From Bacteroidota bacterium (lineage in GTDB: Bacteria > Bacteroidota > Bacteroidia > Palsa-948), in assembly GCA_016213405.1 (NCBI GenBank), contig JACRAM010000110.1, positions 1 through 39,212 of the forward strand: DNA of 39,212 bases. The letters run 5' to 3'. Within the stretch, counting starts at the first letter, position 1, and each line of letters starts with the position of its first letter. A program made the translations under genes and the position numbers. Under the pieces are notes generated by a model, which was not told the DNA's origin, did not search any database, and saw only the letters and a program-made list of their open reading frames with translations. Positions 1 through 39,212 of the stretch are shown here, piece after piece.

Positions 1-196
1 AAGTTTCACCGTCATTGCGAGCGAAGCGAAGCAATCTCAAATCAAAATCTATAACACGCTGGGTGAATTAGTTTATCAAACATCCGTTAACGAAAAGAAA
101 ACAGAAATAAAAATTCCTGAAATAGCAAAAGGGATTTATCAATTGCAAGTAGTATCGGAAAATGAAATAGCAAACAAAAAAATCATCATCAACTAA
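1..196 (+). CDS. C-terminal end of a T9SS cargo protein (partial, 5' end outside window)
   Basis: The frame that starts at base 2 is open to a TAA at 194-196. It encodes the last ~64 residues of a protein whose end (IKIYNTLGELVYQ, then KGIYQLQVVSENEIANKKIIIN) matches the Bacteroidota type A T9SS sorting domain. Such tails direct proteins through the type IX secretion system to the outside and are then removed. The body of the protein is missing, so its function cannot be read. The residues just before the sorting-domain strand are VIASEAKQS, the translation of a dispersed intergenic repeat, so this tail carries an in-frame repeat copy. The next gene starts 15 nt after the stop, with an A-rich spacer. 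Confidence 0.8.
   Translation, partial: SFTVIASEAKQSQIKIYNTLGELVYQTSVNEKKTEIKIPEIAKGIYQLQVVSENEIANKKIIIN
9..37. repeat. Dispersed palindromic repeat inside a coding region
   Basis: The stretch around GTCATTGCGAGCGAAGCGAA followed by GCAATCTC matches a repeat commonly seen between genes in environmental genomes. ATTGC and GCAAT form the outer stem. Here it is read in frame as VIASEAKQS inside a T9SS sorting domain. Confidence 0.7.
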
Positions 197-211
197 AACT
201 AAAACAAAAAA

Positions 212-1204
212 ATGAAAACAAAATTACTCTCAACACTTACCGCCATTTTTTTCTGTGCAGTTGTTAATTTAAAGGCGCAAACTCCTTTTTATTCTTTTTC
301 GCAATACACCTCCACGTATGCCGACCTCACTGCGCCTGTTTCTTTAAACAACAGCAACGTTTGGAATTACAGCGGCTCCACTCCAGACCCTTATATTGCG
401 CTTGACATTGCCACACTTTTGCCCTACTTTCAGGTGTATGGAGACATGAACAATGCTATGCGTGTGGTTGGCGGAGCGGTGCAATTCTATAACAACGGCT
501 CACAACAGTTGTACTATATTAATGGCTTTGGATTATTTTTCCCTGGTGGAATGAAAGACAAAGGAACAACCACCTCGCTTTCTCCCATTTCTTATCAGGT
601 GACGGGTTCTGCTCCAAACAGAATTTTAAAAGTGCAATGGAAAAATGCCGGCAACTCTCTTGCAAGCGCTGATTATATCAATGTTCAGATTTGGCTGTAT
701 GAAACGAGCAATATCATTGAAGCGCACTACGGATCTACTTCCATCACAAATGCCGGCACCACTCAGCTTAGCGTTGGAGTAGGGCATACGTATGTTCCGA
801 ACAGCAATATGATTGAAGATGACTTTCTTGAAAACAGCCCTTCCAACCCGGTATTGTCCATGAATGCAAATGCGTTTTACGGAATCCCCGCTAATGGAAC
901 AGTATATAAATTTATGGTTGGCGGAGCAGGAGTAAATGAATTGAATAATCCTTTATCAGCCATTACTGTTTTTCCTAATCCGACTTCAGGAAAATTTATT
1001 GTTGACAGGAAGAACATGAAAGAAAGAATCAATGATGTAAAAATAAGTATCAGCGATGTAAATGGGCAAGTTGTTTTAGAATCCGCTTTAATGGGAAAAA
1101 CCCAAGATGAAATAAATGTTTCCAACTTTTCTGCCGGAACTTATTTTATCCGCATTACTTCCGACAAAGGAACCCTGACGAAAAAAATCATTGTCAACAG
1201 ATAA
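212..1204 (+). CDS. Secreted protein with T9SS type A sorting domain
   Basis: 330 residues. An N-terminal signal peptide (Lys-rich start, hydrophobic core, likely cut after NLKAQ near residue 23) is followed by a ~220-residue beta-rich body with no motif I recognise. The last ~80 residues are a T9SS type A sorting domain: FPNPTSGKF near residue 250, then VKISISDVNGQVV, then AGTYFIRITSDKGTLTKKII. Export to the periplasm by Sec and across the outer membrane by T9SS is therefore expected. The ATG at 212 is preceded by an A-rich leader rather than a Shine-Dalgarno site, as is common in Bacteroidota. The next gene begins 6 nt after the stop, so the two are probably co-transcribed. The body could be an adhesin or an enzyme; the sequence does not decide. 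Confidence 0.85.
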   Translation: MKTKLLSTLTAIFFCAVVNLKAQTPFYSFSQYTSTYADLTAPVSLNNSNVWNYSGSTPDPYIALDIATLLPYFQVYGDMNNAMRVVGGAVQFYNNGSQQLYYINGFGLFFPGGMKDKGTTTSLSPISYQVTGSAPNRILKVQWKNAGNSLASADYINVQIWLYETSNIIEAHYGSTSITNAGTTQLSVGVGHTYVPNSNMIEDDFLENSPSNPVLSMNANAFYGIPANGTVYKFMVGGAGVNELNNPLSAITVFPNPTSGKFIVDRKNMKERINDVKISISDVNGQVVLESALMGKTQDEINVSNFSAGTYFIRITSDKGTLTKKIIVNR

Positions 1205-1210
1205 ACAGGA

Positions 1211-1747
1211 ATGAATAAAATACTATTCAGATTAATTGCCATAGCAGTTATAGTTCTCTCCGTTCATTCCTGTAAACGCGACCCCTGCCGGAGTACTAAT
1301 TGTTTGAACGGAGGCATTTGCAAAGACGGCACCTGCGACTGCCTTTCCGGCTATGAAGGTACGGATTGCGGAACAGAAAGCACCGCAAAATTCATAGGCA
1401 ATTATTCCGTAACCGACAATATTAATTTTACCAAAAGCGCAAACAACATTGATGACCCCGATTCAGTGTTCACTAAAACCTATTCCGTGTCGGTTGCAAA
1501 GGGAAATGATTTTGGCTCACTGCTAATTCATAATGCGGATAATAACAACGGGAATTACGTTTACACTACAGTAGATAAAAGCAATCTGACTGTAACCAAC
1601 CGCCCCTTTTATATGACCATAAAAGTTGCGCATACGTATGATGTCAGCGCCACAGGTTCTATGTCAGGAAATACCATTACTATTGCCTACTCAGTATCGG
1701 GCTATTACGGCAGCGCAACCATCACCAGCGTTTTGGTAAAACAATAA
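1211..1747 (+). CDS. EGF-like domain lipoprotein
   Basis: 178 residues. The start has a short hydrophobic signal ending in LSVHSC, a lipobox that would leave Cys21 as the lipidated N-terminus. Directly behind it is a compact cysteine-rich segment (CRSTNCLNGGICKDGTC, then CLSGYEGTDC) with the six-cysteine spacing and the GYEGxxC ending of an EGF-like module. The remaining ~120 residues are a beta-rich Ser/Thr/Asn domain (for example SGNTITIAYSVSGYYGSATI) like those of other Bacteroidota surface lipoproteins. No enzyme motif is visible. It lies 6 nt after a T9SS cargo gene and 29 nt before another secreted protein, so it belongs to a surface-protein cluster. A binding or adhesive role is an inference only. 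Confidence 0.8.
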   Translation: MNKILFRLIAIAVIVLSVHSCKRDPCRSTNCLNGGICKDGTCDCLSGYEGTDCGTESTAKFIGNYSVTDNINFTKSANNIDDPDSVFTKTYSVSVAKGNDFGSLLIHNADNNNGNYVYTTVDKSNLTVTNRPFYMTIKVAHTYDVSATGSMSGNTITIAYSVSGYYGSATITSVLVKQ

Positions 1748-1776
1748 CGAAACAATCACAACAAAACAATAAAACA

Positions 1777-2775
1777 ATGAAAACAAAACTTATCATGCTT
1801 TGCACTGCTGTATCAGCAGCGGCATTTCTTCATGCGCAATCCGGCACTTCCAAACAGGAAGATGTTCAGGCAATACAAAAACGAACCCTTATTGTGGTTA
1901 CCGAAGAAGCCAATGAAAAACTTCTTTCAAAATTGGAAGGAGACCAGCTTGCCCAGTATAAAAAAGATATTGAGGATTACAACAGGGATATTAAAGATGC
2001 CGTAACGGGTTTCTGGAAGTTCAACGATAAAATAGAATACAAAACAAGAGCCGAAGTGGATAAACTCACCAAGGCAAAAAATAAAACCAACGCCTACATT
2101 GAGTACAATAAATTCACGGTGAACTGCGCCAATGCCGCGGCTTATAAATCAACTTATCAGTTCAGGGAAGGTACAAAAGAAATCACGGCTATTGGCGGAG
2201 ATTACATTTGCTCCGATCTGAACATCCGCCTTTGCGATGAAAATCCGCTCGGGCCTCCGGTTTACGGAGTGCATCTGGCAAATCCTTTTCCGAATAAAGC
2301 CGACCTTGCCTGCGCCCTCAAATCCATACAGCTTCAATTGGGTTATAAGCTGGATGGGAAAAAAGACATTCCGATATTCAACATGTATAAGGAGAATGCA
2401 AAAGCGCTGACAGGATTAACGCTGCTCGTAAATGAAAACAATACCGACCTGAAGATTGAAGATATTAAGAAAGTATATTCCTCGCCTGTTGAACTGGTAA
2501 AAAAAGATAAGATTGATGAAGCCATTCTGAACTCCGATGAAAAAACTGCTTTTGTGATTGTGATTCCTACTTCCGGCAGCAGTTTTTCTTTTGAAATCTT
2601 TTCAGCGAAAGATGGCAAAGTGCTCGGCTACACCAACGACACGCAAAGCACAGGAGTGAAAGTGGGAGGATTGGTGGGAGGCACCGCAGGCGCAGCCATT
2701 GACCTGAACAAGGAAATGACAAAAATGAAAGTTAAAAAAGACCACTTTAAAATTTTTGAAAAGCAGGTGAAATAA
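1777..2775 (+). CDS. Secreted protein of unknown function
   Basis: 332 residues with a clear signal peptide (cut near LHAQ, residue 21) and no lipobox or T9SS tail. I do not recognise the family. Residues ~40-110 are charged and probably helical (QLAQYKKDIEDYNRDIKDAV). The middle holds a few cysteines (VNCANAAAYKS, DYICSDLNIRLCDENP) that could form disulfides. Near the C-terminus a glycine-rich hydrophobic stretch (GVKVGGLVGGTAGAAIDL, about residues 292-309) resembles a glycine-zipper-type segment, followed by a basic end. The gene follows the EGF-like lipoprotein by 29 nt and precedes a Kelch-type T9SS cargo by 30 nt, in an apparent transcription unit of exported proteins. The ATG is preceded by an A-rich leader. 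Confidence 0.75.
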   Translation: MKTKLIMLCTAVSAAAFLHAQSGTSKQEDVQAIQKRTLIVVTEEANEKLLSKLEGDQLAQYKKDIEDYNRDIKDAVTGFWKFNDKIEYKTRAEVDKLTKAKNKTNAYIEYNKFTVNCANAAAYKSTYQFREGTKEITAIGGDYICSDLNIRLCDENPLGPPVYGVHLANPFPNKADLACALKSIQLQLGYKLDGKKDIPIFNMYKENAKALTGLTLLVNENNTDLKIEDIKKVYSSPVELVKKDKIDEAILNSDEKTAFVIVIPTSGSSFSFEIFSAKDGKVLGYTNDTQSTGVKVGGLVGGTAGAAIDLNKEMTKMKVKKDHFKIFEKQVK

Positions 2776-2805
2776 AATCATCATAAACTACTAAAACAAA
2801 AAATC

Positions 2806-4143
2806 ATGAAAAAAATCTTTACTCTTTTTTTTACAATTTCATTCGGTCTGAGCGCTATGGCGCAACTCATTACTGCAACCGGAAATATGTCTGTGCAACG
2901 GGTTGGACATGAATCACAGTTATTGAGCAACGGCAAAGTGCTTGTATTTGGCGGCAACAACGGTAATTTTACCGGCTACACAGTGCATAGTTCAGCCCAG
3001 CTTTATAGCGGAGGTTCCTGGGCAACTACCGGCAGCATGATGAAAGCGAGAAGTGAACCGGGCTCTGCATTGCTGACAAACGGAAACGTGCTTGTTATAG
3101 GTGGGGAAGACCTGAACAGCAATTCATTAAAATCATGCGAGATATACAATGTTACTTCCGGCATGTGGAGCTATACAGACAGCATGGCAAATGCCCGTTC
3201 TGAAACAAGAGCGGTTATTTTGAACAGCGGAAAAATTCTTGCCGTGGGCGGTTCATCCGGTGGCACTTGCGAATTATATGACCAAACTTCAAGTACATGG
3301 TCAGTAACCGGAAGCATGAAAGTTGCAAGGTCAGCGGGTTTTGCAGCAACAAAACTTCCAAACGGAGATGTTTTGGTTACAGGTGGACAGTCAGACACCG
3401 CAGAGATATACAATGTTACATCCGGCACTTGGAACAAAGTAAGTAATCTGATGACTTTGTCCAGGAATTATTGCACTGCCATTCTGATGACAAACGGAAA
3501 AATACTGATAGCCGGTGGCACTTCTACATTTACTTCTGAGGTATATGACCCATCTGCAAACACATTCACTGCCACTGGCAACTTGGGTCAGTATCGTGTG
3601 GCAGATGAAATGATTAATCTCACAAACGGCAAAGTGCTTATTTATGGAATAGGCACTTTTGCTGCTGACAGGCTCGCTCTGGAAGTATTTAATCCTGCTA
3701 CTAATTCTTGGTATTATGCCGGAACCGTAAGCTCTGCCATTTTTACTGCATCTGATTACACTGTACATAAACTGCCGGGCGGAAGCATTTTATATTCTGG
3801 CGGAAACTGGACAACCGGCAATGGTGCAAACAAAGAATGTTATTTAGTAAATGAAAGTGCCATTGCAGCAGGAATTGCTGAAGCGCTAAATCTTTCCTTC
3901 TTTGAAGTATATCCCAACCCTGTGCATGATAATTTTGAAATCAAAATGGAGATTGACGGTGCGGTTAACATAACTATTGAACTCAAAAACATGCTTGGTC
4001 AAACTATAAAAATTATCGAAAAGGGTAAAGTATCAGGTTCGTATCATAAAGCCGAAGATATTTCTGATCTGAATAGCGGCATATATATTCTCCATGTAAT
4101 AACTGGCAATGCAAACGCAGCAATAAAACTGGTAAAAGAATAA
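2806..4143 (+). CDS. Kelch-type beta-propeller T9SS cargo protein
   Basis: 445 residues. A signal peptide (cut near SAMAQ) is followed by about six ~45-residue repeats with the Kelch pattern: a strand such as NGKVLVFGG or NGNVLVIGG, then a variable loop, then a conserved Tyr and Trp (EIYNVTSGMW, ELYDQTSSTW, EVYDPSANTF). This predicts a beta-propeller, probably for binding carbohydrate or protein outside the cell. The end (FFEVYPNPVHDNFEI, then MLGQTIKI, then SGIYILHVI) is a T9SS type A sorting domain. It is the last gene of the surface-protein run and is followed by a strong terminator. Ligand unknown. Confidence 0.88.
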   Translation: MKKIFTLFFTISFGLSAMAQLITATGNMSVQRVGHESQLLSNGKVLVFGGNNGNFTGYTVHSSAQLYSGGSWATTGSMMKARSEPGSALLTNGNVLVIGGEDLNSNSLKSCEIYNVTSGMWSYTDSMANARSETRAVILNSGKILAVGGSSGGTCELYDQTSSTWSVTGSMKVARSAGFAATKLPNGDVLVTGGQSDTAEIYNVTSGTWNKVSNLMTLSRNYCTAILMTNGKILIAGGTSTFTSEVYDPSANTFTATGNLGQYRVADEMINLTNGKVLIYGIGTFAADRLALEVFNPATNSWYYAGTVSSAIFTASDYTVHKLPGGSILYSGGNWTTGNGANKECYLVNESAIAAGIAEALNLSFFEVYPNPVHDNFEIKMEIDGAVNITIELKNMLGQTIKIIEKGKVSGSYHKAEDISDLNSGIYILHVITGNANAAIKLVKE

Positions 4144-4167
4144 TTAATTCTTGTCGGCAATGAATTT

Positions 4168-4199
4168 AAAATCCCGTGCAATAGTGTGCGGGATTTTTT
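4168..4199 (+). terminator. Rho-independent terminator after the Kelch T9SS gene
   Basis: ATCCCGTGCA at 4171-4180 pairs with TGTGCGGGAT at 4185-4194 (10 bp including two G-T pairs) around the loop ATAG, followed by a T run. It closes the surface-protein cluster. Confidence 0.85.
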
Positions 4200-4287
4200 G
4201 TAAAGTTATTTCTCTCTCAGTGCCGGAAGCGGAAGAAACGTTTCTTTGAGTAAAATTCCACTCCTCCTTACCGAGTGCAAAACATTT

Positions 4288-4295
4288 ACCTTTGT
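4288..4295 (+). promoter_or_regulatory. Bacteroidota -7 box TACCTTTG
   Basis: This is an exact match to the TAnnTTTG -7 consensus of the primary Bacteroidota sigma factor, 14 nt before the ATG at 4310. I see no clear -33 TTTG at the usual distance. A start site about 6 nt downstream would give a very short leader. Confidence 0.5.
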
Positions 4296-4309
4296 CAAAA
4301 CATTTTCTC

Positions 4310-6049
4310 ATGAAACCTTTTTATCTATTTATTTCATTCCTTCTTGCTGTCATGCTGAGCGGATTAGAAGCATCGTTTTCCCAATCAGAAACTGACTCAT
4401 TGGAAAACGTGGTGAAAGCAGGAGCGCAGGACACAGGCACGGTAAACGCGCTCAACCTGCTGTGCAAAAAAAACTGGAGCAGCGAACAGGAAAAAGCGCT
4501 GGAGTACGGAAACCGCGCACTTGCTCTTGCACAAAAAATAAAATATAAAAAAGGTGCAGCGCAGGCATTGAATAATATGGGCGTTGTTTATTACAACTTC
4601 AGCGATTACAACAAAGCAATGAACTATCATTTTAAATCGCTTGAAATAAGAAAAGAGTTGGGCGATAAAAAAGATATTTCGGCTTCATACAACAACCTCG
4701 GAAATGCGTATGACGGTTTGAGCAATTACAAAGAGGCGAAAGAATATTTTGTTAAAGCGCTTGAACTGCGCGAAGAAATTAGCGATGAAAAAGGAATTGC
4801 TGGCACATCCAACAACCTGGGAAATCTTTGCTATTCTCACGGTGATTATTACAAAGCGCTGGAATATTTTTTTATAGCATTGAAGATTTATGAAGAGAAA
4901 GGAGAGCCCTCTGATGCCTTTGCAAATGCGCTTCACAACATTGGCAATGTGTATAGAGAACAGAACGATACTAAAAACGCTCTTGAGTTTTATGAGAAAG
5001 CGCTGAAAATGCGTGAAGAAGTAGAAGATGAACAAGGTATTGGAGAATCGTACAATTCGATTGCCGCCCTCTACCATGCATCTGCTGAAAAACAGAAAAA
5101 TACAACGTATTCTGAACTGGATTATTCCAAAGCGCGCGGATATTATATCAAAGCGCTGGGTATAGAAAATAAAATTGACGATAAAGAAAATATGGCAGCA
5201 ACTTTAAATAATCTGGGTATCATTTATTTGCATGAAAATAAATATGATTCAGCACTGGCAAGCAGTTCTTCTGCGCTTATGATCAGCGAAGATATTGGAG
5301 ACAAATCCACTGCTGCTTTCTCGCTGGCAACTATCGCAGATATATATCAGCAACAAAATAACATCAAACAGTCTTCAGAATATGCTACGAAAGCATTAGT
5401 GCTGGCAGACAGTTTAAGAATGCTGGAAATAATTAAAACCGCTCATAAAACATTAAGCGAAAATTTTACATCGCTCAACCTGTTTGAGAAGTCGCTCGAA
5501 CATTATAAGCTATACGTTGATTACCGCGACAGTTTGCTGAATTCTGAAAACGCAAAGCAAATGGCAAACGTGCAGCAGAAATACGAAACGGAAAAAGAAA
5601 AGATGGAAGAAGAGCGGATGCGGGAAACTGAAGAAGCTGAATTAGAACGAAAAGAAAATGCACAGTATCTAATGATTTTCTCTATTATAATTATTGTACT
5701 TATGTTCATAGTGATTGCCAGTCACATGCAGCTTTCAGTGAAGGCAATTGATTTTGCCGCCTTCGTTGGTGTGCTTTTATTTTTTCAGTTTATGGAGGTG
5801 CTTCTCCATCCGCTTATTAATAAATATACACATGGGCTTCCCATTGTTTTCATTCTTATTAATATTGCAATGGCGTCAAGCTTAAAACCCATCCATCATT
5901 ATGTGGAAAAGGGATTGATAAAAGTATCTCATAACATCTCTCACCGGAAAATGCAAAAAATACAAGCGAAGGAAGAAGCGGAGAGAAAGCGCAGAGAGTT
6001 GGAACTTTTGGCTGCACAGGAAAATAATAATCCTGAAAACAGTAATTGA
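4310..6049 (+). CDS. TPR-repeat membrane protein (sensor-like), paired with a SpoIIE phosphatase
   Basis: 579 residues from ATG 4310. A TTG 18 nt upstream would add six residues but lies on top of the promoter box, and the ATG gives a clean signal peptide (cut near ASFSQ). Residues ~40-390 hold seven to eight TPR units at ~40-residue spacing (repeated NNLGNxY, A-x-xY-x-KAL, EEIxDEKGIA), forming a protein-binding solenoid on the periplasmic side. A Glu/Lys/Arg-rich coiled coil follows, then about three membrane segments (LMIFSIIIIVLMFIVIAS; AAFVGVLLFFQFMEVLL; LPIVFILINIAMA) and a charged cytoplasmic tail. The next gene, 15 nt downstream, supplies a SpoIIE phosphatase. Together they resemble one TPR-membrane-phosphatase protein cut in two; the fused form is present at 27472. 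The signal sensed is unknown. Confidence 0.88.
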   Translation: MKPFYLFISFLLAVMLSGLEASFSQSETDSLENVVKAGAQDTGTVNALNLLCKKNWSSEQEKALEYGNRALALAQKIKYKKGAAQALNNMGVVYYNFSDYNKAMNYHFKSLEIRKELGDKKDISASYNNLGNAYDGLSNYKEAKEYFVKALELREEISDEKGIAGTSNNLGNLCYSHGDYYKALEYFFIALKIYEEKGEPSDAFANALHNIGNVYREQNDTKNALEFYEKALKMREEVEDEQGIGESYNSIAALYHASAEKQKNTTYSELDYSKARGYYIKALGIENKIDDKENMAATLNNLGIIYLHENKYDSALASSSSALMISEDIGDKSTAAFSLATIADIYQQQNNIKQSSEYATKALVLADSLRMLEIIKTAHKTLSENFTSLNLFEKSLEHYKLYVDYRDSLLNSENAKQMANVQQKYETEKEKMEEERMRETEEAELERKENAQYLMIFSIIIIVLMFIVIASHMQLSVKAIDFAAFVGVLLFFQFMEVLLHPLINKYTHGLPIVFILINIAMASSLKPIHHYVEKGLIKVSHNISHRKMQKIQAKEEAERKRRELELLAAQENNNPENSN

Positions 6050-6064
6050 ATTATCTTTAAAAAG

Positions 6065-7138
6065 ATGAAACCATTTTTTCCATTCATACTAACTCTTCTT
6101 ATTTCCTCCTCTGTTGTTTTTTGTCAGGCGGCAGATGAAATTGAAAAGCAAGAACTCATTAATCGCCTTGAGCAGGAAAAACAAAATGCTGTTGTTTCCG
6201 AACAAAAACACATTGTTGCATGGGTTGTGTCTGTTGGATTATTGTTTGGCTTTGGCGTTCTCTATAAAAGGTACAAAGACATTCAGCGTCACGAAAAAAT
6301 ACTTGAAGAGCAAAAAAACCTTGTAGAAGAAAAAAATCGAGCGCTTGAAACTGCCAATGCACAGATAACCCAGAAAAACAAAGATGTCACTGATAGCATT
6401 TCCTATGCAAAAAGAATCCAGAATGCAATGCTGCCGACTGAAAGTCATGCAAAAACGGTTTTGCCAGAACATTTTATTCTTTTCATGCCGAGAGATATAG
6501 TGAGCGGAGATTTTTATTGGATAGAAGAATGGAAGCATCAGGTTTTTATTGCAGCGGTGGATTGTACCGGTCATGGAGTGCCGGGCGCATTCATGAGTAT
6601 TCTTGGCAGCGATCTGCTCCATGAAATAGTTAAAGATTACGGCATCAACAAGCCTGCAGCCATTCTTAACGCCTTGAATAAAGGTCTTGCAAAAACACTT
6701 CATCAAAATACATCTTCAGCAGAAATTAAAGATGGAATGGATATAGCTTTCTGCGCCATTGATAAAAAAAATAACCTTCTTGAATATGCAGGGGCATTTA
6801 ATCCGCTCTGGCTTATCAGGGACAATTGCCTGCAAGAATTTAATGCCGACAAACAACCTATTGGCGCATTCGTTAATGAAAAGCAAACCTTTTTTACTAA
6901 TCACGAGATACAACTTCAGAAAGGAGATGCCGTCTATATTTTTTCAGACGGCTATACTGACCAGTTTGGCGGAGAGAATGGAAAAAAATTCAGACACAAA
7001 CAATTTCAGGAACTTCTTTTGTCCATTCAGGAAAATTCAATGGCGGAACAAAAAAATATACTCGAGAAAGCAATTGAAAACTGGAAAGGAAATTTGGAGC
7101 AGGTGGATGACATATTAGTGATTGGCTTGAAATTCTGA
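6065..7138 (+). CDS. Membrane-anchored SpoIIE-type (PP2C-like) protein phosphatase
   Basis: 357 residues. A signal or anchor segment at the start is followed by a short helical stretch, a membrane segment (VAWVVSVGLLFGFGVLY, about residues 50-66), a coiled coil (HEKILEEQKNLVEEKNRALE) and a SpoIIE phosphatase domain from about residue 110 to the end. Metal-site motifs are intact: MPRDIVSGDFYW, DCTGHGVPGAFMS, FSDGYTDQFGG and the closing EQVDDILVIGL. Such enzymes dephosphorylate Ser/Thr, often on anti-sigma-factor-antagonist proteins; no such partner is encoded nearby. It lacks the TPR region usual for Bacteroidota members, and the preceding gene carries it. The 15-nt gap implies one transcript. 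The linker QKNKDVTDSISYAKRIQ is nearly the same as in the fused paralogue at 27472. Confidence 0.9.
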   Translation: MKPFFPFILTLLISSSVVFCQAADEIEKQELINRLEQEKQNAVVSEQKHIVAWVVSVGLLFGFGVLYKRYKDIQRHEKILEEQKNLVEEKNRALETANAQITQKNKDVTDSISYAKRIQNAMLPTESHAKTVLPEHFILFMPRDIVSGDFYWIEEWKHQVFIAAVDCTGHGVPGAFMSILGSDLLHEIVKDYGINKPAAILNALNKGLAKTLHQNTSSAEIKDGMDIAFCAIDKKNNLLEYAGAFNPLWLIRDNCLQEFNADKQPIGAFVNEKQTFFTNHEIQLQKGDAVYIFSDGYTDQFGGENGKKFRHKQFQELLLSIQENSMAEQKNILEKAIENWKGNLEQVDDILVIGLKF

Positions 7139-7207
7139 AATAAGATTGTGAATAAAAAACAGATAGCAGAATAAAGCACAGTTCAATTTAATATATACTT
7201 TCGTATT

Positions 7208-7378
7208 GCATTGGTTTCCTGACTGTAAATGTCAGGATTAAAAGGGAATCCTGTTAAAATCAGGAGCTATTCCCGTAGCTGTAAGTCCATTGAAATGTTT
7301 CTGTTACACTGCCACTGTTCCGAAAAGAGTAGGAGTGGGAAGGCGCAGAAACGGACAAGCCAGAAGACCTGCCAAAGC
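7208..7378 (+). ncRNA. Cobalamin (B12) riboswitch
   Basis: The B12 box AGCCAGAAGACCTGCC lies at 7358-7373. The core upstream has the expected GGGAAT...TCAGGAGCTATTCCC element and GTAGCTGTAAGT, then GCCACTG pairing with AGTGGGAAGG. The closing stem is GCATTGG (7208-7214) with CCAAAGC (7372-7378). It lies in the leader of a TonB-dependent receptor of BtuB type, the standard target: when adenosylcobalamin is abundant, receptor synthesis is shut down. Confidence 0.95.
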
Positions 7379-7380
7379 AA

Positions 7381-7574
7381 AAAGCAATGAAACCACATCG
7401 TTGCTTTCATTCGGAGCTTCGGGAAAAAGCAAAGGGTGAGAGAAAGAAAGATTCCTCTCCGTGATTTTCTTTTTCTCTTCTCACGCTGATTCTCATTCCG
7501 AAAACAAAACAAGTTAAACTCTTGCTTTTGCTTTGCGGTGGAACAAGGAAGAGGCAGGAACAAAAACAAAAATT
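7381..7574 (+). promoter_or_regulatory. Probable riboswitch expression platform
   Basis: Between the aptamer and the btuB-like start are two hairpins: AAAGCAA (7381-7387) with TTGCTTT (7401-7407), and a long purine/pyrimidine stem between about 7436 and 7494 (GTGAGAGAAAGAAAG against TTTCTCTTCTCAC). Neither ends in a clean T run, so control of translation start seems more likely than termination. No other gene lies in 7139-7574. Confidence 0.45.
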
Positions 7575-9854
7575 ATGGAAACAATCTTATCTTTGCACAG
7601 GAACAAAACAAAAATTACTGTGGCAAAACAAATTCTTTCAGTATTGCTTACAATTCTATTATTCGCAAGCCAGTCTTACGCCCAGTTTATTCAACAAAGA
7701 AACAGGTCGGTTTGGACAACTCCCCCAAAGCCAGATACCGTTTCGCATCAGGAACAAATTCTGGAAGAAGACACTTCCTCTGCAAAGCATCTTGAGGAAT
7801 TGGTTGTCACCGCCACGCGAACAGAAAAAAAGTTGGATGATATTGGCAGAAGCGTTTCGGTAATTTCTGCTGATGACATTAAAAACTCAGGTGCCAATTC
7901 TCTCGCTGAACTTCTTTCTCTCGCTGAAGGAATTTATATTACCGGTGTAAATCAAAACTTCGGAGCTAATCAAAGTTTATTCATCCGCGGAGCAAACAGC
8001 AATCAATCGGTGGTTCTCATAGATGGAATTCCAATTTCTGATCCATCCACACCTACCGGTTCGCTTGAACTTTCTGAACTTTCACTTTCAGATATTGATC
8101 GTGTTGAAATTGTCCGCGGTTCACACAGCACATTGTATGGCTCTTCTGCAATCGGAGGCGTTGTGAATATCATCACAAACAAAAAAATGAAACAGGGATT
8201 GAGCATCAATGCTGCAGGAACTGCAGGAACTTTTGGAGAAGAAACATCATTGATTTCAGAAAATATCGGACTTAATTATACCTGCAAAGGTGGATTCTAC
8301 TTCCGCCTGAATTTAGACAATGTGAATGTCAACGGCATTGACGCAACAATAGATACTTCCACAATTCCCGGAATACAGAGAGATAGAGACGGAATGAACC
8401 GTTTTGATTACGGAGGAAAACTCGGATACAAATCAAACCGCTGGGATATTTTTGTTTCAAAGAAAAGTGTTGAGAAGAATGCAGATATTGATGACAGAGA
8501 ATTTGACGATGATGATAATTATACATTAGACTTTACACGAGACATGGTATCCTATAGTGTTTCATGCAAAGTTGATAGCGGTTTTACTATTTCGATCAAT
8601 GGAGGAAAATCTTCTTTGATCAGAACTTCGCTGAACGACTCTTCACTTGTTGACAATATGGGAAATTATGATAAGAATTATTACAAAGGAATTTACACAG
8701 GAGAAACCTTTACCAACGAATTGCAATTGCAACTCAAGCAAAAAACATTCAACGTAGTTTTGGGCGGTGGTTCCAACGATCAGACAATGAACCAGCAGAT
8801 TTATTCTTACTCCTCTGGATTTGTATGGGAAAGCAATTTGGATTCACTTAACCTCGCTTCACGCACAAACAGTTTCTTTCTCCTTGCTGATTTGAATGGA
8901 GAAATTATTTCTGAAAAAGCAAAGGCGTTCTCTCTCTCTCTTGGCGCAAGAAGCAACAAGAACAATACGTTCGGAAGCAGCGCCACATATCAATTTAACC
9001 CGATGATAAAAATTTCTGCAACTTCTTCCCTCTATATAAATATTTCTTCTGGATACAATGCGCCTTCGCTTTATCAATTACATTCTCCTGATAAAGATTT
9101 CACTTCTTCAATTTCAAGAGGAAACGTAAATCTTCGACCTGAAACCTCCATCACGAAAGAGTTAGGTGTAAGTCAGAAAATAAATGACAATACCGGAATC
9201 CGAATTGCTTATTATAGAACTGTGGTGAGTGACATCATTGAATATGTCTATCTCTGGGATAAAAATATCGGTATTGATACGCTCGGTAATGATATGTTCA
9301 GAAATGATTATCGCGGGGATACTTATCTTAATCTTGGCACGCTCACTACAGAAGGAATTGAACTGGAAGCGCACGGATCAATCGGGAAGAAGTTTTTGAT
9401 GGCTGGAAACTTTTCCTATTTGAGAGGTTATCAGGATTTTTCTGCAAATGATATTGATTGGGTGAAGACTGATAGCAATCACGTTCAACTCTACACAAAC
9501 GGAGCATTTCTCACAAATAGTTATCGCGCTGACGGGTTAACACGCAGACCCGTCACCGCAAATATTTCGCTGACGTATTCTCCCTCCTCAAAAGTTTTTT
9601 TCAAAACTATCTGCAAGTATGTTTCAAAACGAAATGATGTGTATTACGATTATATGCTCGGTCCCTATGGTGCGCTCGGAAAAACTCCCGTACAGGCATA
9701 TACTCTTGTTGATTTAATTTCCGGAGTAAAATTTAATCAGAATGTTTCAGCCCTGCTGCACGTGGAAAATATTTTCAATGTTTCTTATTCTGAAATCCGC
9801 GGATTCTCTTCCCGCGGAAGAGGATTTTATTTGAGTATTAATTATACTTTCTGA
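7575..9854 (+). CDS. TonB-dependent outer-membrane receptor, BtuB-like (cobalamin uptake)
   Basis: 759 residues from ATG 7575. A TTG 42 nt upstream would add an implausible charged N-terminus, whereas from the ATG there is a signal peptide cut near SYAQ. The TonB box and plug start at LEELVVTATRTEKKLDDIG. The plug has the conserved LLSLAEGIYI, NQSLFIRGANSNQSVVLIDG, VEIVRGSHSTLYGSSAIGG and VVNIITN blocks. The rest is a 22-strand-type barrel ending in an aromatic residue (YLSINYTF). Placement behind a cobalamin riboswitch makes vitamin B12 or a cobamide the likely substrate, imported with TonB/ExbBD energy. No btuF/C/D homologue is in the window. The gene is followed after 3 nt by surE, which could share its transcript. 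Confidence 0.92.
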   Translation: METILSLHRNKTKITVAKQILSVLLTILLFASQSYAQFIQQRNRSVWTTPPKPDTVSHQEQILEEDTSSAKHLEELVVTATRTEKKLDDIGRSVSVISADDIKNSGANSLAELLSLAEGIYITGVNQNFGANQSLFIRGANSNQSVVLIDGIPISDPSTPTGSLELSELSLSDIDRVEIVRGSHSTLYGSSAIGGVVNIITNKKMKQGLSINAAGTAGTFGEETSLISENIGLNYTCKGGFYFRLNLDNVNVNGIDATIDTSTIPGIQRDRDGMNRFDYGGKLGYKSNRWDIFVSKKSVEKNADIDDREFDDDDNYTLDFTRDMVSYSVSCKVDSGFTISINGGKSSLIRTSLNDSSLVDNMGNYDKNYYKGIYTGETFTNELQLQLKQKTFNVVLGGGSNDQTMNQQIYSYSSGFVWESNLDSLNLASRTNSFFLLADLNGEIISEKAKAFSLSLGARSNKNNTFGSSATYQFNPMIKISATSSLYINISSGYNAPSLYQLHSPDKDFTSSISRGNVNLRPETSITKELGVSQKINDNTGIRIAYYRTVVSDIIEYVYLWDKNIGIDTLGNDMFRNDYRGDTYLNLGTLTTEGIELEAHGSIGKKFLMAGNFSYLRGYQDFSANDIDWVKTDSNHVQLYTNGAFLTNSYRADGLTRRPVTANISLTYSPSSKVFFKTICKYVSKRNDVYYDYMLGPYGALGKTPVQAYTLVDLISGVKFNQNVSALLHVENIFNVSYSEIRGFSSRGRGFYLSINYTF

Positions 9855-9857
9855 TTT

Positions 9858-10655
9858 ATGACAGCAAAGAAGCCGCTGATTCTTGTTACGAACGATGATG
9901 GGATTACATCACCTGGAATTTCGGCTCTTGTTGATACGATGAAAGCACTCGGGGAAGTGGTGGTGATTGCGCCTGATAAACCGCAATCGGGAGTTGGGCA
10001 CGCCATCACTATTAATTCCACAATAAGAATTAACAGAACAAAATATCATGGTGCCTCGCAGGAATTTAGTTTGTCAGGAACGCCTGTTGATTGTGTGAAA
10101 ATGGCATTGAGCAATGTGCTGAAGCGCAAACCTGATTTATGCGTTTCCGGAATCAACCACGGTTCAAACATTTCCATCAACGTAATTTATTCAGGCACCA
10201 TGTCGGCAGCGGTGGAAGCGGCTGTGGAAGGAATTCCTTCTGTAGGATTTTCTCTGATTGATTATTCTATTGATGCTGACTTCTCCGCATCAAAACATTT
10301 CGTAAAAGAAATTTCTTCTCAGATATTAAAGTACGGGATGCCGAAAGATACCTGCCTGAATGTGAACATACCCAAACTTCACCTTTCAGAAATAAAGGGC
10401 GTGAAAGTATGCAGGCAGGCGCGCGCCAACTGGGTGGAAGAATTTGAAGAGCGAAAAGACCCATCAGGCAATCCGTATTTCTGGCTCACCGGAAAATTTG
10501 TTGATTATGATAAAGGAAAGACCGATACGGACGTGTGGGCAGTGAATAATCATTATGTGTCAATTGTTCCTGTTCAGTTTGATTTAACAGCTTACAAAGC
10601 AATGGCTCACTCCGAAAAAATATTCGGAAAGAATTTTAAAAAGAAAAGAAAATGA
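9858..10655 (+). CDS. surE: 5'/3'-nucleotidase SurE
   Basis: 265 residues, usual length for the family. The N-terminal ILVTNDDGITSPGI holds the metal-binding Asp pair (D13, D14). The phosphate-site SGTPVDCVKMAL, the SGINHGSN loop with the metal-binding Asn and YSGTMSAAVEAAV are all present. SurE is a cytoplasmic metal-dependent nucleoside monophosphate phosphatase. The stop overlaps the next start (ATGA), and the next two genes are linked in the same way, so surE, a small membrane protein and lpxB form a tight operon. Confidence 0.96.
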   Translation: MTAKKPLILVTNDDGITSPGISALVDTMKALGEVVVIAPDKPQSGVGHAITINSTIRINRTKYHGASQEFSLSGTPVDCVKMALSNVLKRKPDLCVSGINHGSNISINVIYSGTMSAAVEAAVEGIPSVGFSLIDYSIDADFSASKHFVKEISSQILKYGMPKDTCLNVNIPKLHLSEIKGVKVCRQARANWVEEFEERKDPSGNPYFWLTGKFVDYDKGKTDTDVWAVNNHYVSIVPVQFDLTAYKAMAHSEKIFGKNFKKKRK

Positions 10656-10963
10656 GTGAGTATAAAATAAAAAAGAAATTTGACAACGTGTGGATCGGAA
10701 CCGTTATTGGATTATCCGCTCCTTTATTTACTTTATTTGTTTTTTACCTCGTAAGATATAATCATCTGACCTTTGGAGAGTTCTACACAAAAATTCTTTT
10801 AGCTAACGGCATTCTCACGTCTTCCATCAGCTTATGTGTAATTATCAACCTGCTGATTTTTTTTCTTTTCATCTGGAGTAACCGAAATTACAGTGCGCGT
10901 GGAGTGCTGCTAGCCACTATCGTTTATGCAGGTTATGTGTTGTATCAAAAGAATATTAAATGA
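10652..10963 (+). CDS. Small membrane protein between surE and lpxB
   Basis: 103 residues with about three hydrophobic segments: WIGTVIGLSAPLFTLFVFYL, then SSISLCVIINLLIFFLFIW, then GVLLATIVYAGYVLYQ near the end. The N-terminus is basic (KIKKKF). It overlaps surE by 4 nt at its start and lpxB by 4 nt at its end. Translational coupling on both sides argues for a real gene. The family is unknown to me; lying next to lipid A synthesis it could assist envelope biogenesis, but that is inference. Confidence 0.85.
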   Translation: MSEYKIKKKFDNVWIGTVIGLSAPLFTLFVFYLVRYNHLTFGEFYTKILLANGILTSSISLCVIINLLIFFLFIWSNRNYSARGVLLATIVYAGYVLYQKNIK

Positions 10964-12081
10964 AATTTTATTTCATAGCTGGCGAAGCGTCCGGAGATTT
11001 ACATGCATCTAACCTGATGCGTGAAATAAAAAAGTTAGACTCTTCTTCTTCATTTCGTTTCTGGGGCGGTGATTTGATGAAGGAGCAAAGTGGTGAATTA
11101 GTTAAACATTACAAGGAACTTGCATTCATGGGATTTGCCGAAGTGATTATTAACCTCCGCACCATCCTGAAAAACATTGAACTCTGTAAAAAAGATATTC
11201 TTGTTTACAATCCCGATGTTCTTGTTCTGGTTGATTATCCCGGTTTTAATCTCCGTATAGCTGAATTTGCAAAAAAGAATGGAATAAAAGTTTTTTACTA
11301 TATCTCTCCTCAGGTGTGGGCGTGGAAGCAATCGCGTGTGCATCACATTAAAAAATATGTAGACCGCATGTTTGTGATTCTTCCCTTTGAAAAAGAATTC
11401 TACAAAAAGTTTGACTGCGAAGTTGATTTTGTCGGGCACCCGCTTCTTGATGCATTGGAGCAGAGAAAAAAAACAAAGGATTCATTTTCTGAGTTTACAA
11501 AAAAAAATAATTTGAATGAAAAGCCAATTGTTGCCATTCTTCCAGGAAGCAGAAAGCAGGAAATAGAAAGAATGCTTCCTGTAATGGCGAAGATGAGTTC
11601 ATCTTTTTCTGATTATCAATTTGTAACAGCAGGAGTTTCCACCCAGCAAAAAGATTTTTATTCTTCTTTGATTGGAAATCAGGATGTGAAAGTTCTGTTC
11701 GGAAAGACCTACGACCTTCTTGAGCAATCAACTGCTGCACTCGTAACATCGGGCACGGCAACGCTTGAAACAGCTTTGTTCGGAATCCCTGAAGTGGTGT
11801 GTTACAAAGGCGGAATGATTTCTTTCCAGATTGCTAAAATGCTGGTTAAAGTAAATTACATTTCACTGGTAAATCTCATCATTGGAAAAGAAGTAGTGAA
11901 AGAATTAATCCAGAATGAATTCAATGAAGATTTACTGAGAAAAGAAACTAACAAACTCCTGAACGACAAAAATTACAGAAGTAAAATGATTGTTGAGTTA
12001 GAACAATTAAAAAAGAATCTGGGTGGGGCAGGAGCATCAGAAAAAACCGCCCGTCTGATGATGAACTACCTGAAGAATTAG
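10960..12081 (+). CDS. lpxB: Lipid-A-disaccharide synthase LpxB
   Basis: 373 residues, the normal length. It opens with FYFIAGEASGDLHASNLM, the LpxB N-terminal signature. ISPQVWAWKQSRVHHIKKYV, VDFVGHPLLD, AILPGSRKQEIERMLP and the donor-binding TSGTATLETALFGIPEVVCY follow. LpxB joins UDP-2,3-diacylglucosamine and lipid X into lipid A disaccharide at the inner membrane, so this organism makes lipid A. It is coupled by a 4-nt overlap to the small membrane protein upstream. The 3' end overlaps by 4 nt the convergent gene on the minus strand. Confidence 0.97.
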   Translation: MKFYFIAGEASGDLHASNLMREIKKLDSSSSFRFWGGDLMKEQSGELVKHYKELAFMGFAEVIINLRTILKNIELCKKDILVYNPDVLVLVDYPGFNLRIAEFAKKNGIKVFYYISPQVWAWKQSRVHHIKKYVDRMFVILPFEKEFYKKFDCEVDFVGHPLLDALEQRKKTKDSFSEFTKKNNLNEKPIVAILPGSRKQEIERMLPVMAKMSSSFSDYQFVTAGVSTQQKDFYSSLIGNQDVKVLFGKTYDLLEQSTAALVTSGTATLETALFGIPEVVCYKGGMISFQIAKMLVKVNYISLVNLIIGKEVVKELIQNEFNEDLLRKETNKLLNDKNYRSKMIVELEQLKKNLGGAGASEKTARLMMNYLKN

Positions 12082-12260
12082 AATTCAAGAATCCAGTTGG
12101 AAACCTTCTCAGCCCATTTCGGACTAAAGCGATTGATGATTGCCATCGTAATCCAGAAAGGAATCATCCCGATTAAAAACATCAGTGTAAATGTTCCTGC
12201 TGTGATAAAGAACAACCAGATAAAAAATCCGAGTACCTGTGCTGATGTTACAATTTCCAT
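12078..12260 (-). CDS. Small hydrophobic membrane protein
   Basis: 60 residues with two hydrophobic stretches (VLGFFIWLFFITAGTFTL and MFLIGMIPFWITMAIIN) and a short C-terminal amphipathic part (SPKWAEKVSNWILEF). No family is recognised. A well-formed -7 box with a TTG about 18 nt upstream supports it as a real gene. It runs against lpxB with a 4-nt overlap. Confidence 0.65.
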   Translation of the reverse strand: MEIVTSAQVLGFFIWLFFITAGTFTLMFLIGMIPFWITMAIINRFSPKWAEKVSNWILEF

Positions 12261-12283
12261 AGGAGAGTTTTAGATTATTATGG

Positions 12284-12291
12284 CAAAATTA
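12284..12291 (-). promoter_or_regulatory. Bacteroidota promoter for the 60-residue membrane protein
   Basis: On the minus strand TAATTTTG matches the -7 consensus TAnnTTTG. A TTG lies 18 nt further upstream, close to the -33 position. The start codon is 23 nt downstream. Confidence 0.55.
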
Positions 12292-12374
12292 TACATTTTC
12301 CTGTATTGCCAATAATTCATTCTTGTGGCACTTATATACATTTACCTGACCAGAACAGTTTTTCGGAATATGAA

Positions 12375-12403
12375 AAATGCCAGACAAAAATCGCCTGGCA
12401 TTT
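12375..12403 (-). terminator. Terminator of the ECF sigma operon
   Basis: AAATGCCAG (12375-12383) pairs with CTGGCATTT (12395-12403) around an 11-nt loop. On the minus strand the stem is followed by a T-rich run. It lies just behind the stop of the Spy-like gene. Confidence 0.8.
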
Positions 12404-12407
12404 CTGA

Positions 12408-12944
12408 TTAATGCTCTTCCATAGGACCGGGTGGAGGTATTCCTTTTTTCTTTCCTCCGTGCCCGCCTTCATTGTCTTTACCTGATATCTGTTCAAGAAG
12501 ATGGCGCGCAAACATATCTTCAGCACGGTAAAGTTTTGCTACCTTTTTAATTGGCAGAACAGATTTAAACTTTGCATGATATTCTTTTTCCAAATCCAGG
12601 TTCTTCTGCCTGAATGCCATCTCGCCATCTACAAGTGCTTCAATCTGTTTATCGGATAATGAATCAATATTTTCTTTCGCGTTCTTGATTTCTTCCCTTC
12701 GTTTTTTGTGAATCTCTTCTCGCTTTTTTTGAAACTCATTATATACAGGCCAGAATTTCTGCGCTTCATCAGGAGTCAAATCCAGTTTTTGCGTGAGGAA
12801 CCCGATGCGCATCGCCTCCACTTTTTCTTTTTTAGGAGGATCAGGAGGAGTTGGGGGAGATGGAGGCGTGGGCGGTTGTGGAGGAGCTTGTGAAAATCCA
12901 TTCATTGTTATAGTAATGAATAGAATTGAAATAATGTTCTTCAT
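12408..12944 (-). CDS. Spy/CpxP-like periplasmic protein with proline-rich N-terminus
   Basis: 178 residues. A signal peptide (cut near GFSQ, residue 19) is followed by a proline-rich stretch (APPQPPTPPSPPTPPDPP) and then a long, highly charged helical domain (AMRIGFLTQKLDLTPDEAQ, FWPVYNEFQKKREEIHKKRR) with the LTPxEAxxFWPxYxEF pattern of Bacteroidota proteins related to Spy/CpxP/heavy-metal-resistance sensors. The end is rich in Gly, His and Pro (GGHGGKKKGIPPPGPMEEH), which could bind metal. It is the last gene of a trio with an ECF sigma factor and a one-pass membrane protein, so it probably acts in envelope-stress or metal sensing by that module. The terminator 5 nt downstream ends the operon. 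Confidence 0.8.
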   Translation of the reverse strand: MKNIISILFITITMNGFSQAPPQPPTPPSPPTPPDPPKKEKVEAMRIGFLTQKLDLTPDEAQKFWPVYNEFQKKREEIHKKRREEIKNAKENIDSLSDKQIEALVDGEMAFRQKNLDLEKEYHAKFKSVLPIKKVAKLYRAEDMFARHLLEQISGKDNEGGHGGKKKGIPPPGPMEEH

Positions 12945-12956
12945 TGTTGTTGGGTT

Positions 12957-13379
12957 TTAGAGATCGTTAATGATAGTATTTGTATTGATATTTTCTTCAA
13001 GAAAGGTTTTGATTTCATCTTCAGATACATTTTCATCAATGGTTAATGCCGTTGCTGAATTAGTTGAAAGATATTCTTCGGTAATAGAGTTGTCATCAAT
13101 ATTATAAAGAGACGAATTATCTATGATGTATTGAATATCATTCTGGGTGAGAACATACTCATTCTGAGAAGAAGGCGGATTCTGAGAAAAATAAATAAGA
13201 AGAAAAGCCATGGCGGATAAAATTGCCAGTGATGCAAATGACAATGCAGGATTTAAAGAAAAAACTTGTTTCACCTCTGTAGAATGAATCCTTTCCATAA
13301 TCTCCTGCGGGAGATAATCAAAATAATTTTCAGGAACTTTGAAATTGTTTTCCTTTTTTATGTCTTTGCTGATGCCCAT
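12957..13379 (-). CDS. Single-pass membrane protein, probable anti-sigma partner of the ECF sigma factor
   Basis: 140 residues. The N-terminal cytoplasmic part has FKVPENYFDYLPQEIMERI, a motif common in Bacteroidota proteins encoded directly behind ECF sigma genes. One membrane segment (ALSFASLAILSAMAFLLIYF, about residues 45-64) follows. The outer part is acidic and Asn/Ser-rich (DNSSLYNIDDNSITEEYL). It lacks the zinc-binding His-x3-Cys-x2-Cys of classical anti-sigma factors, so the anti-sigma role rests on position: 32 nt behind the sigma gene and 12 nt before the Spy-like gene. Confidence 0.75.
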   Translation of the reverse strand: MGISKDIKKENNFKVPENYFDYLPQEIMERIHSTEVKQVFSLNPALSFASLAILSAMAFLLIYFSQNPPSSQNEYVLTQNDIQYIIDNSSLYNIDDNSITEEYLSTNSATALTIDENVSEDEIKTFLEENINTNTIINDL

Positions 13380-13411
13380 TTGATTCTTTGATGATTGGTA
13401 AATGAAAAGGT

Positions 13412-13963
13412 TTAATTGCTCTTTATATATTCTTCAATTTTTTTAACTGCAAAATGATACGATGCTTTGAGCGCTCCAACCGATGTTCCGGTCACTGCCG
13501 ACATCTCCTCATACTTTAGTTCATCGTAATACTTCATATTAAACACAATCCGTTGTTTCTCAGGTAGTTTTAATATGGCTTGCTGAAGTTTAAGTTGAAT
13601 ATCATCTCCGCTGAAGAAGTTGTCGTCTTTTAACGAATTTGCCAGTTTATTCTCAACATTTATTATAGGAATAAAAAATTTGTTTCGCTTCTTTCTCAGA
13701 AAAGAAAGCGCTTCATTGGTTGCGATGCGGTAAATCCAGGTGAAGAGCTGCGCTTCTTCTTTGAAGTTATCAAGGTTCTTCCATACTTTTACGAATGTTT
13801 CCTGCGTAACATCGTTAGCATCATCATGGTCAATGACTATTCTGCGAATGTGCCAGTAAACTTTTTGCTGGTATTTACGAACGAGAAGATTAAAAGAATA
13901 GTTGCGCGTATCCGGATGGCGGAAACGCTCCAGCAATTCTTTATCGCTTAATTCTTCTGACAC
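13412..13963 (-). CDS. ECF-type RNA polymerase sigma factor
   Basis: 183 residues, typical for ECF sigma factors. Region 2 is clear (FNLLVRKYQQKVYWHIRRIV, DDANDVTQETFVKVWKNL, FTWIYRIATNEALSFLRK) and region 4 ends the protein (KLPEKQRIVFNMKYYDELKY, EEMSAVTGTSVGALKASYHF). It starts with GTG at 13963 (MSEELSDKELLERF); no in-frame ATG gives a complete region 2. It heads an operon with a membrane protein and a Spy-like protein, which suggests response to an envelope signal. ECF factors often direct their own promoter; no matching site is obvious upstream. Confidence 0.94.
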   Translation of the reverse strand: MSEELSDKELLERFRHPDTRNYSFNLLVRKYQQKVYWHIRRIVIDHDDANDVTQETFVKVWKNLDNFKEEAQLFTWIYRIATNEALSFLRKKRNKFFIPIINVENKLANSLKDDNFFSGDDIQLKLQQAILKLPEKQRIVFNMKYYDELKYEEMSAVTGTSVGALKASYHFAVKKIEEYIKSN

Positions 13964-14018
13964 GAAAGGTTGAACCGGTTTGGCTCTTTGACGTTATATT
14001 CCGCAAATGGTTTAATCG

Positions 14019-14663
14019 CTAAATAATATCAAACACATGCAATAGGGCGATGATCGCTGCAATAAACCAAAGTCCTGCACCGGCAGTAATTCCCCCTATC
14101 CAAATACCTCCGGATAGAATGCAGAGAATAAGGGTTATCCAAAACCAATTGGTAATACTTGGCATATCTTTGATATAAACACCCAGCGGAGGAATAAAAA
14201 TTGCAGCAAGTACCATCATAAACATCATTAACCCAGCGTCTGAAAAAGAAAAATGTGAAAGGTTTTTTCTTGCGTGTTTAAGAATGTCTGATTTCTTATA
14301 GTAATTAACAGAAACTTCAGTGCGCGCAGTTGCCTTAAGAGTATTTATTACCTTGGGTTCTGCAGTACTATAAATATTTATCTCAGGATGAGCAATAATG
14401 ATTTCTTTCTGTGTTATAGAAGCAGATACGAGTGTTTCAGAACATTTATTTTCTCTCTGGCCAACTATAGTTTGAGATTGTGTTTTATCTTGGAACTTCA
14501 CAGAAGCATGCTCAGTTTCTTGTCCTTCATTAGAATGTTTTGTTCTTGGAAAGTTATAATATTTTCTTTGCGCAAACTCTTCCTTATGAAGAAATGCGCA
14601 GGAGGAAACCAAAGTTGATGTGATAAACAAAAAAAGCAATGTTCTGACAGAAATTGATTTCAT
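14019..14663 (-). CDS. Lipoprotein with C-terminal YqaE/Pmp3-type membrane domain
   Basis: 214 residues from ATG 14663. Upstream in-frame codons would bury the signal peptide, while this ATG gives a basic start, a hydrophobic core and the lipobox TLVSSC. The middle (~residues 25-130) is hydrophilic and low in recognisable motifs. The C-terminal ~75 residues contain MVLAAIFIPPLGVYIKD, ITNWFWITLILCILSGGIW and AAIIALLHVF. The IFxPPLxVxxK pattern and two-helix hairpin are those of the YqaE/Pmp3 family of small membrane proteins. In Bacteroidota this family often appears fused to such an N-terminal lipoprotein part. It is transcribed toward the sigma gene on the same strand, 55 nt away. Function unclear; Pmp3 relatives affect membrane potential and ion stress. 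Confidence 0.75.
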   Translation of the reverse strand: MKSISVRTLLFLFITSTLVSSCAFLHKEEFAQRKYYNFPRTKHSNEGQETEHASVKFQDKTQSQTIVGQRENKCSETLVSASITQKEIIIAHPEINIYSTAEPKVINTLKATARTEVSVNYYKKSDILKHARKNLSHFSFSDAGLMMFMMVLAAIFIPPLGVYIKDMPSITNWFWITLILCILSGGIWIGGITAGAGLWFIAAIIALLHVFDII

Positions 14664-14775
14664 AATCGTAAGTTTGGTAAGCAATGATATGACATAAATC
14701 AAACCTGAACAAAACGCAAGGGTAATGATTATCAACAGAGCGTGTGTTAGTATCTGAGTCAGCTGTTTTTATTTT

Positions 14776-14783
14776 TATTTTTG
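14776..14783 (+). promoter_or_regulatory. Bacteroidota -7 box TATTTTTG before recN
   Basis: Exact TAnnTTTG match, 14 nt before the recN ATG, which gives a short leader. The region upstream has only a weak -33 candidate (TTAG). Confidence 0.45.
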
Positions 14784-14797
14784 GAAGAACATCCTGA

Positions 14798-16453
14798 ATG
14801 CTACGCCATCTTTCCATACAGAATTATGCCCTGATAGAGAAAATCGAAATTGATTTCCCTGAAGGACTTTCTATCATTACAGGAGAAACCGGAGCGGGAA
14901 AGTCAATTCTCTTGGGGGCATTGTCATTAATTGCCGGCAGCAGGGCAGATTCTTCTTCACTTCAGGATAAAACAAAAAAGTGCATTGTGGAAGTAATCTT
15001 TGATATAAAAAATTATTCCATCCAAAGTTTTTTCTCCGGAAATGAACTGGATTACGCAGAGCAAACGGTGATCCGAAGGGAAGTTTCTCCTGAAGGAAAG
15101 TCACGCGCATTCATTAACGATACGCCTGTGAACCTTGCTCAGTTAAGAGAATTGTCGTTTGAGTTAATTGACATTCACTCCCAGCATGAAACGCTTACAC
15201 TTAACGAAGCGGTCTATCAGTTATCTGTGGTGGATGCTTTTGCAAAAACAGCTGATACTATTGAGAAATATAAAACTGATTACAGAAAATATAAAGAAGT
15301 TGAAAAGCATCTTGCTGAATTAATTGAGAAAGAAAAACAATCAAAAATGGATGCCGATTACTGGCAGTTTCAGTTTGATGAGTTTGAACAGTTGAATCTG
15401 CAGGCTGGCGAACAGGAAAAAACTGAAGAAGAACTAAAAGTGCTGGAGAATGCTGAGGAAATAAAATCTGTTCTTGAAAAAATAAGCACTGCATTGAATG
15501 GAGGAGAGCAGAATATTCTGACTTCTCTTAACGAAAATAAAACGCAGTTGTCATCAATTTCAAAATTAAATTCTGCTTATTATGAATTGCTTTCGCGCAT
15601 CAACAGTGCACATATAGAACTGAAAGACATTGCCAGTGAAATAGAATCTATTGCTGAAAAAGTTTCGTTTAATCCTAAAAGAGCGGAAGCATTAACCAGC
15701 CGCCTTGATGAAATCTATCGGCTTCAGAAAAAACATCAGGTAAATTCCGTGGAAGCATTATTAGAGGTAAAGACTAAGGTCGAGGCAAGGTTGTGGGAAA
15801 ATTCATCTCTCGAAACAGAAATAAATAAACTGAGGCAGGAAATGGAGAAGATGCGTGAAAAACTTTTCATACTTGCGAAAAGAATATCTGCCGAGAGAAA
15901 AAAATCTCTTCCAAAGCTTGAGAAAGAAGTAAGCGCATTGCTTTCTTCCCTCGCCCTGCCGAACGCTCAGTTTCGTGTTGAACATATTTTACTTGAAATG
16001 CTGACTGAGCAGGGAATAGATAAAATAAAATTTCTGTTCTCGGCAAACAAAGGAAGCGGTCTTAAAGAAATAAGCAAAGTGGCATCGGGTGGCGAACTTT
16101 CACGCCTGATGCTCAGCATCAAATCCCTCATAGCGACAAATACAGCTTTACCCACCATCATCTTTGATGAAATTGATGCAGGCGTGAGCGGTGGAGTAGC
16201 AGAGCAAGTGGGAAAAATGATTTTAGGAATGTCCGGTTCAATGCAAGTAGTTGCAATTACTCACCTTCCGCAAATTGCAAGCAAAGGCAATTCTCATTTC
16301 ACGGTTTACAAAGAAGAAAAATCAGAAAGAACATTCACGCAAATAAAATTCCTGTCAAAAGAAGAGCGCATAAAAGAAATTGCAAAAATGCTGAGCGCAG
16401 GAAAACCTACAGATGCATCTGTAAAGAACGCGAAGGAATTGCTGAAACTGTGA
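14798..16453 (+). CDS. recN: DNA repair protein RecN
   Basis: 551 residues, standard length. An SMC-like ATPase: Walker A GETGAGKS near residue 29, long central coiled coils (EKYKTDYRKYKEVEKHLAEL; EKQSKMDADYWQFQFDEFEQ), the ABC signature KVASGGELSRLMLS near residue 427, Walker B TIIFDEIDAGVSGG near residue 454 and the switch histidine in VAITHLPQIAS. RecN acts early in recombinational repair of double-strand breaks. Expression from the short-leader promoter just upstream is likely. The following fabI has its own -7 box, so it need not be co-transcribed. Confidence 0.97.
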   Translation: MLRHLSIQNYALIEKIEIDFPEGLSIITGETGAGKSILLGALSLIAGSRADSSSLQDKTKKCIVEVIFDIKNYSIQSFFSGNELDYAEQTVIRREVSPEGKSRAFINDTPVNLAQLRELSFELIDIHSQHETLTLNEAVYQLSVVDAFAKTADTIEKYKTDYRKYKEVEKHLAELIEKEKQSKMDADYWQFQFDEFEQLNLQAGEQEKTEEELKVLENAEEIKSVLEKISTALNGGEQNILTSLNENKTQLSSISKLNSAYYELLSRINSAHIELKDIASEIESIAEKVSFNPKRAEALTSRLDEIYRLQKKHQVNSVEALLEVKTKVEARLWENSSLETEINKLRQEMEKMREKLFILAKRISAERKKSLPKLEKEVSALLSSLALPNAQFRVEHILLEMLTEQGIDKIKFLFSANKGSGLKEISKVASGGELSRLMLSIKSLIATNTALPTIIFDEIDAGVSGGVAEQVGKMILGMSGSMQVVAITHLPQIASKGNSHFTVYKEEKSERTFTQIKFLSKEERIKEIAKMLSAGKPTDASVKNAKELLKL

Positions 16454-16468
16454 TGCAAAAGCAATATG

Positions 16469-16476
16469 TATATTTG
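16469..16476 (+). promoter_or_regulatory. Bacteroidota -7 box TATATTTG before fabI
   Basis: Exact TAnnTTTG match in the 45-bp gap between recN and fabI, 22 nt before the ATG. No convincing -33 element is seen. Confidence 0.45.
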
Positions 16477-16498
16477 CTCATAGTTCAAATTTTCATTT

Positions 16499-17311
16499 AT
16501 GCCAAACAACTTACTCAAAGGAAAACGCGGAATTATTACGGGTGCGCTTGATTCAAATTCCATAGCATGGAAAGTGGCTGAACGTTCTTTTCAGCAAGGA
16601 GCAATATTTACGCTTACCAACGCGCCTGTAGCCATGCGCATGGGAGAAATTCAAAAATTGGCAGATGCAACTAAATCAGAAATCATTCCTGCAGACGCAA
16701 CCTCCATAGAGGATTTAACCCTATTGTTTCAACGATCTCAGGAAATTCTTGGTGGTAAGATTGATTTCGTTTTGCATTCCATTGGCATGTCGCCCAACGT
16801 GAGAAAGAATATCCCTTACACGGAACTCAATTATGAATTCTATCATAAGTCCATTGATATTTCGGCTATGTCTTTTCACAAAATGCTGAACGTTGCCATG
16901 AAGCTGGATTCGCTCAGTGAAGGCGCAAGCGTGGTTGCATTAACCTATATAGCAGCACAAAAAACATTTCCTTTTTATAATGACATGGCGGAAGCAAAAG
17001 CAATGCTGGAGTCCATCGCGAGAAGTTTCGGCTATCATTACGGGAAGAAAAATAAAGTAAGAGTGAACACTGTTTCACAATCACCGACAAAAACAACCGC
17101 TGGTGCAGGCATAAAAGGGTTTGAAGATTTTTACAGCTATGCAAATGCGATTTCTCCTATTGGAAATGCCAGTTCTGAATCCTGCGCGGATGTATGCATT
17201 GCCCTGTTCTCTGATTTGACAAGAATGATTACCATGCAGAATATTTATAATGATGGCGGATACTCAAATACAGGCGTAAGCACAGAAGTGATGGAAAAGT
17301 TTATGGAATAA
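16499..17311 (+). CDS. fabI: Enoyl-[acyl-carrier-protein] reductase (NADH) FabI
   Basis: 270 residues, a short-chain dehydrogenase of the FabI branch. The nucleotide-binding start is RGIITGALDSNSIAWKVAE, then DFVLHSIGMSPNVRKNIPYT. The active-site pair is Tyr-x6-Lys in YNDMAEAK, which distinguishes FabI from classical Tyr-x3-Lys members. VRVNTVSQSPTKTTAGAGI and the C-terminal MITMQNIYNDGGYSNTGVS are typical. It reduces the trans-2 double bond in the last step of each fatty acid elongation cycle in the cytoplasm. Confidence 0.95.
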   Translation: MPNNLLKGKRGIITGALDSNSIAWKVAERSFQQGAIFTLTNAPVAMRMGEIQKLADATKSEIIPADATSIEDLTLLFQRSQEILGGKIDFVLHSIGMSPNVRKNIPYTELNYEFYHKSIDISAMSFHKMLNVAMKLDSLSEGASVVALTYIAAQKTFPFYNDMAEAKAMLESIARSFGYHYGKKNKVRVNTVSQSPTKTTAGAGIKGFEDFYSYANAISPIGNASSESCADVCIALFSDLTRMITMQNIYNDGGYSNTGVSTEVMEKFME

Positions 17312-17325
17312 TTATATTTTTTTTG

Positions 17326-17988
17326 ATGAAGAGGACAGCCGGCATACTTTTAATAATTATTTGTTTTTTCATTTTAACAGGATACGCTCAGGTTAAACCC
17401 AAGCTTAGAAAATCCATTCGTGCCGAATTTCAATTACCCAAAGCAACATCCAATCCTGCTTTTAAAAAAACTTTTTCGGGAGTGTTTAATACAGGACTAT
17501 CCATGAACTTCGGAGGCAAGCATTTTAATGCTGGAGGATTTTATTCCTTTACACAGTATCAGATTTTTCCAAAGTTTTTTGAAGATCCGCACAGCATTCT
17601 CGCTAATCACACGGCTGGAATCAAACTTACCTACGACCTTTTCACGTCAACACGCAGCGGAATATTTTCTCCGTTTATTGCTCCCGGCTATAGTTTCATG
17701 AGTTACACACGCATCAAATGCAAAAACAATATGCCTTACAACACCCATCCGTCCGCGCTGAGTATGAACACTGGCATGTGCTATACTATTATGATGGATG
17801 AATGGATTGGCGCGGGGTTCATCATCGGCTACAACATGATTGACCATGTTTTTCGTCCTGAAAATATTTGCCTTGATGAATGGGGACTGAACTATGACGA
17901 GAGCGATAAAAAAGGTTCGCTTCAGAATATTTTTTTCGGCTTCAGCGTGTATTTTGATCTTGCCTGGAAACCGGAAACAGCAGAATAA
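17326..17988 (+). CDS. Exported outer-membrane-type protein of unknown function
   Basis: 220 residues from ATG 17326 (a TTG codon directly before it is unlikely to be used). A signal peptide with core [11 protein letters not shown] is cut near GYAQ. The mature part shows alternating aromatic/polar strands ([60 protein letters not shown]), consistent with a small beta-barrel. No family is recognised. It follows fabI by 14 nt and may be co-transcribed with it. Confidence 0.7.
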
Positions 17989-18000
17989 TTTTTCAACAGT

Positions 18001-18078
<78 letters not shown>

Positions 18079-18122
18079 AATTAATTGAAACTAAAGAAAT
18101 AAATTTTAATAAAGATAAAATG

Positions 18123-18204
18123 TACCCGGGACTGGACTTGAACCAGCACACCTTGCGGCATACGCCCCTCAAACGTACGTGTCTACCAATTCCACCACCC
18201 GGGC
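18123..18204 (-). tRNA. tRNA-Leu (anticodon GAG)
   Basis: An 82-nt class II tRNA on the minus strand: acceptor GCCCGGG/CCCGGGT, D arm GTGGAATTGGTAGACAC, anticodon arm TACGT-TTGAGGG-GCGTA (anticodon GAG), long variable arm (TGCCGCAAGGTG) and T arm GCTGGTTCAAGTCCAGT. It lies 44 nt from tRNA-Pro on the same strand and is likely co-transcribed with it. Confidence 0.95.
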
Positions 18205-18274
18205 AAAAAAATTATTAAGAACACAAATTGGGAGGCAAAAGTAAGGATTTCTGAATAGGATGGAGAGAAAATTA

Positions 18275-19840
18275 TCAATGGAAAATATCCTGCATCACAA
18301 GCGGGCGCTCATTTTCTCTCCATATAAAATTTTTAAGTTTGAATTCGTCAGGTATGTAATCGCTCATAGGGAAAAGTGTGGCATCTGGTTTTTTTAGAAA
18401 AGTGATATTATCAACTGCGTTTTCTTTCAGATAGATTATCAGGTCGCTGCATTCTGCTTTGTTCACACCAATCATCTTTTCTTTGTCCTTGGCAAAATAA
18501 ATTGTCTGCCCGTTTCCTTCCACATAAATTTTTACGAGATTGTTATCCTTGAAATAACCTGTCATCTGCTTTCCCTTTATCTGATTGTACATGGCAGAAT
18601 CTTTTTTCGCTAAACTATCGGGAAGCAGTGTGTGCGATGACGTATCAACTTTTGAAATTATCATTGACAACTTTTCAAGGAACATATTTTTGATTTCTCC
18701 GTTACTCATTTTTATATTTATTTTTTCGGCAGTCAGCTGATTGGCTTCTGACCAGAGAACGGGAGCTTTGAAAAGTTTCATCAGAGAATCTCGGTCGGAA
18801 TAGGTGAGTGAATCACATTTTCCCTGCAAGTCATCTTTAAAAAATTTGACATGATGATAGGCAACTACTTTTCTCCACGATTGAGAAGTGTCTTTTTCAT
18901 GTTTGGCATTCAGGGCATATTCAGTGATGGCGCACAGCGTATCAGAATGAAGAAAGAGCGTATCGTCTTCATAAAATTGTTTCAGCAAAGCATTTTTTGT
19001 GATGATTGATTTTTCAGTTTCCTCGTTATGAATGGCATAATCACCGGCAATAATTATTCTTTCCGAAGTATCAATGATGCTCACATTCCTGAATGCCTGC
19101 CCTATGCCTTTGTTCCGGTCATAGGCAATGCTGTCGCCTTTGAGTTTTTGGTTTTTAGAAATGAGGTAAGAGTTTTTGCTGAACTGCGAAGTGTTTTTCT
19201 CTGTATCGTACCAACCGTTTTCGCAATAAATAAAATTCTGATCGCTTTTTATTATTGTAGGACCATAGAAATAAGAAACTTTTGAACCCGTGTTGTAAAG
19301 CAGCGTATCGCTGTTCATCACGTATTCAGGATTGGTGAGCACCACATTCTGCTTGAAGGAAAATGATTTGGTATCGGCATGATAATATCCTTTCTGGCTG
19401 GTGAGCGTATTCTGCTTGCTCACGATGGTTCCTCCGCTGGTGTAAGTGGCAACGGAAGAATGCATGTCATAAAATAATTGTTCGGTGGTGAGCGTCATTT
19501 CTTTATCGCTGAGGCGAATGTTTTTCTGAACTTCAGCCATGCGCGTGTTGCCATCATACTTCAGCAATTGCCCGAATAAATTCAGCGTATCTCCCTGCTG
19601 AATATGAATGTTGCTGAATGCGTCTATTTTATTATTGGGGTAGAGGTAAGCGCTGTCGCACGACATTAAAACCCCTTCGTGCCTGAACTGCACATTTCCA
19701 ATCAGCCGTTTCACATCCTTGCCGAGTTTCTCATCAAACTCGAGCGAGTTGGCGTGGAGGAGTTCTACCTTTTTGGTTTGGGAAAAAGACAATACAGAAT
19801 ACAGAATGAAGAATAAAGAATAAAGAAAACTACTTTTCAT
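18275..19840 (-). CDS. OstA-like (LptA/LptD N-domain family) LPS-transport-related protein
   Basis: 521 residues from ATG 19840; a TTG three codons earlier overlaps the promoter box. The signal peptide is cut near LSFSQ. The mature protein is a long chain of OstA-type beta-jellyroll repeats: VELLHANSLEFDEKLGKDVK, LIGNVQFRHEGVLMSCDSAY, LYPNNKIDAFSNIHIQQGDT, and later KLKGDSIAYDRNKGIGQAFR. In the family this fold makes the periplasmic bridge (LptA) or the N-domain of LptD that carries LPS to the outer membrane. The length suggests a Bacteroidota LptA variant with several repeats. The hydrophobic core of the signal peptide is encoded by a tandem repeat (19788-19829) that also occurs after gyrA. 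Confidence 0.85.
   Translation of the reverse strand: MKSSFLYSLFFILYSVLSFSQTKKVELLHANSLEFDEKLGKDVKRLIGNVQFRHEGVLMSCDSAYLYPNNKIDAFSNIHIQQGDTLNLFGQLLKYDGNTRMAEVQKNIRLSDKEMTLTTEQLFYDMHSSVATYTSGGTIVSKQNTLTSQKGYYHADTKSFSFKQNVVLTNPEYVMNSDTLLYNTGSKVSYFYGPTIIKSDQNFIYCENGWYDTEKNTSQFSKNSYLISKNQKLKGDSIAYDRNKGIGQAFRNVSIIDTSERIIIAGDYAIHNEETEKSIITKNALLKQFYEDDTLFLHSDTLCAITEYALNAKHEKDTSQSWRKVVAYHHVKFFKDDLQGKCDSLTYSDRDSLMKLFKAPVLWSEANQLTAEKINIKMSNGEIKNMFLEKLSMIISKVDTSSHTLLPDSLAKKDSAMYNQIKGKQMTGYFKDNNLVKIYVEGNGQTIYFAKDKEKMIGVNKAECSDLIIYLKENAVDNITFLKKPDATLFPMSDYIPDEFKLKNFIWRENERPLVMQDIFH
19788..19829. repeat. Tandem-type dispersed repeat encoding the OstA signal peptide core
   Basis: The plus strand reads as short iterations of AATACAGAAT, GAAGAATAA and AGAATAAAG. 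A related copy lies at 39000-39023 between genes (GAATACTGAATAAAGAATAA). On the minus strand this copy encodes the hydrophobic core of the OstA signal peptide (FLYSLFFILYSVLS). Confidence 0.6.
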
Positions 19841-19846
19841 ATTGCG

Positions 19847-19854
19847 CAAAGATA
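19847..19854 (-). promoter_or_regulatory. Bacteroidota -7 box TATCTTTG directly at the OstA gene start
   Basis: Exact TAnnTTTG match on the minus strand, ending 6 nt before the ATG at 19840. A start site 5-7 nt downstream would make the mRNA leaderless or nearly so. Confidence 0.45.
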
Positions 19855-19871
19855 GGGAACAAAATTAAAAA

Positions 19872-19950
19872 CTATCATTCCGACCTGTTCCGTATTTATC
19901 GGGAGTAAAGCGAGGAATCTCGCAGTAGGAGATTTCTCCTTTCAGTCGAA
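19872..19950. repeat. Intergenic repeat of the 'CATTCCGA...GCGAGGAATCT' type
   Basis: TATCATTCCGACC and AGCGAGGAATCTCGCAG resemble a widespread dispersed intergenic repeat. GGAGATTTCTCC forms a small hairpin. It lies between the OstA start and the terminator of the next gene. Confidence 0.5.
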
Positions 19951-19955
19951 TTGGC

Positions 19956-19999
19956 AAAAAAAAATCCCGGATACTGTGCTTCTCCGGGATTTTTTTTTT
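19956..19999 (-). terminator. Strong terminator of the 124-residue coiled-coil gene
   Basis: AATCCCGGA pairs with TCCGGGATT around 11 nt, with A and T runs on both sides, so it could act in either direction. It lies 5-48 nt behind the stop of the minus-strand gene at 20004. Confidence 0.85.
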
Positions 20000-20003
20000 C
20001 GGA

Positions 20004-20378
20004 TTAAGTTTTCGGTTTCCTGACCGGACGCCTGCGCTCGCTTGTGCGAGTGCCGCCCAGCATCTCCACCTCACTTGAATCGCGCCCAAACTCCGATACG
20101 GCACCTTTGAGAACTTCAGCAAACATTGCTTTCAGTTTCTCTTCGGCAGCCAGCACTTCGTTGAGCGCTTTATCCGATGCATCCAACTCCTTATTATAAG
20201 TTCCATTCAGCTTTTCGCATTTGGTAATTTGCTCCTCCATTTCTTTCTGCGTAATGGGGCGGTCTTTACCGCCATAATCCACTGTGCGCGATACCATCTC
20301 ATCAATCTTCTGCATTGCCGACAGGCGAACTTCTGACTTGCTTACAATTATGGGTTGTTTTCTTTTTCTTTTTGCCAT
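20004..20378 (-). CDS. Small basic coiled-coil protein of unknown function
   Basis: 124 residues from ATG 20378. A perfect Shine-Dalgarno AAAAGGAGGT at 20396-20387, 8 nt from the ATG, fixes this start. The N-terminus is very basic (MAKRKRKQPIIVSKSEV). The middle is helical and charged (ITQKEMEEQITKCEKLNGTY, KALNEVLAAEEKLKAMFAEV). The end has the pattern FGRDSSEVEMLGGTRTSERR followed by basic residues. I recall the 'YGKDSxEYxxxGGTRxSE' ending from short uncharacterised proteins in Cyanobacteria and Bacteroidota. No function is assigned to them as far as I know. The strong SD and own terminator mark it as an independent unit, unlike its neighbours. Confidence 0.8.
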   Translation of the reverse strand: MAKRKRKQPIIVSKSEVRLSAMQKIDEMVSRTVDYGGKDRPITQKEMEEQITKCEKLNGTYNKELDASDKALNEVLAAEEKLKAMFAEVLKGAVSEFGRDSSEVEMLGGTRTSERRRPVRKPKT

Positions 20379-20386
20379 GATTAAAT

Positions 20387-20396
20387 ACCTCCTTTT
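20387..20396 (-). promoter_or_regulatory. Perfect Shine-Dalgarno site (unusual for this genome)
   Basis: AAAAGGAGGT on the minus strand, 8 nt before ATG 20378. Other genes in the window have A-rich leaders without an SD. The site decides the ATG over the TTG at 20399. Confidence 0.85.
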
Positions 20397-20464
20397 CAAA
20401 TGTTATAACGCAAGCATTGTGCCATATTGTATATGAGAAATGTTAAAAGATGTTAACAGGTTTG

Positions 20465-20677
20465 TTGCTTTTGCTTACGCGATAGTTAATGTTGTATAAA
20501 CAACCTTAAAAATTGAACGAATAACATTTGAAGCTGAACGAACAACATTTTATTTTAAATGAACGATATTTAAAATTGAATGAATTACTTTTAAAGATGA
20601 ATGAATAACATTTAATGCTGAATGAGCAACACTTAATGTTATATGAACAACATTTAATGTTGGATAAGCAAAAGCAA
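20465..20677. repeat. 13-bp perfect inverted repeat bracketing the 21-nt array
   Basis: TTGCTTTTGCTTA at 20465-20477 is the exact reverse complement of TAAGCAAAAGCAA at 20665-20677. The second copy lies inside the last array unit. Confidence 0.6.
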
Positions 20678-20722
20678 ATGTTCACCCAAGCATTTTTGAG
20701 TTTGGACGATGGAATTCAATAA
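20489..20722 (+). pseudogene. Possible decayed heptad-repeat coding region
   Basis: From ATG 20489 one frame runs through the whole 21-nt array to TAA 20720-20722. It reads as leucine-spaced heptads (LNEQHFI, LNERYLK, LNELLLK, LNEQHLM, LYEQHLM, then LDKQKQMFTQAFLSLDDGIQ). It is broken by TAA codons at 20507, 20522 and 20606; the last two sit where the repeat pattern predicts CAA (Gln). The last intact piece, ATG 20615 to 20722, is 35 codons. It could be a dead coiled-coil gene or a non-coding minisatellite whose unit happens to be a multiple of three. No homologue is recognised. Confidence 0.35.
20491..20679 (+). repeat. Degenerate 21-nt tandem array, about nine units
   Basis: Units resemble GCTGAATGAACAACATTTAAT. 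The last four (20596, 20617, 20638, 20659) are exactly 21 nt; earlier ones vary from 18 to 24 nt. The total length keeps one frame, in which the units read as L-N-E-Q-H-L-K/M. Stops in this frame occur where GAACAA has become GAATAA. Confidence 0.8.
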
Positions 20723-20802
20723 CTCATCTAAAAGTTTGTTAAAAACAGTTACAAATTCATGTTATGAATTACCTTTCACAAATTAATAGATACAATCTAA
20801 AA

Positions 20803-20963
20803 GGGGTGTACGACAAAATGCACCTATCTCAATTCCTCTGCGGTTCTCTGCGTAAATCTCCGCGCTCTCTGCGGTTACTGTATTTTTTAACATCCTTTAC
20901 CGCAGAGTTCGCAAAGAAACAGCCCGCAGAGAACGCTGAGAAGTGCAAAATTGTCGTACATCC
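20803..20963. mobile_element. 161-bp inverted-repeat (MITE-like) element with 8-bp direct repeats
   Basis: The ends are imperfect 21-nt inverted repeats: GTGTACGACAAAATGCAC at the left (20806-20823) against GTGCAAAATTGTCGTACATC at the right (20943-20962). Inside are opposed CTCTGCGGTTCTCTGCG-type and CCGCAGAGAACGCTGAG-type arms. ATCTAAAA flanks both sides (20795-20802 and 20964-20971), as expected of a target-site duplication, although the same word occurs a third time at 20726-20733. No transposase is present. The frame that crosses it is not a gene. Confidence 0.55.
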
Positions 20964-21123
20964 ATCTAAAAGTTAGCAGAAATGCTAAAAAAGAAAAGAC
21001 AGTACCTTTGACAGCTACTTTGTATCTTTACAGTAATTCAAATCCAATGAAAAACCTTTTGTTCATGCTATGGCGACAAATTACATCACTACACATATTG
21101 AATAACAAATAAACTAGCATAGA

Positions 21124-22485
21124 ATGAAAAAGAAATTTATTTTGCTGACTTCTACACTCATTTTTATTAGTGTAAATATAAATGCTCAGTGGGCACTTGT
21201 TGGTTCTGCTGGTTTTTCCGCAGGTCAGACATATTTTAATTCCATAGCAATTGACGGTAATGGCACTCCTTATGTAGTTTATCAGGATTTTGGAAATTCA
21301 TGGAATGCAACTGTTATGAAGTATAATGGGACAAATTGGGTAAATGTTGGTTCTCCTGGATTTTCTACAGATACTGTATTTTATACTGATATAGCTATTA
21401 ACAATAATAATGAACCTTTCGTGGTATATCAGGATTTTGGAAATTCATATAGAGCCACTGTAAAAAAATTTGATGGGACAAATTGGGTGAATGTTGGTTC
21501 TGCCGGGTTTTCAGCGGGAGCAGCATTTTATAATTCAATAGCAATGGACACAAACGGAACTCCTTATGTCGCATATCAAGATGGTGGAAATTCGTGGAAA
21601 GCTACGGTAATGAAGTTTGACGGTACAAATTGGGTAAATGTTGGTTCTCCCGGGTTTTCTCCTGACCAAGTTGTAGACGGACCCAAAATAAAGATTAGTA
21701 ATAATGGTACACCATTCGTGGTTTATCAAGACCCAGGCATCTCAAGAAAAGCGACAGTTATGAAATTCGATGGTACAAACTGGACTATTGTCGGTTTACA
21801 AGGTTTTTCTGCCGATACAGCATATAATCCATCAATTGCAATAGACAGTAATAATACTCCTTTTGTAGTTTATGGAGATTATTCCATTTCCGGAAAAGCA
21901 ACAGTTATGAAATTTGACGGTATGAATTGGGTTACTGTGGGTGCGGCAGGGTTCTCTGCTGGTTATGCCCTAAGTACATCTATCGCCATTGACAATAACG
22001 GAACTCCACTTGTAGTTTATTCAGATTATGGAAATAACTACAAAGCAACAGCAATGAAGTTTAACGGAACTAATTGGATTAATGTTGGTAATGCAGGATT
22101 TTCAGCAGGAGGAGTAGTTTATACTTGCATAAAAATTGATGACAACGGAACCCCTTACGTTGTTTACCAAGACGGAGCACATTCAGGCAAAGCCACAGTC
22201 ATGAAGTTTATAGGTTCTAATGGTATTCTAAATACCTTGATAGAGATAGGTATTGACATTTATCCCAATCCCTTCTCCACACAAACAACTTTGCAAACAG
22301 ACAATCTTTTACACAACGCAACTCTCACAGTTTACAATTGTTTCGGGCAGGAAGTAAAGTCATTAGTCATTAGTCATTCGCCATTCGTCATTGAGCGAGG
22401 CAATCTTCCAAGCGGACTGTATTTCATTCGGCTGACAGAAGAAAATAAAACCTATGCAAAAGAGAAATTAATAATAACGGACTGA
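21124..22485 (+). CDS. Seven-repeat beta-propeller T9SS cargo protein
   Basis: 453 residues. A signal peptide (cut near NINAQ, residue 22) is followed by seven very regular ~49-residue repeats, each with W-V-N-V-G-S-x-GFS, a SIAIDxNGTPYVVYQD strand and KATVMKFDGTN. Seven equal units predict a closed seven-bladed propeller. The last ~80 residues are a T9SS type A sorting domain (IDIYPNPFSTQTTLQ, TVYNCFGQEVKSL, SGLYFIRLTEENKTYAKEK). Between its strands the peptide VISHSPFVIE is encoded by a short tandem repeat (22358-22392), an in-frame repeat insertion. The stop abuts the stop of the convergent DPP-IV gene with no gap. Likely a secreted or surface-bound binding protein; ligand unknown. Confidence 0.9.
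   Translation: MKKKFILLTSTLIFISVNINAQWALVGSAGFSAGQTYFNSIAIDGNGTPYVVYQDFGNSWNATVMKYNGTNWVNVGSPGFSTDTVFYTDIAINNNNEPFVVYQDFGNSYRATVKKFDGTNWVNVGSAGFSAGAAFYNSIAMDTNGTPYVAYQDGGNSWKATVMKFDGTNWVNVGSPGFSPDQVVDGPKIKISNNGTPFVVYQDPGISRKATVMKFDGTNWTIVGLQGFSADTAYNPSIAIDSNNTPFVVYGDYSISGKATVMKFDGMNWVTVGAAGFSAGYALSTSIAIDNNGTPLVVYSDYGNNYKATAMKFNGTNWINVGNAGFSAGGVVYTCIKIDDNGTPYVVYQDGAHSGKATVMKFIGSNGILNTLIEIGIDIYPNPFSTQTTLQTDNLLHNATLTVYNCFGQEVKSLVISHSPFVIERGNLPSGLYFIRLTEENKTYAKEKLIITD
22358..22392. repeat. Tandem 'AGTCATT' repeat inside a T9SS sorting domain
   Basis: Iterations of AGTCATT or CGTCATT (about four copies, plus CGCCATT) are read in frame as LVISHSPFVIE. The repeat sits in the loop between two conserved strands of the sorting domain (FGQEVKS and SGLYFIRL). 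Confidence 0.65.
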
Positions 22486-24813
22486 TTACAAATTCCCCAA
22501 CACAAAATTCGTCAGCTTAGTATACAAATGCAGGCGCGTGTTGCCTCCGTAAATGCTATGGTTCTTATCAGGATAAATCATCAGGTCGAATTGTTTGTTT
22601 GCCTGCTGTAATGCAGAAATCATTTCGGCAGAGTTCTGAAAATGCACATTGTCATCGCCTGTTCCGTGCACAAGCAGAAAATTTCCTTTTAGTTTATCCA
22701 CGTGATTGATGGGCGAATTGTCGTCATACCCTTTAGCGTTATCCTTAGGCAAACCCATATATCTCTCTGTATAAATGTTATCATAGTATATCCAGTTGGT
22801 AACGGGCGCAACCGCTATCGCCATCTTGAATATATCCGCGCCTTTCATAATGCACAGCGAACTCATGTATCCGCCATAGCTCCATCCCCATATGCCGATT
22901 CGGTTTTTGTCAACATAAGGGAGCGTGCCTAAATATTTTGCCGCTTCAATCTGGTCTTCGGTTTCATATTTTCCCAACTGCTTGTAGGTGCAATCTCTGA
23001 ATTTTTTTCCGCGTCCGCCCGTGCCGCGGTTATCCACCGAAACAATAATATATCCTTTGGCGCAAAGCATCTGGTACCAGAAATAATCTCTGTCCCATGT
23101 ATCATTCACGGTGTTCGCGCCCGGTCCGCCATACACAAACATCAGGACGGGAAAAGCCCCCCCTCCCCCCGAAGGGGGGATATTAAAAGAGGTGCTTTTA
23201 TTTTTTCCCCCTTCGGGGGATTGAGGGGGCTTCATCATCCACCCGTTCAATTCTGTTCCATCGCTTGTTTTGAATTTGAAAAACTCTTTGGTAACAAGGT
23301 TGTAGTCGTTTAACTTTCTCAGCAAAGCAGTGTTGTCCTCCAGCGTGCGAACTTCCGCGCCATCGGCAGAGCGCAGAACGGTAACAGGCGGACGGTTTGC
23401 GTTGGTGTACGTGTGAATGTAATACGTGCAGGTGGAATTAAATTCCGCATCATCCGTTCCCGGAATGGGAGAAAGTTTTTTTCTGTTCTGTCCGTCTAAT
23501 GTAATAGAGTAAAGGGTTTTTTCGTTCGGAGATATTTCATCAGACAAATAATAAATGATTTGTTTTTTGTCATCATAGCCCTTCAACTCTGTCACTTCCC
23601 AGTTTCCTTTTGTGATTTGGTAATTTAAATCTCCGTTAATATTATAAAGATAAAGATGGTTGTATCCGTCCCGCTCGCTTGTCCAGATAAACTCTTTACC
23701 GTTTGGAAGGAATGTTAAGTTGTCAGAAATTTCAATGTACGTGTCGCTGGTTTCGGTGAGAATAGTTGTTGTTTGCGCGGAGAAAGGGTAAGCAAGCAGA
23801 AGTTCTAATTTGTTTTGCAAACGGTTCATGCGCTGAATGGAAAGAACAGGCAATGTAATATCAGAACCGATTTTCATTGGCTGAAAAAACTGAGTCCACT
23901 TTATTCGCGGTATGTATTCATAATCGTTTCCTAAATCAATCATCTGTTTCAGCGCTGTCTTCACATCGTAAATAAAAATGGAAACTTTAGAATTATCTTC
24001 TCCCGCCTTTGGATATTTGAATTTGTATTCAGTAGGGTAGAGGGTTCCATACTTGTTCATGGAAAATTCTTTCACCTTGGATTCGTCAAAGCGGTAATAC
24101 GCAATCTTGTTTCCGTCAGGCGACCAGAACCATGCTTTGTCAAAAGAAAATTCTTCTTCATACACCCAGTCTGTTGCGCCATTGATGATGTTGTTGACTT
24201 TTCCATCTGAAGTAACTTGTGTTTCTTTTTTCGAAGCGATGTCATAAACAAAAAGATTATTGTCGCGCACAAAACCTATTTTGCTTCCGTCAGGAGAAAA
24301 CTCCGCATACATCTGTTTTCCGTTTTGCGATATAAAAGTGGTTGCCTTTGTTTTTCTGTCATAGATATAATAATTTTCTCTGGTTGAATGGCGGTAAATC
24401 TGTTCTGACTCCGAAGAGATAAGCAGTTTGCTTTCATCCGCATTGAACTGGTAATCTTCAATCTCAATGGCTGTTTGCCCCCCTTTGGAGGCAACCGAAG
24501 GTTGGGAGCGAAGCTCGAAGGGGGAGGATTTCATCCAACTGCTTTTCAAGACTGTATCAACGGCATTTCCTGTTTTGTATTCATACATCACAATGAATTG
24601 TTCTAATGTATTTGCTCCCTGCGTGGTGTAATGCTCTCCGTTCTTCATCGAGCGGATGCCGTAAATTCTTTTTACCGCGAACGTGTTTTTCTGGAAAAGG
24701 TCTTCAAGAGTGATTTCCTTTTTCTGAGCAAGAGCCCATCCCCAACCCTTCCCCAAGGGAAGGGAGAATATAATCGCTGTGATGAGTGCTAATGAATAAT
24801 TCCTGTTTTGCAT
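22486..24813 (-). CDS. S9 family prolyl oligopeptidase, DPP-IV-like
   Basis: 775 residues. Signal peptide, then a DPP-IV N-terminal beta-propeller (NNIINGATDWVYEEEFSFDK, AWFWSPDGNKIAYYRFDESK, LTFLPNGKEFIWTSERDGYN) and an alpha/beta-hydrolase domain from ~residue 520. The catalytic triad is intact: Ser645 in GWSYGGYMS, Asp720 in HGTGDDNVHF and His752 in DKNHSIYGG. The DWVYEEE glutamate pair that holds the free N-terminus of substrates in DPP-IV is present, so release of Xaa-Pro dipeptides is expected, in the periplasm or at the surface. Three stretches look like translated repeats and have no counterpart in usual family members: ~residues 17-27 (signal peptide), 96-112 and 529-553, the last between the propeller and hydrolase domains. 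Confidence 0.95.
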   Translation of the reverse strand: MQNRNYSLALITAIIFSLPLGKGWGWALAQKKEITLEDLFQKNTFAVKRIYGIRSMKNGEHYTTQGANTLEQFIVMYEYKTGNAVDTVLKSSWMKSSPFELRSQPSVASKGGQTAIEIEDYQFNADESKLLISSESEQIYRHSTRENYYIYDRKTKATTFISQNGKQMYAEFSPDGSKIGFVRDNNLFVYDIASKKETQVTSDGKVNNIINGATDWVYEEEFSFDKAWFWSPDGNKIAYYRFDESKVKEFSMNKYGTLYPTEYKFKYPKAGEDNSKVSIFIYDVKTALKQMIDLGNDYEYIPRIKWTQFFQPMKIGSDITLPVLSIQRMNRLQNKLELLLAYPFSAQTTTILTETSDTYIEISDNLTFLPNGKEFIWTSERDGYNHLYLYNINGDLNYQITKGNWEVTELKGYDDKKQIIYYLSDEISPNEKTLYSITLDGQNRKKLSPIPGTDDAEFNSTCTYYIHTYTNANRPPVTVLRSADGAEVRTLEDNTALLRKLNDYNLVTKEFFKFKTSDGTELNGWMMKPPQSPEGGKNKSTSFNIPPSGGGGAFPVLMFVYGGPGANTVNDTWDRDYFWYQMLCAKGYIIVSVDNRGTGGRGKKFRDCTYKQLGKYETEDQIEAAKYLGTLPYVDKNRIGIWGWSYGGYMSSLCIMKGADIFKMAIAVAPVTNWIYYDNIYTERYMGLPKDNAKGYDDNSPINHVDKLKGNFLLVHGTGDDNVHFQNSAEMISALQQANKQFDLMIYPDKNHSIYGGNTRLHLYTKLTNFVLGNL
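23155..23232. repeat. Double-hairpin palindromic element inside the DPP-IV gene (family A, copy 1)
   Basis: The arms are imperfect inverted repeats, about 23155-23180 and 23206-23232. Each holds its own hairpin (CCCCCCGAAGGGGGG; CCCCCTTCGGGGG). Between them is a spacer that is A-rich on the coding strand (AAAAAATAAAAGCACCT). It is translated as 25 extra residues rich in Pro, Gly and Lys (PPQSPEGGKNKS onwards). The build matches the copy in rluD at 30143-30210. Confidence 0.8.
24477..24527. repeat. Palindromic element inside the DPP-IV gene, 51 bp in frame
   Basis: The outer arms GCCCCCCTTTGGAGG and CGAAGGGGGAGG oppose each other, with GCAACCGAAGGTTG and GAGCGAAGCTC hairpins inside. It adds 17 residues (SSPFELRSQPSVASKGG). 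Similar GCAACC...GGTTGC words occur between genes at 30642-30656. Confidence 0.65.
24734..24768. repeat. Palindromic repeat inside the DPP-IV signal peptide
   Basis: CCCTTCCCCAAGGGAAGGG forms a hairpin and the flank CCCATCCCCAACCC completes a G/C-skewed repeat. In frame it gives SLPLGKGWGWA, an odd Gly/Trp-rich end for a signal peptide. Confidence 0.6.
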
Positions 24814-24843
24814 AAAATTATTTTAAAGTTTGAAGATACTATA

Positions 24844-25875
24844 TTATTTCTCTCTCTTCCCTTGGGGGGGATAAGGAGAGGGACTTAGGTATATCTCTAC
24901 CCTCAACTTCACATTTTCCCTTATGTTCATCCAGAAAAGATTGTAGTCAAGCACGTGATAGTTTTTGCCATTCACATATCCTCTTTTTGGTTTCTTATGA
25001 ACCCAGAGCAAACCGGTGGGAGATATTTTCGCATTGGCATATTCTTTATCTATCCCCTTAAATCCATAGGGAACACTTCCAAGATTATTTGTGGCTGGAG
25101 CGGCAACAGTGTCGCGTTTCCACGTGAGAGGATTCACACATTCAAGATTATTGCCCAGATAAGAATTGTTCTTCACTCCCCATTTCTTTGTGTTCCAGCA
25201 AACCAAACATCCGGTCTGCGAGGCGGAATCACTGGCGGGAATATTTTTATATGAATTCTTTTTTAACGGACCTCCGATAATGTAGGCAGCAATTAATTTC
25301 CCCCTGAGCAGTGAGTCCTTGTCAAAATAATCATGAAGCAATTTTTCGGCATGCCATGAGCCCTGGCTGTGCGATGCGATAATGAACGGACGTCCGTTGT
25401 TGTAATTCTTCAGATAATAGTCAAAGGCTTTTTTCACATCATCATAAGCGAGGTCAAGAGATTTTTTTCCGCTTCCTTCCAGTTTGGCAAAAGCCCAAAG
25501 CACTGCCTGACGATAGCGTGGTGCATACACTTTGCAGCTTTCATTGAATACGCTTGCCTGGTGGCGAATAGTGCTTTTGTCAATCTTGCGATTCAATCTT
25601 TTTTTATTCACATCCGCATTCCAATGTTTGCCGGTGAGATAAATAGTTGGATAAATAAAGAACACATCCACTTTAGCATTTGCCTGTTCGTCTTTGATAT
25701 CAGAACCATAAGGTAGTGCATCCGCGCTGTCCTTTTTAGTGGGAAGCGCAGCCCAGTATTTATCCTGAGAATAATCGGGAGCAGCTGCTATTTTGGAATG
25801 GTCAAAAGATTTGATGGGAGCGAGGCAGGAGGCGAACAGCAGTGGCAGCAGCAGACAGGAAAATCGTTGATACAT
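24844..25875 (-). CDS. DUF3089 alpha/beta-hydrolase lipoprotein
   Basis: 343 residues. The N-terminus has a lipobox (LLFASC), so it is a lipoprotein. VDVFFIYPTIYLTGKHWNAD, CKVYAPRYRQAVLWAF and DVKKAFDYYLKNYNNGRPFI followed by IASHSQGSWHA are hallmarks of the DUF3089 family; Ser170 in HSQGS is the expected nucleophile. The substrate is unknown; the family is related to lipases and esterases. The C-terminal tail (YLSPSPYPPQGKREK) is encoded by a repeat-like stretch (24855-24888) and looks like an acquired extension. It is on the same strand as the DPP-IV gene, 30 nt upstream of it, so the two may form one transcript. Confidence 0.85.
   Translation of the reverse strand: MYQRFSCLLLPLLFASCLAPIKSFDHSKIAAAPDYSQDKYWAALPTKKDSADALPYGSDIKDEQANAKVDVFFIYPTIYLTGKHWNADVNKKRLNRKIDKSTIRHQASVFNESCKVYAPRYRQAVLWAFAKLEGSGKKSLDLAYDDVKKAFDYYLKNYNNGRPFIIASHSQGSWHAEKLLHDYFDKDSLLRGKLIAAYIIGGPLKKNSYKNIPASDSASQTGCLVCWNTKKWGVKNNSYLGNNLECVNPLTWKRDTVAAPATNNLGSVPYGFKGIDKEYANAKISPTGLLWVHKKPKRGYVNGKNYHVLDYNLFWMNIRENVKLRVEIYLSPSPYPPQGKREK
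24855..24888. repeat. Repeat-derived C-terminus of the DUF3089 gene
   Basis: CTTCCCTTGGGGGGGATAAG then GAGAGGGACTTAGG has the same C/T-rich hairpin vocabulary as the other coding copies (CCCTTGGGG, GGGACTTAGG). It forms the last ~11 codons before the stop. Confidence 0.5.
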
Positions 25876-25940
25876 TTTTATAACTGAATTGTTTGCGAAG
25901 TTAATAATCTGTGTAATCTTGTATTTGAACCGGTGTAATC

Positions 25941-27368
25941 ATGTTCACAAAGATTAGTCCAAAACACATAGAGCAGTTCCAGAACATTGTCGGAAAAGAA
26001 AATGTATTATTTGATACTGATTCTCTTTCAAACTATTCCCATGATGAAACAGAGGATTTAAAATTTCTTCCTGAAGTTGTACTAAAGCCAAACTCTGCTG
26101 AACAGATTTCAGAAATTCTGAAACTGTGCAACAAGGAATTAATTCCTTTAACTCCCCGCGGAGCAGGAACCGGATTAAGCGGAGGTGCGTTGCCTGTGTT
26201 TGGTGGTGTGATTCTTTCCACTGAAAGATTAAATAAGATTCTTGAAATTGATGAGCGTAATTTGCAGGCGACTGCTGAGCCGGGTGTCATTACTCAGGTG
26301 TTTCAGGAAGCGGTGATTGAAAAAGGGTTGTTCTATCCGCCCGATCCATCGAGTAGGGGAAGTTGTTTTCTCGGAGGCAATCTGGCAGAAAGTGCCGGAG
26401 GACCAAGAGCAGTAAAATATGGCGTAACAAAAGAATATGTGCTGAATCTTGAAATGGTTCTGCCTACAGGAGAAATCATCTGGACAGGAGCAAATGTTCT
26501 GAAAAATTCTACCGGATATAATTTAACTCAACTTATTGTCGGCAGTGAAGGAACTCTTGGAGTTATTACAAAAATTGTTTTCAAACTTCTGCCCCATCCG
26601 AAAAAAAACGTAGTGATGTTGGTTCCTTTCTTCTCTGCGGAGAAAGCAAGCGAAGCGGTGTCAGCAGTTTTCCGCGCGGGAGTAATCCCTTCTGCTTTGG
26701 AATTTATGGAGCGTGATGCCATTGATTTTGCCCACCTCCATCTCCTCCCGAAGGGAGGAGTGCACTGGCAAAAAGTCCTTCCCTTTGGGAAGGATTTAGG
26801 ATGGGCTGCATTTCTTCTTATTGAAGTGGACGGAAACGATTTAGAAGTGATGATGAAAGAGGTGGAGCGAATCACAGAAGTAATGGAAAAGTATGAATGC
26901 GGTGAAATTCTTTTTGCAGATACCGAAGAGCAGAAAGAAAATCTTTGGCGCATGCGAAGGTGTCTTGGCGAAGCGGTAAAATCACATTCCGTTTACAAGG
27001 AAGAAGATACGGTTGTTCCCCGCGCTGAACTGCCAAAACTTCTGGCTGGCGTGAAAGCAATAGGGAAGAAGTACGGTTTCAAATCCGTTTGCTATGGACA
27101 TGCGGGAGATGGAAACTTACACGTGAATATTATCAAAGCAGAAATGTCTGACAACAATTGGAACAATGAAATTCCCAAAGCTATTCGCGAAATATTTACT
27201 GTCTGCAAGGAACTGAAAGGAACTATTTCTGGCGAGCACGGCATCGGCTGGGTGCAAAAGAATTACATGGACATTGCTTTTCATCCCAAAGCCATCTTGC
27301 TTCAAAAAGAAATAAAAAAACTTTTTGACCCGAATGGGATTATGAATCCGGGAAAGATGTTTGTATAA
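25941..27368 (+). CDS. FAD-linked oxidase, GlcD/D-lactate dehydrogenase family
   Basis: 475 residues. FAD-binding type 4 domain: VVLKPNSAEQISEILKLCN, LTPRGAGTGLSGGALP, ERNLQATAEPGVITQVFQEA, FYPPDPSSRGSCFLGGNLAE, STGYNLTQLIVGSEGTLGVI. The C-terminal oxidase domain has VCYGHAGDGNLHVNI with the metal-binding His, and ISGEHGIGWVQKNYM. It probably oxidises a 2-hydroxy acid such as glycolate or D-lactate. Glycolate oxidase partners (GlcE/F) are not adjacent. Residues ~264-289 (HLHLLPKGGVHWQKVLPFGK onward) differ from the usual family sequence and are encoded by two back-to-back hairpins, an apparent repeat insertion. A terminator follows the stop. Confidence 0.92.
   Translation: MFTKISPKHIEQFQNIVGKENVLFDTDSLSNYSHDETEDLKFLPEVVLKPNSAEQISEILKLCNKELIPLTPRGAGTGLSGGALPVFGGVILSTERLNKILEIDERNLQATAEPGVITQVFQEAVIEKGLFYPPDPSSRGSCFLGGNLAESAGGPRAVKYGVTKEYVLNLEMVLPTGEIIWTGANVLKNSTGYNLTQLIVGSEGTLGVITKIVFKLLPHPKKNVVMLVPFFSAEKASEAVSAVFRAGVIPSALEFMERDAIDFAHLHLLPKGGVHWQKVLPFGKDLGWAAFLLIEVDGNDLEVMMKEVERITEVMEKYECGEILFADTEEQKENLWRMRRCLGEAVKSHSVYKEEDTVVPRAELPKLLAGVKAIGKKYGFKSVCYGHAGDGNLHVNIIKAEMSDNNWNNEIPKAIREIFTVCKELKGTISGEHGIGWVQKNYMDIAFHPKAILLQKEIKKLFDPNGIMNPGKMFV
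26731..26807. repeat. Two-hairpin repeat inside the FAD oxidase gene
   Basis: CTCCTCCCGAAGGGAGGAG (26742-26760) is a perfect 8-bp hairpin. GTCCTTCCCTTTGGGAAGGA (from 26775) is a second. They are joined by TGCACTGGCAAAAA, and the whole is read in frame as about 26 residues. Confidence 0.75.
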
Positions 27369-27393
27369 TCATCCAAAAGAGATGATTTTTTTC
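27367..27393 (+). terminator. Terminator of the FAD oxidase gene
   Basis: AATCATC (27367-27373) pairs with GATGATT (27381-27387) around CAAAAGA, followed by seven T residues. The first stem arm overlaps the stop codon. Confidence 0.8.
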
Positions 27394-27471
27394 ATGGATA
27401 AATATTTACTTTCTTTATCACTGTAATTGTATCTGCAACAGAAGTCGGATTTTCTACATTTACATCAGATT

Positions 27472-29553
27472 ATGAAACGATTGTTTTTTCCTCTGTTGAT
27501 ATTCATCCTGTTTATCTGTAAATTTTCTATTGCAGAAAACACAGACTCGCTTGAAATAGCATTGAGTAATGCAAAAGAGGACACCGTTAAGTTTTACATT
27601 CTTGATGAACTCACCTGGGACTTTCTTTATTCAGATATTGAAAAAGCAGAACGATACGGAAAAGACGCGCTTCGTCTGGCTTCAGCGTATGATAACCAGA
27701 AAAACCTCGGACAGGCGCATCATAATCTCGCAACCGTATTTCTTCAGCAGAACAAAAATGACAGTGCGCTGTTTCATTTCAAACAGGCAATCCGGATTTT
27801 TGAGGAAGCAGGCATGGATGAAAAAACATCGGGTTCATACAACGGTGTGGGAAATGTATATCTCTATCAGGGTATTTTCGAAAAAGCATTGGAGAATTAT
27901 TTGCAATCACTTCGGCTTCTTGAAAAAGGTAATGGCAAAAAAAATAAAGTCGGGTTGGTTACAGCCAATATCGGCATCGTGTATTACAATCTGAACAATT
28001 TCGACAAGGCGATAGAATACTACAACCGCGCATTGCAAATCAGCATTGAAACGGCTGACTCCTCGGGCATGGCAACTTGCTGCAGTAACCTCGGAAATGT
28101 TTTTAAAGATAAACTGGAGTATAACAAATCAGAAAACTATTTTAAGAAAGCCATTGCAATTTTCGAAAACCTCGGAGAAACATACGGGCTGGCAAACTGC
28201 TACGCAAACATCGGTGCGGTGAAGATGCGCAATAAAAATTATCCTGAAGCAATCGGTTATTACATGCGGGCGATGGATATATACAAAGAACTGAAAAGCG
28301 ATGATGGAATTGCAACTGTTTATTTCGACCTGGGAGGTATAAATCTTGAAATGAAAAAATACCGCAAAGCAATTGACTATCTGAATCAAAGCATTGACAT
28401 TGCAAAAAAAATTGGCGCCAAGAACAGGATTATGGAAGGATACAGCGTGCTGCATGAAGTATATTTTGAAATGAATGATTTAAAGAATGCGTACAAATAC
28501 ATGAATTTATTCATGCAGGTGAAGGACACTGTGCTGAACGAGGAAAACTCAAAAAGTATAGCGCGTATGCAAACCATATACGAAACCGAAAAAAAAGAAC
28601 AAGAACTGGTGGCTAAAAATGCAGAATTAAAAAAGAACCAGTCGGAACTTAAACAAAAAACTATTCAGCGAAATGCAATTTTATTCGGAGGAATAATTTC
28701 TCTCGCGCTGATGGTTGTTGTTTACTTCGGATACCGGGAAAAGAAAAAGGCAAACATTGCCATTACGCTTCAGAAAGAAGAAATAGAGCAGAAAAATAAA
28801 GACATCACGGACAGTATTAACTACGCGAAGAGAATACAAACAGCTATTCTTCCGTCCAGCCAATTTATCAGAAATTTATTTCCGGAATCGTTTGTCTATT
28901 ACCAGCCACGTGATATTGTAAGCGGTGATTTTTATTTTTTCGCTGAAGTAGGAAATAAAAAGATTGTAGCCGCATGTGATTGTACCGGGCACGGGGTTCC
29001 TGGCGCGTTCATGAGCATGATAGGAAATGATTTCCTTCACCGCATAGTAAATGAACTGCAGATTACCGATACGGCACAAATGCTCAATGAACTGCATAAA
29101 AATGTTTTGCAGGCAATGAATCAGGGAGAGAATAACCGGACATCGTATGATGGAATGGACATGGTTGTATTATGTTATGATCCCGGGAAAAAAGAAGTTC
29201 AGTATTCTGGCGCAGTCCGCCCGATATATTATTTTGACGTTTCAGGATTTCATGAAGTAAAGGGAGACCGTTATTCCATTGGCGGAGTAGCCGCGAGTTC
29301 TTTTGAATTTTCTTCACGCAAAATATCAGTGAGCCATAGCACTTCCTTTTATCTTTTTTCTGATGGGTATGCCGACCAGTTTGGCGGCAGCGATGGAAAA
29401 AAATTTATGGCGAAACGATTCAAAGACCTTCTTTTATCTATGCAGAATAAAAAAATGGAAGAACAGGAAAAGGGTTTGGATGAAAAATTACAGGTATGGA
29501 AAAAAGAAAGGGAACAGGTGGATGATGTACTTGTAATCGGAATCAGGATTTGA
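27472..29553 (+). CDS. TPR-repeat membrane protein with C-terminal SpoIIE phosphatase
   Basis: 693 residues from ATG 27472; an upstream TTG would add 15 residues before the signal peptide (MKRLFFPLLIFILFICKF). About seven TPR units follow (HHNLATVFLQQNKNDSALFH, NGVGNVYLYQGIFEKALENY, SNLGNVFKDKLEYNKSENYF), then a coiled coil, one membrane segment (AILFGGIISLALMVVVYFGY, ~residues 402-421), a second coiled coil and a SpoIIE phosphatase domain. Phosphatase motifs are intact: PRDIVSGDFYFF, DCTGHGVPGAFMS, YDGMDMVVL, FSDGYADQFGG, EQVDDVLVIGI. A periplasmic TPR sensor thus controls a cytoplasmic Ser/Thr phosphatase in one chain; the pair at 4310/6065 is the split form. The 3' end overlaps the end of rluD by 11 nt. 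Confidence 0.93.
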   Translation: MKRLFFPLLIFILFICKFSIAENTDSLEIALSNAKEDTVKFYILDELTWDFLYSDIEKAERYGKDALRLASAYDNQKNLGQAHHNLATVFLQQNKNDSALFHFKQAIRIFEEAGMDEKTSGSYNGVGNVYLYQGIFEKALENYLQSLRLLEKGNGKKNKVGLVTANIGIVYYNLNNFDKAIEYYNRALQISIETADSSGMATCCSNLGNVFKDKLEYNKSENYFKKAIAIFENLGETYGLANCYANIGAVKMRNKNYPEAIGYYMRAMDIYKELKSDDGIATVYFDLGGINLEMKKYRKAIDYLNQSIDIAKKIGAKNRIMEGYSVLHEVYFEMNDLKNAYKYMNLFMQVKDTVLNEENSKSIARMQTIYETEKKEQELVAKNAELKKNQSELKQKTIQRNAILFGGIISLALMVVVYFGYREKKKANIAITLQKEEIEQKNKDITDSINYAKRIQTAILPSSQFIRNLFPESFVYYQPRDIVSGDFYFFAEVGNKKIVAACDCTGHGVPGAFMSMIGNDFLHRIVNELQITDTAQMLNELHKNVLQAMNQGENNRTSYDGMDMVVLCYDPGKKEVQYSGAVRPIYYFDVSGFHEVKGDRYSIGGVAASSFEFSSRKISVSHSTSFYLFSDGYADQFGGSDGKKFMAKRFKDLLLSMQNKKMEEQEKGLDEKLQVWKKEREQVDDVLVIGIRI

Positions 29554-30616
29554 ATTTCTTCCACATGCTGATTACTTCTTTCATATCTTCAGGCAAATCA
29601 GATTCAAACTCCATAAGCTTTTTTGTAGTGGGATGTTTGAATGAAAGATATTTCGCGTGAAGCGCCTGCCGGGAACAAATCTGAAAACATTTTTCAACCA
29701 TTCCCTTATATTTTGCGTTGGCTGAACTCTTCAACACTTTATCGCCACCGTAATCAATATCTCCGAAAACCGTATGCCCGATGTGTTTCATGTGTACGCG
29801 AATCTGGTGAGTGCGCCCTGTTTCTAATTTGCATTCTACCAGCGAAACATAGCCGAGACTTTCAATGAGTTTGTAATGTGTGATTGCTGCCTTTCCATGA
29901 TTCCCATCCGGATAAGCAGCCATTTTTTTTCTATCGCTCTGACTTCTGCCGATGTGCACATTCACCGTGCCTTCTTTTTCTTTCGGTTCTCCCCATACAA
30001 GCGCCACGTATCTTCTGGAAATATTTCTGTCAAACATGTCCTTAGCCAGTTTAGCAAGAGATAATTCATTTTTTGCTATAATAATTAATCCTGAAGTTTC
30101 TTTATCAAGGCGATGAACCAATCCGGGGCGGACAGATGAGTCTTGCCCCTGCCCTAAAGGGAGTACAGGTGATTGCTTTTTGTTTTTTTCGCCCTTTAGG
30201 GTCGGGGCTTGGTTTAAGTAATACAGCAACGCGTTCACCAATGTCCCGGTATAATTTCCATAAGCTGGGTGAACCACCATTCCGGCTTTTTTATTTATTA
30301 CAAGTAAATCATCATCTTCATAAACAATATCAAGCGGAATATTTTCGGGAGTGATATGGATTTCTTTCGGAGGATAGGCGAGAACTATCGTAATAACATC
30401 TTCAGGTTTTACTTTGTAACTTGATTTAACAGATTTGCCGTTCACATGGATATTGCCCGCTTCAGCGGCATACTGAACCCTTGTGCGGGTAGAATTTGCA
30501 ATGTGAGAGAAAAGATATTTGTCAATGCGGACTGGTTCCTGTCCTTTATCAACAACAAATTTTTTATGATCGAATAACTCTTCTTCTTTATGTTCTTCTT
30601 CAGTATTCATAGTCAT
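29543..30616 (-). CDS. rluD: 23S rRNA pseudouridine synthase, RluD type
   Basis: 357 residues. An S4 RNA-binding domain at the start (VRIDKYLFSHIANSTRTRVQ, AGNIHVNGKSVKSSYKVKPE), then the catalytic domain with LVHRLDKETSGLIIIAK holding the catalytic Asp, and LETGRTHQIRVHMKHIGH near the end. RluD modifies helix 69 of 23S rRNA; the exact target here is inferred from the family. Between VNALLYYLN and SVRPGLVHRL, where relatives have a short loop, this protein has ~23 extra residues (APTLKGEKNKKQSPVLPLG onward) encoded by a palindromic repeat. The insertion sits close to the active site and yet the gene is open and all motifs are kept. Confidence 0.94.
   Translation of the reverse strand: MTMNTEEEHKEEELFDHKKFVVDKGQEPVRIDKYLFSHIANSTRTRVQYAAEAGNIHVNGKSVKSSYKVKPEDVITIVLAYPPKEIHITPENIPLDIVYEDDDLLVINKKAGMVVHPAYGNYTGTLVNALLYYLNQAPTLKGEKNKKQSPVLPLGQGQDSSVRPGLVHRLDKETSGLIIIAKNELSLAKLAKDMFDRNISRRYVALVWGEPKEKEGTVNVHIGRSQSDRKKMAAYPDGNHGKAAITHYKLIESLGYVSLVECKLETGRTHQIRVHMKHIGHTVFGDIDYGGDKVLKSSANAKYKGMVEKCFQICSRQALHAKYLSFKHPTTKKLMEFESDLPEDMKEVISMWKKFKS
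30143..30210. repeat. Double-hairpin palindromic element inside rluD (family A, copy 2)
   Basis: Left arm TTGCCCCTGCCCTAAAGGG (30143-30161), right arm CCCTTTAGGGTCGGGGCTT (30192-30210). They are inverted with respect to each other and each holds its own CCCTAAAGGG palindrome. The spacer is A-rich on the coding strand (GAAAAAAACAAAAAGCA) and has ACCT as in copy 1 at 23155. It is translated without a stop. Confidence 0.8.
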
Positions 30617-30630
30617 TCGTTTTTATATCT

Positions 30631-30718
30631 GACCTTCGGTCGCAACCTACGGTTGCCTTCGGAGTCCAACGTGAATAGAAAATATTCTGCTATTCACATC
30701 CAACCCTTTCAGGGTTGA
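30631..30718. repeat. Cluster of intergenic palindromes between rluD and tRNA-Gly
   Basis: In order: GACCTTCGGTC (30631-30641), GCAACCTACGGTTGC (30642-30656), GTGAATAG...CTATTCAC (30671-30678 with 30690-30697) and CAACCCTTTCAGGGTTG. The rluD promoter must lie in or near this cluster. Confidence 0.7.
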
Positions 30719-30797
30719 ACAACTTCATCGTATAATAAAGTTTATAAATTTGCACAAAATATTCCAATCGCCTTTGAATATACTCAGGTGATTAAAA

Positions 30798-30870
<73 letters not shown>

Positions 30871-30886
30871 CTGAAAAGGAAATAAA

Positions 30887-31118
30887 GGTATAGGGTATAA
30901 GGAAGCTCTAAAAACTCAAATAACAAAAAACAAATCTCAAATAATCTCCAATGACCAAAATTCAAAATTCAAAACAATACAAAACAACTCGTTTCTGCTG
31001 TTTGTTTGACTATTTGAATTTGGAGTTTGTAATTTATTTGTCATTTGGGATTTGTATTTTTGGATTTTAGAGATGCCTATAAGAAAAATACATTCTCATC
31101 TACCCTATACCCTATACC
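30887..31118. repeat. 232-bp inverted-repeat element between tRNA-Gly and purB
   Basis: GGTATAGGGTATA (30887-30899) is the exact reverse complement of TATACCCTATACC (31106-31118). Inside, the left half (AACAAAAAACAAATCTCAAA, CCAATGACCAAAATTCAAAA) opposes the right half (TTGAATTTGGAGTTTGTAAT, TTTGTCATTTGGGATTTGTA). No coding frame is present. It fills most of the gap between tRNA-Gly and purB. Confidence 0.7.
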
Positions 31119-31127
31119 CTAAAACAC

Positions 31128-32480
31128 ATGAGCGAAAACCATACTTCCCTTTTTGCTGTTTCTCCAATTGACGGAAGATACCGCGCACAGACCAAAGAAC
31201 TCTCGGATTATTTTTCTGAATATGCTTTAATAAAGTACCGCCTGTTTGTTGAAGTGGAATATTTCATCGCTCTTTGTGAACTTCCTTTACCTCAACTGAA
31301 AGATTTCGGAAAGAAAAATTATGAAAAGCTGAGAAAAGTTTACATGGAATCCTCTCCGAAAGATGCAGAGAAGATTAAAGAGATTGAATCGGCAACAAAT
31401 CATGATATGAAAGCGGTTGAATATTTCCTCAAGGAAAAGTTTGATGCAATGAAGTTTTCCAAACATAAAGAATTCATTCATTTCGGACTAACTTCTCAGG
31501 ACATTAACAATACGGCAAATCCGCTTCTCTTCAAAGATGCCGTTAACCATGTGTACATTCCGCTTATTGAAAAAATCACTAACGACCTGAATGCACTGAG
31601 CGAAGCGTGGAAAGATATTCCCATGCTCGCACGCACGCACGGGCAGCCCGCATCTCCCACACGATTGGGAAAAGAATTAAAAGTATTTGTAGAACGACTG
31701 GCAATTCAAAAGAAACAATTAATTGAAATTCCCTTCTGCGCTAAGTTTGGCGGAGCAACCGGAAATTTTAACGCGCATCATGTAGCGTATCCGAATGTGA
31801 AATGGATAAACTTCGCCAACCGGTTTGTGAAGGAAACTCTTGGTTTGCATCGCTCTCAATACACTACTCAGATTGAGCATTACGATAATCTTGCCGCGCA
31901 GTTTGACGCCATGAAGCGCATCAACACCATCCTGATTGATTTATGCCGTGATATCTGGCTCTATGTTTCGATGAATTATTTTAAGCAGAAGATTAAGAAA
32001 GGAGAAGTGGGTTCATCGGCAATGCCTCATAAAGTAAACCCGATTGATTTTGAAAACGCGGAAGGAAATCTTGGAATTGCGAATGCCATCTTTGAACATT
32101 TGTCCGCTAAACTTCCTGTATCAAGACTGCAAAGAGATTTAACCGATTCAACTGTGCTGAGAAACATCGGAGTTCCGTTTGCCCATTCACTCATTTCTTT
32201 TAAATCTATTCTGAAAGGATTTGGAAAACTGATTGTGAACAAAGAAGCAATAGAAAAAGATTTGGAAAACAACTGGGCGGTAATTGCTGAAGCCATACAG
32301 ACAATTTTAAGAAGAGAAGGATATCCCAAACCTTACGAAGCGCTGAAAGAATTCACCCGCACTAATTCCAAATTAGGTAAAAAGGAAATCTCACACTTTA
32401 TTGATTCTCTTAAAGTGGATAAGAAAGTGAAAGAAGAGTTGAGAAAGATAACTCCGTTTAATTATACGGGCGTTAATTAA
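31128..32480 (+). CDS. purB: Adenylosuccinate lyase PurB
   Basis: 450 residues, usual for the type that starts with LFAVSPIDGRYRAQTKELSD. Family blocks are in order: HFGLTSQDINNTANPL, MLARTHGQPASPTRLGKEL and the flexible signature loop GSSAMPHKVNPIDFENAEG with the catalytic Ser. It cleaves fumarate from adenylosuccinate and from SAICAR in purine synthesis. A 232-bp inverted-repeat element ends only 9 nt before the ATG, so its promoter must lie within the element or upstream of it. The next gene begins 1 nt after the stop. Confidence 0.97.
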   Translation: MSENHTSLFAVSPIDGRYRAQTKELSDYFSEYALIKYRLFVEVEYFIALCELPLPQLKDFGKKNYEKLRKVYMESSPKDAEKIKEIESATNHDMKAVEYFLKEKFDAMKFSKHKEFIHFGLTSQDINNTANPLLFKDAVNHVYIPLIEKITNDLNALSEAWKDIPMLARTHGQPASPTRLGKELKVFVERLAIQKKQLIEIPFCAKFGGATGNFNAHHVAYPNVKWINFANRFVKETLGLHRSQYTTQIEHYDNLAAQFDAMKRINTILIDLCRDIWLYVSMNYFKQKIKKGEVGSSAMPHKVNPIDFENAEGNLGIANAIFEHLSAKLPVSRLQRDLTDSTVLRNIGVPFAHSLISFKSILKGFGKLIVNKEAIEKDLENNWAVIAEAIQTILRREGYPKPYEALKEFTRTNSKLGKKEISHFIDSLKVDKKVKEELRKITPFNYTGVN

Positions 32481-32481
32481 A

Positions 32482-33003
32482 ATGGAGCCGATTGTACTTG
32501 ACATAAAATATTCGCCTGAAGATTTACAAAAAAGCTACGAACTACATTACAAGGTCTATTATCCTGTAAGAAGTAAACTGCTCTTAATTCTCGGCATTCT
32601 CCTTATTGTTGTAGGCGGGTTATTATTCTTCATAGATTACATCAGGCAAGAAAGCGAATGGTTGTCTTGGTTTTATATCGTGCTGGGAGGATTGTCTGTT
32701 GTTTATCATTTCTGGAAAATAAGCACCATGGGAAAAAAGATGTTCAGGCGAATGCCGGATTTTCAGGCATCACATAATTTCATTATCAATGATGCGGGTG
32801 TAAATGGAAAAAGCGCTACCATGTCATCGGAAGTGAAGTGGGAACATTACAAGGAAGCTGTTTTGGCAAGTGAAATGATTCTCCTTTATATAAATCCATT
32901 CAGGTTTAATATTTTTCCAAAAAAGTTTTTCAAGAATGGTGAGTTTGAAAAGCTGAAGGAAATAGTAATCAGTAAAGTGAAGCCGATAAGACAACTCAAA
33001 TAA
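32482..33003 (+). CDS. YcxB-like membrane protein
   Basis: 173 residues. Two membrane segments near the N-terminus (LLLILGILLIVVGGLLFFI; WLSWFYIVLGGLSVVYHFW) precede a cytoplasmic domain with the YcxB-like pattern: FIINDAGVNGKSATMSSEVK, WEHYKEAVLASEMILLYINP, IFPKKFF. The function of this family is unknown. It starts 1 nt after purB and shares its transcript. A terminator follows. Confidence 0.8.
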   Translation: MEPIVLDIKYSPEDLQKSYELHYKVYYPVRSKLLLILGILLIVVGGLLFFIDYIRQESEWLSWFYIVLGGLSVVYHFWKISTMGKKMFRRMPDFQASHNFIINDAGVNGKSATMSSEVKWEHYKEAVLASEMILLYINPFRFNIFPKKFFKNGEFEKLKEIVISKVKPIRQLK

Positions 33004-33034
33004 AAAGGCAGACGTTTTTTTCATCTGCCCTTTG
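33004..33034. terminator. Terminator between convergent YcxB-like gene and clpC
   Basis: GGCAGA (33007-33012) pairs with TCTGCC (33024-33029), with A-rich and T-rich sides (AAAA before, CTTTG after) extending the stem with one bulge. It can serve both converging genes. Confidence 0.6.
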
Positions 33035-33056
33035 TTTCTAATTTATTACTTGAAAT

Positions 33057-35624
33057 TTATTCTTCTTTCTTCTTCGTCTTTTTTCCTGTTCCGATTTTTC
33101 CATCGGAATCTTTCGGCTTCACCACTTTTATAGTTGCTTCTTCCGCTCCTTTTTCATAGTCAATTTCAATGGTGTCGCCTTCAGCAGCGCCTGCATTGAT
33201 GATTTCTTCCGCAAGAGGGTCTTCAATATATTTCTGAATCGCACGCTTGAGCGGGCGGGCTCCGTATTGAGTATCAAATCCTTTGTCAACTATGAAATCC
33301 TTAGCGGCTTCTGTCACTTTGATAGTAAAGTTCAGCGTGCCAACGCGCTTATAAAGTTTATCCAGTTCCACTTCAATAATCTTATGGATGTGCTCCTTGG
33401 TGAGTGAATTGAACACCACCACATCATCAATGCGATTCAGAAACTCAGGAGCAAAACTTTTCTTCAGCGCTCCTTCAATCACTCCTTTGGCAAAACCATC
33501 AGCAGAAACATTTTTTGCCGCAGTGGCAAAACCAACTCCCTGTCCGAAATCTTTTAACTGGCGTGTGCCGATGTTAGAGGTCATGATGATGATGGCGTTT
33601 TTGAAATCTACTTTTCTTCCGAGAGAATCGGTGAGCTGTCCGTCATCCAGCACTTGCAAAAGAAGATTGAACACATCAGGGTGTGCTTTTTCAATTTCAT
33701 CAAGCAGGATGATGGAGTAGGGCTTGCGCCTTACTTTTTCCGTAAGTTGTCCGCCTTCTTCATAGCCGATATAGCCGGGAGGCGCTCCTATCAAACGAGA
33801 CACGGCAAACTTCTCCATGTATTCGCTCATGTCAATACGAATCATCGCATCATCGGCATCAAACAAATATTTTGAAAGTTCTTTAGCCAGTTGGGTTTTT
33901 CCTACACCGGTTGGTCCAAGGAAAATGAACGAACCGATTGGTTTGTTCGGATCTTTCAGCCCGGCACGATTGCGCTGAATAGCTTTCACTACTTTTTTAA
34001 TGGCTGCTTCCTGTCCGATAACTTTGTCCTGCAATGCTTCGTTCATATTTACAAGACGTGAACTTTCCTTCTGCGCGATGCGCTGAACCGGAACTCCGGT
34101 CATCATAGCCACCACTTCAGCTACATTATCTTCTGTAACCACCTGCCGGTGCGTTTTGGTATCTTCTTCCCAAGCTTTCTTTGCAACTTCTAATTGTTCC
34201 AGCAATTGTCTTTCAATATCGCGGAGGCGTGCCGCTTCTTCAAACTTCTGGCTTTTCACCACTTTGCTTTTCTGATCCTTTATTTCTTCCATCTTCTTCT
34301 CTATCTCAAGAACATTTTCAGGAACTTTGATGTTGATGATGTGAATTCTTGAACCTGATTCATCCAAGGCATCAATCGCTTTGTCAGGAAGATTTCTGTC
34401 AGACATATAGCGCGTAGTAAGATTCACGCACGCTTTAATAGCATCATCTGTATAGGTAACATTATGATGGTCTTCGTATTTTGATTTAATGTTGTGAAGT
34501 ATCTGAATGGTTTCATCCACAGAAGTAGGTTCAATCATCACGCGCTGAAACCTGCGGTCAAGCGCTCCGTCTTTTTCAATGTACTGGCGATACTCGTCTA
34601 AAGTGGTTGCTCCAATGCACTGAATTTCTCCTCTTGCAAGAGCGGGCTTAAACATGTTGGATGCGTCAAGCGAACCGGACGCACCGCCTGCTCCTATAAT
34701 TGTGTGAATCTCGTCAATGAACAAAATCACATCGGGTGATTTTTCCAATTCATTCATTACCGCTTTCATTCGTTCTTCAAACTGACCGCGATATTTAGTC
34801 CCCGCTACCAGTGACGCAAGGTCGAGCATCACAACACGCTTGTTGAATAACACGCGTGATACTTTGCGCTGAGTAATCCGGAGCGCAAGACCTTCTACAA
34901 TTGCTGATTTACCGACTCCCGGTTCTCCTATGAGAATCGGGTTGTTCTTTTTTCTGCGGCTGAGAATCTGAGAAACCCGTTCAATTTCTTTTTCTCTTCC
35001 CACAATAGGGTCGAGGCGGCCTTCTTCTGCCGCTTTGGTTAAATCTCTTCCGAAATTATCAAGCACAGGAGTTTTTGAACGCGATTCGCCACCGCCTTTC
35101 TTCGGATTGCTTCCGTAGGATGTATCATCATCGTCATCATCTGCCTGTGTGGGAAATTCTGCTTTAGGATCAAATAAAGGGGATTCCGGATTCATTGTTT
35201 CTAATTTTTCTTTTACCACTTCATAATCCACATTGAATTTATGAAGTGATTTGGTTGCTATGCTGTCATTATCTTTTAATATGGCTAACAAAAGATGTTC
35301 CGTTCCAATCAATTCGCTTTTCAGTTCTCTCGCTTCCAAATGCGTGAATTTGATGGCGCGCTCCGCCTGTTTCACCAATTGTATGTTCTGTAATTTGAAA
35401 GTGCTTTTCTTGCCGGGTGTGGCAATGGATATTTCAAGTTCTTTCCTCAGATCAGAAAGATTGATGTTCAGGTCTTTCAGTATCTTAATTGCCTTGCCAG
35501 TTCCTTCACGTATCATTCCTAATAAAAGATGCTCAGGTCCGATGTAGGAATGACCTAAACGGAGAGCCTCCTCTCTGCTGAAAGAAAGGACATCTTTTAC
35601 TCGCTGTGAGAATTTCGCTTCCAT
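33057..35624 (-). CDS. clpC: ATP-dependent Clp protease ATP-binding subunit ClpC
   Basis: 855 residues. Two Clp-N repeats at the start (FSREEALRLGHSYIGPEHLL; FTHLEARELKSELIGTEHLL), an acidic linker (DDDDDDTSYG), AAA module 1 (Walker A GEPGVGKS near residue 228; ILFIDEIHTIIGAG), a middle region with the UVR-type motif FEEAARLRDIERQLLEQL, AAA module 2 (GPTGVGKT near residue 570; LLDEIEKAHPDVFNLLLQ) and a C-terminal Clp-D2-small domain (TQYGARPLKRAIQKYIEDPL). ClpC unfolds proteins and feeds ClpP. No CIRCE or mcsAB-like genes are seen. A repeat-rich 349-bp gap follows upstream of the start. Confidence 0.97.
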   Translation of the reverse strand: MEAKFSQRVKDVLSFSREEALRLGHSYIGPEHLLLGMIREGTGKAIKILKDLNINLSDLRKELEISIATPGKKSTFKLQNIQLVKQAERAIKFTHLEARELKSELIGTEHLLLAILKDNDSIATKSLHKFNVDYEVVKEKLETMNPESPLFDPKAEFPTQADDDDDDTSYGSNPKKGGGESRSKTPVLDNFGRDLTKAAEEGRLDPIVGREKEIERVSQILSRRKKNNPILIGEPGVGKSAIVEGLALRITQRKVSRVLFNKRVVMLDLASLVAGTKYRGQFEERMKAVMNELEKSPDVILFIDEIHTIIGAGGASGSLDASNMFKPALARGEIQCIGATTLDEYRQYIEKDGALDRRFQRVMIEPTSVDETIQILHNIKSKYEDHHNVTYTDDAIKACVNLTTRYMSDRNLPDKAIDALDESGSRIHIINIKVPENVLEIEKKMEEIKDQKSKVVKSQKFEEAARLRDIERQLLEQLEVAKKAWEEDTKTHRQVVTEDNVAEVVAMMTGVPVQRIAQKESSRLVNMNEALQDKVIGQEAAIKKVVKAIQRNRAGLKDPNKPIGSFIFLGPTGVGKTQLAKELSKYLFDADDAMIRIDMSEYMEKFAVSRLIGAPPGYIGYEEGGQLTEKVRRKPYSIILLDEIEKAHPDVFNLLLQVLDDGQLTDSLGRKVDFKNAIIIMTSNIGTRQLKDFGQGVGFATAAKNVSADGFAKGVIEGALKKSFAPEFLNRIDDVVVFNSLTKEHIHKIIEVELDKLYKRVGTLNFTIKVTEAAKDFIVDKGFDTQYGARPLKRAIQKYIEDPLAEEIINAGAAEGDTIEIDYEKGAEEATIKVVKPKDSDGKIGTGKKTKKKEE

Positions 35625-35656
35625 AGGTTTTGAGAGTATGATGTTTTTATCTCGCT

Positions 35657-35755
35657 GATGGTTGCATGGGTTTACCCCGTTGGATTTTACTTTTAGTTCT
35701 TTTTATTACGTAATTTACTAAAGACATCCTACGGGGTTTAACGCTTGTCATGGTT
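35657..35755. repeat. Inverted-repeat element upstream of clpC
   Basis: GTTTACCCCGTTGGAT (35670-35685) opposes ATCCTACGGGGTTTAAC (35726-35742) with few mismatches; outer GATGGTTGCATGG and TCATGGTTG add further similarity. The rest of the 35625-35973 gap holds AT-rich DNA and the left repeat of the four-helix-bundle cassette. Confidence 0.6.
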
Positions 35756-35925
35756 GAAATGTTACGTCTGCTCAAAAATAAACATATTCACACAGGTCAA
35801 ATGTATATTTCGCAACGTCACCTATCCCGTCAAAAGCAAGCATATTTTCCAACATGAAAATGTTCATAATTAAAGGGTTTGGAGTATATTTATCGCATGG
35901 ATAAATCGGTTATTTTCACAGCAAA

Positions 35926-35957
35926 AGTTTACTGTTTTCTGTTTACAGTTTACAGTT
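35926..35957. repeat. Left flanking repeat of the four-helix-bundle cassette
   Basis: Made of iterations of TTTACTGTTTTCTG and TTTACAG. It opposes the repeats at 36374-36405 and 36432-36459, which carry ACAGAAAACTGTAAAC and ACAGAAAACCGTAAACC. Confidence 0.65.
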
Positions 35958-35973
35958 CAATACAAGATACAAA

Positions 35974-36375
35974 ATGGCAAGTTTCAAACGGTTTGAAGAC
36001 ATAGAAGCGTGGAAGTTAGCGCGAGAAATATCAAAAGAAATTTATAAAGTTTCCGGTATCGGAATATTTGCCAGAGATTTTGAGTTAAAAAATCAGGCAC
36101 GAGCGTCATCCGGTTCTATGATGGATAATATCGCGGAAGGATTTGGCAGAGGAGGCAAAAATGAATTTGTTCAGTTTCTTACAATAGCAAAAGGTTCTGC
36201 TGAAGAATTGAAGTCGCAATTGTATCGTTCATTAGATAATGAATATATCTCTGAAAGCATATTTGAAAACATATACACAAAAACAGATACTTATAGCAAA
36301 ATGACAGCTGGTTTAATTTCATATTTAAACCAATCATCCATCAAAGGAGAAAAGTTCAAGAATAGAGTAAACTAA
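35974..36375 (+). CDS. Four-helix-bundle protein (S23 / 23S rRNA intervening-sequence family)
   Basis: 133 residues, the family's usual length. The start FKRFEDIEAWKLAREISKEI, then FELKNQARASSGSMMDNIAE, the hallmark IAEGFGRGGKNEFVQFLTIA and KGSAEELKSQLYRSLD define the S23/four-helix-bundle family, related to proteins encoded in 23S rRNA intervening sequences and to Avd of diversity-generating retroelements. The mode of action is not established; a ring-shaped nucleic-acid-binding oligomer is known for Avd. No rRNA or reverse transcriptase is nearby. The gene is boxed by inverted repeats of a CAGTTTACAG type, and the right repeat begins at its stop codon, so gene and repeats look like one inserted cassette between clpC and gyrA. 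Confidence 0.9.
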   Translation: MASFKRFEDIEAWKLAREISKEIYKVSGIGIFARDFELKNQARASSGSMMDNIAEGFGRGGKNEFVQFLTIAKGSAEELKSQLYRSLDNEYISESIFENIYTKTDTYSKMTAGLISYLNQSSIKGEKFKNRVN

Positions 36376-36459
36376 CCAAAAACAGAAAACTGTAAACTGA
36401 AAACTCTTTTAGTATAATTGGCTGTTGAACCGTAGACAGAAAACCGTAAACCGTAAACC
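36374..36459. repeat. Right flanking repeats of the four-helix-bundle cassette
   Basis: Two related copies: ACCAAAAACAGAAAACTGTA onward (36374-36405) and GTAGACAGAAAACCGTAAAC onward (36432-36459). Both are inverted relative to the left repeat at 35926-35957. The second ends 8 nt before the gyrA start. Confidence 0.65.
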
Positions 36460-36467
36460 TTTTTTGT

Positions 36468-38993
36468 ATGGCTGAAGACAAAATCATTAACGTAAATATT
36501 GAAGATGAAATGAAGGTTGCCTACATTGATTATTCAATGTCGGTGATCGTATCGCGCGCGCTTCCCGATGTGCGTGACGGATTCAAACCCGTGCACCGCA
36601 GAGTTCTTTATGGAATGCAGGACTTAGGTGTATTCTCCAACCGCCCCTATAAAAAGAGTGCCAGGATTGTCGGAGAAGTTTTAGGCAAATACCATCCGCA
36701 TGGAGATTCATCTGTGTATGATACCATGGTGCGCATGGCTCAGCCATGGTCGTTGCGATATCCGTTGGTTGACGGACAAGGCAACTACGGTTCTGTGGAT
36801 GGAGATCCTCCGGCAGCCATGCGTTACACCGAAGCGAGAATGAAAAAGATAGCGGAGGAAATGCTTGCTGATATTGAAAAAGATACCGTTGACTTCCGCC
36901 CGAACTTTGATGATTCGTTGACTGAGCCAACTGTTCTTCCTACACGAATTCCGAATCTGCTTGTGAATGGCGCTTCAGGCATTGCAGTGGGAATGGCAAC
37001 CAACATGCCACCGCATAACCTCACAGAAATAGTTAACGCCACCATCGCTTACATTGATAACCGCGACATTACGGTGGATGATCTGATGAAATTTGTAAAA
37101 GCTCCCGACTTTCCTACAGGAGGAATTATTTACGGATTCGAAGGCGTGAAAGAAGCATTCCATACCGGAAGAGGAAGAGTGGTGATGCGTGCCAAGTATG
37201 AAATTGAAGAACATAAAGGAAGAGAGCGCATTATCGTTTCAGAGATTCCGTACATGATCAATAAAGCCAAGCTGATTGAAGACACCGCAAATCTTATTTC
37301 AGATAAAGTGATTGAAGGCATTTCAGATATCCGCGATGAATCCGACAGAGACGGAATGCGCATAGTATATGAACTGAAAAAAGATGCCATTTCAAAAGTG
37401 GTGGTCAATAATCTTTTTAAGCGCACAGAACTTCAGTCCAGTTTCAGCGTGAACAATGTGGCACTCATAAACGGAAGACCGCAGTTATTAAATCTCAAGC
37501 ATCTCATAGCAAGTTTTGTCGAGTTCAGGCACGAGGTGGTGGTGCGCAGAACCAAATTTGAATTAGCCGAAGCGGAAAAGCGCGCTCATATATTAGAAGG
37601 ATATTTAATTGCGATTGATAATTTAGATGAAGTCATTAAAATCATACGTGCGGCTAAAACTCCTGATGAGGCAAAAACAGGATTGATTGCCCGTTTTAAA
37701 TTCAGCGAAGAGCAGGCAAAAGCCATTCTTGAATTACGCCTGAGAGTTCTCACCGGACTTGAGCGCGACAAGATACGTGCCGAGTACGAAGACCTGATGA
37801 AAATGATTGCGTTCTTAAAAGATGTTCTGGGCGATGAAATTCTCCGCTATGAAATTATCAAGAACGAACTCAATGAAGTAAAAGAAAAATACGGTGACGA
37901 GCGCAGAACCGAAGTGGTGTATGCGGCTGACGAGATGAACATGGAAGCGCTTATCCCCGATGAAAAAGTGGTAGTTACCATTTCTCACATGGGCTACATC
38001 AAGCGCACCGATTTAAAGGAATACCGCAAGCAGGGGAGGGGAGGCAAAGGTTCAAAAGGAAGCGCCACCCGCGAAGAAGATTTTCTCGAACACATGTTTG
38101 TTGCCAGCACGCATAATTATCTTTTGTTCTTCACCGAAAAAGGAAGATGCTTCTGGCTCAGGTGCTATGAAATTCCCGAAGGAACAAAAACAACAAAAGG
38201 CAGAGCACTTCAAAACGTAATTCAAATTCCGCCCGATGATAAAGTGAAGGCGTTTGTTAACGTGAAATCAATTACGGATGCGGAATACATCAATAATCAT
38301 TTCGTGGTGATGTGCACCCAACAAGGCACCATCAAGAAAACCACGCTTGAACAATATTCACGCCCGCGCGCGAATGGAATTCATGCCATAAAAATTGACG
38401 AAGAAGCAAAAGATGTATTGATAGCAGCAAAGCTTACAGACGGAAAATCTGAAATAATGATTGCCCTTAAATCAGGAAAAGCCGTTCGCTTCCCTGAAGG
38501 AAAAATTCGCCCAAGCGGAAGAACAGCAGCCGGAGTGCGCGGAATCAGATTGAATGAAGAAATGAAAGACGATAAAGTGATAGGAATGATTTGTATAAAA
38601 CATCTTGAGCAAACCGTATTGGTAGTTTCTGAAAAAGGTTATGGCAAGCGCACACCGGTGGATGAATACCGAATAACAAACAGAGGAGGAAAAGGAGTGC
38701 GCACCATCAACATCACAGAGAAGACAGGCAACCTCATAGCCATACGCGATGTAACGGATAAAGACGACCTGATGATTATCACCACCAACGGAATCACTAT
38801 TCGCATGGCAGTTTCTGATCTCAAAGAAAAAGGAAGAGCCACTCAGGGCGTGCGTGTGATTGATTTAGCGGATGGAGATGAAATTGCAGCCGTGGCAAAA
38901 GTGGATGTGGAAGCGCAGGAGGAAAACGGAAATGAAACCCCTTCGGCAAATCCTCCAGCTCCTGAAAATCCAACGGAAGAAAGTCCAAGTTAA
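36468..38993 (+). CDS. gyrA: DNA gyrase subunit A
   Basis: 841 residues. The N-terminal breakage-reunion domain has [32 protein letters not shown] and the catalytic Tyr120 in [10 protein letters not shown]. The quinolone region [10 protein letters not shown] keeps Ser81 and Asp85 (equivalent to E. coli Ser83 and Asp87), the drug-sensitive state at those two sites. The C-terminal DNA-wrapping propeller has the GyrA box ([11 protein letters not shown]), which separates it from ParC. The tail is acidic and Pro-rich ([15 protein letters not shown]). Its 5' region has been overwritten up to 8 nt before the ATG by repeats of the four-helix-bundle cassette, so its promoter must lie inside or beyond them. 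Confidence 0.97.
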
Positions 38994-38999
38994 GCAATA

Positions 39000-39023
39000 T
39001 CGAATACTGAATAAAGAATAATA
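39000..39023. repeat. Intergenic copy of the repeat found in the OstA signal peptide
   Basis: Reads as CGAATACTGAATAAAGAATA, close to the array at 19788-19829. Confidence 0.5.
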
Positions 39024-39084
39024 GACATTATTCCGAATAAGGGTTTATGTGCTTGATTTTAGATATATTACCAATGAAAAAAAT

Positions 39085-39130
39085 CTTTAACACAGAGAAC
39101 ACTGAGCAGACAGATTCTGTGTTATCTCCA
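39085..39130. repeat. Intergenic 'ACACAGAGAACACTGAG' repeat with hairpin
   Basis: AACACAGAGAACACTGAGCA is similar to the CGCAGAGAACGCTGAG arm of the element at 20803. AACACAGA pairs with TCTGTGTT downstream. It lies in the 3' tail of the window, which has no gene. Confidence 0.5.
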
Positions 39131-39179
39131 AATTTTTTTTGAAGATTTTTATATACTATTTCACTATTTAAAACTTTTC

Positions 39180-39187
39180 TATTTTTG
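39180..39187 (+). promoter_or_regulatory. Possible -7 box for a gene beyond the window end
   Basis: TATTTTTG matches TAnnTTTG. No start codon follows before the window ends, so the gene it would serve cannot be seen. Confidence 0.35.
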
Positions 39188-39212
39188 CCCTTGCAAGACC
39201 AATTTAATTTCT

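Follow-up and report, generated by a model that had tools for sequence, protein, structure and literature searches.

Palindromic elements compatible with intrastrand triplex formation lie in frame within ordinary genes of a Bacteroidota bacterium and recur at the same positions in sister species

Palindromic inserts in the window

The window, i.e. the whole 39,212-nt stretch of DNA analysed (contig JACRAM010000110.1 of Bacteroidota assembly GCA_016213405.1, hereafter G000), carries palindromic inserts in three protein-coding genes. The gene for dipeptidyl peptidase IV (DPP-IV; 22486–24813, minus strand; 775 aa; Pfam DPPIV_N and Peptidase_S9) contains an in-frame dimer at 23154–23232 (minus strand; residues about 527–553; identified by sequence, fold and structural model), which is bounded by AAG...CTT and consists of two inverted units with short stems that are C-only or nearly so. 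One unit (23156–23180, plus strand; GCCCCCCC TCCCCCC gaa GGGGGGA) has a mirror match of 6/7, and the other (23206–23230, minus strand; arm CCCCCT, loop CAA, hairpin TCCCCC gaa GGGGGA) a mirror match of 6/6. Folded as single-stranded DNA, the insert is more stable than dinucleotide shuffles (z −5.1; 0/200 as stable). In the protein model (mean pLDDT 85), residues 534–551 fall below a pLDDT of 50 and lie between strands 521–527 and 554–560, i.e. the insert is predicted to be a disordered segment between two strands. A single unit (GCCCATCCCCAA CCCTTCCC caa GGGAAGGG; 24734–24764, plus strand, hairpin at 24746–24764) occupies the signal-peptide codons of the same gene, as revealed by a seed-free triplex scan and inspection of the sequence.

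The second gene encodes an RluD-type pseudouridine synthase (29543–30616, minus strand; 357 aa; Pfam PseudoU_synth_2 and S4; matching RluD of solved structures) and carries an eroded dimer of the CCCTAAAGGG type in frame at 30143–30210 (minus strand; identified by sequence and fold), with a fold z-score of −3.8 (1/200 dinucleotide shuffles as stable). A sequence-only reading of this DNA had placed palindromic inserts at these sites in DPP-IV and rluD, noting that both translate without stops; both inserts are present, with the DPP-IV edge now set at 23154, and both frames are open. The same reading gave the two copies one build, which is true of the RluD copy as far as its palindrome goes, but its mirror arm has been lost and it belongs to a sister type.

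The earlier inventory was correct for DPP-IV and RluD but overlooked the signal-peptide unit and an intact 77-bp in-frame dimer (26730–26806, plus strand) in an FAD-linked oxidase gene (25941–27368, plus strand; 475 aa; solved homologue 7qh2_C), both arms of which obey the class II triplet rule described below. The solved homologue has 11 residues fewer at the insert. A possible remnant, suggested by an inverted repeat and its sequence (SPSPYPPQGKREK), is located at 24851–24883 (strand unassigned), at the 3′ end of the ORF at 24844–25875.

A multi-copy family with a mirror-image third strand

The two inserts had been proposed to represent a family, a proposal that called for further copies elsewhere in the genome, and these are plentiful. 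CCCCCNAAGGGGG occurs 33 times in the genome (reversed pattern, 0), the looser pattern AGCCCCN{4,12}CCCN{3,5}GGG returned 229 matches versus 3, with several registers per unit possible, and a stricter pattern returned 128 register-inclusive matches versus 0 in the control. The family thus numbers about a hundred copies or more in this genome, many of them in frame within conserved housekeeping genes. The seed-free scan, run over stretches preselected for pattern hits and allowing loops of up to 7 nt, detected 109 motifs in 420 kb of G000, 28 in 155 kb of G003 and 30 in 262 kb of G013, with 0 motifs in each of the first-order Markov controls (one per genome). The DPP-IV dimer is absent from its output because its stems are too short for a 7-nt scan.

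Each unit consists of a G, a pyrimidine arm and a hairpin, the arm being the mirror image of the 5′ strand of the hairpin; in the main type, a long C run sits at the hairpin apex. Among 56 distinct G000 units, the mean arm–hairpin mirror match was 0.934 (reached by 0/2000 shuffles), compared with 0.822 when arms were shuffled, and past the first four positions it was 0.879 versus 0.677 (shuffle maximum 0.765). A direct-repeat control scored 0.667 versus 0.655 (reached by 40/2000 shuffles); direct-repeat and inverted arm-to-hairpin pairing were both rejected, as their scores lie near shuffle level. The mirror covariation was also detected in G013, a member of another family (0.956 versus 0.890; 0/1000 shuffles), and more weakly in G003 (0.929 versus 0.881; 2/1000 shuffles). 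Stratification by C-run length weakened the signal: G013 (0.743) merely ties the highest shuffle, and G003 (0.722) falls inside the shuffles (mean 0.671, maximum 0.778).

Mirror pairing of this kind is what a class II (purine-motif) intrastrand DNA triplex requires, which places the family among bacterial triplex repeats such as TM_ECO, a known and unexplained class backed by sequence abundance and by DNA work on TM_ECO. The available portion of the source paper (PMC4666352) defines the class II motif by three stems of 6–15 nt, loops of 1–6 nt and an antiparallel third strand pairing as G.G:C, A.A:T or T.A:T. The class II rule is obeyed at 415/428 hairpin–arm positions (C-C 342, T-T 57, T-A 16). 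The 56 distinct units, the positional table and the seed-free scan all agree with this definition; eroded copies such as that in RluD depart from it, and a minority of units have at least one mismatch. The units therefore look able to form a class II intrastrand triplex, as the covariation implies, and we regard the three-strand compensation across many subtypes as the evolutionary signature of a retained triplex-compatible sequence. A G-quadruplex, or simple low-complexity drift, would account for the C/G-richness of the units; we consider this very improbable, since many units have just two long G-tracts (e.g. GGGGGA TTGA GGGGG) and the T/A positions of the arm follow the T positions of the hairpin.

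Paired forms consist of two inverted units spanning 64–105 bp (18 dimers: 10 among 61 G000 elements and 8 more in G003 and G013). The GCA and ACCT spacer motifs noted in the sequence-only reading are loosely visible in some copies.

TM_ECO (Holder et al. 2015, PMC4666352) is described in the available text as an intrastrand triplex motif of 262 proteobacterial genomes. It shares with the present family the class II purine-motif triplex with a C stem, a G stem and a third G strand, short loops, tolerance of A.A:T or T.A:T, some inverted pairs, many copies and the lack of a detected mobile-element link. In that text, TM_ECO of E. coli MG1655 is reported to be always intergenic, whereas most copies sampled here lie within ORFs, in a Bacteroidota genome, and form many covarying subtypes; the word Bacteroidetes is absent from the main text. 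The main type here does not fit the TM_ECO consensus as given there (CCCTCNCCC N3-6 GGGNGAGGG N3 GGGNGAGGG), and TM_ECO-like motifs account for 14/109 motifs in the G000 stretches under a loose filter. A literature search that covered subscription papers thinly listed no account of in-frame repeats of the triplex type in genes of Bacteroidota.

Residence in coding sequence

In G000, 43/61 sampled elements lie inside ATG-initiated ORFs of at least 100 aa, mildly below the 0.873 expected for random stretches. Host genes include those for PurA, ferrochelatase, RF3, UvrA, DnaX and an IleRS-like tRNA synthetase. A Pfam family was identified in 35/40 scanned host ORFs (39 of the 41 distinct element-bearing ORFs plus RluD), and the element fell within the best-matched domain stretch in 18/40 by manual tally from the Pfam scans. 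The G-rich strand is the coding strand for 51/75 single units (ORFs of at least 150 aa; G000, G003 and G013; two-sided p 0.002), compared with a share of 0.49 expected from open frames.

Loop occupancy across sister species

At 7/9 loci, a palindromic element was present at the same position in at least one sister species, mostly of another type. Sister species lacking the element had also been anticipated and were found, their empty sites keeping the ancestral residues. The alternative raised at that time, that the inserts are ancient protein loops carried by orthologues as the same residues, is rejected on these empty orthologues; orthologues lack those residues, the sole exception seen being the eroded RluD copy of G006.

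In the FAD-linked oxidase gene, three sister species have palindromic elements at matching codons and two are empty; the three were called filled by eye (a fixed hairpin rule scores 1/5 orthologues). At DPP-IV, 19/20 orthologues (20 anchor-pattern matches among 80 fetched) share the same short span. Overall, a GC-rich hairpin was detected at 12/41 orthologous sites versus 11/448 windows elsewhere in these ORFs (p 1.7e-8), with one hairpin (DPP-IV of G005) counted as both site and background. An earlier, stricter rule returned 8/41 sites versus 11/644 windows; the eight included a chance hairpin at an empty site (IleRS of G001), which the later rule does not score. Left out before counting were RluD of G003 (partly covered) and G002 (distant paralogue only), iPGM of G001 and G002 and IleRS of G002 (not found, or just a 33 % paralogue), PanC of G003 (partial), FAD oxidase of G002 (not covered) and ferrochelatase of G013 (28 % identical). 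Recurrence was not seen at RF3 (0/6 orthologues) or PanC (0/4 covered). TM_ECO-like motifs occupy some of the same sites.

A single ancient insertion per site, diversified by ectopic gene conversion and lost in some species, would explain the shared codon positions, the clear likeness of the G000 and G006 RluD elements and the similarity of the right-hand FAD oxidase units of G000, G004 and G005. However, empty species share their loop residues with each other, and in ferrochelatase also with outgroups, and any loss would need to restore these residues; the short DPP-IV span of 19/20 orthologues and the interleaving of filled and empty states on the tree, on which some inner nodes are weak (51 and 58), also tell against this scenario, which we judge unlikely. 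At RluD, the copies of G000 and G006 look alike, yet G004, which groups with G000, is empty; this pattern matches neither plain inheritance nor wholly separate gains. Transfer of alleles between species was rejected, as the flanking DNA bears no sign of it (flank likeness −0.004 for filled pairs versus +0.001 for filled–empty pairs, filled states called by eye).

Selection for a triplex or peptide that tunes the expression or folding of housekeeping genes, with loop insertions favoured, would agree with the concentration of elements at few codons of conserved genes and with the coding-strand bias of the G-rich strand. It is nonetheless improbable: the genes are kept in species without the element, the same site is filled by different families, copies erode (as in RluD) and the elements are mildly depleted in ORFs.

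Mobility and proposed origin

PF01797 (Y1 transposase) matches number 8 in the genome and 58 in 13 relatives. An ordinary C-rich REPIN mobilised by a RAYT, in which a Y1 (HUH) transposase would read the hairpin plus arm, with the mirror arm serving only as its recognition foot, is a possibility to which we give rather less than even weight. These Y1 genes speak for it, as do the inverted pairs, the absence of target-site duplication (none in 13/18 dimers; mean 1.0 versus 0.91 in the control, with a similar distribution) and a weak correlation between Y1 and unit numbers across 14 genomes (rho 0.51, p 0.06). Against it, no unit directly flanked a Y1 gene in 38 loci (8 own and 30 of the 58 from relatives). 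A mirror-type unit was present at 5/38 loci; the closest lies about 300 nt from its Y1 match and is of that locus's own REP type, and the others are at least about 640 nt away. The hairpins beside Y1 genes are of other types, and a direct REPtron is therefore rejected on present data. The GTAG tag was found inside, or no more than about 8 nt from, just 4/71, 4/27 and 2/35 units, and mirror covariation from subtype to subtype would not be expected of a protein foot. An origin as a MITE of a DDE transposase was also rejected, given the missing target-site duplication.

As described in the available parts of PMC3733652 and PMC6006769, REP/REPIN sequences with RAYTs share with this family short hairpin units, inverted pairs and a non-autonomous nature, and REPs inside genes have been reported in O. 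terrae and R. conorii; the present units differ in their rare GTAG, the lack of a directly flanking Y1 gene and a mirror arm in place of a tetranucleotide foot. The sequence-only reading had likened the inserts to Rickettsia palindromic elements (RPEs). In-frame placement within ORFs of conserved, likely functional proteins is indeed common to both (PMC3733652, in part), but the kinship is unsupported: the CGTC tag reported there for RPE-4/RPE-6 is present inside, or no more than about 8 nt from, just 5/71 units, the comparison having been made at the level of the tag. Enterobacterial RU elements (Delihas 2007, PMC2759123, in part) are likewise small mobile repeats translated within genes; they differ in being MITE-like units of 103–168 bp.

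We consider it probable that the family is a proliferating, REPIN-like, triplex-forming palindrome, inserting time and again into the same permissive loops. Copies would move as folded single-stranded DNA, with copying performed by an enzyme supplied in trans. Copies that land out of frame or in a structured part of a protein would be lost, whereas those in disordered loops would persist, become translated Pro/Gly/Ser-rich linkers and then erode, with nothing necessary gained by the host. Recurrence may reflect a small pool of tolerant loops, possibly together with an insertion preference. More tentatively, the triplex-coded family may be directed to particular loops, different elements re-entering the same codons of orthologous housekeeping genes and making them insertion hot spots and a recurrent source of new linkers. 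The sequence-only reading is thus upheld in part, having missed the mirror-image third strand and the same-codon recurrence.

With copies in the genes for PurA, ferrochelatase, RF3 and a tRNA synthetase, and with empty and refilled sites in sister species, palindrome movement and loop recurrence become testable. What look like 'indels' in the loops of Bacteroidota proteins can turn out to be DNA elements and hence may be poor phylogenetic markers.

For 53 of the 431 ORFs lying within 600 nt of units, a homologue sits next to a unit of a different stretch. Pfam analysis of eight such ORFs, chosen from the top 25 rows, returned TPR/cyclase proteins, SprB-repeat surface proteins, an ABC ATPase and RadC-domain ORFs, with no transposase among the eight. 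A RadC/DNA-methylase island carries units in two G000 stretches, with a related form in G013, suggesting that some copies may ride on larger elements.

Palindromic elements in the window

Both inserts that a sequence-only reading had proposed as RPE-like palindromes in the DPP-IV and RluD genes were found, and both are in frame. The DPP-IV insert (79 bp, AAG...CTT) consists of two inverted units (a dimer), each unit being a G, a pyrimidine arm and a hairpin; the RluD insert is built along the same lines, though eroded. Three motifs in the window came up in a seed-free triplex scan: a dimer in the gene for an FAD-linked oxidase (26730-26806) accounts for two, one per half, and the third is a unit in the signal-peptide codons of DPP-IV (24734-24764). 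The DPP-IV dimer was missed because its stems are shorter than the scan's minimum. Folded as single-stranded DNA, all four of these stretches outperformed dinucleotide shuffles (z -3.7 to -5.1). The named matches of the window's DPP-IV are from Bacteroidota, with a top identity of 54%.

Two other repeats were observed in the window: a 21-bp tandem array (20459-20677), whose seven registers match the reference at 61-76% and which has 45-nt inverted arms on either side, and an ORF (21124-22485) made up of 49-residue repeats spaced 147 nt apart, whose beginning is signal-like.

Covariation of three strands

Units were sampled from 40 stretches of this genome (G000; 3.65 Mb in 127 contigs) plus the window, and 71 of 80 candidates passed a filter requiring a hairpin arm ending in C and an arm of at least 6 bases, giving 56 distinct arm-hairpin pairs. 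The arm is the mirror image of the hairpin 5' strand (e.g. CCCCTCCT with TCCTCCCC, CCCCCTTT with TTCCCCC and CCCCTCTC with CTCTCCCC). The mean mirror match was 0.934 vs 0.822 with arms shuffled among units (reached by 0/2000 shuffles), or 0.970 vs 0.858 with A opposite T permitted, while direct-repeat alignment of the same arms gave 0.667 vs 0.655. Likewise, matches were 0.956 vs 0.890 in G013, a genome from another family (0/1000 shuffles), and 0.929 vs 0.881 in the congener G003 (2/1000). When units were grouped by C-run length, the match left over was clear in G000 (0.760 vs 0.614, shuffle maximum 0.690), borderline in G013 (0.743 vs 0.590, maximum 0.743) and not significant in G003 (0.722 vs 0.671, maximum 0.778).

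Of 428 positions, 415 fit G.G:C, A.A:T or T.A:T when read on the G-rich strand, the combinations allowed in a class II purine-motif intrastrand triplex (PMC4666352); the substitutions in the units are those of such a triplex. The unit structure is that of intrastrand triplex repeats such as TM_ECO of E. coli, reported in MG1655 between genes only and with no link to mobile elements (PMC4666352). TM_ECO-like motifs (CCCTCTCC..GGAGAGGG..GGGGTGAGG) also occur in three sampled stretches of G000 (L085, 4691; L086, 5793; L105, 7208). REPs inside genes have been described in other organisms (PMC3733652). As far as our literature searches show, mirror covariation as evolutionary support is new, as are the Bacteroidota family and its recurrent in-frame residence.

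Family size and gene residence

The sequence CCCCCNAAGGGGG has 33 copies in G000 vs none for its reversed control, and AGCCCCN{4,12}CCCN{3,5}GGG has 229 matches vs 3, a register-inclusive count in which one unit may give several matches. A stricter pattern matched in 24 of 60 genomes (G000 counted), with 3 to 51 matches in each of six congeners and 72 in G013. Across a phylum sample including G000, 62/296 genomes had at least one match, many of them single and possibly due to chance.

Elements (units or dimers) are mildly depleted from genes, 43/61 lying within ATG ORFs of at least 100 aa vs 0.873 for random stretches. Domains were sought in 40 ORFs (39 of the 41 distinct element-bearing ORFs, plus RluD), and a Pfam family was assigned in 35. 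By hand count, the element lies within the best stretch of a domain in 18/40, including phosphoglycerate mutase, PurA, pantoate ligase, an ABC transporter, RF3, an amino-acid kinase domain, ferrochelatase, RluD and a class I synthetase, called IleRS from its domains; in MetRS, UvrA, DnaX and a class II synthetase, units lie outside the listed domain stretches. The G-rich strand is the coding strand for 51/75 single units (ORFs of at least 150 aa; G000, G003 and G013), a bias for which open frames do not account.

In a DPP-IV model (31-sequence alignment, mean pLDDT 85.3), pLDDT falls below 50 over residues 534-551, which are bordered by strands 521-527 and 554-560; at this position the solved homologue 7y4f makes a short turn. 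At the FAD-oxidase insert, the solved homologue 7qh2_C has 11 residues fewer.

Empty and refilled sites

Orthologous loops were filled or empty in differing combinations of the congeners G001-G006. The ferrochelatase loop holds different palindromic elements in G003, G005 and G006; G001, G002, G004 and three outgroups have no insert there. The same three congeners are empty at the DPP-IV site, which other palindromes occupy in G003, G005 and G006 (eroded in the last). For RluD, G001 and G004 are empty, G005 has a different dimer, and the eroded copy in G006 resembles the one in G000. Filled states were also found for iPGM (G003, G004, G005; empty in G006), PurA (G003, G006; four empty), IleRS (G004, G005, G013; three empty) and the FAD oxidase (G003, G004, G005; empty in G001 and G006). 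Sample overlap revealed a unit at the same codons of the G003 ABC transporter; RF3 and PanC orthologues showed no recurrence.

Judged by eye, 18/46 gene-genome cells are filled. A fixed hairpin rule applied to eight genes scored 12/41 sites vs 11/448 windows elsewhere in these ORFs (p 1.7e-8); the FAD oxidase, outside these eight, scored 1/5. A tree (1390 aligned residues, missing genes entered as gaps) split G000 and G004 from the other five congeners and outgroups (support 82) and grouped those five (99; inner nodes 51, 58 and 98), so filled and empty states interleave. By a rough estimate that assumes 100-200 intragenic elements per genome over ~3000 genes, a given orthologous loop should be filled in <~5% of species vs the 18/46 observed, which favours a small set of sites; the recurrence may reflect either target choice or filtering. 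Filled pairs showed no greater flank similarity than filled-empty pairs. The DPP-IV loop of G005 (stretch L312) holds a different, non-triplex palindrome (GTTGGTCGGGATTTCAAATCCCGACCAGC), and the hot spot therefore takes other families.

Possible routes of spread

A multi-copy palindrome with three covarying strands has entered genes, where it is open in frame; no target-site duplication was found at the elements. We infer that an enzyme acting in trans would copy the palindrome in the form of folded single-stranded DNA, with hits retained only in tolerant loops. Y1 (PF01797; HUH, RAYT-type) transposases are natural candidates for this enzyme. In the 38 Y1 loci scanned (8 in G000 and 30 of the 58 matches in relatives), direct adjacency of Y1 genes to units fails, and the Y1-unit correlation over 14 genomes is weak, some Y1-bearing genomes being equally unit-poor. 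Unit numbers are low (3 and 7) in G001 and G015, two relatives without a PF01797 match, as would be expected if Y1 proteins play a part.

A possible vehicle for spread is a gene island in which a RadC-like domain is fused to a DNA methylase in one ORF. In both G000 islands (L084, 4652-6277; L098, 4336-6039), a unit sits right at the end of this ORF, shortly before an ORF starting MKTPITYYGGKQT. A similar island in G013 (L289, 2484-6928) also has a unit, and a third RadC-domain gene (L078, 16509-17267) has units on both sides.

Finally, near a Y1 transposase gene in the congener G002, the hairpin ATGTCCCGTAGGGACAT is repeated six times in direct orientation at intervals of ~65 nt (L152, 989-1340), an arrangement that resembles a RAYT accompanied by a REP array of its own.

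Follow-up and report, generated by a model that had tools for sequence, protein, structure and literature searches.

An S23-family gene between clpC and gyrA belongs to a copied cassette framed by inverted arrays of short units

Between the divergent genes clpC and gyrA of a Bacteroidota bacterium lies a small S23-family gene enclosed by inverted repeats, an arrangement that raises the question of whether gene and repeats form a mobile unit and, if so, how the repeats relate to the protein. The initial annotation of the window (the whole stretch of DNA analysed, 39,212 nucleotides, which is contig 110 of the source genome G000, 3.65 Mb and 95% complete) described an S23/Avd-related gene of 133 residues and proposed that it had been inserted here together with its repeats. 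The identity of the gene is confirmed by two profiles, PF05635 (E=4e-29; 101.5 bits, curated cut-off 33.8) and TIGR02436 (E=2e-27; 95.6 bits, cut-off 24), and by structural comparison: the AF2 model is a confident four-helix bundle (pLDDT 93) whose nearest Foldseek matches are 2gsc and 2rld, followed by Avd (TM at most 0.94 by target; 0.86 by target for Avd 4dwl), with matches also to the DGR ribonucleoproteins 8ub7/8ube. As the annotation had also stated, there is no rRNA at the locus: the site is the clpC-gyrA gap, and an Rfam search of positions 35600-36600 matched no family. The element is about 530 bp long, has the orientation of gyrA, contains the PF05635 gene as its sole gene, and comprises the following features:

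35909..35925, no strand: left target edge, resembling the gyrA leader of sister genomes (by-eye alignment with L055 and L056).
35927..35957, plus strand: left arm, GTTTACT GTTTTCT GTTTACA GTTTACA GTT, with five GTT cores at an exact 7-nt spacing (starts 35927/35934/35941/35948/35955).
35974..36375, plus strand: S23/23S_rRNA_IVP four-helix-bundle gene, 133 aa (PF05635, TIGR02436, AF2 pLDDT 93, Foldseek 2gsc/2rld/Avd 4dwl).
36374..36405, minus strand: right arm 1, AAC CAAAAAC AGAAAAC TGTAAAC TGAAAAC T, with five AAC cores at 7-nt spacing (minus-strand GTT; starts 36374/36381/36388/36395/36402).
36420..36426, plus strand: GGCTGTT motif, which recurs at the inner edge of mini-elements without the gene in this genome.
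36428..36459, minus strand: right arm 2, a period-7 array with cores AAC GAC AAC AAC AAC.
36460..36467, no strand: right target edge, the final 8 nt ahead of the gyrA ATG (by-eye comparison).

The repeats had been placed correctly at 35926-35957 on the left and at 36374-36405 and 36428-36459 on the right; the right repeat does reach the stop region (the first AAC of right arm 1 overlaps the stop codon), and the second right repeat does end 8 nt short of the gyrA ATG, at 36468. It had been missed, however, that the repeats are tandem arrays in their own right, each with period 7 and five cores, the left arm consisting of GTTNNNN heptamers and the right arms of NNNNAAC heptamers. Right arm 2 probably represents the right-hand half of a mini-element that lacks the gene and belongs to the unit family of the cassette, since it is preceded by GGCTGTT, as in the mini-element L080 between rpoA and rplQ; the window would therefore hold a composite. 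Upstream of the cassette, at 35672-35741, there is a second inverted pair (CCCCGTTGGA ... TCCTACGGGG), which recurs in the left flank of L007, within its left arm; both cassettes are of the GTTTAC type. Elsewhere in the window, lone heptamer arrays without an inverted partner occur at the ends of reading frames (AATAAAG x5 at 19791-19827 and AGTCATT x5 at 22358-22392), and a 21-nt unit, TTAATGTTGAATGAACAACAT, is repeated in tandem in 8 copies in the intergenic DNA at 20486-20682.

The genome G000 contains 23 PF05635 genes, and nearly all of them have arms of their own, which answers the question, raised with the first description, of whether repeats surround other copies of the gene: at most copies they do. 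The self-match of the flanks of the 23 copies at lag 7 is 0.42/0.41 versus 0.25 at a distance of 300-1000 bp, and it remains raised at lag 14 (0.385/0.38) and lag 21 (0.36/0.335), distant DNA giving about 0.25-0.28; in a few copies the period is 8 instead of 7. The unit varies from copy to copy (GGATTAA, GTAGGCA, CCAAGTC, GTTTGTA, etc.), the left and right arms of one copy being generally more alike than arms of different copies, while the close paralogues L021 and L022 have one unit in common, as do L007 and L008.

Gene and arms have been copied jointly into new intergenic sites. Firstly, the homology of non-orthologous copies stops at the arms (L021/L022, L007/L008 and L005/L141): in L021/L022 it extends from -48 of the ATG to +15 of the stop, and L005 and L141, which are of different families, are 76% identical across 497 bp. 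Secondly, empty sites are found. In the sister genomes G001, G004 and G005 the element is absent from the clpC-gyrA gap, as expected of the insertion that had been proposed there, and by eye the window has lost some 20-25 bp of the gyrA leader relative to the sisters. At nuoI-nuoJ, where L005 is inserted, G001, G002 and G006 have an empty site and G003 has a hairpin that lacks the gene and is built of a related unit; the L022 gene is absent from its site in all six sisters compared. The mobile unit postulated from the window alone is thus supported by 23 copies, homology up to the arms and empty sites. At three gene-bearing sites and one in uvrA no target duplication was seen, bases having been lost instead, in flanks that have diverged; nor was a fixed target sequence found among the insertions. 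Other repeat families occupy the corresponding gaps of sisters (ctccccactggggag..., gccctaaaggg...), at the nuoI-nuoJ gap in L086 and L090 and at the L022 site in L098 and L100. The cassettes lie in sense between co-directional genes in a ratio of 160:1; the median distance to the neighbouring gene is 56 nt upstream of the ATG and 45 nt downstream of the stop.

Versions without the gene but with the same arms also exist, and at least one of them has been copied. In 400 kb sampled from the 3.65 Mb, together with the window, 102 arrays have a period of 7 or 8, versus 13 in shuffled sequence, and there are several short-loop inverted pairs, versus zero after shuffling. Two gene-less hairpins, L068 and L073, have a nearly identical 24-nt loop, from which it follows that mini-elements are copied too. 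In uvrA (L077, 13490-13562) a mini-element lies in frame; its place is empty in three sisters and holds other inserts in two. The uvrA linker, where in-frame inserts of differing repeat families are found across species of the genus (L077, L252, L256), is an insertion hot spot within a housekeeping gene. Mini-elements also insert into one another, as at 30884-31125 of the window, between a tRNA gene and purB, where a CAAATT-type gene-less inverted array is nested in a TAGGGTA-type one.

The density of 7-nt arrays was compared in nine genomes, five with the gene and four without it. Per 100 kb it amounts to 18.5 in G000, 32.7 in G006, 8 in G015, 6 in G034 and 1 in G020 (the last with 7 genes, yet at background), as opposed to background values of 0, 2.7, 1.2 and 1.0 in the four relatives without the gene; periods other than 7 give no such gene-linked difference. 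In G000, gene-less array units resemble those of the resident elements clearly but modestly more than those of foreign ones (3.34 vs 3.04, the best of 50 foreign draws being 3.21), and in three further genomes with few data the difference could not be resolved. The refuting condition named at the outset, repeats that are common without the gene and unrelated to it, does not count against the cassette: repeats without the gene belong to the same unit families, and their density was no more than background in the four genomes lacking it. The motif AACAGCC/GGCTGTT has 10 of its 41 hits within 30 nt of arrays, where 0.8 would be expected; as a general inner motif it was discarded, being confined to the genus level (7 of 194 elements).

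The association extends far beyond this genus. In a single scan the window protein had 80 named relatives, nearly all with RTTYNNN arrays, in Bacteroidota, Planctomycetota, Calditrichota, Acidobacteriota, Armatimonadota, Verrucomicrobiota and Candidatus Abyssobacteria, and PF05635 was found in 157 of 198 sampled Bacteroidota genomes (at most 22 per genome in that search). An array of 7-10 nt period is present in at least one flank of 88% of 194 elements versus 2.4% of 375 control flanks. Among these elements, 200 arrays have period 7, 35 period 8, 13 period 9 and 2 period 10, and in 152 of the 194 the pairing of an element's own arms lies within the top 5% relative to swapped flanks. Both arms have the same period in 87 of 89 cases. 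The left array frequently ends only a few nucleotides before the start codon. Plasmids provided an independent set: 17 records, mostly cyanobacterial, match the window protein (50,697 phage records gave no match), and inverted heptamer arms were seen in five of five cyanobacterial cases inspected, two of which are one Calothrix cassette. The Nostoc copy has GGGAAAA arms and the Calothrix copy AGGGTGT arms. The identical cassette of Calothrix brevissima plasmids 1 and 2 (L305, L306), downstream of a phage-integrase gene, reflects a larger duplication and no cassette jump, because the flanking genes are common to both.

Gene and arms behave as one linked unit, the repeat word being specific to the protein lineage. 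As protein distance increases, unit similarity decreases (Mantel r=-0.44; 500 permutations, mean 0, sd 0.04, extreme -0.12), and among the closest proteins unit similarity is 3.37 on the same strand vs 1.30 on the opposite one, so that the effect is confined to one strand sense. This correlation proves linkage and not contact, since co-inheritance alone would produce it. Spacer identity between arms is 0.61 within an element vs 0.35 across elements, and the base-paired register of the arms shows no preference (p=0.87, n=18), by which exact hairpin pairing was ruled out as a conserved property. As the unit is common to both arms and the paired register is not, the arms look, from their sequences, like two sets of predicted binding sites rather than the halves of a selected stem. 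Because the hairpin register is not kept, recognition of the unit suits the data better than the recognition of the repeat hairpin that had been expected at first.

The number of units is also informative. Runs of exact RTT cores were counted in the window's subfamily (85 elements): left arms have four cores in 14 cases, five in 31 and six in 3, and right arms four in 14, five in 28 and six in 6, while core runs in control flanks are almost always 1-2. The chance of another core is 0.74 from four to five, 0.30 from five to six and 0.60 from six to seven; the runs stop sharply at five, and simple slippage would not give these probabilities. In other subfamilies the ratio of array length to period peaks at 4-5. 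Five is the mode and no strict rule, arrays of 9-18 units also existing and detection splitting imperfect arrays into shorter runs. Five chains are present in each of the solved homologous structures, 2gsc and 2rld, and XCC0516 is reported to be a toroidal homopentamer (PMC4990558); by analogy the window protein is probably a pentamer, each subunit of which would take one unit.

In our judgement, the account that is reasonably likely to be right is that of a mobile cassette. Its protein, probably a pentamer, would read single-stranded nucleic acid, one unit to each subunit, and its transfer would rely on strand-transfer functions of the host. A promoterless-looking gene lies between two arrays, each of five short units that read inwards; the protein would form a pentameric ring with one core bound per subunit, the core being GTT in the subfamily of the window and the 4-7 nt that separate the cores serving as linker. 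Among relatives the core-to-core spacing varies from 7 to 10 nt while the core is kept, and this favours a flexible single strand wound round the ring, as in TRAP, over rigid double-stranded DNA. Protein on both ends could mark or hold the cassette and, where an array abuts the start codon, could throttle its own translation. Host replication or repair functions (a guess) would join the cassette into new sites with a few bases deleted, the gene would persist only where an operon transcribes through it in sense, and copies that lose the gene would remain as mini-elements, mobilisable in trans. The cassette and the link between protein and repeat are shown, whereas binding, stoichiometry and the manner of movement are the parts that we infer; the sense-only orientation could instead indicate an RNA step.

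Such an RNA step is central to an alternative that we regard as unlikely, namely that the cassette is the mRNA counterpart of the 23S rRNA intervening sequences (IVSs), whose arms would pair in the transcript, RNase III cutting the stem, and which would spread via RNA. Both have the same protein family, an ORF between ends that could pair with each other and a sporadic, apparently horizontal distribution; the 160:1 sense orientation inside operons would suit it, the Coxiella IVS is cleaved in its stem by RNase III (PMC4990558), and the minimum free energy RNA fold of the window encloses the ORF between the paired left arm and right arm 2 (z=-2.2). But the arms have a common unit and lack a preferred paired register, so stem pairing is not the conserved trait; and, unlike an IVS, the cassette lies between protein genes, away from any rRNA, occurs many times per genome and ends in five-unit arrays of an element-specific unit. 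Moreover, no match to the reverse transcriptase profile PF00078 was obtained in G000.

Less probable still is that the arrays act only in translational autoregulation, as binding sites in the 5' leader, and were dispersed by ordinary recombination or horizontal transfer. The position of many left arrays, a few nucleotides from the start codon, speaks for it, and TRAP, a ring protein that binds one short core per subunit with variable linkers, regulates translation in this way; the likeness to TRAP is an analogy only, as the latter has eleven subunits, triplets and an unrelated fold, and is not mobile. This explanation accounts neither for the equal opposite-strand array past the stop codon nor for the gene-less copies that keep both arms.

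A further proposal, to which we give little credence, takes the protein for an Avd relative that moves by retrohoming with the help of a reverse transcriptase acting in trans. Avd is a pentamer, and the fold of the cassette protein is that of DGR Avd, as the Foldseek matches to 4dwl and 8ub7/8ube attest. In contrast, PF00078 is missing from its own genome in spite of 95% completeness and 23 copies, by which a resident reverse transcriptase was rejected as the mover, and from 29 of 40 relatives, including the element-rich G014, G018, G019, G025, G029 and G034.

That the arrays are simple-sequence slippage with no tie to the gene, as has been proposed for over-represented bacterial heptamer repeats (PMC4692102), is hardly credible, contradicted as it is by arrays that are inverted with unit and period common across the gene, track the protein sequence, stop at five and fall to background in four gene-lacking genomes.

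The open-access literature (closed literature and preprints lying outside its scope) yielded no report joining PF05635 genes to such arrays. The favoured cassette resembles the REPIN/RAYT and MITE systems in combining scattered palindromes with a gene-bearing relative whose ends are the same, the gene-less copies being more numerous than the gene-bearing ones in the sampled DNA; it differs from them in that its protein is a four-helix bundle without nuclease domain and its ends are tandem arrays of a unit private to each element. Heptamer repeats have been described as GGGNATC and GGGGA(C/T)T in Xanthomonas and Nostoc, and in Calothrix PCC7601 (cited in PMC4692102). Xanthomonas campestris, from which XCC0516 comes, has GGGAATC heptamers in the gaps separating aligned ORFs. 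Many form inverted pairs, of which a genome contains 70-75, and arrays of four units are strongly preferred; their role was left open, G-quadruplexes being proposed by Rehm et al. (PMC4692102). TAACTGA repeats of Beggiatoaceae were proposed by MacGregor to exert translational control (PMC4679880). All of these are 7-nt units in intergenic DNA, as in the cassette arms, but no associated gene is given in those reports; by comparison with our elements, they may be S23-cassette arms, and cassettes may explain the abundance of 7-nt repeats in bacterial genomes.

A wider proposition, in which our confidence falls somewhat below even, is that the cassettes make up a new class of transposase-free elements of many phyla, with five-unit ends counted by a pentamer and lineage-specific words, that they are the main source of heptamer repeats and that IVSs are their rRNA-inserted copies. 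If true, it would bring together a very common family of proteins with no assigned function, the overabundance of 7-nt repeats in bacteria, described as unexplained in PMC4692102, and the way in which S23 IVSs spread. Hundreds of protein variants adjoining the words that they apparently read may also constitute a natural specificity code and, as each variant adjoins its own words, binding is directly testable with cheap oligonucleotides.

Members of the family have been noted in two other contexts: IVP ORFs occur in rRNA insertions of CPR bacteria (PMC11270868), and a PF05635 protein is listed among the associations of CRISPR adaptation modules (PMC10910872). The latter could arise from insertion into an operon, since on a plasmid of Pseudanabaena galeata (L309) a cassette with arms of well over 10 heptamers (AAAAGCT) sits between cas6 and cas4.
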